Part shown: positions 1 to 35,837 of the stretch, piece by piece | How the letters are laid out: each line of letters opens with the position of its first letter | How positions within the stretch are numbered: the first letter of the stretch is position 1 | From: Thermoplasmata archaeon | GTDB taxonomy: Archaea > Thermoplasmatota > Thermoplasmata > Thermoplasmatales > Thermoplasmataceae | Assembly: GCA_021810045.1 (NCBI GenBank) | Contig: JAJZJR010000016.1 | Span: forward strand, 1 to 35,837 | Length of the DNA stretch: 35,837 bases | Direction of reading: 5' to 3' | The notes under the pieces: model-generated | Told to the model about the DNA's origin: nothing | Databases searched by the model: none | Seen by the model: the letters and a program-made list of their open reading frames with translations, nothing else | Made by a program: the position numbers and the translations under genes

Positions 1-1
1 C

Positions 2-118
2 AACGTTGCAGAGCATCATTTTTCCATGCGATCCGAGCTGCTGAAGAAGAGATTCAAGACAGATGAGGGACTGCTCAAAACATCATACTGGTACCACAGG
101 CTATCAACGGAGAGTTGA
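2..118 (+). CDS. C-terminal end of an unidentified protein (cut by window start)
   Basis: An open frame enters from the left edge and stops with TGA at 116-118, giving 38 residues. The composition is protein-like and basic/aromatic (KKRFK followed by SYWYHR), and no start is needed inside the window. The family is not recognisable from this stub. It is followed by an unidentified gene on the same strand, and both may belong to an integrated element that ends at tRNA-Asp (see 1314-1454). It could be a chance open frame, because 38 codons is short. Confidence 0.4.
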   Translation, partial: NVAEHHFSMRSELLKKRFKTDEGLLKTSYWYHRLSTES

Positions 119-149
119 CAGTCTCGAAAAACTAAAGGGAGAACTCTTA

Positions 150-1136
150 ATGTTTTGCACAGAAACACTGGATACCTGTACGATTATCAAGATAGAAAAC
201 CTCATTCCCAAAAAACTTAGTCTATCAGATGCAAATTCCGTTTTGAAGGATGGTTTTATACTTGTTGCCAAGGAAGGCTCATCTTACAAATGTTATCTCA
301 ATCTCGGGTTCGAGCCTACAACAATAGAGAAAGAAGGATTGAAAAAATTTCTTATGTCATTGGGCAGAATAAATAATTCCGAGGTTCGAAACACTATACT
401 TGAAATTGATTTTCCCGGTTTTATAGCACCATTTTTTGAAGCCCTTAACTCTATACCTGGGTGTTGTGTAAATCCAAATATGTTTCACTCAAATGGTGCG
501 GTATACATAAGCGTGGAATACCATCACTCTGTTACCAAACAGGTAAACGACCTGGTTACTAAATTCCTCATAGAAGACCACATTTTTCCAAAGGAATTTA
601 TTTATTCAGGAACCCAGAAAGGGCAGCTGCCATATCTGCTGCAGCTCTATGCAAAAAGTGGCAATGATCTTGGCGATTTTCTTCTGGTTAAAACTGTATG
701 GCTATTTGAGGCAAATGAAATAGAAACTCAAAACGAAGGTGTTCTGATGAACAGGGGTTCATACATTCTCAAGCAGTTTACGGATGGCGAAAGAGAGACG
801 CTCATCTTCAAAACCGATACATCGGACATGAAAGGACAGGTTGAAGGGAAAGTAATAAGCAGAGAAGAAAACCTGGTGGAATTTTCGGTCAAGTCCCATT
901 TCTTCCAAGATTTTTCAAATGAAGTCATAAAGAAATATTCGGGCCCAATATTCCTTCATACAGAATTGAGCCCTCAAAAACAGGTGTCATATTATATCTT
1001 TGAAAAGGAACTCCAGTCTGCATTTCTTAAGGGCATTATAAGCCATTGGAACAGGCCTGCCAGGTCTGAACACAAAAATTACATAGAAATGGTTGAGAGT
1101 TTGGACAGAGTTGCAAACCGATTAGCATTTCCGTAA
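150..1136 (+). CDS. Hypothetical protein, about 328 aa
   Basis: I do not recognise this family. The frame is open from an ATG at 63, but I prefer the ATG at 150. It is preceded by GGAG with 8 nt spacing, and the first 29 codons overlap the end of the upstream frame (stop at 118). The protein appears soluble, mixed alpha/beta, with no clear membrane segment, signal peptide or metal-binding Cys/His cluster. It lies between a truncated gene and a likely integrase fragment beside tRNA-Asp, so it may be cargo of an integrated plasmid- or virus-like element. That is inference from position only. Confidence 0.6.
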   Translation: MFCTETLDTCTIIKIENLIPKKLSLSDANSVLKDGFILVAKEGSSYKCYLNLGFEPTTIEKEGLKKFLMSLGRINNSEVRNTILEIDFPGFIAPFFEALNSIPGCCVNPNMFHSNGAVYISVEYHHSVTKQVNDLVTKFLIEDHIFPKEFIYSGTQKGQLPYLLQLYAKSGNDLGDFLLVKTVWLFEANEIETQNEGVLMNRGSYILKQFTDGERETLIFKTDTSDMKGQVEGKVISREENLVEFSVKSHFFQDFSNEVIKKYSGPIFLHTELSPQKQVSYYIFEKELQSAFLKGIISHWNRPARSEHKNYIEMVESLDRVANRLAFP

Positions 1137-1221
1137 CGGTATTGGAATAATTGCTTCGCCAGTTCTTATATAATTGACCTATCAGTGTGAAAAAATTGCA
1201 GGTTGATTAAAATTAAATTTT

Positions 1222-1260
1222 AACAGCTGCCGATCGGAACATAATGTCTATGTTGCTGTT
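1222..1260. promoter_or_regulatory. Nested inverted repeat in the gap before the integrase-like ORF
   Basis: AACAGC at 1222-1227 pairs with GCTGTT at 1255-1260, and inside it AACAT pairs with ATGTT. It lies about 50 bp upstream of the ATG at 1314 and just before an AT-rich box (AAATTTTAAAC, near 1284-1295). It could be an operator or a small RNA hairpin. Nothing else is seen between 1137 and 1313. Confidence 0.25.
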
Positions 1261-1313
1261 ATTGGAACTCTACGCAATACAGCAAATTTTAAACAATAAA
1301 GGAATATATTCAG

Positions 1314-1454
1314 ATGGCCACAGATGACGCAATTGACAGTGTCAGGGATATAGACCTTGACTTCACAGAAATGAGTGGGAAGCTAAACCCGCTTAGTATG
1401 AGACGCCCTGGCCGGGATTTGAACCCGAGTCACGAGCTCGACAGGCTCGTATGA
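1314..1454 (+). pseudogene. Probable N-terminal fragment of a tRNA-targeting integrase, int(N)
   Basis: The ORF starts with ATG 1314, about 24 nt after an AT-rich box. It encodes 28 acidic residues and then reads antisense through the 3' half of tRNA-Asp (residues RDLNP come from the T arm), stopping at TGA 1452-1454 just beyond the anticodon loop. In SSV-type archaeal integration the attachment site lies inside the 5' part of the integrase gene, so integration leaves int(N) fused to the tRNA exactly like this; the SSV1 integrase likewise has a tRNA-antisense peptide near its N terminus. If correct, the element lies to the left and the C-terminal part is outside the window. The N-terminal residues alone do not prove an integrase. 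Confidence 0.45.
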
Positions 1455-1476
1455 TAGGCCGCTACACTACCAGGGC
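1404..1476 (-). tRNA. tRNA-Asp (GTC)
   Basis: On the minus strand a 7-bp acceptor stem begins GCCCTGG and ends CCAGGGC, followed by discriminator G. The anticodon stem CGAGC/GCTCG encloses the loop CTGTCGA, giving anticodon GTC. The T arm contains GGGTTCAAATCCC. CCA is not encoded. G as discriminator fits tRNA-Asp. The 3' half overlaps a short antisense ORF that looks like an integrase remnant, so this gene is the probable attachment site of an element. Confidence 0.95.
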
Positions 1477-1496
1477 TTTACCGTTGATTACACAGT

Positions 1497-1506
1497 TTTA
1501 TAAAAG
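1497..1506 (-). promoter_or_regulatory. TATA box of tRNA-Asp
   Basis: TTTTATAAAA lies 21-30 bp upstream of the tRNA 5' end (1476), the normal distance for an archaeal TBP site. Confidence 0.6.
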
Positions 1507-1583
1507 CTCTTTTGTGATATGGTGAGTCATTAAGCATTTTTCTTCCGACAGTAAAAATATGGGAGTTGAAACTTTTACACTTT

Positions 1584-2321
1584 CTAACGTCTGTTTGCCT
1601 GTAGATCTCTCAGATAACCAAAATCCACAAGTCCAAATTCCTCTGTGATTCCAAACACCCTGAATTTCCCGGAATCTGTGTGTCTGAGAACTGGTGTGAA
1701 ATGTTCTTCACTCAAAAGGCTCTGAGCTACGTCCGTGCCAGAAGAAAAGAAGCTCATGGCAGGAGTTATAAGAACTTTGGATTCCTCGTTGAACACAAAT
1801 GCCGGAATCTTGAACATGCCTCCAACCCTGTCCCTTAGAACAAGAGATGGATGTTCGTGACCTAATATTGTAATTTTTCTCAGCTTCTGGTCCCTGTCAC
1901 CATGATATATGTAATATCTTTCGTTCTCAAAAGTCTCTGTGATTTCTATATTCTTTCTCTTAAGAATGGTGATGAGGTAATTGTCATGATTTCCCCTGAT
2001 GAAATGGAGCTTCAGCTGTTTCTCATATCTGTTGATGAAATGCATGATGTCATCCCACTCCTGAGGGAGGTTTTTTGAGAATTCATGTTTGAAGTCTCCG
2101 TTTATAATGAGCCTTTCAGGGTTGTATCTTTCAATTATTTTGTCAATCATGCCCTCCACATGATCCAGCTGAAGTTTTGGAAGAAAGAGGCCGTGCAGAT
2201 TCATTTCCTCTTCAAAACCCAGATGCAGATCAGAAACCACCGCTGTGGAAATATCCCTTAAGAATATGCAGTGTAATTCTGTTATGAAAACATCATCTGT
2301 GACCTGAATTTCCTTCAACAT
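1584..2321 (-). CDS. Calcineurin-like metallophosphoesterase, SbcD-related archaeal type
   Basis: This is a 245-aa metallophosphoesterase with the family's metal-binding motifs in order: DLHLG (D31, H33), GDFKH (D76), GNHD (N111, H112) and GHEHP (H155, H157). These build a two-metal site for phosphomonoester or phosphodiester hydrolysis. The length and motif spacing match the short archaeal SbcD-related phosphoesterases often found near helicase or nuclease genes; here no such partner is adjacent. An ATG at 2321 directly follows a GTG at 2324, so either could start translation. TTTATAAAT lies about 20 bp upstream, suggesting an almost leaderless mRNA. The substrate cannot be told from sequence. 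Confidence 0.85.
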   Translation of the reverse strand: MLKEIQVTDDVFITELHCIFLRDISTAVVSDLHLGFEEEMNLHGLFLPKLQLDHVEGMIDKIIERYNPERLIINGDFKHEFSKNLPQEWDDIMHFINRYEKQLKLHFIRGNHDNYLITILKRKNIEITETFENERYYIYHGDRDQKLRKITILGHEHPSLVLRDRVGGMFKIPAFVFNEESKVLITPAMSFFSSGTDVAQSLLSEEHFTPVLRHTDSGKFRVFGITEEFGLVDFGYLRDLQANRR

Positions 2322-2466
2322 CACCGTAGGGGGATTTATAAATTAAGGTTAGCGATTATACATTTTGAAAAATGGTTTATTACGGATTTCAATGACATTT
2401 GAAGAATTCGGATTTTGAAAAAAACTTAAGAAAGTTCGAGCCTTATATATTCAGGAGTGAGAGGTA

Positions 2467-3288
2467 ATGTTCCTTGAAGATGGCAAAAGCAGAGCAGAAA
2501 TTACTGAAAAAGGGGCTTATGTCAAATCCCTGAAACTCAGCGGCAGTGAAATACTGAAACCCAGTGAAGACGGGGAACAGACTCATGGTGGGATGGCGAT
2601 CCTCCTGCCATTTGCAAACCGTGTACGAAATGCAAAGTATCTGTGGGAGGGAGAGGAATATTATCTTCCGCAGAATAATGGGGATCACAGCATCCACGGT
2701 TTCACCAGGGACATGAAATGGGACCTGAAAAAAGCAGCTGAAAATAAAGTTGTAGGTACTCTGGACATGACCAATTCCGGATATCCGGTTGACCTTCGCC
2801 TCAAAGTAACATTCTTAATCAGTGCTCATGCGTTTACAACTTCAATCGAAGCCATAAACATGGGTAAAGTAACTGCTCCCTTCGTAGCTGGAATGCACCC
2901 ATATTTTAATTTCAACGGTTCCTGGCATTTGGAGTCTTTTCAGAATCTATTAAGACTTAACTACGAATCGGAATATTTTCCGGATGGAAGCCTTACACCT
3001 GTGAAACCAAAATGCCTGAACTCAGAAACCGGCATAACATTCGACAACACGTATATCACGAACAGCATCCCCACTCTTGTTGCAGGCGACAGAAAAATAA
3101 GAATTGAAACATCCAATATGCCGTATCTGGTTCTGTATAACGGAAAATACGCAGGAAAAATATCCGTTGCAGCAGAACCAATGAGCGGTGCCCCAGACGC
3201 CTATAATAATGGAATCGGGCTGGCCACCATACAGCCCGGGGATAGTTTTCAATGTTCTGCAACCTTCAGAACAATTTCAGTTGCGTAA
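2467..3288 (+). CDS. Aldose 1-epimerase-like protein (GalM/YeaD superfamily)
   Basis: This 273-aa beta-sandwich sugar epimerase homologue would interconvert alpha and beta anomers of an aldose or sugar phosphate in the cytoplasm. Family signatures are visible: LLPFANRVRNAKY near residues 46-58 (sugar-binding Arg), HGF with H77, GMHPYF with H144 (catalytic acid) and AEPMSGAPDAYNNG with E237 (catalytic base). The catalytic set looks complete. GAGAGG just before the ATG is a Shine-Dalgarno-like site, and CTTATATATTC about 25 bp upstream is a plausible TATA box. The next gene starts 31 bp downstream on the same strand. Substrate specificity is not predictable. Confidence 0.9.
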   Translation: MFLEDGKSRAEITEKGAYVKSLKLSGSEILKPSEDGEQTHGGMAILLPFANRVRNAKYLWEGEEYYLPQNNGDHSIHGFTRDMKWDLKKAAENKVVGTLDMTNSGYPVDLRLKVTFLISAHAFTTSIEAINMGKVTAPFVAGMHPYFNFNGSWHLESFQNLLRLNYESEYFPDGSLTPVKPKCLNSETGITFDNTYITNSIPTLVAGDRKIRIETSNMPYLVLYNGKYAGKISVAAEPMSGAPDAYNNGIGLATIQPGDSFQCSATFRTISVA

Positions 3289-3319
3289 ATTGAAAATATG
3301 TAGTTTCCAATCATGAGCT

Positions 3320-4447
3320 ATGAAATTTGTAAAGGCTTCAACACTCTACAATGATGGGAAAGTACTGAGGAATGTTTACATAGTTTTTGACAAGGGCAGG
3401 ATCATTGAAGTTACTAAGAATAAACCAGATGGAGAATTAATTTCCGAAGGCTTTGTAACACCTGCTTTCATTGATGCACATTCACACATAGGGATGGCAA
3501 GGGCAGGAGAGCCATCAAATGAGGATGAGGCGAATGAGCACATGGATCCAATTTACCCACTTGTAAATGCCCTTCACAGTGTGTATATGGATGATGCTGC
3601 CTTCCGGGATTCTGTTGAAAACAACGTTCTTTATTCTGTTGTACTCCCGGGAAGTGGCAACCCCATAGGAGGAAAGGCTGTACTTCTCAGGACATTTGCC
3701 TCAAACATAAAAGACGCATACGTGAAGGACATAGGAATCAAAACAGCTCTTGGTTACAATCCAAGAAGTACGAAAGATTGGGAAGGCAAGAGGCCTTCAA
3801 CAAGGATGGGAGCGATTGCCCTATTACGGGAACACTTCATCAAGGCAAGAAAGCTGCTTTCACTCATTGAAGCAGGAAAGAAAGTTCAGGATGAAGTTGA
3901 ACCTCTGGATGAAGTATTCATGCGTATTCTTAAGGGGGAAGACAGGCTGATGACCCATCTTCACAGAGAAGACGATGCATATGTTCTGATGAGCATGATG
4001 GACGAATTTGGTTTCAAGGCAATTGTGAATCATGGGATGGATTTTTACAGGCCTGAAGTACTTAAAGAGATGAAGGCAAGAAACATTCCTCTCATATACG
4101 GCCCACTGGATTCCCACCCTTATAAGGTGGAACTTAAACATGAGAGCTGGAGAAATTGCAAACTTATCATGGATTCCGGAGTGAAATTCTGCATGATGTC
4201 TGACCATCCTGTAATTCTGCAAAGAAACCTTTTCCTCACTATGAGGCATTTCCTAAAATTCGGCATGTCCAGGGAGGAAGCCATAACAAAGCTTACAAGG
4301 GAACCAGCTGAGATACTCGGCCTTCCGGATCTCGGCACCATAAGCGAGGGAAAACTTGCTTCATTCACAGTCTGGAACAAGGATCCATTTGAGATTGATG
4401 CCCAACCAAGTGCAATTGTGGCAGAAGGAAACATGATAGGTCCCTGA
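3320..4447 (+). CDS. Metal-dependent amidohydrolase (imidazolonepropionase-like)
   Basis: This is a 375-aa TIM-barrel amidohydrolase. The N-terminal beta-sandwich strand is followed by DAHSHIG (H54, H56), which bind the first metal. THLHRED (H213, H215) and VNHG (H238) supply the further His ligands, and MSDHP gives the catalytic D295. The C-terminal stretch (GTISEGKLASFTVWNKDPFE) is the usual closing strand of the family. The motif pattern is closest to the imidazolonepropionase and related amidohydrolase group. No histidine-degradation genes are nearby, so the substrate is unknown. It follows the epimerase gene by 31 bp and has its own AT-rich box near 3292-3300. Confidence 0.88.
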   Translation: MKFVKASTLYNDGKVLRNVYIVFDKGRIIEVTKNKPDGELISEGFVTPAFIDAHSHIGMARAGEPSNEDEANEHMDPIYPLVNALHSVYMDDAAFRDSVENNVLYSVVLPGSGNPIGGKAVLLRTFASNIKDAYVKDIGIKTALGYNPRSTKDWEGKRPSTRMGAIALLREHFIKARKLLSLIEAGKKVQDEVEPLDEVFMRILKGEDRLMTHLHREDDAYVLMSMMDEFGFKAIVNHGMDFYRPEVLKEMKARNIPLIYGPLDSHPYKVELKHESWRNCKLIMDSGVKFCMMSDHPVILQRNLFLTMRHFLKFGMSREEAITKLTREPAEILGLPDLGTISEGKLASFTVWNKDPFEIDAQPSAIVAEGNMIGP

Positions 4448-4478
4448 TACTCTTCCTTATCTCGGGATGGAGGCCCAT

Positions 4479-5297
4479 ATGGATGACAATGTTGATCCCC
4501 GGTTATATTTCAGCGAGTTAATTAAAGACAATGTTTCAGGTTCAAAGGATCTTGCACTGAAAGTATCAGAATTCTTTCAAAAGTATTCCTATCTCGAGAC
4601 AGAACAGTTGAATCAGTTTGGAGAAGTATTGTATTCCAAATTTGCAGGAATGGGTCTCGTCAGAAACACCATTCTTGAACTTCAGGCGGCAGTCATTTCC
4701 GGAAAAGACATTAAGAAACTATCTGATGAAATTCGGAAGCGTATACTTAAACAGGCCCGTATGGCAACAGAAAAGGTTGCCTCTTTATTCCTGGAGAGGA
4801 CAAAACTGGTCACAATCAGCAGGAGTTCCCAGGTAGAGGATGCTATAGTAAATTCCCGGAACAAAATTGAAAATGTGTATGTTCTGGAAAGCAGACCAAT
4901 GCTGGAAGGCACTTCTCTGTACAGAAGACTTATTAAACTCGGTATAAGGGCAACTCTACTCACGGATGCTTCTATGAATATTGCCTGCAGGAAAGCTGAT
5001 TTTGCACTGGTCGGTTGCGACTCCATACTTGGCGACATGTCCCTTGTTCACAAGGTGGGAACTTTTCCGCTCTTCAGCATTATGCATTATTATTCAAAGA
5101 ATAACTATGCATTAGGCATTTCCATGAAAGAGGAGAATCAGTACAATATCAATAATTACCCTGAATTCAGGAATAATGAGTGCAGTGAGCTAGGAATCCC
5201 TGATGGAAATTGCATAAACCAGTATTTCGAATTGATTCCCCGACATCTATTAGACGGTTTTTATAATGAAAATGGCTCAAAGATCTTATCGAAATGA
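4479..5297 (+). CDS. eIF2B alpha/beta/delta-like protein (ribose-1,5-bisphosphate isomerase superfamily)
   Basis: This 272-aa member of the eIF2B/MtnA/R15P-isomerase superfamily has the N-terminal helical part followed by the Rossmann-like core: VYVLESRPMLEG (near 134-145), VGCDSIL with the conserved Asp (D181) and LVHKVGTFPL. The segment that normally carries the catalytic Cys (THCxS in R15P isomerases) reads TISRSS at 112-117, so the active-site Cys is missing. It may therefore be an eIF2B-like regulatory or nucleotide-sensing protein rather than an isomerase. I prefer the ATG at 4479 because GGAGG lies 5 nt before it; an in-frame ATG at 4467 lacks such a site. It follows the amidohydrolase by 31 bp. 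Confidence 0.8.
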   Translation: MDDNVDPRLYFSELIKDNVSGSKDLALKVSEFFQKYSYLETEQLNQFGEVLYSKFAGMGLVRNTILELQAAVISGKDIKKLSDEIRKRILKQARMATEKVASLFLERTKLVTISRSSQVEDAIVNSRNKIENVYVLESRPMLEGTSLYRRLIKLGIRATLLTDASMNIACRKADFALVGCDSILGDMSLVHKVGTFPLFSIMHYYSKNNYALGISMKEENQYNINNYPEFRNNECSELGIPDGNCINQYFELIPRHLLDGFYNENGSKILSK

Positions 5298-5496
5298 AAT
5301 AGTATGTAATCGTTTTCATAAGACAGAATTTCCTGCATTTTTTCCTACATGATTAAATACATAACTGGAAAATACTTTGTGAAACTGCCTTCCCTTGCAT
5401 CATTAATGTAGGTAATATGGCGAATTTTTCGTAATAACTGTGCCAAGTTTTAAGTATAGAACTAAGGTATAGATTTTACTCTATAGTGTGGTGCAG

Positions 5497-5991
5497 ATGA
5501 AAAAGGTCATACTTAATGATGACAAGGCAGTTTCGCCAATTATAGCAACAATATTGCTTGTAGCCATAACGGTGGTCCTTGCAGCAACTCTTTATACTAT
5601 CCTTGGCGGTTATACTACATTCCTTGGTGCCTCGACACCTTCAGCTTCAATTGAGGTAACTACTGATTCAACATCGCCACCAATATATACTTTATATGTT
5701 CAGCAGTACAGTGGCAACATTAGTCTGTCACAGGTTGAAATGGTTATTACAACAACAAACAACACTGTAAAGGATGTCAATCTGATGACTGAATATAACA
5801 AGACCGTTGAAATTGGAGGGCTCTGGAACATATCAGTAAGCGGAGCTTCGTCTTATTTTGGAGTAACAACCACTGTCCTAATAAAATCCGTAAATAATGC
5901 CAGTGGGGATCAGAGTATCCAGCAGGTAAGCCTCAAGGATTTGAAAACAGGCGGCACGATAGTCACTTATCCTTTAACTCAACCAATATAA
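5497..5991 (+). CDS. Euryarchaeal type IV pilin-like protein
   Basis: This 164-aa protein has a class III signal peptide: a short basic/acidic leader (MKKVILNDDK) followed by AVSPIIATILLVAITVV, the typical H-domain of archaeal type IV pilins (PF07790-type N terminus). Prepilin peptidase would cleave just before AVSP. The rest is a Thr/Ser/Asn-rich beta-type domain that would be exposed outside the cell and could be glycosylated (several N-x-T/S sites). The start at 5497 fits the pilin leader; GTG codons at 5488 and 5491 are in frame. TATAG-rich sequence about 25-45 bp upstream is the likely promoter. No secretion ATPase or TadC-like gene is adjacent, so it is an orphan pilin. The gap 5298-5496 shows only AT-rich sequence and this promoter. 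Confidence 0.88.
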   Translation: MKKVILNDDKAVSPIIATILLVAITVVLAATLYTILGGYTTFLGASTPSASIEVTTDSTSPPIYTLYVQQYSGNISLSQVEMVITTTNNTVKDVNLMTEYNKTVEIGGLWNISVSGASSYFGVTTTVLIKSVNNASGDQSIQQVSLKDLKTGGTIVTYPLTQPI

Positions 5992-6027
5992 TTTTTAAAA
6001 ATTAATTAATTTGTTGTGAAATAAAGA

Positions 6028-8097
6028 TCAATCATCGATCAATTTCTTCAACTGTTCCAGATCCTGTGCCGGCGGTAGACAGCTATTTTCAATGCAGACA
6101 AGCATCTTCCCGTAGGGGTCTCCCTCTTCAGGTTCTCCTATTATTCTGAGCAAATCCTGCTTTTCCTTCTTTACCAGAAGGATTTCGGAAAATGGCTGAA
6201 AACTCTGCCACAAGTATTGTAATGTCTTTTCAGATTGAGGGTGTTTGTCACCGATTCTAACAAGATAATTTGTTCCCATTGATTGCATTATCCCTATTCC
6301 CATGAAGCAGTGGTACATAGCACCCCTTTCTATATCCGATGCAAAGGCATTGGCAACCTCATCGGCCCTGTCCTTCATGGAAAGATCAGAGAGAATGGTT
6401 CCTATTCTGATTAGGTTGAGCATCTGTACGGAATTTCCAGATGGAATTGCCCCATCATGTCCCTCCTTCATTCTCACGGGCAGAACTTCCCCATCAGATG
6501 GATATCCAAAAAATCCCCCCTCTGCATCGTCCTTGAAAAGTTTATCCAATGTATCTGAAAGTGTTTTGGCGGTTTCGAGATATTTTACATTCATGGTGCT
6601 TTCAAAAAGCTCCAGAAGCCCAAAAGTGAAGAATGCATAATCGTCGAGATATCCATTGATTCCTGCCTCACCGTCCCTGTATCTGTGAAGCAATTTTCCA
6701 TCCTTGTACATCCTGTTTAAGACGAATTCTGCTGATTTCTCTGCAGCAGCCAGAAACTGCTCTTCTCCAAAAGCCCTGTGTGCCTTTGATAGTGCTGCAA
6801 TCATAAGGCCGTTAATGTCTGTAAGGACCTTGTCATCGAGGTGAGGCCTTGTTCTCTTCAGCCTCTGTTCGAAGAGTTTTTCACGGCTCCGATCAAGTAT
6901 CTGGTTCAGGTCTTCCACTGATAACCCCAACCGGTTTGCTTCATTTTCCAGGGTCTCGTTTAGAAACAGGATGTTCTTGCCGGTACTTCTGCCAGTAGCT
7001 TCTTCTATGTAGTTTCCAGAAAGATCGCAGTTATACACAGACATGAATATTTCGGCATCCTCCTTGCCAAGTGTCTGGAGAATTTCTGCGGCTCTCCATG
7101 TGTAGAATTTACCCTCCTCGTTTTCACTGTCTGCATCTATTGCACTATAGAAGGGGCCATCCGGCGATGTCATCTCTCTTTCGATGAATGAAACTGTTTC
7201 GTATACCACGTCTTTGAATAGCTTATCACCCGTGGCCTGGTAAGCTTCAGTGTATGCCATAAGATGGAACGCCTGATCATAGAGCATTTTCTCAAAATGT
7301 GGGAGAAACCATCCGGCATCAGTTGAATATCTGTGGAATCCGTAACCTATATGATCATATATCCCGCCCATCCGCATTGAAACCAGGGTTTTCTTCACCA
7401 TCTGGAGAAGTTCAGCGTCTCCGGATTTCCTGTATGCCCTCATAAGAAACATGAGATTATGGGGTGAAGGAAATTTGGGTGCGTTGCCAAATCCCCCATA
7501 TTCTCTGTCATAACTTCGTTTTAACTGTGATATGATGTTGTCAAGCGTTTCCTGGTTGACAACCTTACCTTTCCTGCTCTGCGTTACCCTCTTCAGGTTG
7601 TTCAGGACATCCTCTGCCCTGCGTTCGATCTCTTCCTTTCCCTGGGTCCAGAGTTCCTTGAGCTGTCTTGTAAGATCAATGATGCCCACCATTCCACGGC
7701 GGCTTTCCCTGGGGATATATGTAAGTGCGAAAACAGGCACTTTTTCAGGGGTCATGATTATATTAAGTGGCCACCCGCCAGTTCCTGTCATCATCTGGCT
7801 CACGGTCATATATGCACTGTCTATGTCCGGTCTTTCTTCCCGGTCCACCTTTATACAGACAAAAAGATCATTCATCTCTCTTGCCACATATTCATTCTCA
7901 AAGCTCTCCTTTTCCATTACGTGGCACCAGTGGCAGGTTGAATAACCAATGCTCAGAAAAACCAGTTTATTCTCATCCTTGGCCTTCTGGAAAGCTTCTT
8001 CAGACCATGGATACCAGTCCACAGGGTTGTGGGCATGCTGAAGCAGATAGGGGCTTTTCTCGTTGATGAGCCTGTTTGTATATTCTTTTTCTACCAT
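6028..8097 (-). CDS. Thioredoxin-fold/glycosidase-like protein of the SPATA20 (YyaL, DUF255) family
   Basis: This 689-aa cytosolic protein opens with [20 protein letters not shown] and carries CHWC at 55-58 in an N-terminal thioredoxin-like domain; ERPDID and GGWPLN are further family hallmarks. The rest is an alpha/alpha-toroid similar to six-hairpin glycosidases ([17 protein letters not shown], and near the C terminus a GNS region). Length is normal for the family. The biochemical role of this widespread family remains unsettled; a redox or sugar-modifying function has been proposed. The gene stands alone, convergent with the pilin gene and divergent from the phosphatase gene 144 bp away. 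CAATATTTAC about 20 bp before the ATG is the likely promoter element. Confidence 0.92.
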
Positions 8098-8241
8098 GAT
8101 TTACACCGTAAATATTGGGTTCCGGGTTTATGGAAAAGTCATGCTGTCCTTATAATCATTATTGAATTTTATGAACCACATCTTCCATTTTTCCTGATCG
8201 TGTTGTAGTTTACTTAAATAGGATGTTTTCAATATACGAAT

Positions 8242-8832
8242 GTGGCTGTAGCAATCCTCGTTAGACACGGTCAGAGTGAAACAAATGTGAAAAATATTGT
8301 CTCGGCCGATTATAGCGGCTACCCTCTGACCGATGAGGGGAAAAAGCAGGCTGAAAATGCAGCTACGCAACTTTCCGGCATTAAGGTGAATTTTATTGCC
8401 TCCAGCCCTGTTCAAAGAGCCAGAGAAACAGCCAGGATCATATCGGAAAAAAAGGGAATAGCAGAATTCATTGAACCAAGACTGGTTGAATCGGGACTTG
8501 GCAAATACAACAACACATCTTTTCATGAAATACCAAGGATGAGCAGAAAAGAACTGGGAATGGAGACATGGGAATCTCACCAGAAAAGGTTCAGGGATCT
8601 TTTCAGAGAAGTACAGGGAAACTGGATAATGGTCAGCCACGAGTTCCCCATAAGGGCAGCCATCTCTATGTTTCTCGGAATGGATGAACTTGAGAGTTAT
8701 GGCCTGAATATAAGAAACGCAACTATTTCTGTAGTTGACATTGAAAAGGAAAAAGTTCTCTGCATAGGTTCCAGGCTTCTTTCAAGCAGGGTAAAGGATT
8801 ACCTGAATACCAGTGTCATTTCAGAACAGTGA
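8242..8832 (+). CDS. Histidine phosphatase superfamily protein (phosphoglycerate mutase-like)
   Basis: This is a 196-aa branch-1 histidine phosphatase. LVRHGQSETN holds the phospho-accepting His (H9) and RHG Arg. SSPVQRARETA gives the second substrate-binding Arg, and VSHEFPIRA carries the second catalytic His with Glu replacing the more common Gly. It probably removes phosphate from a small metabolite; whether it acts as a mutase cannot be said. The start is GTG: the overlapping ATG two bases earlier is out of frame and stops at once. ACTTAAATAGG about 25 bp upstream fits a leaderless message. CysRS follows on the same strand after 63 bp. Confidence 0.88.
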   Translation: MAVAILVRHGQSETNVKNIVSADYSGYPLTDEGKKQAENAATQLSGIKVNFIASSPVQRARETARIISEKKGIAEFIEPRLVESGLGKYNNTSFHEIPRMSRKELGMETWESHQKRFRDLFREVQGNWIMVSHEFPIRAAISMFLGMDELESYGLNIRNATISVVDIEKEKVLCIGSRLLSSRVKDYLNTSVISEQ

Positions 8833-8895
8833 TCAAACCTTGCCTTAAAACAAAAGAACAAATTTTTAGCAATGCCTCAATATATACCTCAATAA

Positions 8896-10263
8896 ATGTA
8901 TGTATATGACACTCTGTCCCGGACAGAAAAAAATCTTGATTTGAACCATGATCAGGTGGTCAGGGTATTCGTTTGCGGACCAACTGTACAGGATAGTTTT
9001 CATATTGGTCATGCAAGGACCTATACTTTTTTTGATGCTGTGGTAAAATATCTCAGAAGGAAAGGTTACAGCGTATTTTACCTTCAGAATATCACAGATA
9101 TTGACGATAAGATAATCAACAGGGCCAATGAGGAAAATGTTCCCTATGATGTAATTTCCAGGAGATATACAGAGGAATTCTTTGATATTATGGAAACACT
9201 AAGGATAAACAGTGTTAATTTTTATGCTATGGCAACACAGCATATACATGAAATAATACGCCAGATACAGGTCCTTGTCAAAAAAGGCTATGCCTATGAA
9301 ACAACAGACGGCGTATATTTCAGTGTTACCAAGTTCCCCGATTATGGGCAGCTTTCCGGCCAGGATCTGGAATCACTTCGAACTGGAGCAAGAGTCGAAT
9401 CATCAGAAGAAAAAAGGGATCCCAGGGATTTCGTCATATGGAAGAAAATGAAACCCGGGGAACCTTTCTGGAACTCCCCCTGGGGAAATGGCAGGCCAGG
9501 ATGGCATATTGAGGATACTGCAATAACCGAGAAATACTTTGGACCAACTTACGACATACACGGGGCAGGAATGGATCTGATTTTCCCTCACCATGAAGCT
9601 GAAGTCGCACTGGAGAGATCTATCAGCGGCGAGCCATATCTATCCAGGTACTGGATTCACAGTGCAATGGTCAACGTGAATCAGGAAAAAATGTCAAAAT
9701 CACTGAAGAACTATGTCACAATCCGAAAGGTTCTGGAGGATTATCTGCCGGAAGAATTGAGATATGCCCTTCTCAATGTGCAGTTCAGGTCCAACGTAAA
9801 TTTCACGCCGGATTTACTTAACGAGGCAAAAGCAAATGTTGGTGCCATAAACACACTTTACAGAAAACTCAAACTGAAACAGCCTTCACATGAAAATAGT
9901 GATGAAAACCCCGAAATCAGGAGACTTTCAGAACATGTGGAAAGGAATTTTGACTTCAGGCTGGTCTTCAGGGATCTACTCGAACTTGTTGGAAAATGGA
10001 ATGTAAACCTTGAATCTCTCACTCCCATGGAAATTGCAACTGCTATCGAAACAATAGACTGGGTTGACAGTTTTACCTGTATAATACCAAGGAAGAAGGA
10101 AGACTCCACTAGCGATGAATTGATTTCTCTTCTTCTCAGGATAAGGCGGTCAATGAGGGAAAAAAAGGATTTTACTGGAGCAGATGAGATCAGGAAGAGC
10201 CTTAGGGACATGGGTATCACTATTGAAGATCGCGGTGAGGAAACAATCTGGTGGAAATCATAG
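8896..10263 (+). CDS. cysS: Cysteinyl-tRNA synthetase
   Basis: This 455-aa class I synthetase charges tRNA-Cys. It has FVCGPTVQD (C27), HIGH at 36-39, and KMSKSLKNY with KMSKS at 265-269, followed by a helical C-terminal domain. In characterised CysRS (E. coli numbering) zinc is held by C28, C209, H234 and E238; here the equivalents are C27, D207, H232 and E236. The usual WHIEC motif reads WHIED, so one zinc ligand is Asp instead of Cys. This may be an archaeal subtype, but it affects the site that selects cysteine. The nicotinamidase start lies a few bases after the stop, suggesting co-transcription. Confidence 0.96.
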   Translation: MYVYDTLSRTEKNLDLNHDQVVRVFVCGPTVQDSFHIGHARTYTFFDAVVKYLRRKGYSVFYLQNITDIDDKIINRANEENVPYDVISRRYTEEFFDIMETLRINSVNFYAMATQHIHEIIRQIQVLVKKGYAYETTDGVYFSVTKFPDYGQLSGQDLESLRTGARVESSEEKRDPRDFVIWKKMKPGEPFWNSPWGNGRPGWHIEDTAITEKYFGPTYDIHGAGMDLIFPHHEAEVALERSISGEPYLSRYWIHSAMVNVNQEKMSKSLKNYVTIRKVLEDYLPEELRYALLNVQFRSNVNFTPDLLNEAKANVGAINTLYRKLKLKQPSHENSDENPEIRRLSEHVERNFDFRLVFRDLLELVGKWNVNLESLTPMEIATAIETIDWVDSFTCIIPRKKEDSTSDELISLLLRIRRSMREKKDFTGADEIRKSLRDMGITIEDRGEETIWWKS

Positions 10264-10272
10264 GTGACAGAA

Positions 10273-10803
10273 ATGAAACAAGCAGTTTTAGTTGTAGATA
10301 TTGTGAATGATTTTGTATCAGGTATTTTCGGTTCAGAGAAATCCATAGAAGTATCATCCCGGATAGGCAGTTTCCTGCGAACACTGGAGAATAACACTGA
10401 AGTCATTTTCACTCTTGATACACATATACCAAACGACCCGGAATTCAAAGTATGGGGCGAACATTGCATTATGGGAACCTGGGGCAGCCAGCAGGTTGAT
10501 CTGCTTAAGGAAATTCCAGGATACAGGATAACCAAAAGACATTTTGACGCATTCCACGATACGGATCTCGAAGGATATTTGAGGGCAAATGGAATAGAAA
10601 AGCTCTACATCTTCGGAATAAGCACGGATATTTGTGTACAGCACACAGTGGCAGGTGCATATTTCAGATATTATGACATCAACGTCATATCGGATCTTTG
10701 CGCTTCCATGTCGCCGGAAAGACATATTGAGGCACTTTCTTTCATGAAAAGAAACTACGGTGCAAGGATCCTGACATCTAAAGAAGCACTGGAGGAAATA
10801 TAG
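10273..10803 (+). CDS. pncA: Nicotinamidase (isochorismatase-like hydrolase)
   Basis: This 176-aa amidohydrolase would convert nicotinamide to nicotinate. The catalytic triad of the family is visible: D9 (VVDIVNDF), K88 (TKRHFDAF) and C121 (STDICVQHT). D49, H51 and H64 match the metal ligands. The gene lies directly before nicotinate phosphoribosyltransferase (1-bp gap), which uses its product, making the assignment firmer than for a generic isochorismatase. I chose ATG 10273 because AGGTGA lies 5 nt upstream; the GTG at 10264, immediately after the cysS stop, is an alternative. Confidence 0.9.
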   Translation: MKQAVLVVDIVNDFVSGIFGSEKSIEVSSRIGSFLRTLENNTEVIFTLDTHIPNDPEFKVWGEHCIMGTWGSQQVDLLKEIPGYRITKRHFDAFHDTDLEGYLRANGIEKLYIFGISTDICVQHTVAGAYFRYYDINVISDLCASMSPERHIEALSFMKRNYGARILTSKEALEEI

Positions 10804-10804
10804 G

Positions 10805-12025
10805 ATGACATCAAAAACAGCATCAGAAAAGGATAAGGAATTACAACTAAGTTCAGCAACATACGAGGAGATCCTGTCAGGACAGGCTTCTGACGTTTAT
10901 TTTGAAAGAAGTCTCAGTGCCGCTTCACATGTTAAGCACCACGCAAATGTTGTAGCTGAAGTTACGCTTTCTGGGCCTCTGGACCCCTGGGTAAATTTTA
11001 CAGGATTGAATGAAGTTCTAAACGTCCTTCTTGGCAAGAACATTGATGTATATTCAATACCGGAAGGCACCATCCTTCCACCAAGGGATATGGTGGGAAA
11101 TCCCGTTCCTGTGATGAGGATCGAGGGAAACTATGACGACTTCGGAGAATTTGAAACCTCGATTCTTGGTTTCATATGTCAATCGACAGGAATTTCAACC
11201 TACTCCTCAAGGATAAGGGAAGCCCTTGGAGACACTCCATTTTACTCATTCGGCATAAGACGGATGCATCCTGCAATTTCCCCAATGATTGATCGGGCCG
11301 CTTATGTCGGGGGTGCGGATGGGGTATCAGGAATCCTGGGTGGAAAACTCATAGGAAAGAAACCTGTTGGAACGATGCCGCATGCCCTGTCCCTCATTTT
11401 CGGCGACGACAAGGCCTGGGAAATGACCGTAAAAGCTGCAGGACCCAAAGGTATCAGGACAGTTCTGATCGACACCTTCATGGACGAAAAGTTTGCAGCC
11501 ATAAAGGCAGCCACGATGTTTCCCGATCTGGACTTCATAAGGCTGGATACTCCCTCCTCAAGGAGAGGTAACTTTGCCAATATTGTTAGAGAGGTAAGGT
11601 GGGAACTTGATCTCAGGGGCTTCAATAATGTAAAGATCATGGTATCCGGTGGACTTAAGCTTGAAAATCTCCCTGAACTGAAAGCAGCAGGAGCAGAAGC
11701 CTTTGGCATAGGGACTTCCATCGCATCTGCACATCCATACGATTTCGCAATGGATATCGTGGAACTGAATGGAACAGCCATGACAAAACGCGGCAAGCAT
11801 TCTGGAAAGAAGAATATCATGAGGTGCAGCAAATGTCACTCTATTTTATCTCTACCTGCTTCTATGAAAACTGAAAACTGCAGGTGTGGAGGGCATATGG
11901 AGAATATTATGGTGAAGATGATCGAAAAAGGCAGGCTTCTTGAACCCTATGAGCACCCGGAAGCTTTAAGAAAAAGAACTCTCAAGGAACTGGAAGCAAT
12001 AAGGAAAGTGATGCAGGATTTCTGA
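10805..12025 (+). CDS. pncB: Nicotinate phosphoribosyltransferase with C-terminal zinc ribbon
   Basis: This 406-aa enzyme makes nicotinate mononucleotide from nicotinate and PRPP (Preiss-Handler NAD salvage). The sequence follows the archaeal type characterised structurally in Thermoplasma acidophilum: an N-terminal mixed domain, then an alpha/beta barrel with YSFGIRRMHP (near 147-156), YVGGADGVSG, DTFMDEK and the phosphate loop VSGGL/GIGTS. The C terminus has a zinc-ribbon-like Cys set C341, C344, C359, C361. GGAGG 9 nt before the ATG is the ribosome site and overlaps the end of the nicotinamidase gene. Downstream (12026-12176) there is a loose inverted repeat CCAATGA/TCATTGG at 12044-12079 that may end the transcript. 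Confidence 0.95.
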   Translation: MTSKTASEKDKELQLSSATYEEILSGQASDVYFERSLSAASHVKHHANVVAEVTLSGPLDPWVNFTGLNEVLNVLLGKNIDVYSIPEGTILPPRDMVGNPVPVMRIEGNYDDFGEFETSILGFICQSTGISTYSSRIREALGDTPFYSFGIRRMHPAISPMIDRAAYVGGADGVSGILGGKLIGKKPVGTMPHALSLIFGDDKAWEMTVKAAGPKGIRTVLIDTFMDEKFAAIKAATMFPDLDFIRLDTPSSRRGNFANIVREVRWELDLRGFNNVKIMVSGGLKLENLPELKAAGAEAFGIGTSIASAHPYDFAMDIVELNGTAMTKRGKHSGKKNIMRCSKCHSILSLPASMKTENCRCGGHMENIMVKMIEKGRLLEPYEHPEALRKRTLKELEAIRKVMQDF

Positions 12026-12176
12026 TCTTGTTCCAAATATTTTCCAATGACCTGTTGGAGATATTGCTCATTTCATTGGTTCACTCAGGGTTTTCCGTTC
12101 ATACTGATAGATAAGAATATGAATTCTGCTCATTTCCATAAGTAAACTGTTATGTAATGTCGCACGCTCCGATCTT

Positions 12177-12323
12177 ATGGGAAAAAAGATTGATCCAGTA
12201 TGCGGAATGACTGTAAACGACGATTCAGAATTCAAGTCTGACTACCAGGGAAAGGAATATTATTTCTGCTGCTCACATTGCAAGGAGAAATTTGACCTAA
12301 ATCCATTAAAATTCACCAGGTAA
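12177..12323 (+). CDS. YHS-domain small metal-binding protein (48 aa)
   Basis: This very short gene encodes 48 residues with the YHS/TRASH-like signature: DPVCGM near the N terminus and YYFCCSHCKEKF in the second half. The Cys residues (C9, C32, C33, C36) could bind a transition metal such as copper. Such domains are found alone or fused to copper ATPases and metal oxygenases. Here no copper ATPase or regulator is adjacent, so it may be a stand-alone metal chaperone or sensor. A TATA-like stretch lies near 12150-12157, about 25 bp upstream. Confidence 0.8.
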   Translation: MGKKIDPVCGMTVNDDSEFKSDYQGKEYYFCCSHCKEKFDLNPLKFTR

Positions 12324-12535
12324 ACTGACCTGTATTGGCCATTCCCGGGGTATGGCCCATGAGGAGATCCACAAATAAAAAGCAACTAAATACATAAAAT
12401 GTTCCTGATTCATTTTGCTCTGGCTCTTGCCGTTACTACCGCAAGTAAACGTATCTTTCAAAAAATCATTGTACTTTTTCCTTTTCCACTTATAGAGAAA
12501 AAGGTTTTTAGAAGAGTGCCTCTCAATGAAGTGCA

Positions 12536-13252
12536 ATGGAAGGAAAAATGGGTCCAAAAGGCACTGAGACTGGGGATGACATAGTTGAACGCCTGAAGAA
12601 AGTTTCAAACATTGATTATTGGAACAACCTGCGCAGGTTTTCAATCCCACAGAAAAACTCCCTTGGTATTCCCGTTCCTGAGATAAGAAGATTTGCCAGG
12701 CACATTGAACAATCCAGACCCATTGCCATGGAATTATGGAAAACAGGAATACACGAGGCCATGATTCTGGCAACCATGGTCTTTCCGCCTGAACAGCTCA
12801 CAATGGAAGAGGCCAATGTAATGGTTGGAAACGTAGATTCGTGGGATTTGTGTGATCATTTTACAGGCAATCTTGTATGTAATTCCAGAGTTGCCATCGA
12901 GGCAGCAGAAGAATGGTATTCAAGGGATGAAGAGTTTGTAAAGAGGTCTGCATTTTCCATTATTGCTCAGCTTGACAGGAAGAATTTCACGGAAAAGGAT
13001 GTAAAGTTTTTCCTGGAATGTATATTGGCTTCGGTTGAGGATGAAAGGAATTTTGTGGCAAAGGCAGTTTCGTGGGCACTTAGGGAAATAGGCAAGTCCT
13101 GCATGGAATACAACAGACTGGCAATGGACACGGCGATTAGAATTTCTGAAATGAAATCAAGATCTGCAGCAAGAATTGGCAGGACTGTCATCAAGGAACT
13201 CAGCTCCAGAAAGGTCAGAGCCAGACTTGAGAATTCCTCGGGCAAAGACTGA
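12536..13252 (+). CDS. DNA alkylation repair protein, AlkD-like (HEAT-like repeats)
   Basis: This 238-aa all-helical protein matches the AlkC/AlkD family, in which HEAT-like repeats wrap DNA and excise N3/N7-alkylated bases. Recognisable segments are NSLGIPVPEIRRFAR (near 42-56), WDLCDHFTGNLV (near 102-113, with the family's Trp-Asp pair) and ERNFVAKAVSWALREIGK (near 171-188). The first ATG fits a TTTTTAG box about 28 bp upstream; ATG 12548, preceded by AAGGA, is an alternative. The upstream gap 12324-12535 holds a GGCCAT/ATGGCC inverted repeat with an inner CCCGGGG (near 12338-12358) that may terminate the YHS transcript. Catalytic activity is not demonstrated by sequence. Confidence 0.85.
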   Translation: MEGKMGPKGTETGDDIVERLKKVSNIDYWNNLRRFSIPQKNSLGIPVPEIRRFARHIEQSRPIAMELWKTGIHEAMILATMVFPPEQLTMEEANVMVGNVDSWDLCDHFTGNLVCNSRVAIEAAEEWYSRDEEFVKRSAFSIIAQLDRKNFTEKDVKFFLECILASVEDERNFVAKAVSWALREIGKSCMEYNRLAMDTAIRISEMKSRSAARIGRTVIKELSSRKVRARLENSSGKD

Positions 13253-13309
13253 AACAGGTTTCCCAATCAGACTGGAAAACAGCTTTATCATATGCTGTCA
13301 TGAAATATT

Positions 13310-14785
13310 ATGAAACTACTCATAAACGGTGAATGGGTAAAATCCGGCAATGAAAATGAACTGAACAAATACAACCCTTCAACCGGAAATTTGTATGGTA
13401 AGTTTCCGGCAGCTACAAAGGATGATGTGAACAGTGCCATCGACGCTGCTGAGGAAAGCTTTGAAAAATGGTATTCCACGGGCTCAGTGGCACGTTCCAA
13501 GATCATATACAAAACGAAGGAACTCATAGAAAAATCCAGATCCGAGCTTGAAAAACTTCTACAGGACGAGAATGGTAAAACTACAATAGAGGCAAGGCAG
13601 GAAACCGATGGTGTCATCGATCAACTTCAGTATTATGCAGAATTTGCAAGAAAAATTACCGGAGAGATTGTGGAGGGGGATACACCATCCAGGAAGATTT
13701 TCCAGTACAAGGTTCCATACGGTGTTGTTGTTGCTCTCACTCCCTGGAATTTCCCTGCAGCAATGGTGGCAAGGAAATTGGCACCAGCCCTGATGACAGG
13801 AAATTCTGTCATACTGAAGCCAAGCAGTGATACTCCATTTACGGCAGAATGGATTGTCAGAAAATTCATGGAGGCTGGAGTACCAAAAGGAGTCCTCAAT
13901 TTTGTTACAGGAAAGGGGTCTGAAATAGGCGATTTCATCGTTGAACACAGAAAAGTTGGCCTGGTGACCATGACCGGTTCCACATCTACAGGGCAGAGGA
14001 TCATGTCAAAAGCATCTTCCAATATGGCAAAGCTTGTGCTGGAATTGGGAGGCAAAGCACCTTTCATGGTATGGAAAGACGCAGATCTCAAAAATGCCCT
14101 AAGGGCATTTATCTGGGCCAAATTCTGGAATACGGGACAGTCTTGCATTGCCGCAGAACGTCTCTATGTGCACAGCGATGTTTATGATAAATTCCTTGGA
14201 ATGGTTTCCAATGCTCTTTCAAAAATTAAAGTGGGAGACCCAAGAAATTCAGATATGGGGCCATTGATAAACAAAAGTGCCCTTGAAACCACGGAAAAGT
14301 TTGTGACAGATGCAAAAGAAAAAGGTTACAGGCTGCTCACAGGTGGAGATAAACCACCTCTTCAGGGCGATCTCAGTAATGGATACTTCTACAGACCAAC
14401 TCTTTTCGCAGGAGTAGACCAGAAATCCGAAATATTCCAAGAGGAAGTATTTGGACCTGTTATAGGTGCCATGGATTTTGAAAACGAAGAAGATTTGTAC
14501 AGATACGCAAACGATTCAAAATACGGGCTTGCATCCTATCTCTTCACTTCTGACCCAAACATAATTTATAGGGCATCGGAGAGAATAAGGTTCGGTGAAG
14601 TTTACGTGAATATGCCTGGCCCAGAATCCTCACAGGGATACCATACCGGGTTCAGGTTAACAGGCCAGGCTGGGGAAGGAAGCAAATTTGGAATCGAAGA
14701 GTATCTCCACCTGAAGAATGTTTATGTGGATTATTCTGGAAATCAGCTAAAAATTGAGACTGTGAGAGAAGATTTACTACAGTAA
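13310..14785 (+). CDS. NAD(P)-dependent aldehyde dehydrogenase (glyceraldehyde/lactaldehyde dehydrogenase type)
   Basis: This 491-aa aldehyde dehydrogenase is full length. It shows TPWNFPAAM (N147), the coenzyme loop TGSTSTG (near 222-228), general base E245 in LELGGKAP, nucleophile C279 in GQSCIAAER, and EEVFGPV near the C terminus. Thermoplasma uses an ALDH of this kind as D-glyceraldehyde dehydrogenase in the non-phosphorylative Entner-Doudoroff route; lactaldehyde oxidation in deoxysugar breakdown is another possibility, given the aldolase/dehydrogenase fusion at 21479-23455. The gene stands alone and ends before a run of ten T residues. Confidence 0.92.
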   Translation: MKLLINGEWVKSGNENELNKYNPSTGNLYGKFPAATKDDVNSAIDAAEESFEKWYSTGSVARSKIIYKTKELIEKSRSELEKLLQDENGKTTIEARQETDGVIDQLQYYAEFARKITGEIVEGDTPSRKIFQYKVPYGVVVALTPWNFPAAMVARKLAPALMTGNSVILKPSSDTPFTAEWIVRKFMEAGVPKGVLNFVTGKGSEIGDFIVEHRKVGLVTMTGSTSTGQRIMSKASSNMAKLVLELGGKAPFMVWKDADLKNALRAFIWAKFWNTGQSCIAAERLYVHSDVYDKFLGMVSNALSKIKVGDPRNSDMGPLINKSALETTEKFVTDAKEKGYRLLTGGDKPPLQGDLSNGYFYRPTLFAGVDQKSEIFQEEVFGPVIGAMDFENEEDLYRYANDSKYGLASYLFTSDPNIIYRASERIRFGEVYVNMPGPESSQGYHTGFRLTGQAGEGSKFGIEEYLHLKNVYVDYSGNQLKIETVREDLLQ

Positions 14786-14807
14786 TTCCTCTCTCATACA
14801 AACTATA

Positions 14808-14817
14808 TTTTTTTTTT
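14808..14817 (+). terminator. Oligo-T terminator after aldehyde dehydrogenase
   Basis: Ten consecutive T residues start 22 bp after the stop codon, with no stem before them. Archaeal RNA polymerase terminates intrinsically at such T tracts. The neighbouring gene is convergent. Confidence 0.55.
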
Positions 14818-14866
14818 GGATACGCACTTATCAGGAGTGTGCCTGCAAATAGTGTTTCCAGATATT

Positions 14867-15097
14867 TTATACGATGGAAGAATCCCTGGCCCTATTTCTT
14901 GAACCATCTTCTCCATACATGATTTTGACTCTTCTCATTTTGATGACATAAACTCTTTTGTATATTCTCCTGGAAGCTTTGTTGTAAAAGCGTTCGTGTT
15001 TTTCACAAAGATAAAAATTCAGTTTTGAACCGGATCTCAAGTGAATTCTGTGCCGTTTGAATTTCCCATGTTCGTTACACAAAAAACATACTGCCAT
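14867..15097 (-). CDS. Small Cys/His-rich zinc-binding protein (76 aa)
   Basis: The protein starts AVCFLCNEHGKFKRHRIHL and continues YLCEKHERF, giving a CxxC...CxxH pattern (C4, C7, C31, H34) that would hold one zinc ion. The second half is strongly basic (RRIYKRVYVIKMRRVK), suggesting nucleic-acid or ribosome binding. The family is unknown to me. GGTATAATAC lies about 30 bp before the ATG with no room for a long leader, supporting real expression. It is convergent with aldehyde dehydrogenase. Confidence 0.65.
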   Translation of the reverse strand: MAVCFLCNEHGKFKRHRIHLRSGSKLNFYLCEKHERFYNKASRRIYKRVYVIKMRRVKIMYGEDGSRNRARDSSIV

Positions 15098-15234
15098 TTG
15101 TTTTTGAATCAGATTTAGTATTATACCTCTTCCATTTTTCAGACAAATCTCATGTATTTACATACGAAAAAGGAGTTTTGGAACTGGTCAAAAACAGGTA
15201 TTTTTCCAGTCTTATGCTGAAAACAAAGATAAGA

Positions 15235-15307
15235 TGCGGGTGCCGGGATTTGGACCCGAGGCACGAGCTTGGCAAGCTCGCGTGTTACCAGGCTACACCA
15301 CACCCGC
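15235..15307 (-). tRNA. tRNA-Gly (GCC)
   Basis: On the minus strand the acceptor stem GCGGGTG pairs with CACCCGC, with discriminator A. The anticodon stem CGAGC/GCTCG encloses TTGCCAA, giving anticodon GCC. The T loop is TCCAAAT. CCA is not encoded. Confidence 0.95.
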
Positions 15308-15818
15308 TTGGCTGTGGATTGATCTTTTTGATATTAATTTTTGCTAGGATTTCTCTTAACTGAAAATTTGTTCATCGTCGTCATATATTCAGGAAAATGA
15401 GTCAAATTATCCTTTGTTTTGAGTAATTATTAAACAATTACAATAGGCATTGGATATCTGTTTTAATAAACATTCTGAAGATGCTGTCATGCTCGTATAA
15501 GTTCTTAGTAGTTTTTAGCTCCGATAGCGAAATATTTTTACAATTTTCTTGGGATTTGTGAAGAAAACCCTTAATTTTCTAAGGTCACAATGTAAAATAG
15601 CATGTGAAAGTCCTTTGTTGCAATTAAAGCAACAAAAACAAAAATAGTTAAATATAAAAAATTAGTAAAGACCGTAAAACACTGCATTTGCACATCATTA
15701 AAAAAGTGCTGGAAATGTATGAACAAATACTAATAATCTTTCAACTCAGTTCGCATAAAACACTACAAAACTATTTTAATAACTTTCTATCTTTAGCAAT
15801 TAATAGGTGATTCCAAGA
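15308..15818. other. AT-rich 511-bp intergenic region upstream of the radical SAM gene
   Basis: No convincing gene is seen on either strand. The first 50 bp carry the tRNA-Gly promoter (AATTAATATC on the minus strand). The rest is markedly A/T-rich, with a perfect 7-bp hairpin at 15615-15635, a strong TATA-like run near 15647-15660 (GTTAAATATAAAAAA) and another near 15770-15782 (CTATTTTAATAAC). It is the longest gene-free gap inside the window and probably holds one or two promoters and regulatory sites for the downstream gene, possibly a small RNA. Confidence 0.5.
15615..15635. repeat. Perfect 7-bp inverted repeat
   Basis: TTGTTGC and GCAACAA flank a 7-nt A/T spacer. An A-rich run follows on the plus strand, so on the minus strand the hairpin would be preceded, not followed, by T residues. 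An operator or a small-RNA stem is possible. Confidence 0.35.
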
Positions 15819-17639
15819 ATGATAATGTCTGAGGAAAGAAACAGGTATCCCGAAATCAGATTCGCAAATGATTTCGAGATCAGTAAGAACGCACCGTTTA
15901 CGACGGTGGATGACTTTGTCAACACCATGGGACACCTGATTACTCCAGATATGATGGTAATCAGAGTTACAGAAAGTCTTTGCCCAATTTGTGTTGATGA
16001 CGAGAAATTTGATCAGATGCGGATACCTGCAGCAGTGTATGAAAACGCCGGTGAAGTCAAACTCATAAAGGAGTGCGCCGAACACGGAGTTACAAAGGAA
16101 AAATACTGGGAAGATTACGAAATGTACCAGGAAGCCAAGAAATGGCTGGACCCAGGAGTTAAAATCCTCAATCCTCATGTTGCTTATTTAGAATCTAAGA
16201 TTGTTTGCCCCACACACTGTGGACTTTGCGTTAAACACAAATCACACACTGGACTTGGCAACGTTGTAGTTACAAACAGATGCGATCTGTCCTGCTGGTA
16301 CTGTTTCTTCTATGCAAAGGAGAACGAGCCAATTTACGAACCAACTCAGGATCAGGTAAGAATGATGCTGAGAAGGATGAGAAATGAGAAACCAGTTGGA
16401 GCAAACGCAGTTCAGATTACGGGTGGAGAGCCAGCAATCAGAGATGATATCATTGATATAATCAAGATTGCAAGAGAAGAAGGCTATGAGCACATACAGC
16501 TAAACACAAACAGTATCAGATCAGCCTTTGATCCAGACTTCCCGAAGCAGATCAGAGCAGCCGGTTCAAATGTAATTTACACAAGTTTCGATGGTCCAAC
16601 ACCAAGATCAAACCCAAAGAACTTCTGGGAAATCCCTGCAGCTCTTGAAAACTACAAGAAGGCTCCTCTCGGAGTAGTACTTGTGCCAACTGTAATTGGT
16701 GGCATTAACGACAAGTACCTTGGAGATATGATCAGATTCGGTCTTTCAAACATTGATTCAGTAAGAGCAGTCAACTTCCAGCCTGTAAGTCTTGTGGGCA
16801 GAATGCCTGACAGGATGAGGGAAAAACAGAGAGTTACAATACCTGGTGCAATCAAGAAGATTGAGCAGCAGACAGATGGACTCATAGGAAGAGAAGACTT
16901 CTTCACAGTGCCTTCAACAGCAAAGGTTTCAGACTTTGTTGAGCAGCTCAAAGGAAAAGAGACATACAAACTGTCCATACACTTTGCCTGTGGAATGGGT
17001 ACATACCTGTTCAAGGATGACGAGAGAGTTATCCCGATTACAAGGTTCATTGATGTAAGGGGAATGTTTGAACACATCGGAGAGCTTGCTGACGAAATAA
17101 AGAACTCTAACTTCAAGAGAATTAGCAAGGCAGTCACAGTATCAAAACTGCTCATGAGCCTGAACAAATTCGTCGATTACGACAAAGCACCGAAGGACTT
17201 CAAGCTCAAGGATATGATTTACAACGCCTTCACTGGTGGAGATTACCATGGACTCAAAGCTTTCCACTACAAATCCATGTTCATTGGATTCATGCACTTC
17301 ATGGACCCATACACATACGATGTGGACAGAGTTGAGAGATGCGATATTCACTATGCTATGCCTGACGGAAGAGTAGTTCCATTCTGTGCATTCAACGTTA
17401 TTCCTGAACTTTACAGGGATGCAACACAGAGAAAGTACTCAATGCCGGCAAAAACATATGAAGAGAGAACTGGAAAGATTCTCAAGAAGGACAAGTACTT
17501 CAGAGAATACACCAGGGAAGACAAGAAGAGAATTCTCGCTTTCTATGAAAAGAGCATAGGCAGAAAACTCACAGAAGACGAAATCGGTATCAACCTCGAT
17601 GACCCAATACCGGTTATATCATCTGAGAGACCAGAGTAA
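15819..17639 (+). CDS. tes: Radical SAM protein, probable tetraether lipid synthase (Tes, COG1964-like)
   Basis: This 606-aa radical SAM enzyme contains several Fe-S or metal sites: CPIC at 55-58 with C86 (rubredoxin-like region), CPTHCGLC at 130-137, the radical SAM CxxxCxxC at 155-162 (followed by FFYA), the SAM motif GGEPA, and further Cys in CGMGTYLF and RCDIHYAMPDGRVVPFC. This order matches the family of Methanocaldococcus MJ0619, shown to join two archaeol chains into tetraether lipid. Thermoplasmata membranes are mostly tetraether, which fits, but other COG1964 roles are not excluded. AGGTGA 8 nt before ATG 15819 supports that start over the GTG at 15807. Arg is often AGA here and AGG in neighbours, hinting at high expression. 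T-rich sequence at 17654-17675 may terminate it. Confidence 0.75.
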   Translation: MIMSEERNRYPEIRFANDFEISKNAPFTTVDDFVNTMGHLITPDMMVIRVTESLCPICVDDEKFDQMRIPAAVYENAGEVKLIKECAEHGVTKEKYWEDYEMYQEAKKWLDPGVKILNPHVAYLESKIVCPTHCGLCVKHKSHTGLGNVVVTNRCDLSCWYCFFYAKENEPIYEPTQDQVRMMLRRMRNEKPVGANAVQITGGEPAIRDDIIDIIKIAREEGYEHIQLNTNSIRSAFDPDFPKQIRAAGSNVIYTSFDGPTPRSNPKNFWEIPAALENYKKAPLGVVLVPTVIGGINDKYLGDMIRFGLSNIDSVRAVNFQPVSLVGRMPDRMREKQRVTIPGAIKKIEQQTDGLIGREDFFTVPSTAKVSDFVEQLKGKETYKLSIHFACGMGTYLFKDDERVIPITRFIDVRGMFEHIGELADEIKNSNFKRISKAVTVSKLLMSLNKFVDYDKAPKDFKLKDMIYNAFTGGDYHGLKAFHYKSMFIGFMHFMDPYTYDVDRVERCDIHYAMPDGRVVPFCAFNVIPELYRDATQRKYSMPAKTYEERTGKILKKDKYFREYTREDKKRILAFYEKSIGRKLTEDEIGINLDDPIPVISSERPE

Positions 17640-17680
17640 ATCTTCCAACCATTTTTATTCCCTTTTTTATTTTCCATTTA

Positions 17681-18085
17681 TTGAAATTTGAAATTATTGA
17701 GCATACTGGAGATGTTGGGATACGCTATTTTGGCTCAACTTTGAAGGAATTATTCTCGAGTGCAATTAATGGCACTGCTTTTATCATAGGCGATCCAGGA
17801 AAAAATTGCTCAAGAAGGAAAACTGAATTATCTCTGGATTTTTCAGATTACCAGGATCTCATGATGCAGATTATTGATAAGGTTATTTTTTCATTTGAGG
17901 TAGATGAAATACTGTATGATTCCATTACAGATTTCTCACTTGACAATCACAGTGCAAGAATAAGCATGGATGGATGCACAGTTGAAGCCGACTTCCAGTA
18001 CAGGTACATACTTAAGGCACCCACTTACCACAAAATGGAAATCAATCCTGAACAAGGATACGGAATACAGATTTTTGACATCTAA
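17681..18085 (+). CDS. Archease
   Basis: This 134-aa protein matches archease, the small activator that helps the RtcB RNA ligase in tRNA splicing and RNA repair. Hallmarks are the N-terminal [12 protein letters not shown], the acidic middle part and the C-terminal [11 protein letters not shown]. The start is TTG at 17681; no ATG or GTG fits the conserved N terminus. RtcB is not in the window. A run of T-rich sequence precedes it. Confidence 0.9.
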
Positions 18086-18135
18086 CCTTCTGCGATGGTA
18101 TATCTTTATTTGGGCAATGTTATTATGTCTTTGAA

Positions 18136-18684
18136 ATGCCATCATTCGTAGCAAAAAAGATATTTTTCACAAGAGGTGTAGGAAGGGGCCAAAGCCAGCT
18201 GCAGTCCTTCGAGGAAGCACTGAGAGATGGAGGTATTGCTCCATATAACCTGGTAGGCATAAGCTCAATATTTCCGCCGTTCGCAGAGTCAATATCAAGA
18301 GAAGAAGGTCTCAAACTTCTCAATCCAGGCCAAATTCTATTTACAGTGCTAGCAAGAAACTCATCAGACGAGCTCAACAGGATGGTTTCTGCCGCAATTG
18401 GTTATGCAATACCCACAGATAGAAGCAAGTGGGGTTACCTCAGTGAACACCACAGCTTTGGGGAAACAGAAAAGGTGGCCGGTTTCTTCGCAGAAAAACT
18501 TGCAGCGGAAATGCTCGCAAGCACAGTGGGACAGATCGACCAGCTCAAATGGAACGAGGAAAATGAAGAATATGTGCTTCAGGACAAAATTCTTACAACC
18601 AAAAATATCTGTTCAACCGCAGTGGTCATGAAACCTGGTGAATGGACCACCGTGATTTCTGCAGCTGTACTGATCGTGGAGTAA
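18136..18684 (+). CDS. pdaD: Pyruvoyl-dependent arginine decarboxylase
   Basis: This 182-aa proenzyme decarboxylates arginine to agmatine for polyamine synthesis and, in archaea, tRNA-Ile agmatidine. It self-cleaves between the two Ser of VGISSIFPP (S43/S44), turning the second Ser into the pyruvoyl cofactor. FFTRGVGRG at the N terminus, [11 protein letters not shown] and GYLSEHHS are family segments. Size is typical. LeuRS starts 4 bp after its stop, so the two are probably co-transcribed. Confidence 0.93.
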
Positions 18685-18688
18685 TCAT

Positions 18689-21430
18689 ATGGACCCCTCA
18701 GTGGAGAGGAAATGGCAGCAGAAGTGGCTGGAGGCAGGTATTTTCCAGTCGGAGCCAGATCAGGACAGAAAAAAATTCTTCATAACTGTTCCCTGGCCAT
18801 ATACAAACAGCTCTCTTCATGTTGGTCATGGAAGAACCTATACAACAGCAGACATAATTGCAAGATACAAGCGACTTACTGGATATAATGTGCTGTTTCC
18901 AATGGCTTTTCACCAGAGCGGCACTCCTATTCTGGCATTCTCTGAAAGAATAAGGCGTGGGGATGAAAAAACCCTTAAACTGTACAGGGACACCTTGAAA
19001 GAGTACGAAAATGAGGAAGATATAGAGGCTCGTATTGAGGAGTTCAAAGAACCGCAGAATATAGCTTCATATTTCTCCGAAAGGATTGTGAAGGATTTCA
19101 CAAGTCTTGGTTATTCCATAGACTGGCGCACAAGATTCACATCAGGTGATCCATTCTATCAGGAATTTGTTAAATGGCAGTTCCATAAACTCAATTCTCT
19201 TGGCCTTATCAAAAATGGCCAATATCCTGTACTTTACAGCATAAATGACAGAAACGCCGTGGGAGAGGATGATATTGCAGACGGAGATATTGACAAGGTA
19301 ACAGTAGAGGAGTTCACAGGGGTAATCTTCAGGGGAAAGGAGTTTTCACTAATAGCCGCATCCCTGCGTCCAGAGACGATATACGGAATAACCAATCTAT
19401 GGATTTCTCCATCCTGTAAGTATGTAAAATTCAGAATGAATGGGGATATCTATGTTGTTTCTGAAGATTCTTTGGAAAAGATGGAGTTCCAGCATCAGAA
19501 TCTAGAGAAGATAGGTCCTGTGAATGAAAGTGATATACTGTCACAGGAATTTGAGACTCCCCTTGAGCACAGGAAGATTAAGGCATTTCCATCCGGATTC
19601 GTTGACCCGGACAATGGAACCGGTGTTGTATATTCCGTCCCCGGTCACGCTGTCTGGGACTATATGGCTATCAAGGAGGCAGGACTGAATTTACAGCCAA
19701 TAAAAGTTCTGGAACTTACAGGACAGGACAAGAGTACTGTTGAATCTCTAGTCAGTGAACTTAATATTACTTCCCTAAATGATTCTGATAGGATCAAGGA
19801 GGCTACTCAAAGACTCTACAAGCTCGAATTCTACGACGGAAAAATGCTCGGAAATAATGGAAGGTTCTCCGGTCTGGGTTCAGAAAAGGCCAGGGACGAG
19901 ATCAAGAAAGAACTTTTCAACAACGAAGAAGGATTCATTTTCTACGAAACCTCGAGGAAAGCCCAGACTAGGGGAGGTTCCAAAGTAATCGTGGCTGTTC
20001 TTTCAAACCAGTGGTTCATAGATTATTCTGTAGGTTGGTGGAAGGAAGCTTCTCATGATGTTGTCAACTCCATGATGTTCTACCCGGAATTTTACAGGAA
20101 TGCAATGAATGACGCCGTTGACTGGCTCAGGGAAAGACCATGTGCAAGAAGGAGAGGTATAGGGACTAAACTTCCATTTGATGAGGAATGGGTAATCGAA
20201 TCACTTTCAGATTCCACACTGTATCCAATAATTTACACAAACCAGGAAATTATTTCCAGAATTTTCGAAATCCTTGGAAGGCTGCCGGATGAAATCATTG
20301 AATATGTTTACAATGAGGGTAAAGAGGAAATCCTCGGAAATTTCAACCAGGAAATATTAGAGCTGGCCAGAAAGGCCAGAATTGCAAAGGATTACTGGTA
20401 TGGGGTTGATATACGATTGACTGCCGCCCCACACATAAGCAATCATCTGGCATTCTACATAATGAACCATGCTGCAATTCTTCCAAAGAGGGATAACCCA
20501 CGTGGAATAATTATTTCCGGCCTCCTCCTGTCAAACGGGGCAAAGATATCCAAGAGCAAGGGGAATGCAATCTCTCTTTTAAAAATCTCAACAAAGTACA
20601 CTGCTGATCTCTACAGGCTGTTCGTGGCTGTAAGTGCAGATATATCTTCTGTGCTGGACTGGAATGAAACCGAAATTGCAGCAGTAAAGAAAAAGTATGA
20701 CTCTTTCGTTGATTACCTGACCAAGGGAGAAGAAGGAAAAACCAAGGAAAAAACGCAAGTAGAACACTGGTTCATCTCAAGATTCAACCTTCACCTTAAG
20801 GAATTTTTCACAAAAATGGATGCTTTTGACATTAGGGGTGCGTATATTTCAGTCTTCTATGAGGTTTTAAATGATCTCAAATATGTGGAAAACAGGGGAG
20901 GTAATGTTCAGTCCTGTATAGAAGCCGTTAAGGAACAGTGGTTGAAGGTGATGACACCAGTTATACCCCATACCTGTGAAGAGATCTGGTCCTCACTTGG
21001 GCATGAGGATTTTGTCAGTATCCGGAAATTTTCTGTTGAGGATGTTGGAAAATCAGACGAGTCAATAATTCTATCAGAAAATTACCTGCAGGAGACCATA
21101 TCTGATCTGCGGGAGATCATGAAAGCAACAGGCATATCGCCCCAAACAATAAATGTGGAAGTCTGTGGGGAGGAAGTGAGAGAGGTTGCTGTAATCATGA
21201 AGGAAAACAGACTTAAGGATGTCCCACCGAACCTGAAATCCCTAATACCGGAGTTCATGAAAATCAGAAAAGGCCTTAAGATGGATGTAACAAATGAACT
21301 AGAGATTCTGAATGAAAACAGGGAATACATTGAGGGCCTCTTTGGTTGCAGGGTTAACGTTTCCAAAGCAAATGTCTACCCTGGTAAGAAGAATGCCTGG
21401 CCAGGACGCCCGCTAATCAGGCTGAACTGA
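18689..21430 (+). CDS. leuS: Leucyl-tRNA synthetase, archaeal type
   Basis: This 913-aa class Ia synthetase has PWPYTNSSLHVGHGRT with HVGHG at 44-48 and KISKS at 619-623 (the KMSKS motif with Ile). Between them is the CP1 editing domain, with LRPETIYGITNLW near 227-239 and a GTGVVYSVPGHA segment. The anticodon-binding helical bundle and a C-terminal domain follow. The length fits the archaeal/eukaryotic form, in which the editing domain is inserted as in IleRS. It overlaps no gene and follows pdaD by 4 bp. Confidence 0.96.
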   Translation: MDPSVERKWQQKWLEAGIFQSEPDQDRKKFFITVPWPYTNSSLHVGHGRTYTTADIIARYKRLTGYNVLFPMAFHQSGTPILAFSERIRRGDEKTLKLYRDTLKEYENEEDIEARIEEFKEPQNIASYFSERIVKDFTSLGYSIDWRTRFTSGDPFYQEFVKWQFHKLNSLGLIKNGQYPVLYSINDRNAVGEDDIADGDIDKVTVEEFTGVIFRGKEFSLIAASLRPETIYGITNLWISPSCKYVKFRMNGDIYVVSEDSLEKMEFQHQNLEKIGPVNESDILSQEFETPLEHRKIKAFPSGFVDPDNGTGVVYSVPGHAVWDYMAIKEAGLNLQPIKVLELTGQDKSTVESLVSELNITSLNDSDRIKEATQRLYKLEFYDGKMLGNNGRFSGLGSEKARDEIKKELFNNEEGFIFYETSRKAQTRGGSKVIVAVLSNQWFIDYSVGWWKEASHDVVNSMMFYPEFYRNAMNDAVDWLRERPCARRRGIGTKLPFDEEWVIESLSDSTLYPIIYTNQEIISRIFEILGRLPDEIIEYVYNEGKEEILGNFNQEILELARKARIAKDYWYGVDIRLTAAPHISNHLAFYIMNHAAILPKRDNPRGIIISGLLLSNGAKISKSKGNAISLLKISTKYTADLYRLFVAVSADISSVLDWNETEIAAVKKKYDSFVDYLTKGEEGKTKEKTQVEHWFISRFNLHLKEFFTKMDAFDIRGAYISVFYEVLNDLKYVENRGGNVQSCIEAVKEQWLKVMTPVIPHTCEEIWSSLGHEDFVSIRKFSVEDVGKSDESIILSENYLQETISDLREIMKATGISPQTINVEVCGEEVREVAVIMKENRLKDVPPNLKSLIPEFMKIRKGLKMDVTNELEILNENREYIEGLFGCRVNVSKANVYPGKKNAWPGRPLIRLN

Positions 21431-21478
21431 TTTCCATTCTACACATTTTTTAATATAATTTCCAGTTATCAGTGAATT

Positions 21479-23455
21479 ATGTCAGTTCCTCATGACGAGA
21501 CTTCATTTGAAACCGATCTTCAGGAAAGGGTTTACTATTCACACAAGCTTGGATCAGATCCAACACTCGTTCTTCATGGTGGCGGCAATACATCTGTAAA
21601 GCATGAAGAAAAAGATCACACAGGGAAAACTATCTACGTTCTCAGAGTAAAAGGGAGCGGATCAGATCTTTCAACTATAACAGAGGCAGGCTTTACAGGC
21701 CTAAGGATGGACGATATGTCTGCCGGTGAGAATATTGAATCAATGACTGACCAGCAAATGGTTGATTATATGAAGCGAAGTATGGTAAATCCATCAGAAC
21801 CTTCGCCCAGTGTTGAATCATTTCTTCACGCTTTTATTCCTCACAAGTTTGTAGACCATTCACATTCAGATGCCATTCTGTCGTTGACAAACAGTAACCT
21901 CAAGGCTGAAGATATTGAGAAAATCCTGCCAAAAGTCATAGTGGTTCCGTACTTCCCTCCCGGTTTTAAACTGGCCAAGGCAATTCTTTCAGGTATTAAG
22001 AAAATGGGCAGCGATGTTGAAGGCATAGTGCTTTCACAGCATGGCCTTTTTACCTTTGGCAGCACAGGAAAAGAGAGTTACGAAAGGCACATCAGGATTG
22101 TAAGGGCTGCGGAGGAATATGCAAAATCTGTTATTCAGGGAAGTAATATTTTCACGGAAAAATTCAAGGAAGTTCCCGACAGTGAGATTCTCGCAAAAAT
22201 CCCTGCAATAAGAGGAATGCTTTCAAAGAAAACACACAAGATCCTCCACATTGAAAACAAAGGTATTGGAAAGATTATTGCCAGATCCCTGGAGGCAGAG
22301 AAATTCGCACAGCACGGACCTGCAACACCTGACATGATCATAAGAACAAAAATGGATTATGCATATATCTCTGAAATAGGTGAGACAGAGCAGATTATTG
22401 ATAACTTCACTAAAAAATACACAGAAGAATACAGTAAATATGTCAGCGAATTCCCTATGCATGATCCGTCTCCGTCAATAATTGTCATAAGAGGTTTTGG
22501 ATTCATCACATCAGGAGCATCCAAAAAGGATGCACTTATTATAAGGGATCAGTTTGTTCACTCCATGAGAGTAAATTCCACAGCTCTCCGGATTGGCGGT
22601 AACCATTTCATTACGCATAAAGAAGGCTTTGAGATGGAATACTGGCCGCTTGAGGAGGCCAAACTGAAGAAATCAAAACCAAGGCTTCTACAGGGAAAAG
22701 TATCAGTGGTAACAGGTGCAGCGAGCGGAATAGGTCTTGAAGTGGCAAAAAAACTTGCAGCCAATGGCTCTGTGGTAATTGCCTGCGATCTAGATCCTGC
22801 CGTGAATGAGGTGGCAGGTTCCATGGAGAAGGAAACAGGGTCGCCAGTATTTCCTGCTGTCGTGGACATATCTGACGAAAAGAAAGTAGTTGATATGTTC
22901 GGGGAAGTAGTTTACAGATACGGTGGTGTTGACATACTTTTCAACAATGCAGGCGTCCTGAAGAGCCGGCCCATTGAGGATCTTCCTGTGGAAGACCTGG
23001 ATCTGCATTACCGGGTCAATTCAAGGGGTGCGTTCCTCATGACCCGTGAAGCATTCAAGATAATGATGGCACAGGGCCTTGGGGGAAACATGGTGTTCAA
23101 CGTTACGAAGAATCTCACTAATCCAGGACCAGGTATGCTGTCATATGGTTCATCAAAGGCATTTGCCGCACACATAAGCCACTACGTTGCCAAGGAAGGC
23201 GGAAAATATGGCATTCGTTCCAACATAATCAATCCCGACAAGATATTCAAGGGTTCCAAGATATGGGAAAATGGCGTACTGGAAGCCAGAGCCGAAGCTA
23301 AGGGGCAGACTGTCGAGGAGTACAAGACACAGAATCTGCTCAAGAGGGAAGTTCTCCCCGAACATGTTGCAAATGTAGTGCTTTCTCTCGTCAACGAAGA
23401 TATATTTGGTGCAACTACAGATGCCATGATCCCCATTGATGGCGGGATCAAGTGA
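21479..23455 (+). CDS. Class II aldolase / short-chain dehydrogenase fusion (RhaD-like)
   Basis: This 658-aa two-domain protein resembles bifunctional rhamnulose-1-phosphate aldolase/alcohol dehydrogenases. Residues 1-395 form a class II aldolase with VLHGGGNTSVK, metal-binding DHSHSD (H127, H129) and QHG (H188). Residues 405-658 form an SDR with TGAASGIG at 412-419, NNAG at 489-492 and YGSSK (Y556, K560). The usual catalytic Ser 13 residues before Tyr appears as Thr (T543). Cleavage of a deoxyketose or its phosphate followed by oxidation or reduction of lactaldehyde is plausible. No rhamnose isomerase or kinase is adjacent. A TTTTAATATAAT box lies about 25 bp upstream. Its 3' end overlaps the convergent reductase-like gene by 8 bp. 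Confidence 0.88.
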   Translation: MSVPHDETSFETDLQERVYYSHKLGSDPTLVLHGGGNTSVKHEEKDHTGKTIYVLRVKGSGSDLSTITEAGFTGLRMDDMSAGENIESMTDQQMVDYMKRSMVNPSEPSPSVESFLHAFIPHKFVDHSHSDAILSLTNSNLKAEDIEKILPKVIVVPYFPPGFKLAKAILSGIKKMGSDVEGIVLSQHGLFTFGSTGKESYERHIRIVRAAEEYAKSVIQGSNIFTEKFKEVPDSEILAKIPAIRGMLSKKTHKILHIENKGIGKIIARSLEAEKFAQHGPATPDMIIRTKMDYAYISEIGETEQIIDNFTKKYTEEYSKYVSEFPMHDPSPSIIVIRGFGFITSGASKKDALIIRDQFVHSMRVNSTALRIGGNHFITHKEGFEMEYWPLEEAKLKKSKPRLLQGKVSVVTGAASGIGLEVAKKLAANGSVVIACDLDPAVNEVAGSMEKETGSPVFPAVVDISDEKKVVDMFGEVVYRYGGVDILFNNAGVLKSRPIEDLPVEDLDLHYRVNSRGAFLMTREAFKIMMAQGLGGNMVFNVTKNLTNPGPGMLSYGSSKAFAAHISHYVAKEGGKYGIRSNIINPDKIFKGSKIWENGVLEARAEAKGQTVEEYKTQNLLKREVLPEHVANVVLSLVNEDIFGATTDAMIPIDGGIK

Positions 23456-24428
23456 AGGCAATCTGTTTGAGCACCCTCATTATTTCGAGCTGAATGCCAA
23501 AATTCTCAAAATCTTCCTTTGCACTTGAAATTGCAGAGAGATTTCCCAATTTCTTCAGATTCCCGCTGCGTGCGTTTTTCAGGAGAGAAAAGAGTTTTAC
23601 ATAACGCTGGAATTTCTTTTTAATATCTGAGGTGTATCTTTCCTTCAGATCATCCAAATCATCATATCTGGAAATATTCTGGAACAGTATTTCTGCAGAT
23701 TCCATTGATGGTACGATCCCTTCTCCGGTAATAGGGCTCACGGTTCCGATTGCTTCCCCAACCCCAATTATGTTGCCTTTGGTTGCCTGGTCAAATAACG
23801 GGGACAGCCTTATGTTCCTTGACATTACTCTCAAAGGATCTCTCACGTCCTTCAGGGCGTCAGAGACAATTTCAATGGTATCTCCACCTGCACCTATATG
23901 AAATCCGTTTTTCAGTGGAAACTCCCAGTAATATCCTCTGCCTGAAGGAAAATACCTGAAGTAGAAATCGCCCTTTGGTGCTGTATTGGTCAGATACTCC
24001 CTGGTTCTCATGAGCAGGTCTCCTTTTGCGGGACCAAGGTAATATCTGGACACTCCTGTTGCGTCAATCATGACATCATTTCCATTGGGCAGATAAGGGG
24101 CAACTTTTCTCTCATACTTCAGATCCCGTAGGATATCATATTCCAGCCTGTTCTTGTCTATGGTGCAGAATCCGGAAGAAGGAAGCTTTATGCTTATTCC
24201 TGTGTCGCTGGCAAATGTAACGGAACCAGCCTTTATCTCCAGATAATCATCAGCATTCATGCCAACATTCCCGAGGAGGTCTCTGAGCCGGTTGAGGTTC
24301 ACAGCATAACCGCAGGGTACATAGAAACCGGGTCTCTTTGGTTCATACCCTGAAACATCAAATCCTGACTGGCTCAATCTTCTGAGTAGGTAAGAACCCG
24401 ATACACCTAGACCTGCAATGTGTAGCAC
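23448..24428 (-). CDS. Geranylgeranyl reductase-like FAD-dependent oxidoreductase
   Basis: This flavoprotein of about 326 aa has an N-terminal dinucleotide-binding motif (AGLGVSGSYLLRRL) and the C-terminal FAD motif GVGEAIGTVSPITGEGI of the geranylgeranyl-reductase family, which saturates isoprenoid chains of archaeal lipids or quinones. It is shorter than typical archaeal reductases of about 390-450 aa. Other flavin monooxygenase-like roles are possible. I place the start at GTG 24428, 24 bp from a TATA box shared with truA; an upstream GTG at 24446 would leave no room for a promoter. Confidence 0.78.
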   Translation of the reverse strand: MLHIAGLGVSGSYLLRRLSQSGFDVSGYEPKRPGFYVPCGYAVNLNRLRDLLGNVGMNADDYLEIKAGSVTFASDTGISIKLPSSGFCTIDKNRLEYDILRDLKYERKVAPYLPNGNDVMIDATGVSRYYLGPAKGDLLMRTREYLTNTAPKGDFYFRYFPSGRGYYWEFPLKNGFHIGAGGDTIEIVSDALKDVRDPLRVMSRNIRLSPLFDQATKGNIIGVGEAIGTVSPITGEGIVPSMESAEILFQNISRYDDLDDLKERYTSDIKKKFQRYVKLFSLLKNARSGNLKKLGNLSAISSAKEDFENFGIQLEIMRVLKQIAFT

Positions 24429-24447
24429 CTTTGAGAAACCCACCACT

Positions 24448-24457
24448 CTTAAATATC
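24448..24457. promoter_or_regulatory. Shared bidirectional TATA box between reductase and truA
   Basis: CTTAAATATC lies at the centre (24452) of the 47-bp gap between GTG 24428 on the minus strand and TTG 24476 on the plus strand, 24 bp from each start codon. This is the expected TBP distance for leaderless transcripts in both directions. Confidence 0.55.
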
Positions 24458-24475
24458 CTTGTTATAACCAAAGAG

Positions 24476-25234
24476 TTGAGACTTATCATCAAGTTTGGAT
24501 ATTTCGGCTGGGAGTATTCCGGTTTCCAGAGGGGAAATGGAAGCAACAGCGTTGAGGATTCGATCATAAAAGTGCTTGAAAAAGCAGGCATAACGGATAA
24601 AATACAATCTGCTGCAAGGACCGACAGAGGCGTTTCTGCAATATCCAACGCATTCGTAGTTGACACAGAAAAGAAACCGTCCATGGTCATGGGAATCCTC
24701 AACGGCAGGATTCCTGGAATGGTTTTTCACAGCTACACCAAAGTGGACGAGGACTTCAATCCACGTTACTGTGATTACAAGACATACAGGTACATAGTCC
24801 GCAAGGATGAGGCAGGGCCTTACCTGAGACAGGCACTGAAACCCTTCAGGGGGAAACATGATTTCAGAAATTTCTGCAAGATGGATGAGCGCAACCCTAT
24901 AAGGACAATCAGGTCCATAACTATCAGGACGAAAGGAGACAGAATATTCATAGACTACAAGGCAAGGAGTTTCCTCTGGAACCAGATAAGGTCCATTACG
25001 GCTTATGCGCTGGAGCACTCATTTTCTGAAATACAGGATGATCCATTTGCTCTCGAAGCGAAATACCCTAAACTGATGGGCCCGGAAGGCCTTGTTCTCA
25101 TGGACATGGTGTATGAAAACATTGAATTCACTCAGTATGTTCCATTATCCAAGAAGAAATATCTCACATCGCTGTTAAGAAGTGAAGATATGCGGCATGA
25201 AATAATGGAGAATTTCATTTTCCTGACAAAATAA
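24476..25234 (+). CDS. truA: tRNA pseudouridine synthase A
   Basis: This 252-aa TruA would modify uridines in the tRNA anticodon stem-loop (positions 38-40). FGYFGWEYSGFQ opens the domain, the catalytic Asp is D50 in AARTDRGVSA, and YKTYRYIV, HDFRNF and FLWNQIRSI are downstream family segments. A TTG start at 24476 matches the usual N terminus and lies 24 bp after the shared TATA box; upstream codons in frame would overlap the divergent gene. Confidence 0.93.
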   Translation: MRLIIKFGYFGWEYSGFQRGNGSNSVEDSIIKVLEKAGITDKIQSAARTDRGVSAISNAFVVDTEKKPSMVMGILNGRIPGMVFHSYTKVDEDFNPRYCDYKTYRYIVRKDEAGPYLRQALKPFRGKHDFRNFCKMDERNPIRTIRSITIRTKGDRIFIDYKARSFLWNQIRSITAYALEHSFSEIQDDPFALEAKYPKLMGPEGLVLMDMVYENIEFTQYVPLSKKKYLTSLLRSEDMRHEIMENFIFLTK

Positions 25235-25304
25235 ATTGCAGGTCCCCTATTCCCGTTGCTGGTATCATCATATGGTTTGTTTCAAAGCTGTGCACTCATG
25301 TTTC

Positions 25305-26399
25305 TTACAGTACATGAATAATGACCAGAGTAATCACGATTAATGGGGTCGCAATAACGATTCCTATTAAGATCCACACAAATCGTTTACCAAAGTTAAA
25401 CGTATAGCCTAAACCGTATCTCTTAGGGACAAGCAGTGACTCATCTTCCTTATTGTGGTATACCAATCCTCCAGTCCAATATTGATCGTCATCAACCACT
25501 TGTTCTTCATTTGGCTTTTCCACTGCACCTGGGTAGAGTTTCCACCCTGTCTGACCCGTTCTCACGGTGAACAGAAGCACCAGAGGGACTATTACAATCA
25601 CTGGAATTGTTGTGATGATAATTGGCAACCCCGATAGTAATCCCCATTCTTTTGCAGAGTCCAGGAACATGGACAGCCCCAAAATGCAAGCTATAATGAT
25701 AAACAGCTGGTACATGGCTTTATTAAATCCCCTCATTTGCATTCCTGCCTTTCTCGGTGTTCGGGAATTCCTGTTTGGAAGCACTCGAAGGACTGCCATG
25801 GCAAATGCTTCTAAAAGTATAAGCGATGGAAGATAAACAAGAATCAGGAGCTCAAAAACTGTTAGGTATGATTTTACTGAAAATCGATTGGGCTGACCTC
25901 CGGCCCCGTAATGAGTGGCTAGAATATTGGGAATGTGCGGGTAGTACAAGACACCGATAGCAATGAATACTGAAAGTTCAATCCACGGTAATACAAACCA
26001 TATAGGTGCCCACCTGATTGGATCTCTTACCATATATGCAATTATTTTACCCCCACTATGTTCGGATTGCTTGTAATGGCCCCTTAACCTTAGGGTTTTT
26101 CTTCTGGCCCGGAAATATCCAAAAAAACCAATTGGTACAATTAGAATTGGCATAAACGTTTCAAAGAGGCCAGGAATGCGGGAAAAGAAGACAACATATA
26201 TTGTAAGGACTATGGCTTGTAGCAGAGCAACCAATATGGTGTACTGACGTCTTAAATGTAAGAATTCAGGCTGCTTTGAAAAATTATAAGGCACCCTTAT
26301 GCCAAACTGAAGATCAGGTGTGGACAGGTAAGGCATCACAGCAAAAACAACAATTAATGGAAGAAGAGTAGCTGTGTCTAGTAAAATAAGGAAAGACAA
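25305..26399 (-). CDS. Polytopic membrane protein with DUF1648 and DUF5808-like regions
   Basis: This 364-aa protein has about eight hydrophobic segments. An N-terminal helix pair is followed by a helix pair around residues 55-95, then a DUF1648-like core (LPWIELSVFIAIGVLYYPHIPNILATHYGAGGQPNRF, near 138-175) and further helices. Near the C terminus the segment DDDQYWTGGLVYHNKED...VPKRYGLGYTFNFG resembles DUF5808. Proteins of this kind often sit beside GntR/YtrA regulators, as here: the regulator ends 5 bp upstream on the same strand. Its role is unknown; envelope stress or ABC-exporter accessory functions are suggested by context only. Confidence 0.8.
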   Translation of the reverse strand: MSFLILLDTATLLPLIVVFAVMPYLSTPDLQFGIRVPYNFSKQPEFLHLRRQYTILVALLQAIVLTIYVVFFSRIPGLFETFMPILIVPIGFFGYFRARRKTLRLRGHYKQSEHSGGKIIAYMVRDPIRWAPIWFVLPWIELSVFIAIGVLYYPHIPNILATHYGAGGQPNRFSVKSYLTVFELLILVYLPSLILLEAFAMAVLRVLPNRNSRTPRKAGMQMRGFNKAMYQLFIIIACILGLSMFLDSAKEWGLLSGLPIIITTIPVIVIVPLVLLFTVRTGQTGWKLYPGAVEKPNEEQVVDDDQYWTGGLVYHNKEDESLLVPKRYGLGYTFNFGKRFVWILIGIVIATPLIVITLVIIHVL

Positions 26400-26404
26400 G
26401 ATTT

Positions 26405-26836
26405 CTACTCATCCTTTGTAGACTCTATGTCTTCGAGAATACTCTGTATTTTTACCATTATCATGTCTGAATTGAAACCTTTTGATACAGCTTCTGACAG
26501 GATCACTTTCATTCTCTCAACCCAGATCGGATCAAAACCGGACCTCTTGCCTTCAGGTATTTCATTAATAGTGATTCTTTTTCTTCTGTCAAGTGTCACA
26601 TAGCCTTCCTGAATAAGCTGTGAATATGCACGGTTAACAGTATGGTAATTTATTCCTAGAGCTGATGATAATCTTCTAGATGAGGGTAGTTTTTCACCTG
26701 GTGTTAAAATGCCCATTGCTATCTGCGTGATTACTGAATCACATATTTGCAGATATATGGGTTTCGAAGAGTTAAGATCTATTGTTATTGTGTAACCTTC
26801 CTGTGATTTCCAGCCGGAAATTGCCGATGTCTTCAT
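26405..26836 (-). CDS. GntR-family transcriptional regulator, YtrA type
   Basis: This 143-aa protein has a winged-helix domain at its N-terminal half (PIYLQICDSVITQIAMG, then LPSSRRLSSALGINYHTVNRAYSQL and a wing ending GYV) and a short helical tail, as in the YtrA subfamily that controls ABC exporters. ATG 26836 is preceded by GGAG with 5 nt spacing. An in-frame TTG at 26881 lies 27 bp after a TATA-like TTTAATA and could give a longer leaderless form. It heads a two-gene operon and diverges from an ABC transporter. The likely operator, TTCTA-N7-TAGAA, occurs at both promoters. Confidence 0.88.
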   Translation of the reverse strand: MKTSAISGWKSQEGYTITIDLNSSKPIYLQICDSVITQIAMGILTPGEKLPSSRRLSSALGINYHTVNRAYSQLIQEGYVTLDRRKRITINEIPEGKRSGFDPIWVERMKVILSEAVSKGFNSDMIMVKIQSILEDIESTKDE

Positions 26837-26899
26837 GGATTCTCCAGTTTCTTTTCTAAATACTTCGCCATTTACAGACAAGGTTGTTCAATCCAATGT

Positions 26900-26918
26900 A
26901 TTCTATTAAATGTAGAAT
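26900..26918. promoter_or_regulatory. Palindromic operator 1 over the GntR promoter
   Basis: ATTCTA and TAGAAT are separated by 7 nt. On the minus strand the spacer and inner arm contain TTTAATA, a plausible TATA box for the GntR operon, so a bound regulator would block TBP. The same spacing and half-sites recur at 27001-27019. Confidence 0.65.
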
Positions 26919-27000
26919 AGACATATAAACTATTACGGGTGGGCTTTGCAATATTGTGTTTCAGCATTCCTCCAGTGATCACAATAATAATTAAATACTT

Positions 27001-27019
27001 GTTCTATATGACATAGAAC
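27001..27019. promoter_or_regulatory. Palindromic operator 2 at the ABC transporter promoter
   Basis: GTTCTA and TAGAAC are separated by 7 nt (perfect 7-bp arms if one extra A/T pair is counted). It lies immediately downstream of a TATA-like TTAAATAC (26991-26998), in the region where RNA polymerase would start. It shares TTCTA-N7-TAGAA with operator 1, 101 bp away centre to centre. The rest of the gap 26882-27191 holds only the leader described at 27078-27120. Confidence 0.65.
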
Positions 27020-27077
27020 ATATCACATACACTACTGAAATACTCAAGAATTGTGTTCAAAACCGATATATTTGCAA

Positions 27078-27120
27078 AAATTTGCCTCCTCAACCGCAAA
27101 AATCAATGAGGCTCAAATTT
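27078..27120 (+). repeat. Bulged hairpin in the ABC operon leader
   Basis: AAATTTG-CCTC pairs with GAGG-CT-CAAATTT, an 11-bp stem with a 2-nt bulge and a 19-nt loop. If transcription starts near 27020 as the TATA box suggests, this lies in a leader of about 170 nt, unusually long beside the mostly leaderless genes around it. Confidence 0.35.
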
Positions 27121-27191
27121 AACGCGGAACACGACTTGATTGGGCTGGTAGGTGTGTGAAAAATGCAGGAAATGTCCTACGGTGTATTTGC

Positions 27192-28037
27192 ATGAAAGTT
27201 GAAGTGAATAATTTTTCAGCCGGATATGGGGGCACTAAAGTGCTTCACAATATTACTTTTACAATTTCCAAACCTGGCATTTATGTGGTTCTTGGAAAAA
27301 ATGGGGCTGGAAAAACTACGCTTTTCCGGTCAATGACAGGGATGCTACCTCCAGCTACAGGCACAATAAAATTCAATGGAGAAACCCTTAATAACTCAAG
27401 GGTGAAGATTGCATACCTTGGCCATAAAGATGCCCTTCCAATTGGAATGAAGGTGAAACAGATAATGGAATTTTATGGCGCAGTTGAAGGTGCAGATGAG
27501 AATGAAGTGAACAATGCAATTGATCAATACAACCTCACAGATTTTCTTGGCAGAACATACCAGAATTTAAGCCAGGGGCAGAGGAAGAGGGTTGCACTTG
27601 CGAAATGTCTCATAGGCCATAAAGACATTTACATTCTCGATGAACCTACTTCTAACCTTGATCCAAGAGTCTCAGCCGATATAAGGGAATTTATGACTTC
27701 AAAATCGAATTCCAACATAATTCTGTACTCCTCCCACAACATGTTCGAAGCCACTGAGATAGGCTCACAAGTGATCGCCATTAATAATGGAAAATTGGTC
27801 TATTTTGGCGATATATCTGGAGTAGACGGAGGAAACTATCGTATTGGTATCAGAGGTACAGGAATTGAAAGTGCGGTTACAGAATTCCACAAAGAAGGCA
27901 GATTTTACATCTTTGACCTACTTTCTGCATCCGAAGCAGCAGAATTGATATCTAACTTAACTTCAAAAGGAGCCAGAATTTACGAAGTCAAAGACATGAC
28001 AAATCCTCTTGAGAGGTTTTTCGATGACAGCAATTGA
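27192..28037 (+). CDS. ABC transporter ATP-binding protein
   Basis: This 281-aa nucleotide-binding subunit has Walker A GKNGAGKT at 35-42, signature LSQGQ at 126-130, Walker B YILDE at 147-151 and the switch His H182. The last 80 residues form a small extra domain like those of ABC-2 exporters (CcmA type). The start at 27192 places the usual VEVNNFSAGYGG strand at the N terminus; a GTG at 27156 would add 12 residues. The permease gene follows after 68 bp. Together with the GntR regulator they form a YtrA-like export module. Confidence 0.92.
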   Translation: MKVEVNNFSAGYGGTKVLHNITFTISKPGIYVVLGKNGAGKTTLFRSMTGMLPPATGTIKFNGETLNNSRVKIAYLGHKDALPIGMKVKQIMEFYGAVEGADENEVNNAIDQYNLTDFLGRTYQNLSQGQRKRVALAKCLIGHKDIYILDEPTSNLDPRVSADIREFMTSKSNSNIILYSSHNMFEATEIGSQVIAINNGKLVYFGDISGVDGGNYRIGIRGTGIESAVTEFHKEGRFYIFDLLSASEAAELISNLTSKGARIYEVKDMTNPLERFFDDSN

Positions 28038-28105
28038 GTCAAATGGGTGCCTAATGAAACTCTTTTCAAAGAAAGGTACTACCGTCTTATTGAGGGTGTT
28101 TTGCA

Positions 28106-28882
28106 ATGAGTAACGAAAACCATGGCTTCTCAACCCTTGTAAGATTCGGTCTGTCAAGATCTTTTAAGACCCCTTATGGTTTATTTTACCTGGCAATGGG
28201 CATATTCTTGCCTGTCATGATAATGAGTCTCCTTATTTTCGTTGGGTCAACCTCGACTTCCCATCATATTGCCAAAATACAGGGTGCAACAATTGGAATA
28301 AATAATCCTGTGGTTTACCAGATTTTTTCCACCATTCCCACAATACTTCCAATATTCACAATAATAGGTAGTGTGGGTTCAACATACCTGTTCTCGTCCG
28401 ACCGGTCAAATGGAGTTTATGAGTATCTTATTGCAACACGCAGGGTAAGGATAAAGGACATTTTCATCTCAAATATTGTAACGGTAGTCATAGGCGTGAG
28501 CATTATACTCGGCTTGGATTTGCTCATAATTTTTAGTGTAGTTTCCAGAACAGATTCAGGGATTTTGGTTGATATGTTCAAGCTTATTGCCCTGGAATCT
28601 ATACCGCTTTCATATCTAGGGGCTCTGCTCAGCATGTTGGCAATCCTGATCTGGGCATCACTCTCTAAAACATATGTAGGAATCAATTCGCCCGGAGGCA
28701 TTGGAATCTTTGTTGGTTTTGCTCCAGTCCTGCTCCTCACAATCCTTGTGAATACGGGGACTGTGGCTGCAAAGGATCTCTATCTTTTCGGAGGGTTATA
28801 TTCACTGGCATTATTCGCCATATTCGTTGCCTTTTTGATACTTGTGTCCCAGAAAATTTCAAACGAGAGTATGCTCACTTAA
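28106..28882 (+). CDS. ABC-2 type transporter permease
   Basis: This 258-aa integral membrane protein has about six helices, starting with LFYLAMGIFLPVMIMSLLIF (near 27-46) and ending with LYSLALFAIFVAFLILV. The cytoplasmic loop FSSDRSNGVYEYLIATRRVRIKDIF is the coupling-helix region typical of ABC-2 permeases. It is the partner of the preceding ATPase. GAGGG lies 9 nt before the ATG. A strong hairpin terminator follows the stop. The exported substrate is unknown. Confidence 0.88.
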   Translation: MSNENHGFSTLVRFGLSRSFKTPYGLFYLAMGIFLPVMIMSLLIFVGSTSTSHHIAKIQGATIGINNPVVYQIFSTIPTILPIFTIIGSVGSTYLFSSDRSNGVYEYLIATRRVRIKDIFISNIVTVVIGVSIILGLDLLIIFSVVSRTDSGILVDMFKLIALESIPLSYLGALLSMLAILIWASLSKTYVGINSPGGIGIFVGFAPVLLLTILVNTGTVAAKDLYLFGGLYSLALFAIFVAFLILVSQKISNESMLT

Positions 28883-28890
28883 TATACTGA

Positions 28891-28919
28891 AATTAATCCT
28901 GCAAGGATTAATTCCTTTT
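28891..28919 (+). terminator. Hairpin plus T-run terminator of the ABC operon
   Basis: AATTAATCCT and AGGATTAATT form a perfect 10-bp stem with a GCA loop, followed by CC and five T, then CTTT. It begins 8 bp after the permease stop codon. The rest of 28883-29119 shows no gene. Confidence 0.65.
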
Positions 28920-29119
28920 TCTTTACGTTCCGATGGTTCCCCACAGGATGCACCGTGGAATTGGATTCTCAACCCTTTATCAATTATCCTGAACTTTTGG
29001 AAAAATTAACCAGCTAATTATAGGTTTCAGTATCAAAAAATTATGTTTTGTAACTTGAACTAAAAAATATTTATTGATGTTTCAGACTTTGCGGCATTTA
29101 TTTTGAGCCCCGAAACCCA

Positions 29120-29290
29120 TCAGTTGCCTTCAACAGGGAGAAATTCGGATCTTCTGTGTTCTACCTTGCACTCAGGGCATCTCACGATCCCCAATCCCGG
29201 AATAGTTAAACCCAGGTGATCGTTCTTCCAATCCATATAAGGGCTGTTGAACTCCGCGCCACAATCAGGACATGTTATTTTCTTTCTCAT
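29120..29290 (-). CDS. Small zinc-ribbon protein (56 aa)
   Basis: The protein has CPDCG close to the N terminus and RCPECK about 30 residues later, a classic four-Cys zinc ribbon, with an aromatic/acidic insert (YMDWKNDH). The function is unknown. I chose ATG 29290 because a TATA-like TTTATTATATC is centred about 30 bp upstream; ATG 29299 would add three residues. Two copies of GTTCTA between box and start (minus strand) resemble half-sites of the GntR operator found 2 kb away. Confidence 0.65.
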   Translation of the reverse strand: MRKKITCPDCGAEFNSPYMDWKNDHLGLTIPGLGIVRCPECKVEHRRSEFLPVEGN

Positions 29291-29513
29291 GTTTGTCATA
29301 GAACAAGTAGAACAGATATAATAAACTTCTCTATCTTATCATAAAGGTTCCTGAAAATTCAATTCAAGGAAGATTCCATAGAAGTGGGATTAGACTCAGT
29401 TAATTTTTGTGAAAGCTTTTGAAAGCGTAATTATATGATGGTTTGGTAAGTTGTAGCTTGTGATCACACCAGTCAGCATCAAATAATAATATAAGTTGAG
29501 TATCAGAGTGAGA

Positions 29514-30704
29514 ATGGGTTACAGGGTTCAGGCTGGCTCAATAAACGCTTCGAGGGCTGTTTATGCACTGAACTGGTTCAATGTAGCCCCCGGTTTAACA
29601 TACATATCACATGATCTGAAACTGCAGCTGGTCCAGCTTGGCATTATCACAACCGCATTCTACATAGGCCTGTCAACATTCCAGATGGTTGGCGGGCTCC
29701 TTGCTTCCAGAATAGGAAACAAGGCAACTTCAGTCGTGGGGATCTCTATCCTCGGATTTTCTGTGATACTTACAGGGCTGTCGCAGAACCTGCTTGAGCT
29801 ATTCAGTTTCAGGCTCTTCGCAGGCATAGGTTCAGCACTTTTTTTCTCCCCTGCACTTGGACTACTGGCAAATATTGTTCCCCACGAAAAATACAGCTTT
29901 TATGTGGGTCTCTTCAACGGGTCTTTCAATCTGGGAGGAGGTATGGGCATTATTGGATGGGATTTCCTCGACCAGATTTTTGGATGGCGGATTCCCCTTT
30001 TCTTTGCAGGTTCAGTGCTTCTGGCCCTGGCAGCTGAAAACCTCTACGTTCTTCGCAATTACAAGCCGGATCCGAAGAACAGGGTGAACATATTCAAAAG
30101 GGCAGGTGACGTGTTGAGGATACCCATTATCTGGATTCTTCCTGTAATTGCTCTGGCTGGAATACTGAGCGAGACAGTGATAGGACAACTCTTTGTGTAT
30201 TACGGGGAATCACAGCTTCATATGTCTCCCAACATGGCCAGTTCTCTCAGCACAATCTATCTGATGGTTGGATTCTTGGGCGGCGTATTTGGCGGCTACC
30301 TGTTTGGAGTTGTGAAAAGACGCATTTTGTTGTTCCTTGGCTCTACAGTTGTTCTTGCTTTGCTTACGGTAGCCGTTGCGTTTGTGCACCAGTATTACCT
30401 GCTTGTGATTCTTATGATAATACTCGGAATCCTTACGGTAAATTCACTAAGCATGCTTTACACACTTGTTGTGGAGAGGACCCCAGACAGAGGTATGGTT
30501 TCATTCTCGCTTTCATTCGTTAATTTTGTCCAAAATATAATCGGGGCATTTTCTCCAACAATTTTCACCCTCATAGCATTTTATGGAGGGTATGTAAATT
30601 CATGGATTTTCTTGGGTTTACTGGGACTGGCATGTGCCTCTGCAGGTTTTTACATGAGATCTGAGATGAGAAGTCATCCAAAGGTTTCTGAAATTAACGT
30701 TTAA
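29514..30704 (+). CDS. MFS transporter
   Basis: This 396-aa polytopic protein has about 12 helices. The first cytoplasmic loop carries GGLLASRIGNKATSVVG, the MFS loop 2-3 motif in a degenerate form, and LFAGIGSALFFSPALGL is the helix 4 region. A loop near residues 185-200 (YKPDPKNRVNIFKRAGDV) separates the two halves. The substrate is not predictable. The start is placed at ATG 29514, about 26 bp after AATAATATAAG; TTG 29496 and GTG 29508 are in frame upstream. Confidence 0.85.
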   Translation: MGYRVQAGSINASRAVYALNWFNVAPGLTYISHDLKLQLVQLGIITTAFYIGLSTFQMVGGLLASRIGNKATSVVGISILGFSVILTGLSQNLLELFSFRLFAGIGSALFFSPALGLLANIVPHEKYSFYVGLFNGSFNLGGGMGIIGWDFLDQIFGWRIPLFFAGSVLLALAAENLYVLRNYKPDPKNRVNIFKRAGDVLRIPIIWILPVIALAGILSETVIGQLFVYYGESQLHMSPNMASSLSTIYLMVGFLGGVFGGYLFGVVKRRILLFLGSTVVLALLTVAVAFVHQYYLLVILMIILGILTVNSLSMLYTLVVERTPDRGMVSFSLSFVNFVQNIIGAFSPTIFTLIAFYGGYVNSWIFLGLLGLACASAGFYMRSEMRSHPKVSEINV

Positions 30705-30726
30705 TAGCCTGTGAGAATATTGTAAT

Positions 30727-32478
30727 ATGAATTTTCTGGAAGTCTCAGAGAGATTCACGGAAATGTCTAACACTTCCAAGAGGCTTGAACTAACGGACAT
30801 CCTGGTGAGACTTCTCAAATCTGCCGATAAAGACCTCAAGAAACTTGTGTACCTAACTCAGGGAAAACTTCTTCCTGATTATGAGGGACTCGAGCTTGGG
30901 ATGGCAAATAAACTCATCATCAAGGCCCTATCATCAATATCCGGCAAGAAGGAAGAGGAAATTGATGTCATGTTCACCAAGGAAGGGGACCTTGGAACGG
31001 TTGCAAAACTGATCTCTGAAAAGAAGACACAGAATTCACTTTTTACCAGTGAACTAAGCGTTGATTATGTATATGACGAACTAACGAAACTTGCCAGGAT
31101 AAAGGGAGAGGGCAGCATCAAAAACAAGATGGGAATTTATCAGGACCTGCTCCTGAATGCAACACCTGATGAAGGGATGTATATAACAAGAATCATCACC
31201 GGCAGGCTGAGATTAGGGGTATCAGATGCCACAATACTTGATGCCCTGGTGCTGGCATTTGCCGATAAAAAGTATTCAGATGAGATAGACGAGGCATACA
31301 ACTTTCACCCGGATCTCGGGGAACTGGCAGAGTTGCTCAGGGAGGGCAAGCTGGACAGAGTGCTTAGCACCGGCCCCACTCCAATGGTTCCTGCCAAAGT
31401 AATGCTTGGGGAGAGACTCAGGGAGATCCCTGATGTTCTGGAAAAAATGGGTGGTAAAGCTGCATTTGAGTACAAATACGATGGATTGAGGACACAGATT
31501 CACATAAAGGACGGCAAGGTGAAGATTTTCTCAAGGGGTTCGGAAGAAACAACATCCAATTTCCCGGATATTGTTGAGCATGCCCGCCAGACCTTCAATG
31601 TTGAATCCTGTATTCTGGATGGGGAGGCAGTACCATATAATTCGGAAACAGGGGAACTTTATCCATTTCAGATGGTGTCTCAGAGGAGAGGAAGAAAATA
31701 TGACCTTAAATCTAAAGTTGAGGAGATTCCAGTGGTCGTTTTTCTTTTCGACATAATTTATCTCAATGGTGAACCGCTCAACAAGATGCCTTATCTTGAG
31801 AGAAGAAAGATGCTCGAATCCCTCTTCACCGAAAATGATGATTTTAAATGTGCAACAATGCTTTTATCATCAGATGTGGAGGAAATAAACAGGTTCTTCA
31901 CAGAGGCAATAAACTCAGGATGTGAAGGCCTCATGGCCAAGAACGTGTCAGAGGATTCAATTTATCGGGCAGGAGCAAGAGGTTGGCTCTGGATCAAGTT
32001 TAAGAGAGATTACCAGTCCTCATTTGAAGATACTTTGGATCTGGTAATTATAGGTGCCTTTGGAGGCCATGGGCGAAGAAAAGGGACCTACGGAGCTCTC
32101 CTGATGGCAACATACAACAAGGATCAGGATGTCTTTGAGTCCATATGCAAACTTGGAACAGGTTTCACCGACGATGTGCTCTTCGGGCTTCCTGCCAGGT
32201 TATCTGATTTTGTCACCAAGAAAAAACCTGCCAGGGTTGAGAGTGGGTTGGTACCTGATGTTTGGTTCGATCCGCAGGCAGTTCTTGAAATAATCGGAGC
32301 AGAAATAACTATCAGTCCAGTCCATTCCTGTGCATACGGAAAGGTACAGAAAGAAGCCGGTCTGGCAATAAGATTCCCTAGATTTACCGGGAGATGGCGT
32401 GACGACAAAACACCTGAGGATGCTACAACTACTGAAGAAATCCTTGAAATGTACTATTCACAGAAAAAAGTTGGTTAA
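30727..32478 (+). CDS. lig: ATP-dependent DNA ligase
   Basis: This 583-aa archaeal replicative ligase has an N-terminal DNA-binding domain (1-215), an adenylation domain with nucleophile K250 in [12 protein letters not shown] (motif I), SRGSEE (motif III), LFDIIYL (IIIa), EGLMAK at 400-405 (motif IV) and WIKFK at 422-426 (motif V), then an OB-fold domain. It seals nicks in replication and repair using ATP. TTTAATAG about 26 bp before the ATG suggests a leaderless message. It follows the MFS gene by 22 bp and is convergent with the ssDNA-binding protein. Confidence 0.96.
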
Positions 32479-32496
32479 TGGCTCCAAGGAGCCATT
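32477..32496. terminator. Perfect inverted repeat between converging lig and ssb
   Basis: AATGGCTC and GAGCCATT form an 8-bp stem with a 4-nt loop (9 bp counting the closing C-G). It begins in the lig stop codon and lies 26 bp before the end of the convergent gene. It has no strong T run, so the role as a bidirectional terminator is tentative. Confidence 0.45.
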
Positions 32497-32521
32497 CTCG
32501 GTTTAGAAATTAATTGTAGAT

Positions 32522-32986
32522 TTAATCGTTAAAGTCGTCTCTGGGCGGTCTGTTTCCACCATTGCGGTTATTGTAATATCCGCCACGGTTTCCACCTCTT
32601 CCTCCGCCAAATGATCTTCTTCTGAAGGTGTTCTCGTGTTCGGCTTCGCTCATGTCAAGTTCTTCGTTGACTTCTGCGAGTTCCTCTTCCGATTCCTTCA
32701 GTGAGCCGTATTTGCCCACGTTAAGTCTCATGTGACCTCTTACAAGAGATATGTATCCATTTTCTATGAAGAGGGTCTTGTTTTCTGATGCCTGACCGGT
32801 CTGCTCTCCCCAAAGAGAAAGTATGATCTTTCCGGTATCGTCTCCAATATAAACCTCGGTTACGGATTTTTCTTCTCCAAATCTGGTCTGTATTTGCTTG
32901 GGCTCGCCTATGCTAACAACCTTGGCCAGGACATTTACTCTCCTGGATTCTGGTGTAAGGTCTTTTATTTTGGTTGTCTCTTCCAT
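32522..32986 (-). CDS. Single-OB-fold ssDNA-binding protein with RGG/acidic tail
   Basis: This 154-aa protein has one OB fold (about residues 5-95; IKDLTPESRRVNVLAKVVSIGEP, then DDTGKIILSLWGE and GYISLVRGHMRLNVGKYG) and a flexible tail: an acidic stretch, then Arg/Gly/Asn repeats (GGGRGGNRGGYY, NNRNGGNRPP) ending in acidic DDFND. This architecture recalls crenarchaeal SSB and short RPA-like proteins; the acidic tip is the usual partner-docking site. GGAAG upstream of the ATG is the ribosome site. It faces the DNA ligase gene tail to tail. Confidence 0.88.
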   Translation of the reverse strand: MEETTKIKDLTPESRRVNVLAKVVSIGEPKQIQTRFGEEKSVTEVYIGDDTGKIILSLWGEQTGQASENKTLFIENGYISLVRGHMRLNVGKYGSLKESEEELAEVNEELDMSEAEHENTFRRRSFGGGRGGNRGGYYNNRNGGNRPPRDDFND

Positions 32987-33078
32987 TTTCTATTACTTCC
33001 TTTGTCTGTAAAGAAGACTAACGCCAATCCTCAATTGGTATTTGAACATATGTATGCGAATAAGGAAATCTGAGTCGT

Positions 33079-33894
33079 TTATAAGGTCTCTAAAGCGTTG
33101 ACGGCCCAGGGGAGTACTTCTCTTATGAACGATGGACCATGGTGTGCGAAGAAATCCAGTGGCCCAGGAGAAACAAAAACATGGTTTTTCTTAACCGCGG
33201 TCATGGTATCCCAGCCCCGTGAGGAAATGAGTTTTTTCACATCATCCCGATGGAATTTCGAGAACATCTTGGGTTCGTAGAATATCACATCCGGATTGGA
33301 TTCCTTTACAAAAGTGAGATCGGGTTCAACCCATTCACTTGATCGATCCGAATAAATGGATTTCACACCCAGAATGGATAAAGCGTCCGTTATATAACTC
33401 ATGGAACCGAAACTTACGGGTCCTCCAAGATCAATTTCCAGGTATCCGGATACCTCAGGTCTCCTTCTGAGAGAACCGAGATATTTCATGAGCTCAAATT
33501 CCATGTATCTGGCCTCGTCTCTCTGTCCTGTAACAATGCCAATTTTGGAAACAAGATCAATGATCCCTGCAACGGAAGAAGGCAGTTCAAATGTATAAAC
33601 TGTAAATTCCTTTCCAAGAGATTCAGCGAAATCTTTCTGAAATCCTGATATTGTCAGGATCAGATCGGGATTGATTTCTCTGATTACCTCTAATCTTGCG
33701 CTACCGTAGCTGCCAACTTTCCTTATTTTTGAAGTTTCTTCCGGTCTGGAACAGAACGCAGAAATACCTTTTATTCTCCCCCCCAGGTTAAGTTCGAAAA
33801 GTGTTTCCGTTATAGCTGGACTGAAGCTGATGATCCTCTTCGGTTCATCAGGAACATTTACCTTCCTTCCCAGGTGGTCAATCAATTCCGGCAT
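33079..33894 (-). CDS. BtuF/FecB-like periplasmic-binding-fold protein without signal peptide
   Basis: This 271-aa two-lobed protein of the class III (helical backbone) binding family would in homologues bind cobalamin or Fe-siderophores. It shows RIISFSPAITETLFEL, GRIKGISAFC, INPDLILT, the linking helix region and NPDVIFYEP, with SPGPLDFFAHHGP near the C terminus. No signal peptide, lipobox or membrane anchor is visible; it begins directly with MPELIDHLGRKVNVP. No ABC permease or ATPase is nearby. It follows an MFS gene by 33 bp on the same strand. A cytoplasmic cobalamin-binding or metal-sensing role is conceivable. Confidence 0.85.
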   Translation of the reverse strand: MPELIDHLGRKVNVPDEPKRIISFSPAITETLFELNLGGRIKGISAFCSRPEETSKIRKVGSYGSARLEVIREINPDLILTISGFQKDFAESLGKEFTVYTFELPSSVAGIIDLVSKIGIVTGQRDEARYMEFELMKYLGSLRRRPEVSGYLEIDLGGPVSFGSMSYITDALSILGVKSIYSDRSSEWVEPDLTFVKESNPDVIFYEPKMFSKFHRDDVKKLISSRGWDTMTAVKKNHVFVSPGPLDFFAHHGPSFIREVLPWAVNALETL

Positions 33895-33927
33895 CTATGG
33901 CCCAATTTCTTCAACATATTTGAAGTG

Positions 33928-35163
33928 CTAAGAGGAAGCAGTGCTCTGATCTCTTTCCTCTACCTTTTTCTTTGAAGGAAGGAATGGCAGGAAAACCAGT
34001 GAAACCAAGGCAAAAATGAACATGTAGTGAATGGCGGTGCTGACCGATAGGAAAAGGGTCAGTGCGGATACAACTGCGGCACCCACAGCTCCTCCAACTG
34101 TCTGTCCAATGCCCCAAACGATCGAATTAGATCTTCCAAGGGCATCTTTGGGCACAACCTGTCCCACATAACCAAGGAGTACAGGAAAGCCGCTGTAAGC
34201 GCTAAATGCAAAGAATCCGAATGATAGTATGGTGAATATGACATTCTTGCCAGCCAGAAGGAATAGGCCGAAGAATATGGCAGAAAGGATATAGGTGACG
34301 ACTATGGTGAACTTCCCGCCCCTTCTTGATGTAAGTGACCCAAAGAATGGTTGACCGAAAACTGGAAGCAGATAAGTGATGAGTATTATTGAAAGTGTAA
34401 CGACTTTACCATATTCTCCTGTAAGGTAAGTTGGAATAAATGTGGAAGTTCCAACCATGAACAGAGATCTGACGAAAACTGCTACTGTGAGAAGATACAG
34501 GAAGGGCATGAACCAGCTCCCCCTTAATCTGGTTGTTTGCCTGATCTCCTTCTTCTTAACAGGGGACGGGGAACCGGTTTTTCTCACTTTCACTTCCCTA
34601 AGGCCGAGATATAGAACAAGTGCGGTTATGAAGCTGTAAGCTGAATAAACCATCAGGCCTTGAAAATCACCGATGAAGACCATTATGAATCCAATGGTTG
34701 TTGGCATTATTGCCCTTCCAAGGCTTCCAAATGACCCGTTTATACCCATAACCTTAGGGGCACTTACACCATAGGTATTTCTAAGGATAGTTGCACCAAG
34801 AGGGTGGTAAAATGCCTGACCAGCACCCATAAATAAGGCTCCAATTAGCAGGAATGGGAGTAAAGAGGAATGGATGAGGAATGGTATCGAAAATGCAATG
34901 GAAGACACTCCAAGAAGACCTATTCCAAGACTGATGAGCACACCATAACTTCCTGTTCGGTCTGCATATCTTCCTATGGGTGTACTGAGTAGCCCTGATA
35001 TGAGGTTATATACGATCACAATGCTCCCCAGGTAAGCAATCTTGACTCCCGGAAGTTCCTGGTAAAAAGTTATGAGGATTGGGTAAAGCAGCGCAGTCCC
35101 GTCATTTGCGAAATGAGCCAGTGACGTAAAAGAAAGGGCCTTCAGTGTGTCTTTCAACAGCAC
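33928..35163 (-). CDS. MFS transporter (fosmidomycin-resistance-like)
   Basis: This 411-aa permease has 12 predicted helices. ALSFTSLAHFANDGTALLYP at the N terminus and the loop GLLSTPIGRYADRTGS (MFS motif A, near 57-72) resemble the Fsr-type exporters. A central basic loop (VRKTGSPSPVKKKEIR, near 193-208) divides the halves. The substrate is unknown. The start is GTG 35163, about 26 bp after GTTAAATAAAAG on the minus strand, which suits a leaderless transcript. The BtuF-like gene lies 33 bp downstream. Confidence 0.85.
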   Translation of the reverse strand: MLLKDTLKALSFTSLAHFANDGTALLYPILITFYQELPGVKIAYLGSIVIVYNLISGLLSTPIGRYADRTGSYGVLISLGIGLLGVSSIAFSIPFLIHSSLLPFLLIGALFMGAGQAFYHPLGATILRNTYGVSAPKVMGINGSFGSLGRAIMPTTIGFIMVFIGDFQGLMVYSAYSFITALVLYLGLREVKVRKTGSPSPVKKKEIRQTTRLRGSWFMPFLYLLTVAVFVRSLFMVGTSTFIPTYLTGEYGKVVTLSIILITYLLPVFGQPFFGSLTSRRGGKFTIVVTYILSAIFFGLFLLAGKNVIFTILSFGFFAFSAYSGFPVLLGYVGQVVPKDALGRSNSIVWGIGQTVGGAVGAAVVSALTLFLSVSTAIHYMFIFALVSLVFLPFLPSKKKVEERDQSTASS

Positions 35164-35365
35164 ACATATCGTGTTCTTTTATTTAACTCTGAATTCTACC
35201 AGTCTGCTATTTTCCCGGTATTCAGACGTCATTCAAAGAATCTGTGGAAAATAATCAGGATCCCGCTTTAGGCGCAAGCTGTGAGCTCTGAAATTTCAGT
35301 AACATGTGAATTTCTCTCACGGATAAACTAACATTTTTCTATTCGGTGATGATCATGCTTGCCCT

Positions 35366-35439
35366 GCCCGAGTGGGGTAATTTGGATATCCTAGGGGCCT
35401 GCGGAGCCTCAGATTCGGGTTCGAATCCCGGCTCGGGCG
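35366..35439 (+). tRNA. tRNA-Arg (GCG)
   Basis: Acceptor GCCCGAG pairs with CTCGGGC, discriminator G. The anticodon stem GGGGC/GCCTC (one G-T pair) encloses CTGCGGA, giving anticodon GCG. The T loop is TTCGAAT. The 3' CCA is not directly encoded. A structured, gene-free element begins about 40 bp after its 3' end. The gap 35164-35365 holds the MFS promoter and an ATAAAC box about 40 bp before the tRNA. Confidence 0.94.
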
Positions 35440-35478
35440 TCACCAATGATACTGACTTTATCATTTCGAGCGAGAAAA

Positions 35479-35837
35479 CCCATCCCATTCATGGGTGGGA
35501 TGAGAGCGAGACAATGAAAAATTAACTACAACAGAAAGGACATAACAGTGTCCATCCCCTGAAACGGGAAAACACTCCCATGAGGAGAAAGACGGTTAAG
35601 ATGGACTGTTCGCAAGAACATATCGGCATGGATGGCTTGTTTCCCGCGAGGGAAAGGAACGAATGCGTTAAGTCCTCCGTCCATGTCAGTCTGCCGAGGC
35701 GTAAAATAGTCAATAGTAGCCCTCTGACCCTCGCAAGGGAAGTCAACCAGCCAATCGTTGCGTTCCAGTGAAACCATGCTCACGGGCATGGAAGAGGACA
35801 GCAACAAGCCCATACCCTTTAGGGATGGGTAGTTGAC
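35479..35837 (+). mobile_element. Probable TnpB-less IS200/IS605-type element (MITE/PATE-like), right side at window end
   Basis: The stretch has no credible protein gene but has matching hairpins at both ends. Left: CCCA-T-CCCA, loop TTCA, TGGG-TGGG (35479-35499). Right: CCCAT-A-CCC, loop TTTA, GGG-ATGGG (35809-35829), then TAGTTGAC to the last base. Each has a single unpaired base in the 5' arm and a 4-nt loop, the form of subterminal hairpins recognised by single-strand transposases of the IS200/IS605 family. No tnpA or tnpB is present, so it would be non-autonomous. True ends and copy number are unknown because the window stops here. Confidence 0.5.
35542..35829 (+). ncRNA. Highly structured RNA candidate, omega-RNA-like
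   Basis: Reading the plus strand, several strong helices are visible: TGTTC-GCAA-GAACA (35607-35620, GNRA loop), TTTCCC-GCGA-GGGAAA (35640-35655, GNRA loop), a long-range 9-bp helix 35627-35635 with 35677-35685 enclosing the latter, CCCT-CGCA-AGGG (35728-35739), CCATGC/GCATGG (35774-35791) and the terminal hairpin 35809-35829. Such density and GNRA loops indicate selection on RNA. By analogy with TnpB systems the 3' terminal hairpin would be followed by a guide taken from flanking DNA. Transcription and any protein partner are not shown. Confidence 0.5.

Follow-up and report, generated by a model that had tools for sequence, protein, structure and literature searches.

A gene-less IS200/IS605-type element of Thermoplasmata with a conserved RNA that probably acts as an enlarged omega-RNA

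INTRODUCTION

The window, which is the complete stretch of 35,837 nucleotides analyzed here (contig JAJZJR010000016.1 of a Thermoplasmata archaeon), ends with a highly structured region that possesses no convincing protein gene. This raises the question of whether the region is a mobile element, to which group it may belong, and what its RNA may do. As outlined below, it is probably a non-autonomous element of the IS200/IS605 type without any gene, which provides an enlarged omega-RNA of its own and relies on TnpA and TnpB supplied in trans.

RESULTS AND DISCUSSION

Extent and ends of the element

The original prediction had placed the unit between positions 35440 and 35837. The right end was correct but not the left boundary: the element begins at position 35462, directly downstream of TTTAT (Table 1). 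The two predicted bulged hairpins are present as imperfect subterminal hairpins, CCCA-U-CCCA..UGGGUGGG at positions 35479 to 35499 and CCCAU-A-CCC UUUA GGG-AUGGG at positions 35809 to 35829, the latter followed by TAGTTGAC at positions 35830 to 35837. Hairpins of the same design at both ends occur in the other copies, as is characteristic of the IS200/IS605 superfamily. The right end composed of hairpin and terminal TAGTTGAC had been likened to that of an IS200/IS605 element, and the tnpB-carrying elements C39 and C52 of the same genome share it. On the plus strand, the region from 35457 to 35837 folds with −127 kcal/mol (z = −4.2 versus dinucleotide shuffles; z = −3.0 for the minus strand), and two stems are capped by GNRA loops as foreseen, GCAA at 35612 to 35615 and GCGA at 35646 to 35649.

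The last base of the contig (G000:C8) is also the last base of the element, and the right flank, the would-be guide, is outside the assembly. A contig break at this position is to be expected because the sequence of the element is repeated. The adjacency to a tRNA-Arg gene (35365 to 35441) had been reported correctly; the element is located 3′ of this gene at a distance of about 20 bases. A tRNA gene was present within about 300 bp of 6 of 59 copies (the window copy and those at L221, L150, L156, L233, and L043), which is above the rough expectation, and two of these copies adjoin tRNA-Arg GCG in different genera.

Table 1. Positions of the element, its predicted RNA features and its surroundings in the window
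Feature	Position	Strand	Evidence or comment
tRNA-Arg (GCG), genomic context, upstream of the element	35365..35441	+	ARAGORN, Rfam RF00005
TTTAT, insertion target and presumed TAM, outside the element	35457..35461	+	Left-end motif of copies, C67 empty site
Whole tnpB-less IS200/IS605-type element, 376 bp	35462..35837	+	Boundaries from copies elsewhere and empty sites
Left-end imperfect hairpin, type A	35479..35499	+	Common to the C39 tnpB element, more distantly to the C41 tnpA locus
A+T-rich box, candidate archaeal TATA box, −31 to −21 relative to the start of the RNA domain	35518..35528	+	A+T content, 23 copies
Extra 5′ RNA domain (P1-P3)	35549..35687	+	Covariance models R1 and R2, pair counts
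P1	35550-35554/35602-35606	+	
P2, GNRA hairpin	35608-35619	+	
P3	35625-35635/35677-35687	+	Inner GNRA hairpin 35641-35654
Omega-RNA stem 1, 5′ strand	35689..35693	+	GTCTG in the window copy, GGCTG in most copies
Insert forming small hairpins, located between stem 1 and the pseudoknot strand	35694..35741	+	Comparison with C39/C52
Pseudoknot strand GTCAAC, partner 35832-35837	35742..35747	+	A-U to G-C exchange, 7/26 sequences
Omega-RNA stem 1, 3′ strand CAGCC	35748..35752	+	U-A to C-G exchange, 5/26 sequences
Omega-RNA stem 2 (35757-35761 with 35801-35805), enclosing the stem 3 region	35757..35805	+	U-A to A-U exchange, 5/26
Right-end hairpin with UUUA loop, omega-RNA stem 4 and subterminal hairpin of the element	35809..35829	+	
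Pseudoknot strand GTTGAC and right end of the element	35832..35837	+	

Copies and tnpB-carrying relatives in the same genome

The genome contains up to four copies of the gene-less element. In addition to the window copy, there is a second complete copy on C67 (94%), one on C54 that is interrupted by the contig end, and the right part only at the start of C50, perhaps the other half of a contig-cut copy. The right 96 nt of the window element are common to the elements C39 and C52, and the left ~70 nt also to C39. The interior of C39 is a tnpB gene for a protein of 383 aa with the Pfam domains OrfB_IS605 and Cas12f1-like_TNB, and that of C52 encodes the same TnpB in a longer open frame. Full-length tnpB-carrying copies with the same ends had been named as supporting evidence and are provided by C39 and C52; such gene-bearing relatives place the gene-less element in the IS200/IS605 group. 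In the gene-less elements, an interior of ~220 nt, unrelated in sequence to tnpB (blastn, covariance models R1 and R2), takes the place of this gene, and an insert of ~48 nt (35694 to 35741) is missing from C39 and C52. Both types of left ends found on gene-less elements occur on tnpB elements as well. Of the unit as originally conceived, the two ends match those of tnpB-carrying elements, and the middle had to be corrected to a separate RNA domain.

Further TnpB families in the same genome (L015, L016, L019, and L243) are associated with other right ends, for example ...GAAGCAGGAAGCCCC, which indicates that several omega systems coexist in this genome.

Mobility and target site

Nearly all well-preserved copies have TTAT or TTTAT upstream of the left end; TTTAT likewise marks the left ends of the solo-tnpB elements of Sulfolobus islandicus (PMC10640517). 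When the flanks of the C67 copy were joined without the element, they aligned across the junction in two congeners (G004 and G002). The empty site in G004 reads TTTTTTTAT and, across the junction, GCA, which is exactly the left flank ending with TTTAT plus the right flank, so that no target duplication had occurred. A second insertion (G059) was missing in two congeners, with a poorly aligning junction. Insertion 3′ of a fixed AT-rich target without target duplication is again as in IS200/IS605 elements. Genes for a Y1 TnpA (Y1_Tnp) are present in the genome, and that on C41 is preceded by a left end of the same design. The empty sites and the near-identical copies at unrelated places support mobility of the element, one of the two options that had been proposed.

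The original prediction had alternatively considered a domesticated guide RNA. In this case, TnpB would be led by a fixed guide to a target of host or foreign origin, similar to TldR-like control. An insertion upstream of tRNA-Ser that is common to two species (L150 in G064, L156 in G067), with a well-preserved RNA in both, would fit this explanation. The flanks, and with them the guides, are unrelated among the copies, however, and even where the insertion is common to both species, the presumed guides differ beyond the first nine or so bases. As a near-identical copy of the window element was not found in the five congeners searched either, domestication is very unlikely, and this part of the prediction could not be upheld for the window copy. 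In both L150 and L156, the last base of the right end was changed from C to A.

Conservation and distribution of the interior RNA

The interior was matched by blastn in 14 of the 77 genomes of the family, and a consensus fold derived from 20 copies aligned by MAFFT had 26 of 64 pairs altered on both sides. The covariance model R1 identified 62 places in 31 of these 77 genomes. On the level of the order, R1 found the RNA in 35 of 117 genomes and 14 of 33 genera. It also recognized divergent copies outside this order but within the class, which were included in the construction of the second model, R2. With R2, the RNA was detected in 44 of the 399 genomes available for the class Thermoplasmata; these represent 21 of 102 genera and eight or more families. 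The window copy scored 164 bits with R1 and 155 bits with R2.

In 29 distinct sequences, 92% of the cells pair, and 34 of 42 pairs exhibit compensatory two-sided changes, with a covariation score of 0.455 versus 0.217 for shuffled sequences and 0.07 to 0.13 for slid partners; the underlying alignment was fitted to the covariance model and favours the structure, and the MAFFT-based fold gives the same stems without a model. Multiple copies with covarying stems, put forward earlier as evidence for a functional unit, are thus present in the genome and in the family. In the divergent copies, the stems were rewritten, and the architecture and the unpaired motifs GGUAAGGCACUC and AAGACGGUUNAAG were kept. 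Copies from family f12 (L293-L301 in G520, G507, G528, and G334) lack P1 and P2 while P3, the insert, and the omega-RNA core were retained, which indicates that the RNA domain is modular.

A known RNA family could have accounted for these structures, but none matched: in the window, Rfam 15 yielded no omega-RNA-type or other family matching the RNA even at E = 10, gathering and relaxed thresholds returned only tRNA, RNase P, and a chance CRISPR repeat, and four other copies had no match at E = 1. The core of a group I intron, as in a self-splicing IStron, was not found either (no intron family of Rfam was matched, even at E = 10). The RNA family appears to be new.

An exact-pattern scan of a contig collection resulted in 86 matches, mostly by chance. 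When 14 of the archaeal contigs were tested with the model, ten Thermoplasmata contigs contained the RNA. It was absent from the Archaeoglobales and Bathyarchaeota matches according to the covariance model, and five matches on viral contigs did not fit the model. A weak match in another class (G326) had no recognisable ends and was taken as chance.

Absence of a protein gene and of tnpB

The two longest open reading frames of the element had no match in Pfam. A minus-strand frame of 95 aa that is open in many copies was rejected as a gene: in the most open antisense frame, 180, 167, and 177 substitutions were located at codon positions 1, 2, and 3, respectively (16 copy pairs, P = 0.77), and many gaps between the copies were non-triplet. 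These results are in agreement with the predicted absence of a protein gene.

Around the inspected R1 places, tblastn with four TnpB proteins of the window's genome as queries did not detect tnpB, except for the last ~30 codons overlapping the right end. This holds for every copy inspected, as expected for the TnpB-less unit that had been proposed. Vice versa, the matches of R2 in about 25 tnpB-carrying loci did not exceed chance. This indicates that the extra domain and tnpB are mutually exclusive in the data examined. An origin of the middle from tnpB was also considered and discarded (no blastn match; best R1 or R2 match in tnpB loci 13 bits, E 0.02).

Could the elements nevertheless be dead debris of tnpB elements, with the structure as a leftover? 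Many low-scoring copies are visibly decayed, as debris would be, but dozens of copies from several families are well preserved and have two-sided changes in the majority of their stems, and the middle is not of tnpB origin, which makes this explanation hardly credible.

The omega-RNA core in the 3′ third

The 3′ third retains the core of an omega-RNA, composed of stem 1 (GGCUG:CAGCC), a pseudoknot (GUCAAC:GUUGAC), stem 2 (GUUGC:GCAAC), and the right-end hairpin. In the gene-less elements, 95% of the cells of stem 1, 95% of the pseudoknot, and 94% of stem 2 are paired, and two-sided changes led to variants such as GGUCG:CGACC and GGCCG:CGGCC for stem 1, GUCAGC:GCUGAC for the pseudoknot, and GUAGC:GUUAC for stem 2. 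The window copy has one mismatch in stem 1 (GUCUG, GTCTG in the DNA). A local pairing GGCUG:UAGCC instead of stem 1, which spans the insert, fitted 87% versus 95%, failed in other orders, and was rejected.

TnpA is known to require the terminal hairpins; stem 1, the pseudoknot, and stem 2 are not among its known requirements. Maintenance of these three parts in elements that would need only the end hairpins for transposition argues for a function of the RNA. This has to be weighed against a passive MITE, the right end of which was kept for TnpA only, and with P1-P3 as a separate cargo, for instance a ribozyme or an RNA beneficial for the host. Such a cargo would explain the strong conservation of P1-P3 and the module-like loss of P1 and P2 from the f12 copies while the rest was kept. 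It would not explain why stem 1, stem 2, and the pseudoknot covary in the gene-less copies and why stem 1 spans the insert, and no Rfam ribozyme matched the RNA of the element. A passive MITE is thus quite improbable compared to an element with an omega-RNA of its own.

In the cryo-EM structure of ISDra2 TnpB (PMC10097598), the omega-RNA has a stem 1 that encloses one strand of a pseudoknot, the other strand of which consists of the last bases. Stems 2 and 3 come next, and the right-end stem is capped by a UUUA loop. The window element has the same order of strands, including the hairpin with the UUUA loop, the 3′ strand of the pseudoknot as the last bases, and the would-be guide beyond. It differs from ISDra2 by the lack of tnpB, by the insert of ~48 nt between stem 1 and the pseudoknot, and by a conserved 5′ domain of ~140 nt with its own promoter-like box that replaces the tnpB mRNA. 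Since the 5′ part of the ISDra2 omega-RNA, −231 to −117, is dispensable for cleavage (PMC10097598), cleavage by TnpB alone does not explain the conservation of this 5′ domain.

Correspondence between the core and the TnpB elements of the same genome

In nine genomes that contain both kinds of elements, the right-end core of the gene-less elements was most similar to that of the tnpB elements in the same genome, with a mean of 0.81 versus 0.66 after permutation; none of 50,000 permutations was as high, and the own genome provided the best match in seven of the nine cases. The nine genomes include three from other orders, the TnpB proteins of which are about 31 to 48% identical to that of C39. 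In G051, the core had been cut about 30 nt too long for this test, which only lowered the score for the own genome; by inspection, the 95-nt core of the gene-less element is identical to that of the tnpB element. In G053, a shortened stem 3 is common to both kinds of elements.

The RNA was also more common in genomes with a close C39-type TnpB, 15 of 17 versus 16 of 60 (Fisher's test, P = 7e-6, uncorrected for relatedness or genome completeness). In the sixteen genomes with the RNA in which a close C39-type TnpB was not found, some copies were decayed and some genomes incomplete. Two genomes, G061 and G060, possess a C39-type tnpB element or remnant (L191 and L204), yet no R1 RNA was found in them; the tnpB of L191 is broken.

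A core that was retained and corresponds to the local TnpB, together with an extra domain found only where tnpB is absent, would also be expected from a decoy. In this case, the RNA would bind and titrate TnpB, or TnpA, in trans, and the element would be a MITE moved by TnpA that dampens TnpB, while the extra domain increases binding or blocks cleavage. However, a functional target layout, with TTTAT on the left and the flank directly following the pseudoknot strand on the right, is kept with each insertion, as would be expected of an active guide, and no feature indicative of an inhibition was recognized. A decoy is therefore improbable, and an active omega-RNA that probably uses the nuclease TnpB borrowed from other elements remains the preferred explanation.

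Proposed mechanism and role of the extra domain

The element is organized as left-end hairpin, promoter-like box, P1-P3, omega-RNA core, and right end. According to the preferred explanation, it would be excised, and inserted after TTTAT, by a TnpA from another locus. The transcript may continue past the right end into the flank and load the TnpB of a related element, which would then cut the resealed donor site consisting of TTTAT plus flank. Repair from an intact copy could bring the element back to the cut donor site. If TnpB is to cut the empty donor site of a copy and thereby promote retention of this copy, an RNA with the flank of the copy as guide is required. A gene-less copy could not obtain such an RNA from a tnpB mRNA, so that a dedicated folded transcript would serve this purpose. 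Most likely, P1-P3 supports the stability or folding of an omega-RNA for which there is no upstream mRNA.

A more far-reaching interpretation, possible but unlikely, would be that P1-P3 is a new RNA module that allows a gene-free element to exploit RNA-guided nucleases in its own way, for example by outcompeting the omega-RNA of tnpB mRNAs for TnpB, by recruiting TnpA to the ribonucleoprotein, or as a ribozyme. The family would then be a long-lived group of RNA-only TnpB parasites, which across the class have followed different clades of TnpB.

Comparison with known systems

MITEs and similar non-autonomous derivatives of the IS200/IS605 group have both ends of the parent element, no gene, and are moved in trans; they are usually internal deletions. 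The window element resembles them in its parental ends and the missing gene, but its interior is a covarying RNA that does not come from the interior of the parent and is shared across several orders. The IS605-orfB-I and -II, HEARO, and RAGATH-18 motifs are structured RNAs of IS605/IS607-type elements that were later recognised as omega-RNAs; in contrast to these, the window RNA matches no such family in Rfam 15. The TTTAT target is a likeness to the solo-tnpB elements of Sulfolobus (PMC10640517). Among the closest counterparts are the noncoding RNAs sRkB/sRkC and sRk48/sRk52 of Pyrococcus abyssi, about 210 nt long and with kink-turns. They originate from intergenic repeats that contain no gene and are relatives of orphan OrfB (tnpB) 3′ ends; sRkB and sRkC, similar to the tnpB end, were reported to be specific to P. 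abyssi, and an added domain like P1-P3 was not found described for these RNAs (PMC3124441).

The element type, the omega-RNA core, and transcribed gene-less relatives are thus already known, and because of the P. abyssi RNAs a gene-less omega-like RNA is not a new kind. As far as tested, new are the conserved extra domain, its mutual exclusion with tnpB, and the breadth of the family; a description of gene-less elements with such an RNA was not found in the open-licence literature. If the preferred explanation is correct, selfish elements may exploit RNA-guided nucleases without encoding a single protein, by means of a scaffold that is compatible with a neighbour's nuclease. This would be a testable case of TnpB parasitism, in which a conserved RNA domain was added to an omega-RNA and exists in many natural variants within the class. 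Genome annotation would then also be missing a class of omega-RNAs that are detached from tnpB.

Candidate promoter and related fragments

In 23 copies, the A+T content between −31 and −21 upstream of P1 was 0.82, compared to 0.58 and 0.53 in the two flanking windows (Wilcoxon P = 3e-4 and 9e-5, respectively), and position −27 was A or T in all of them. Judged from the sequence, this box is a candidate TATA box at the position expected for archaea, provided that the RNA starts at P1. P. abyssi offers a precedent, as its gene-less repeats with a relationship to orphan OrfB 3′ ends possess a BRE/TATA promoter of their own, located 24 nt upstream, from which they are transcribed (PMC3124441).

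A piece of ~55 nt from the P1 region also occurs in several species of genus g5 (L172 and L174-L176 in G033, G034, G032, and G030), where it directly follows a TATA-like stretch and precedes a gene for a ribosomal protein S6e-like product. At these sites, the piece may have been turned into a part of a promoter or 5′ UTR; at L172, a decayed longer copy is still visible.
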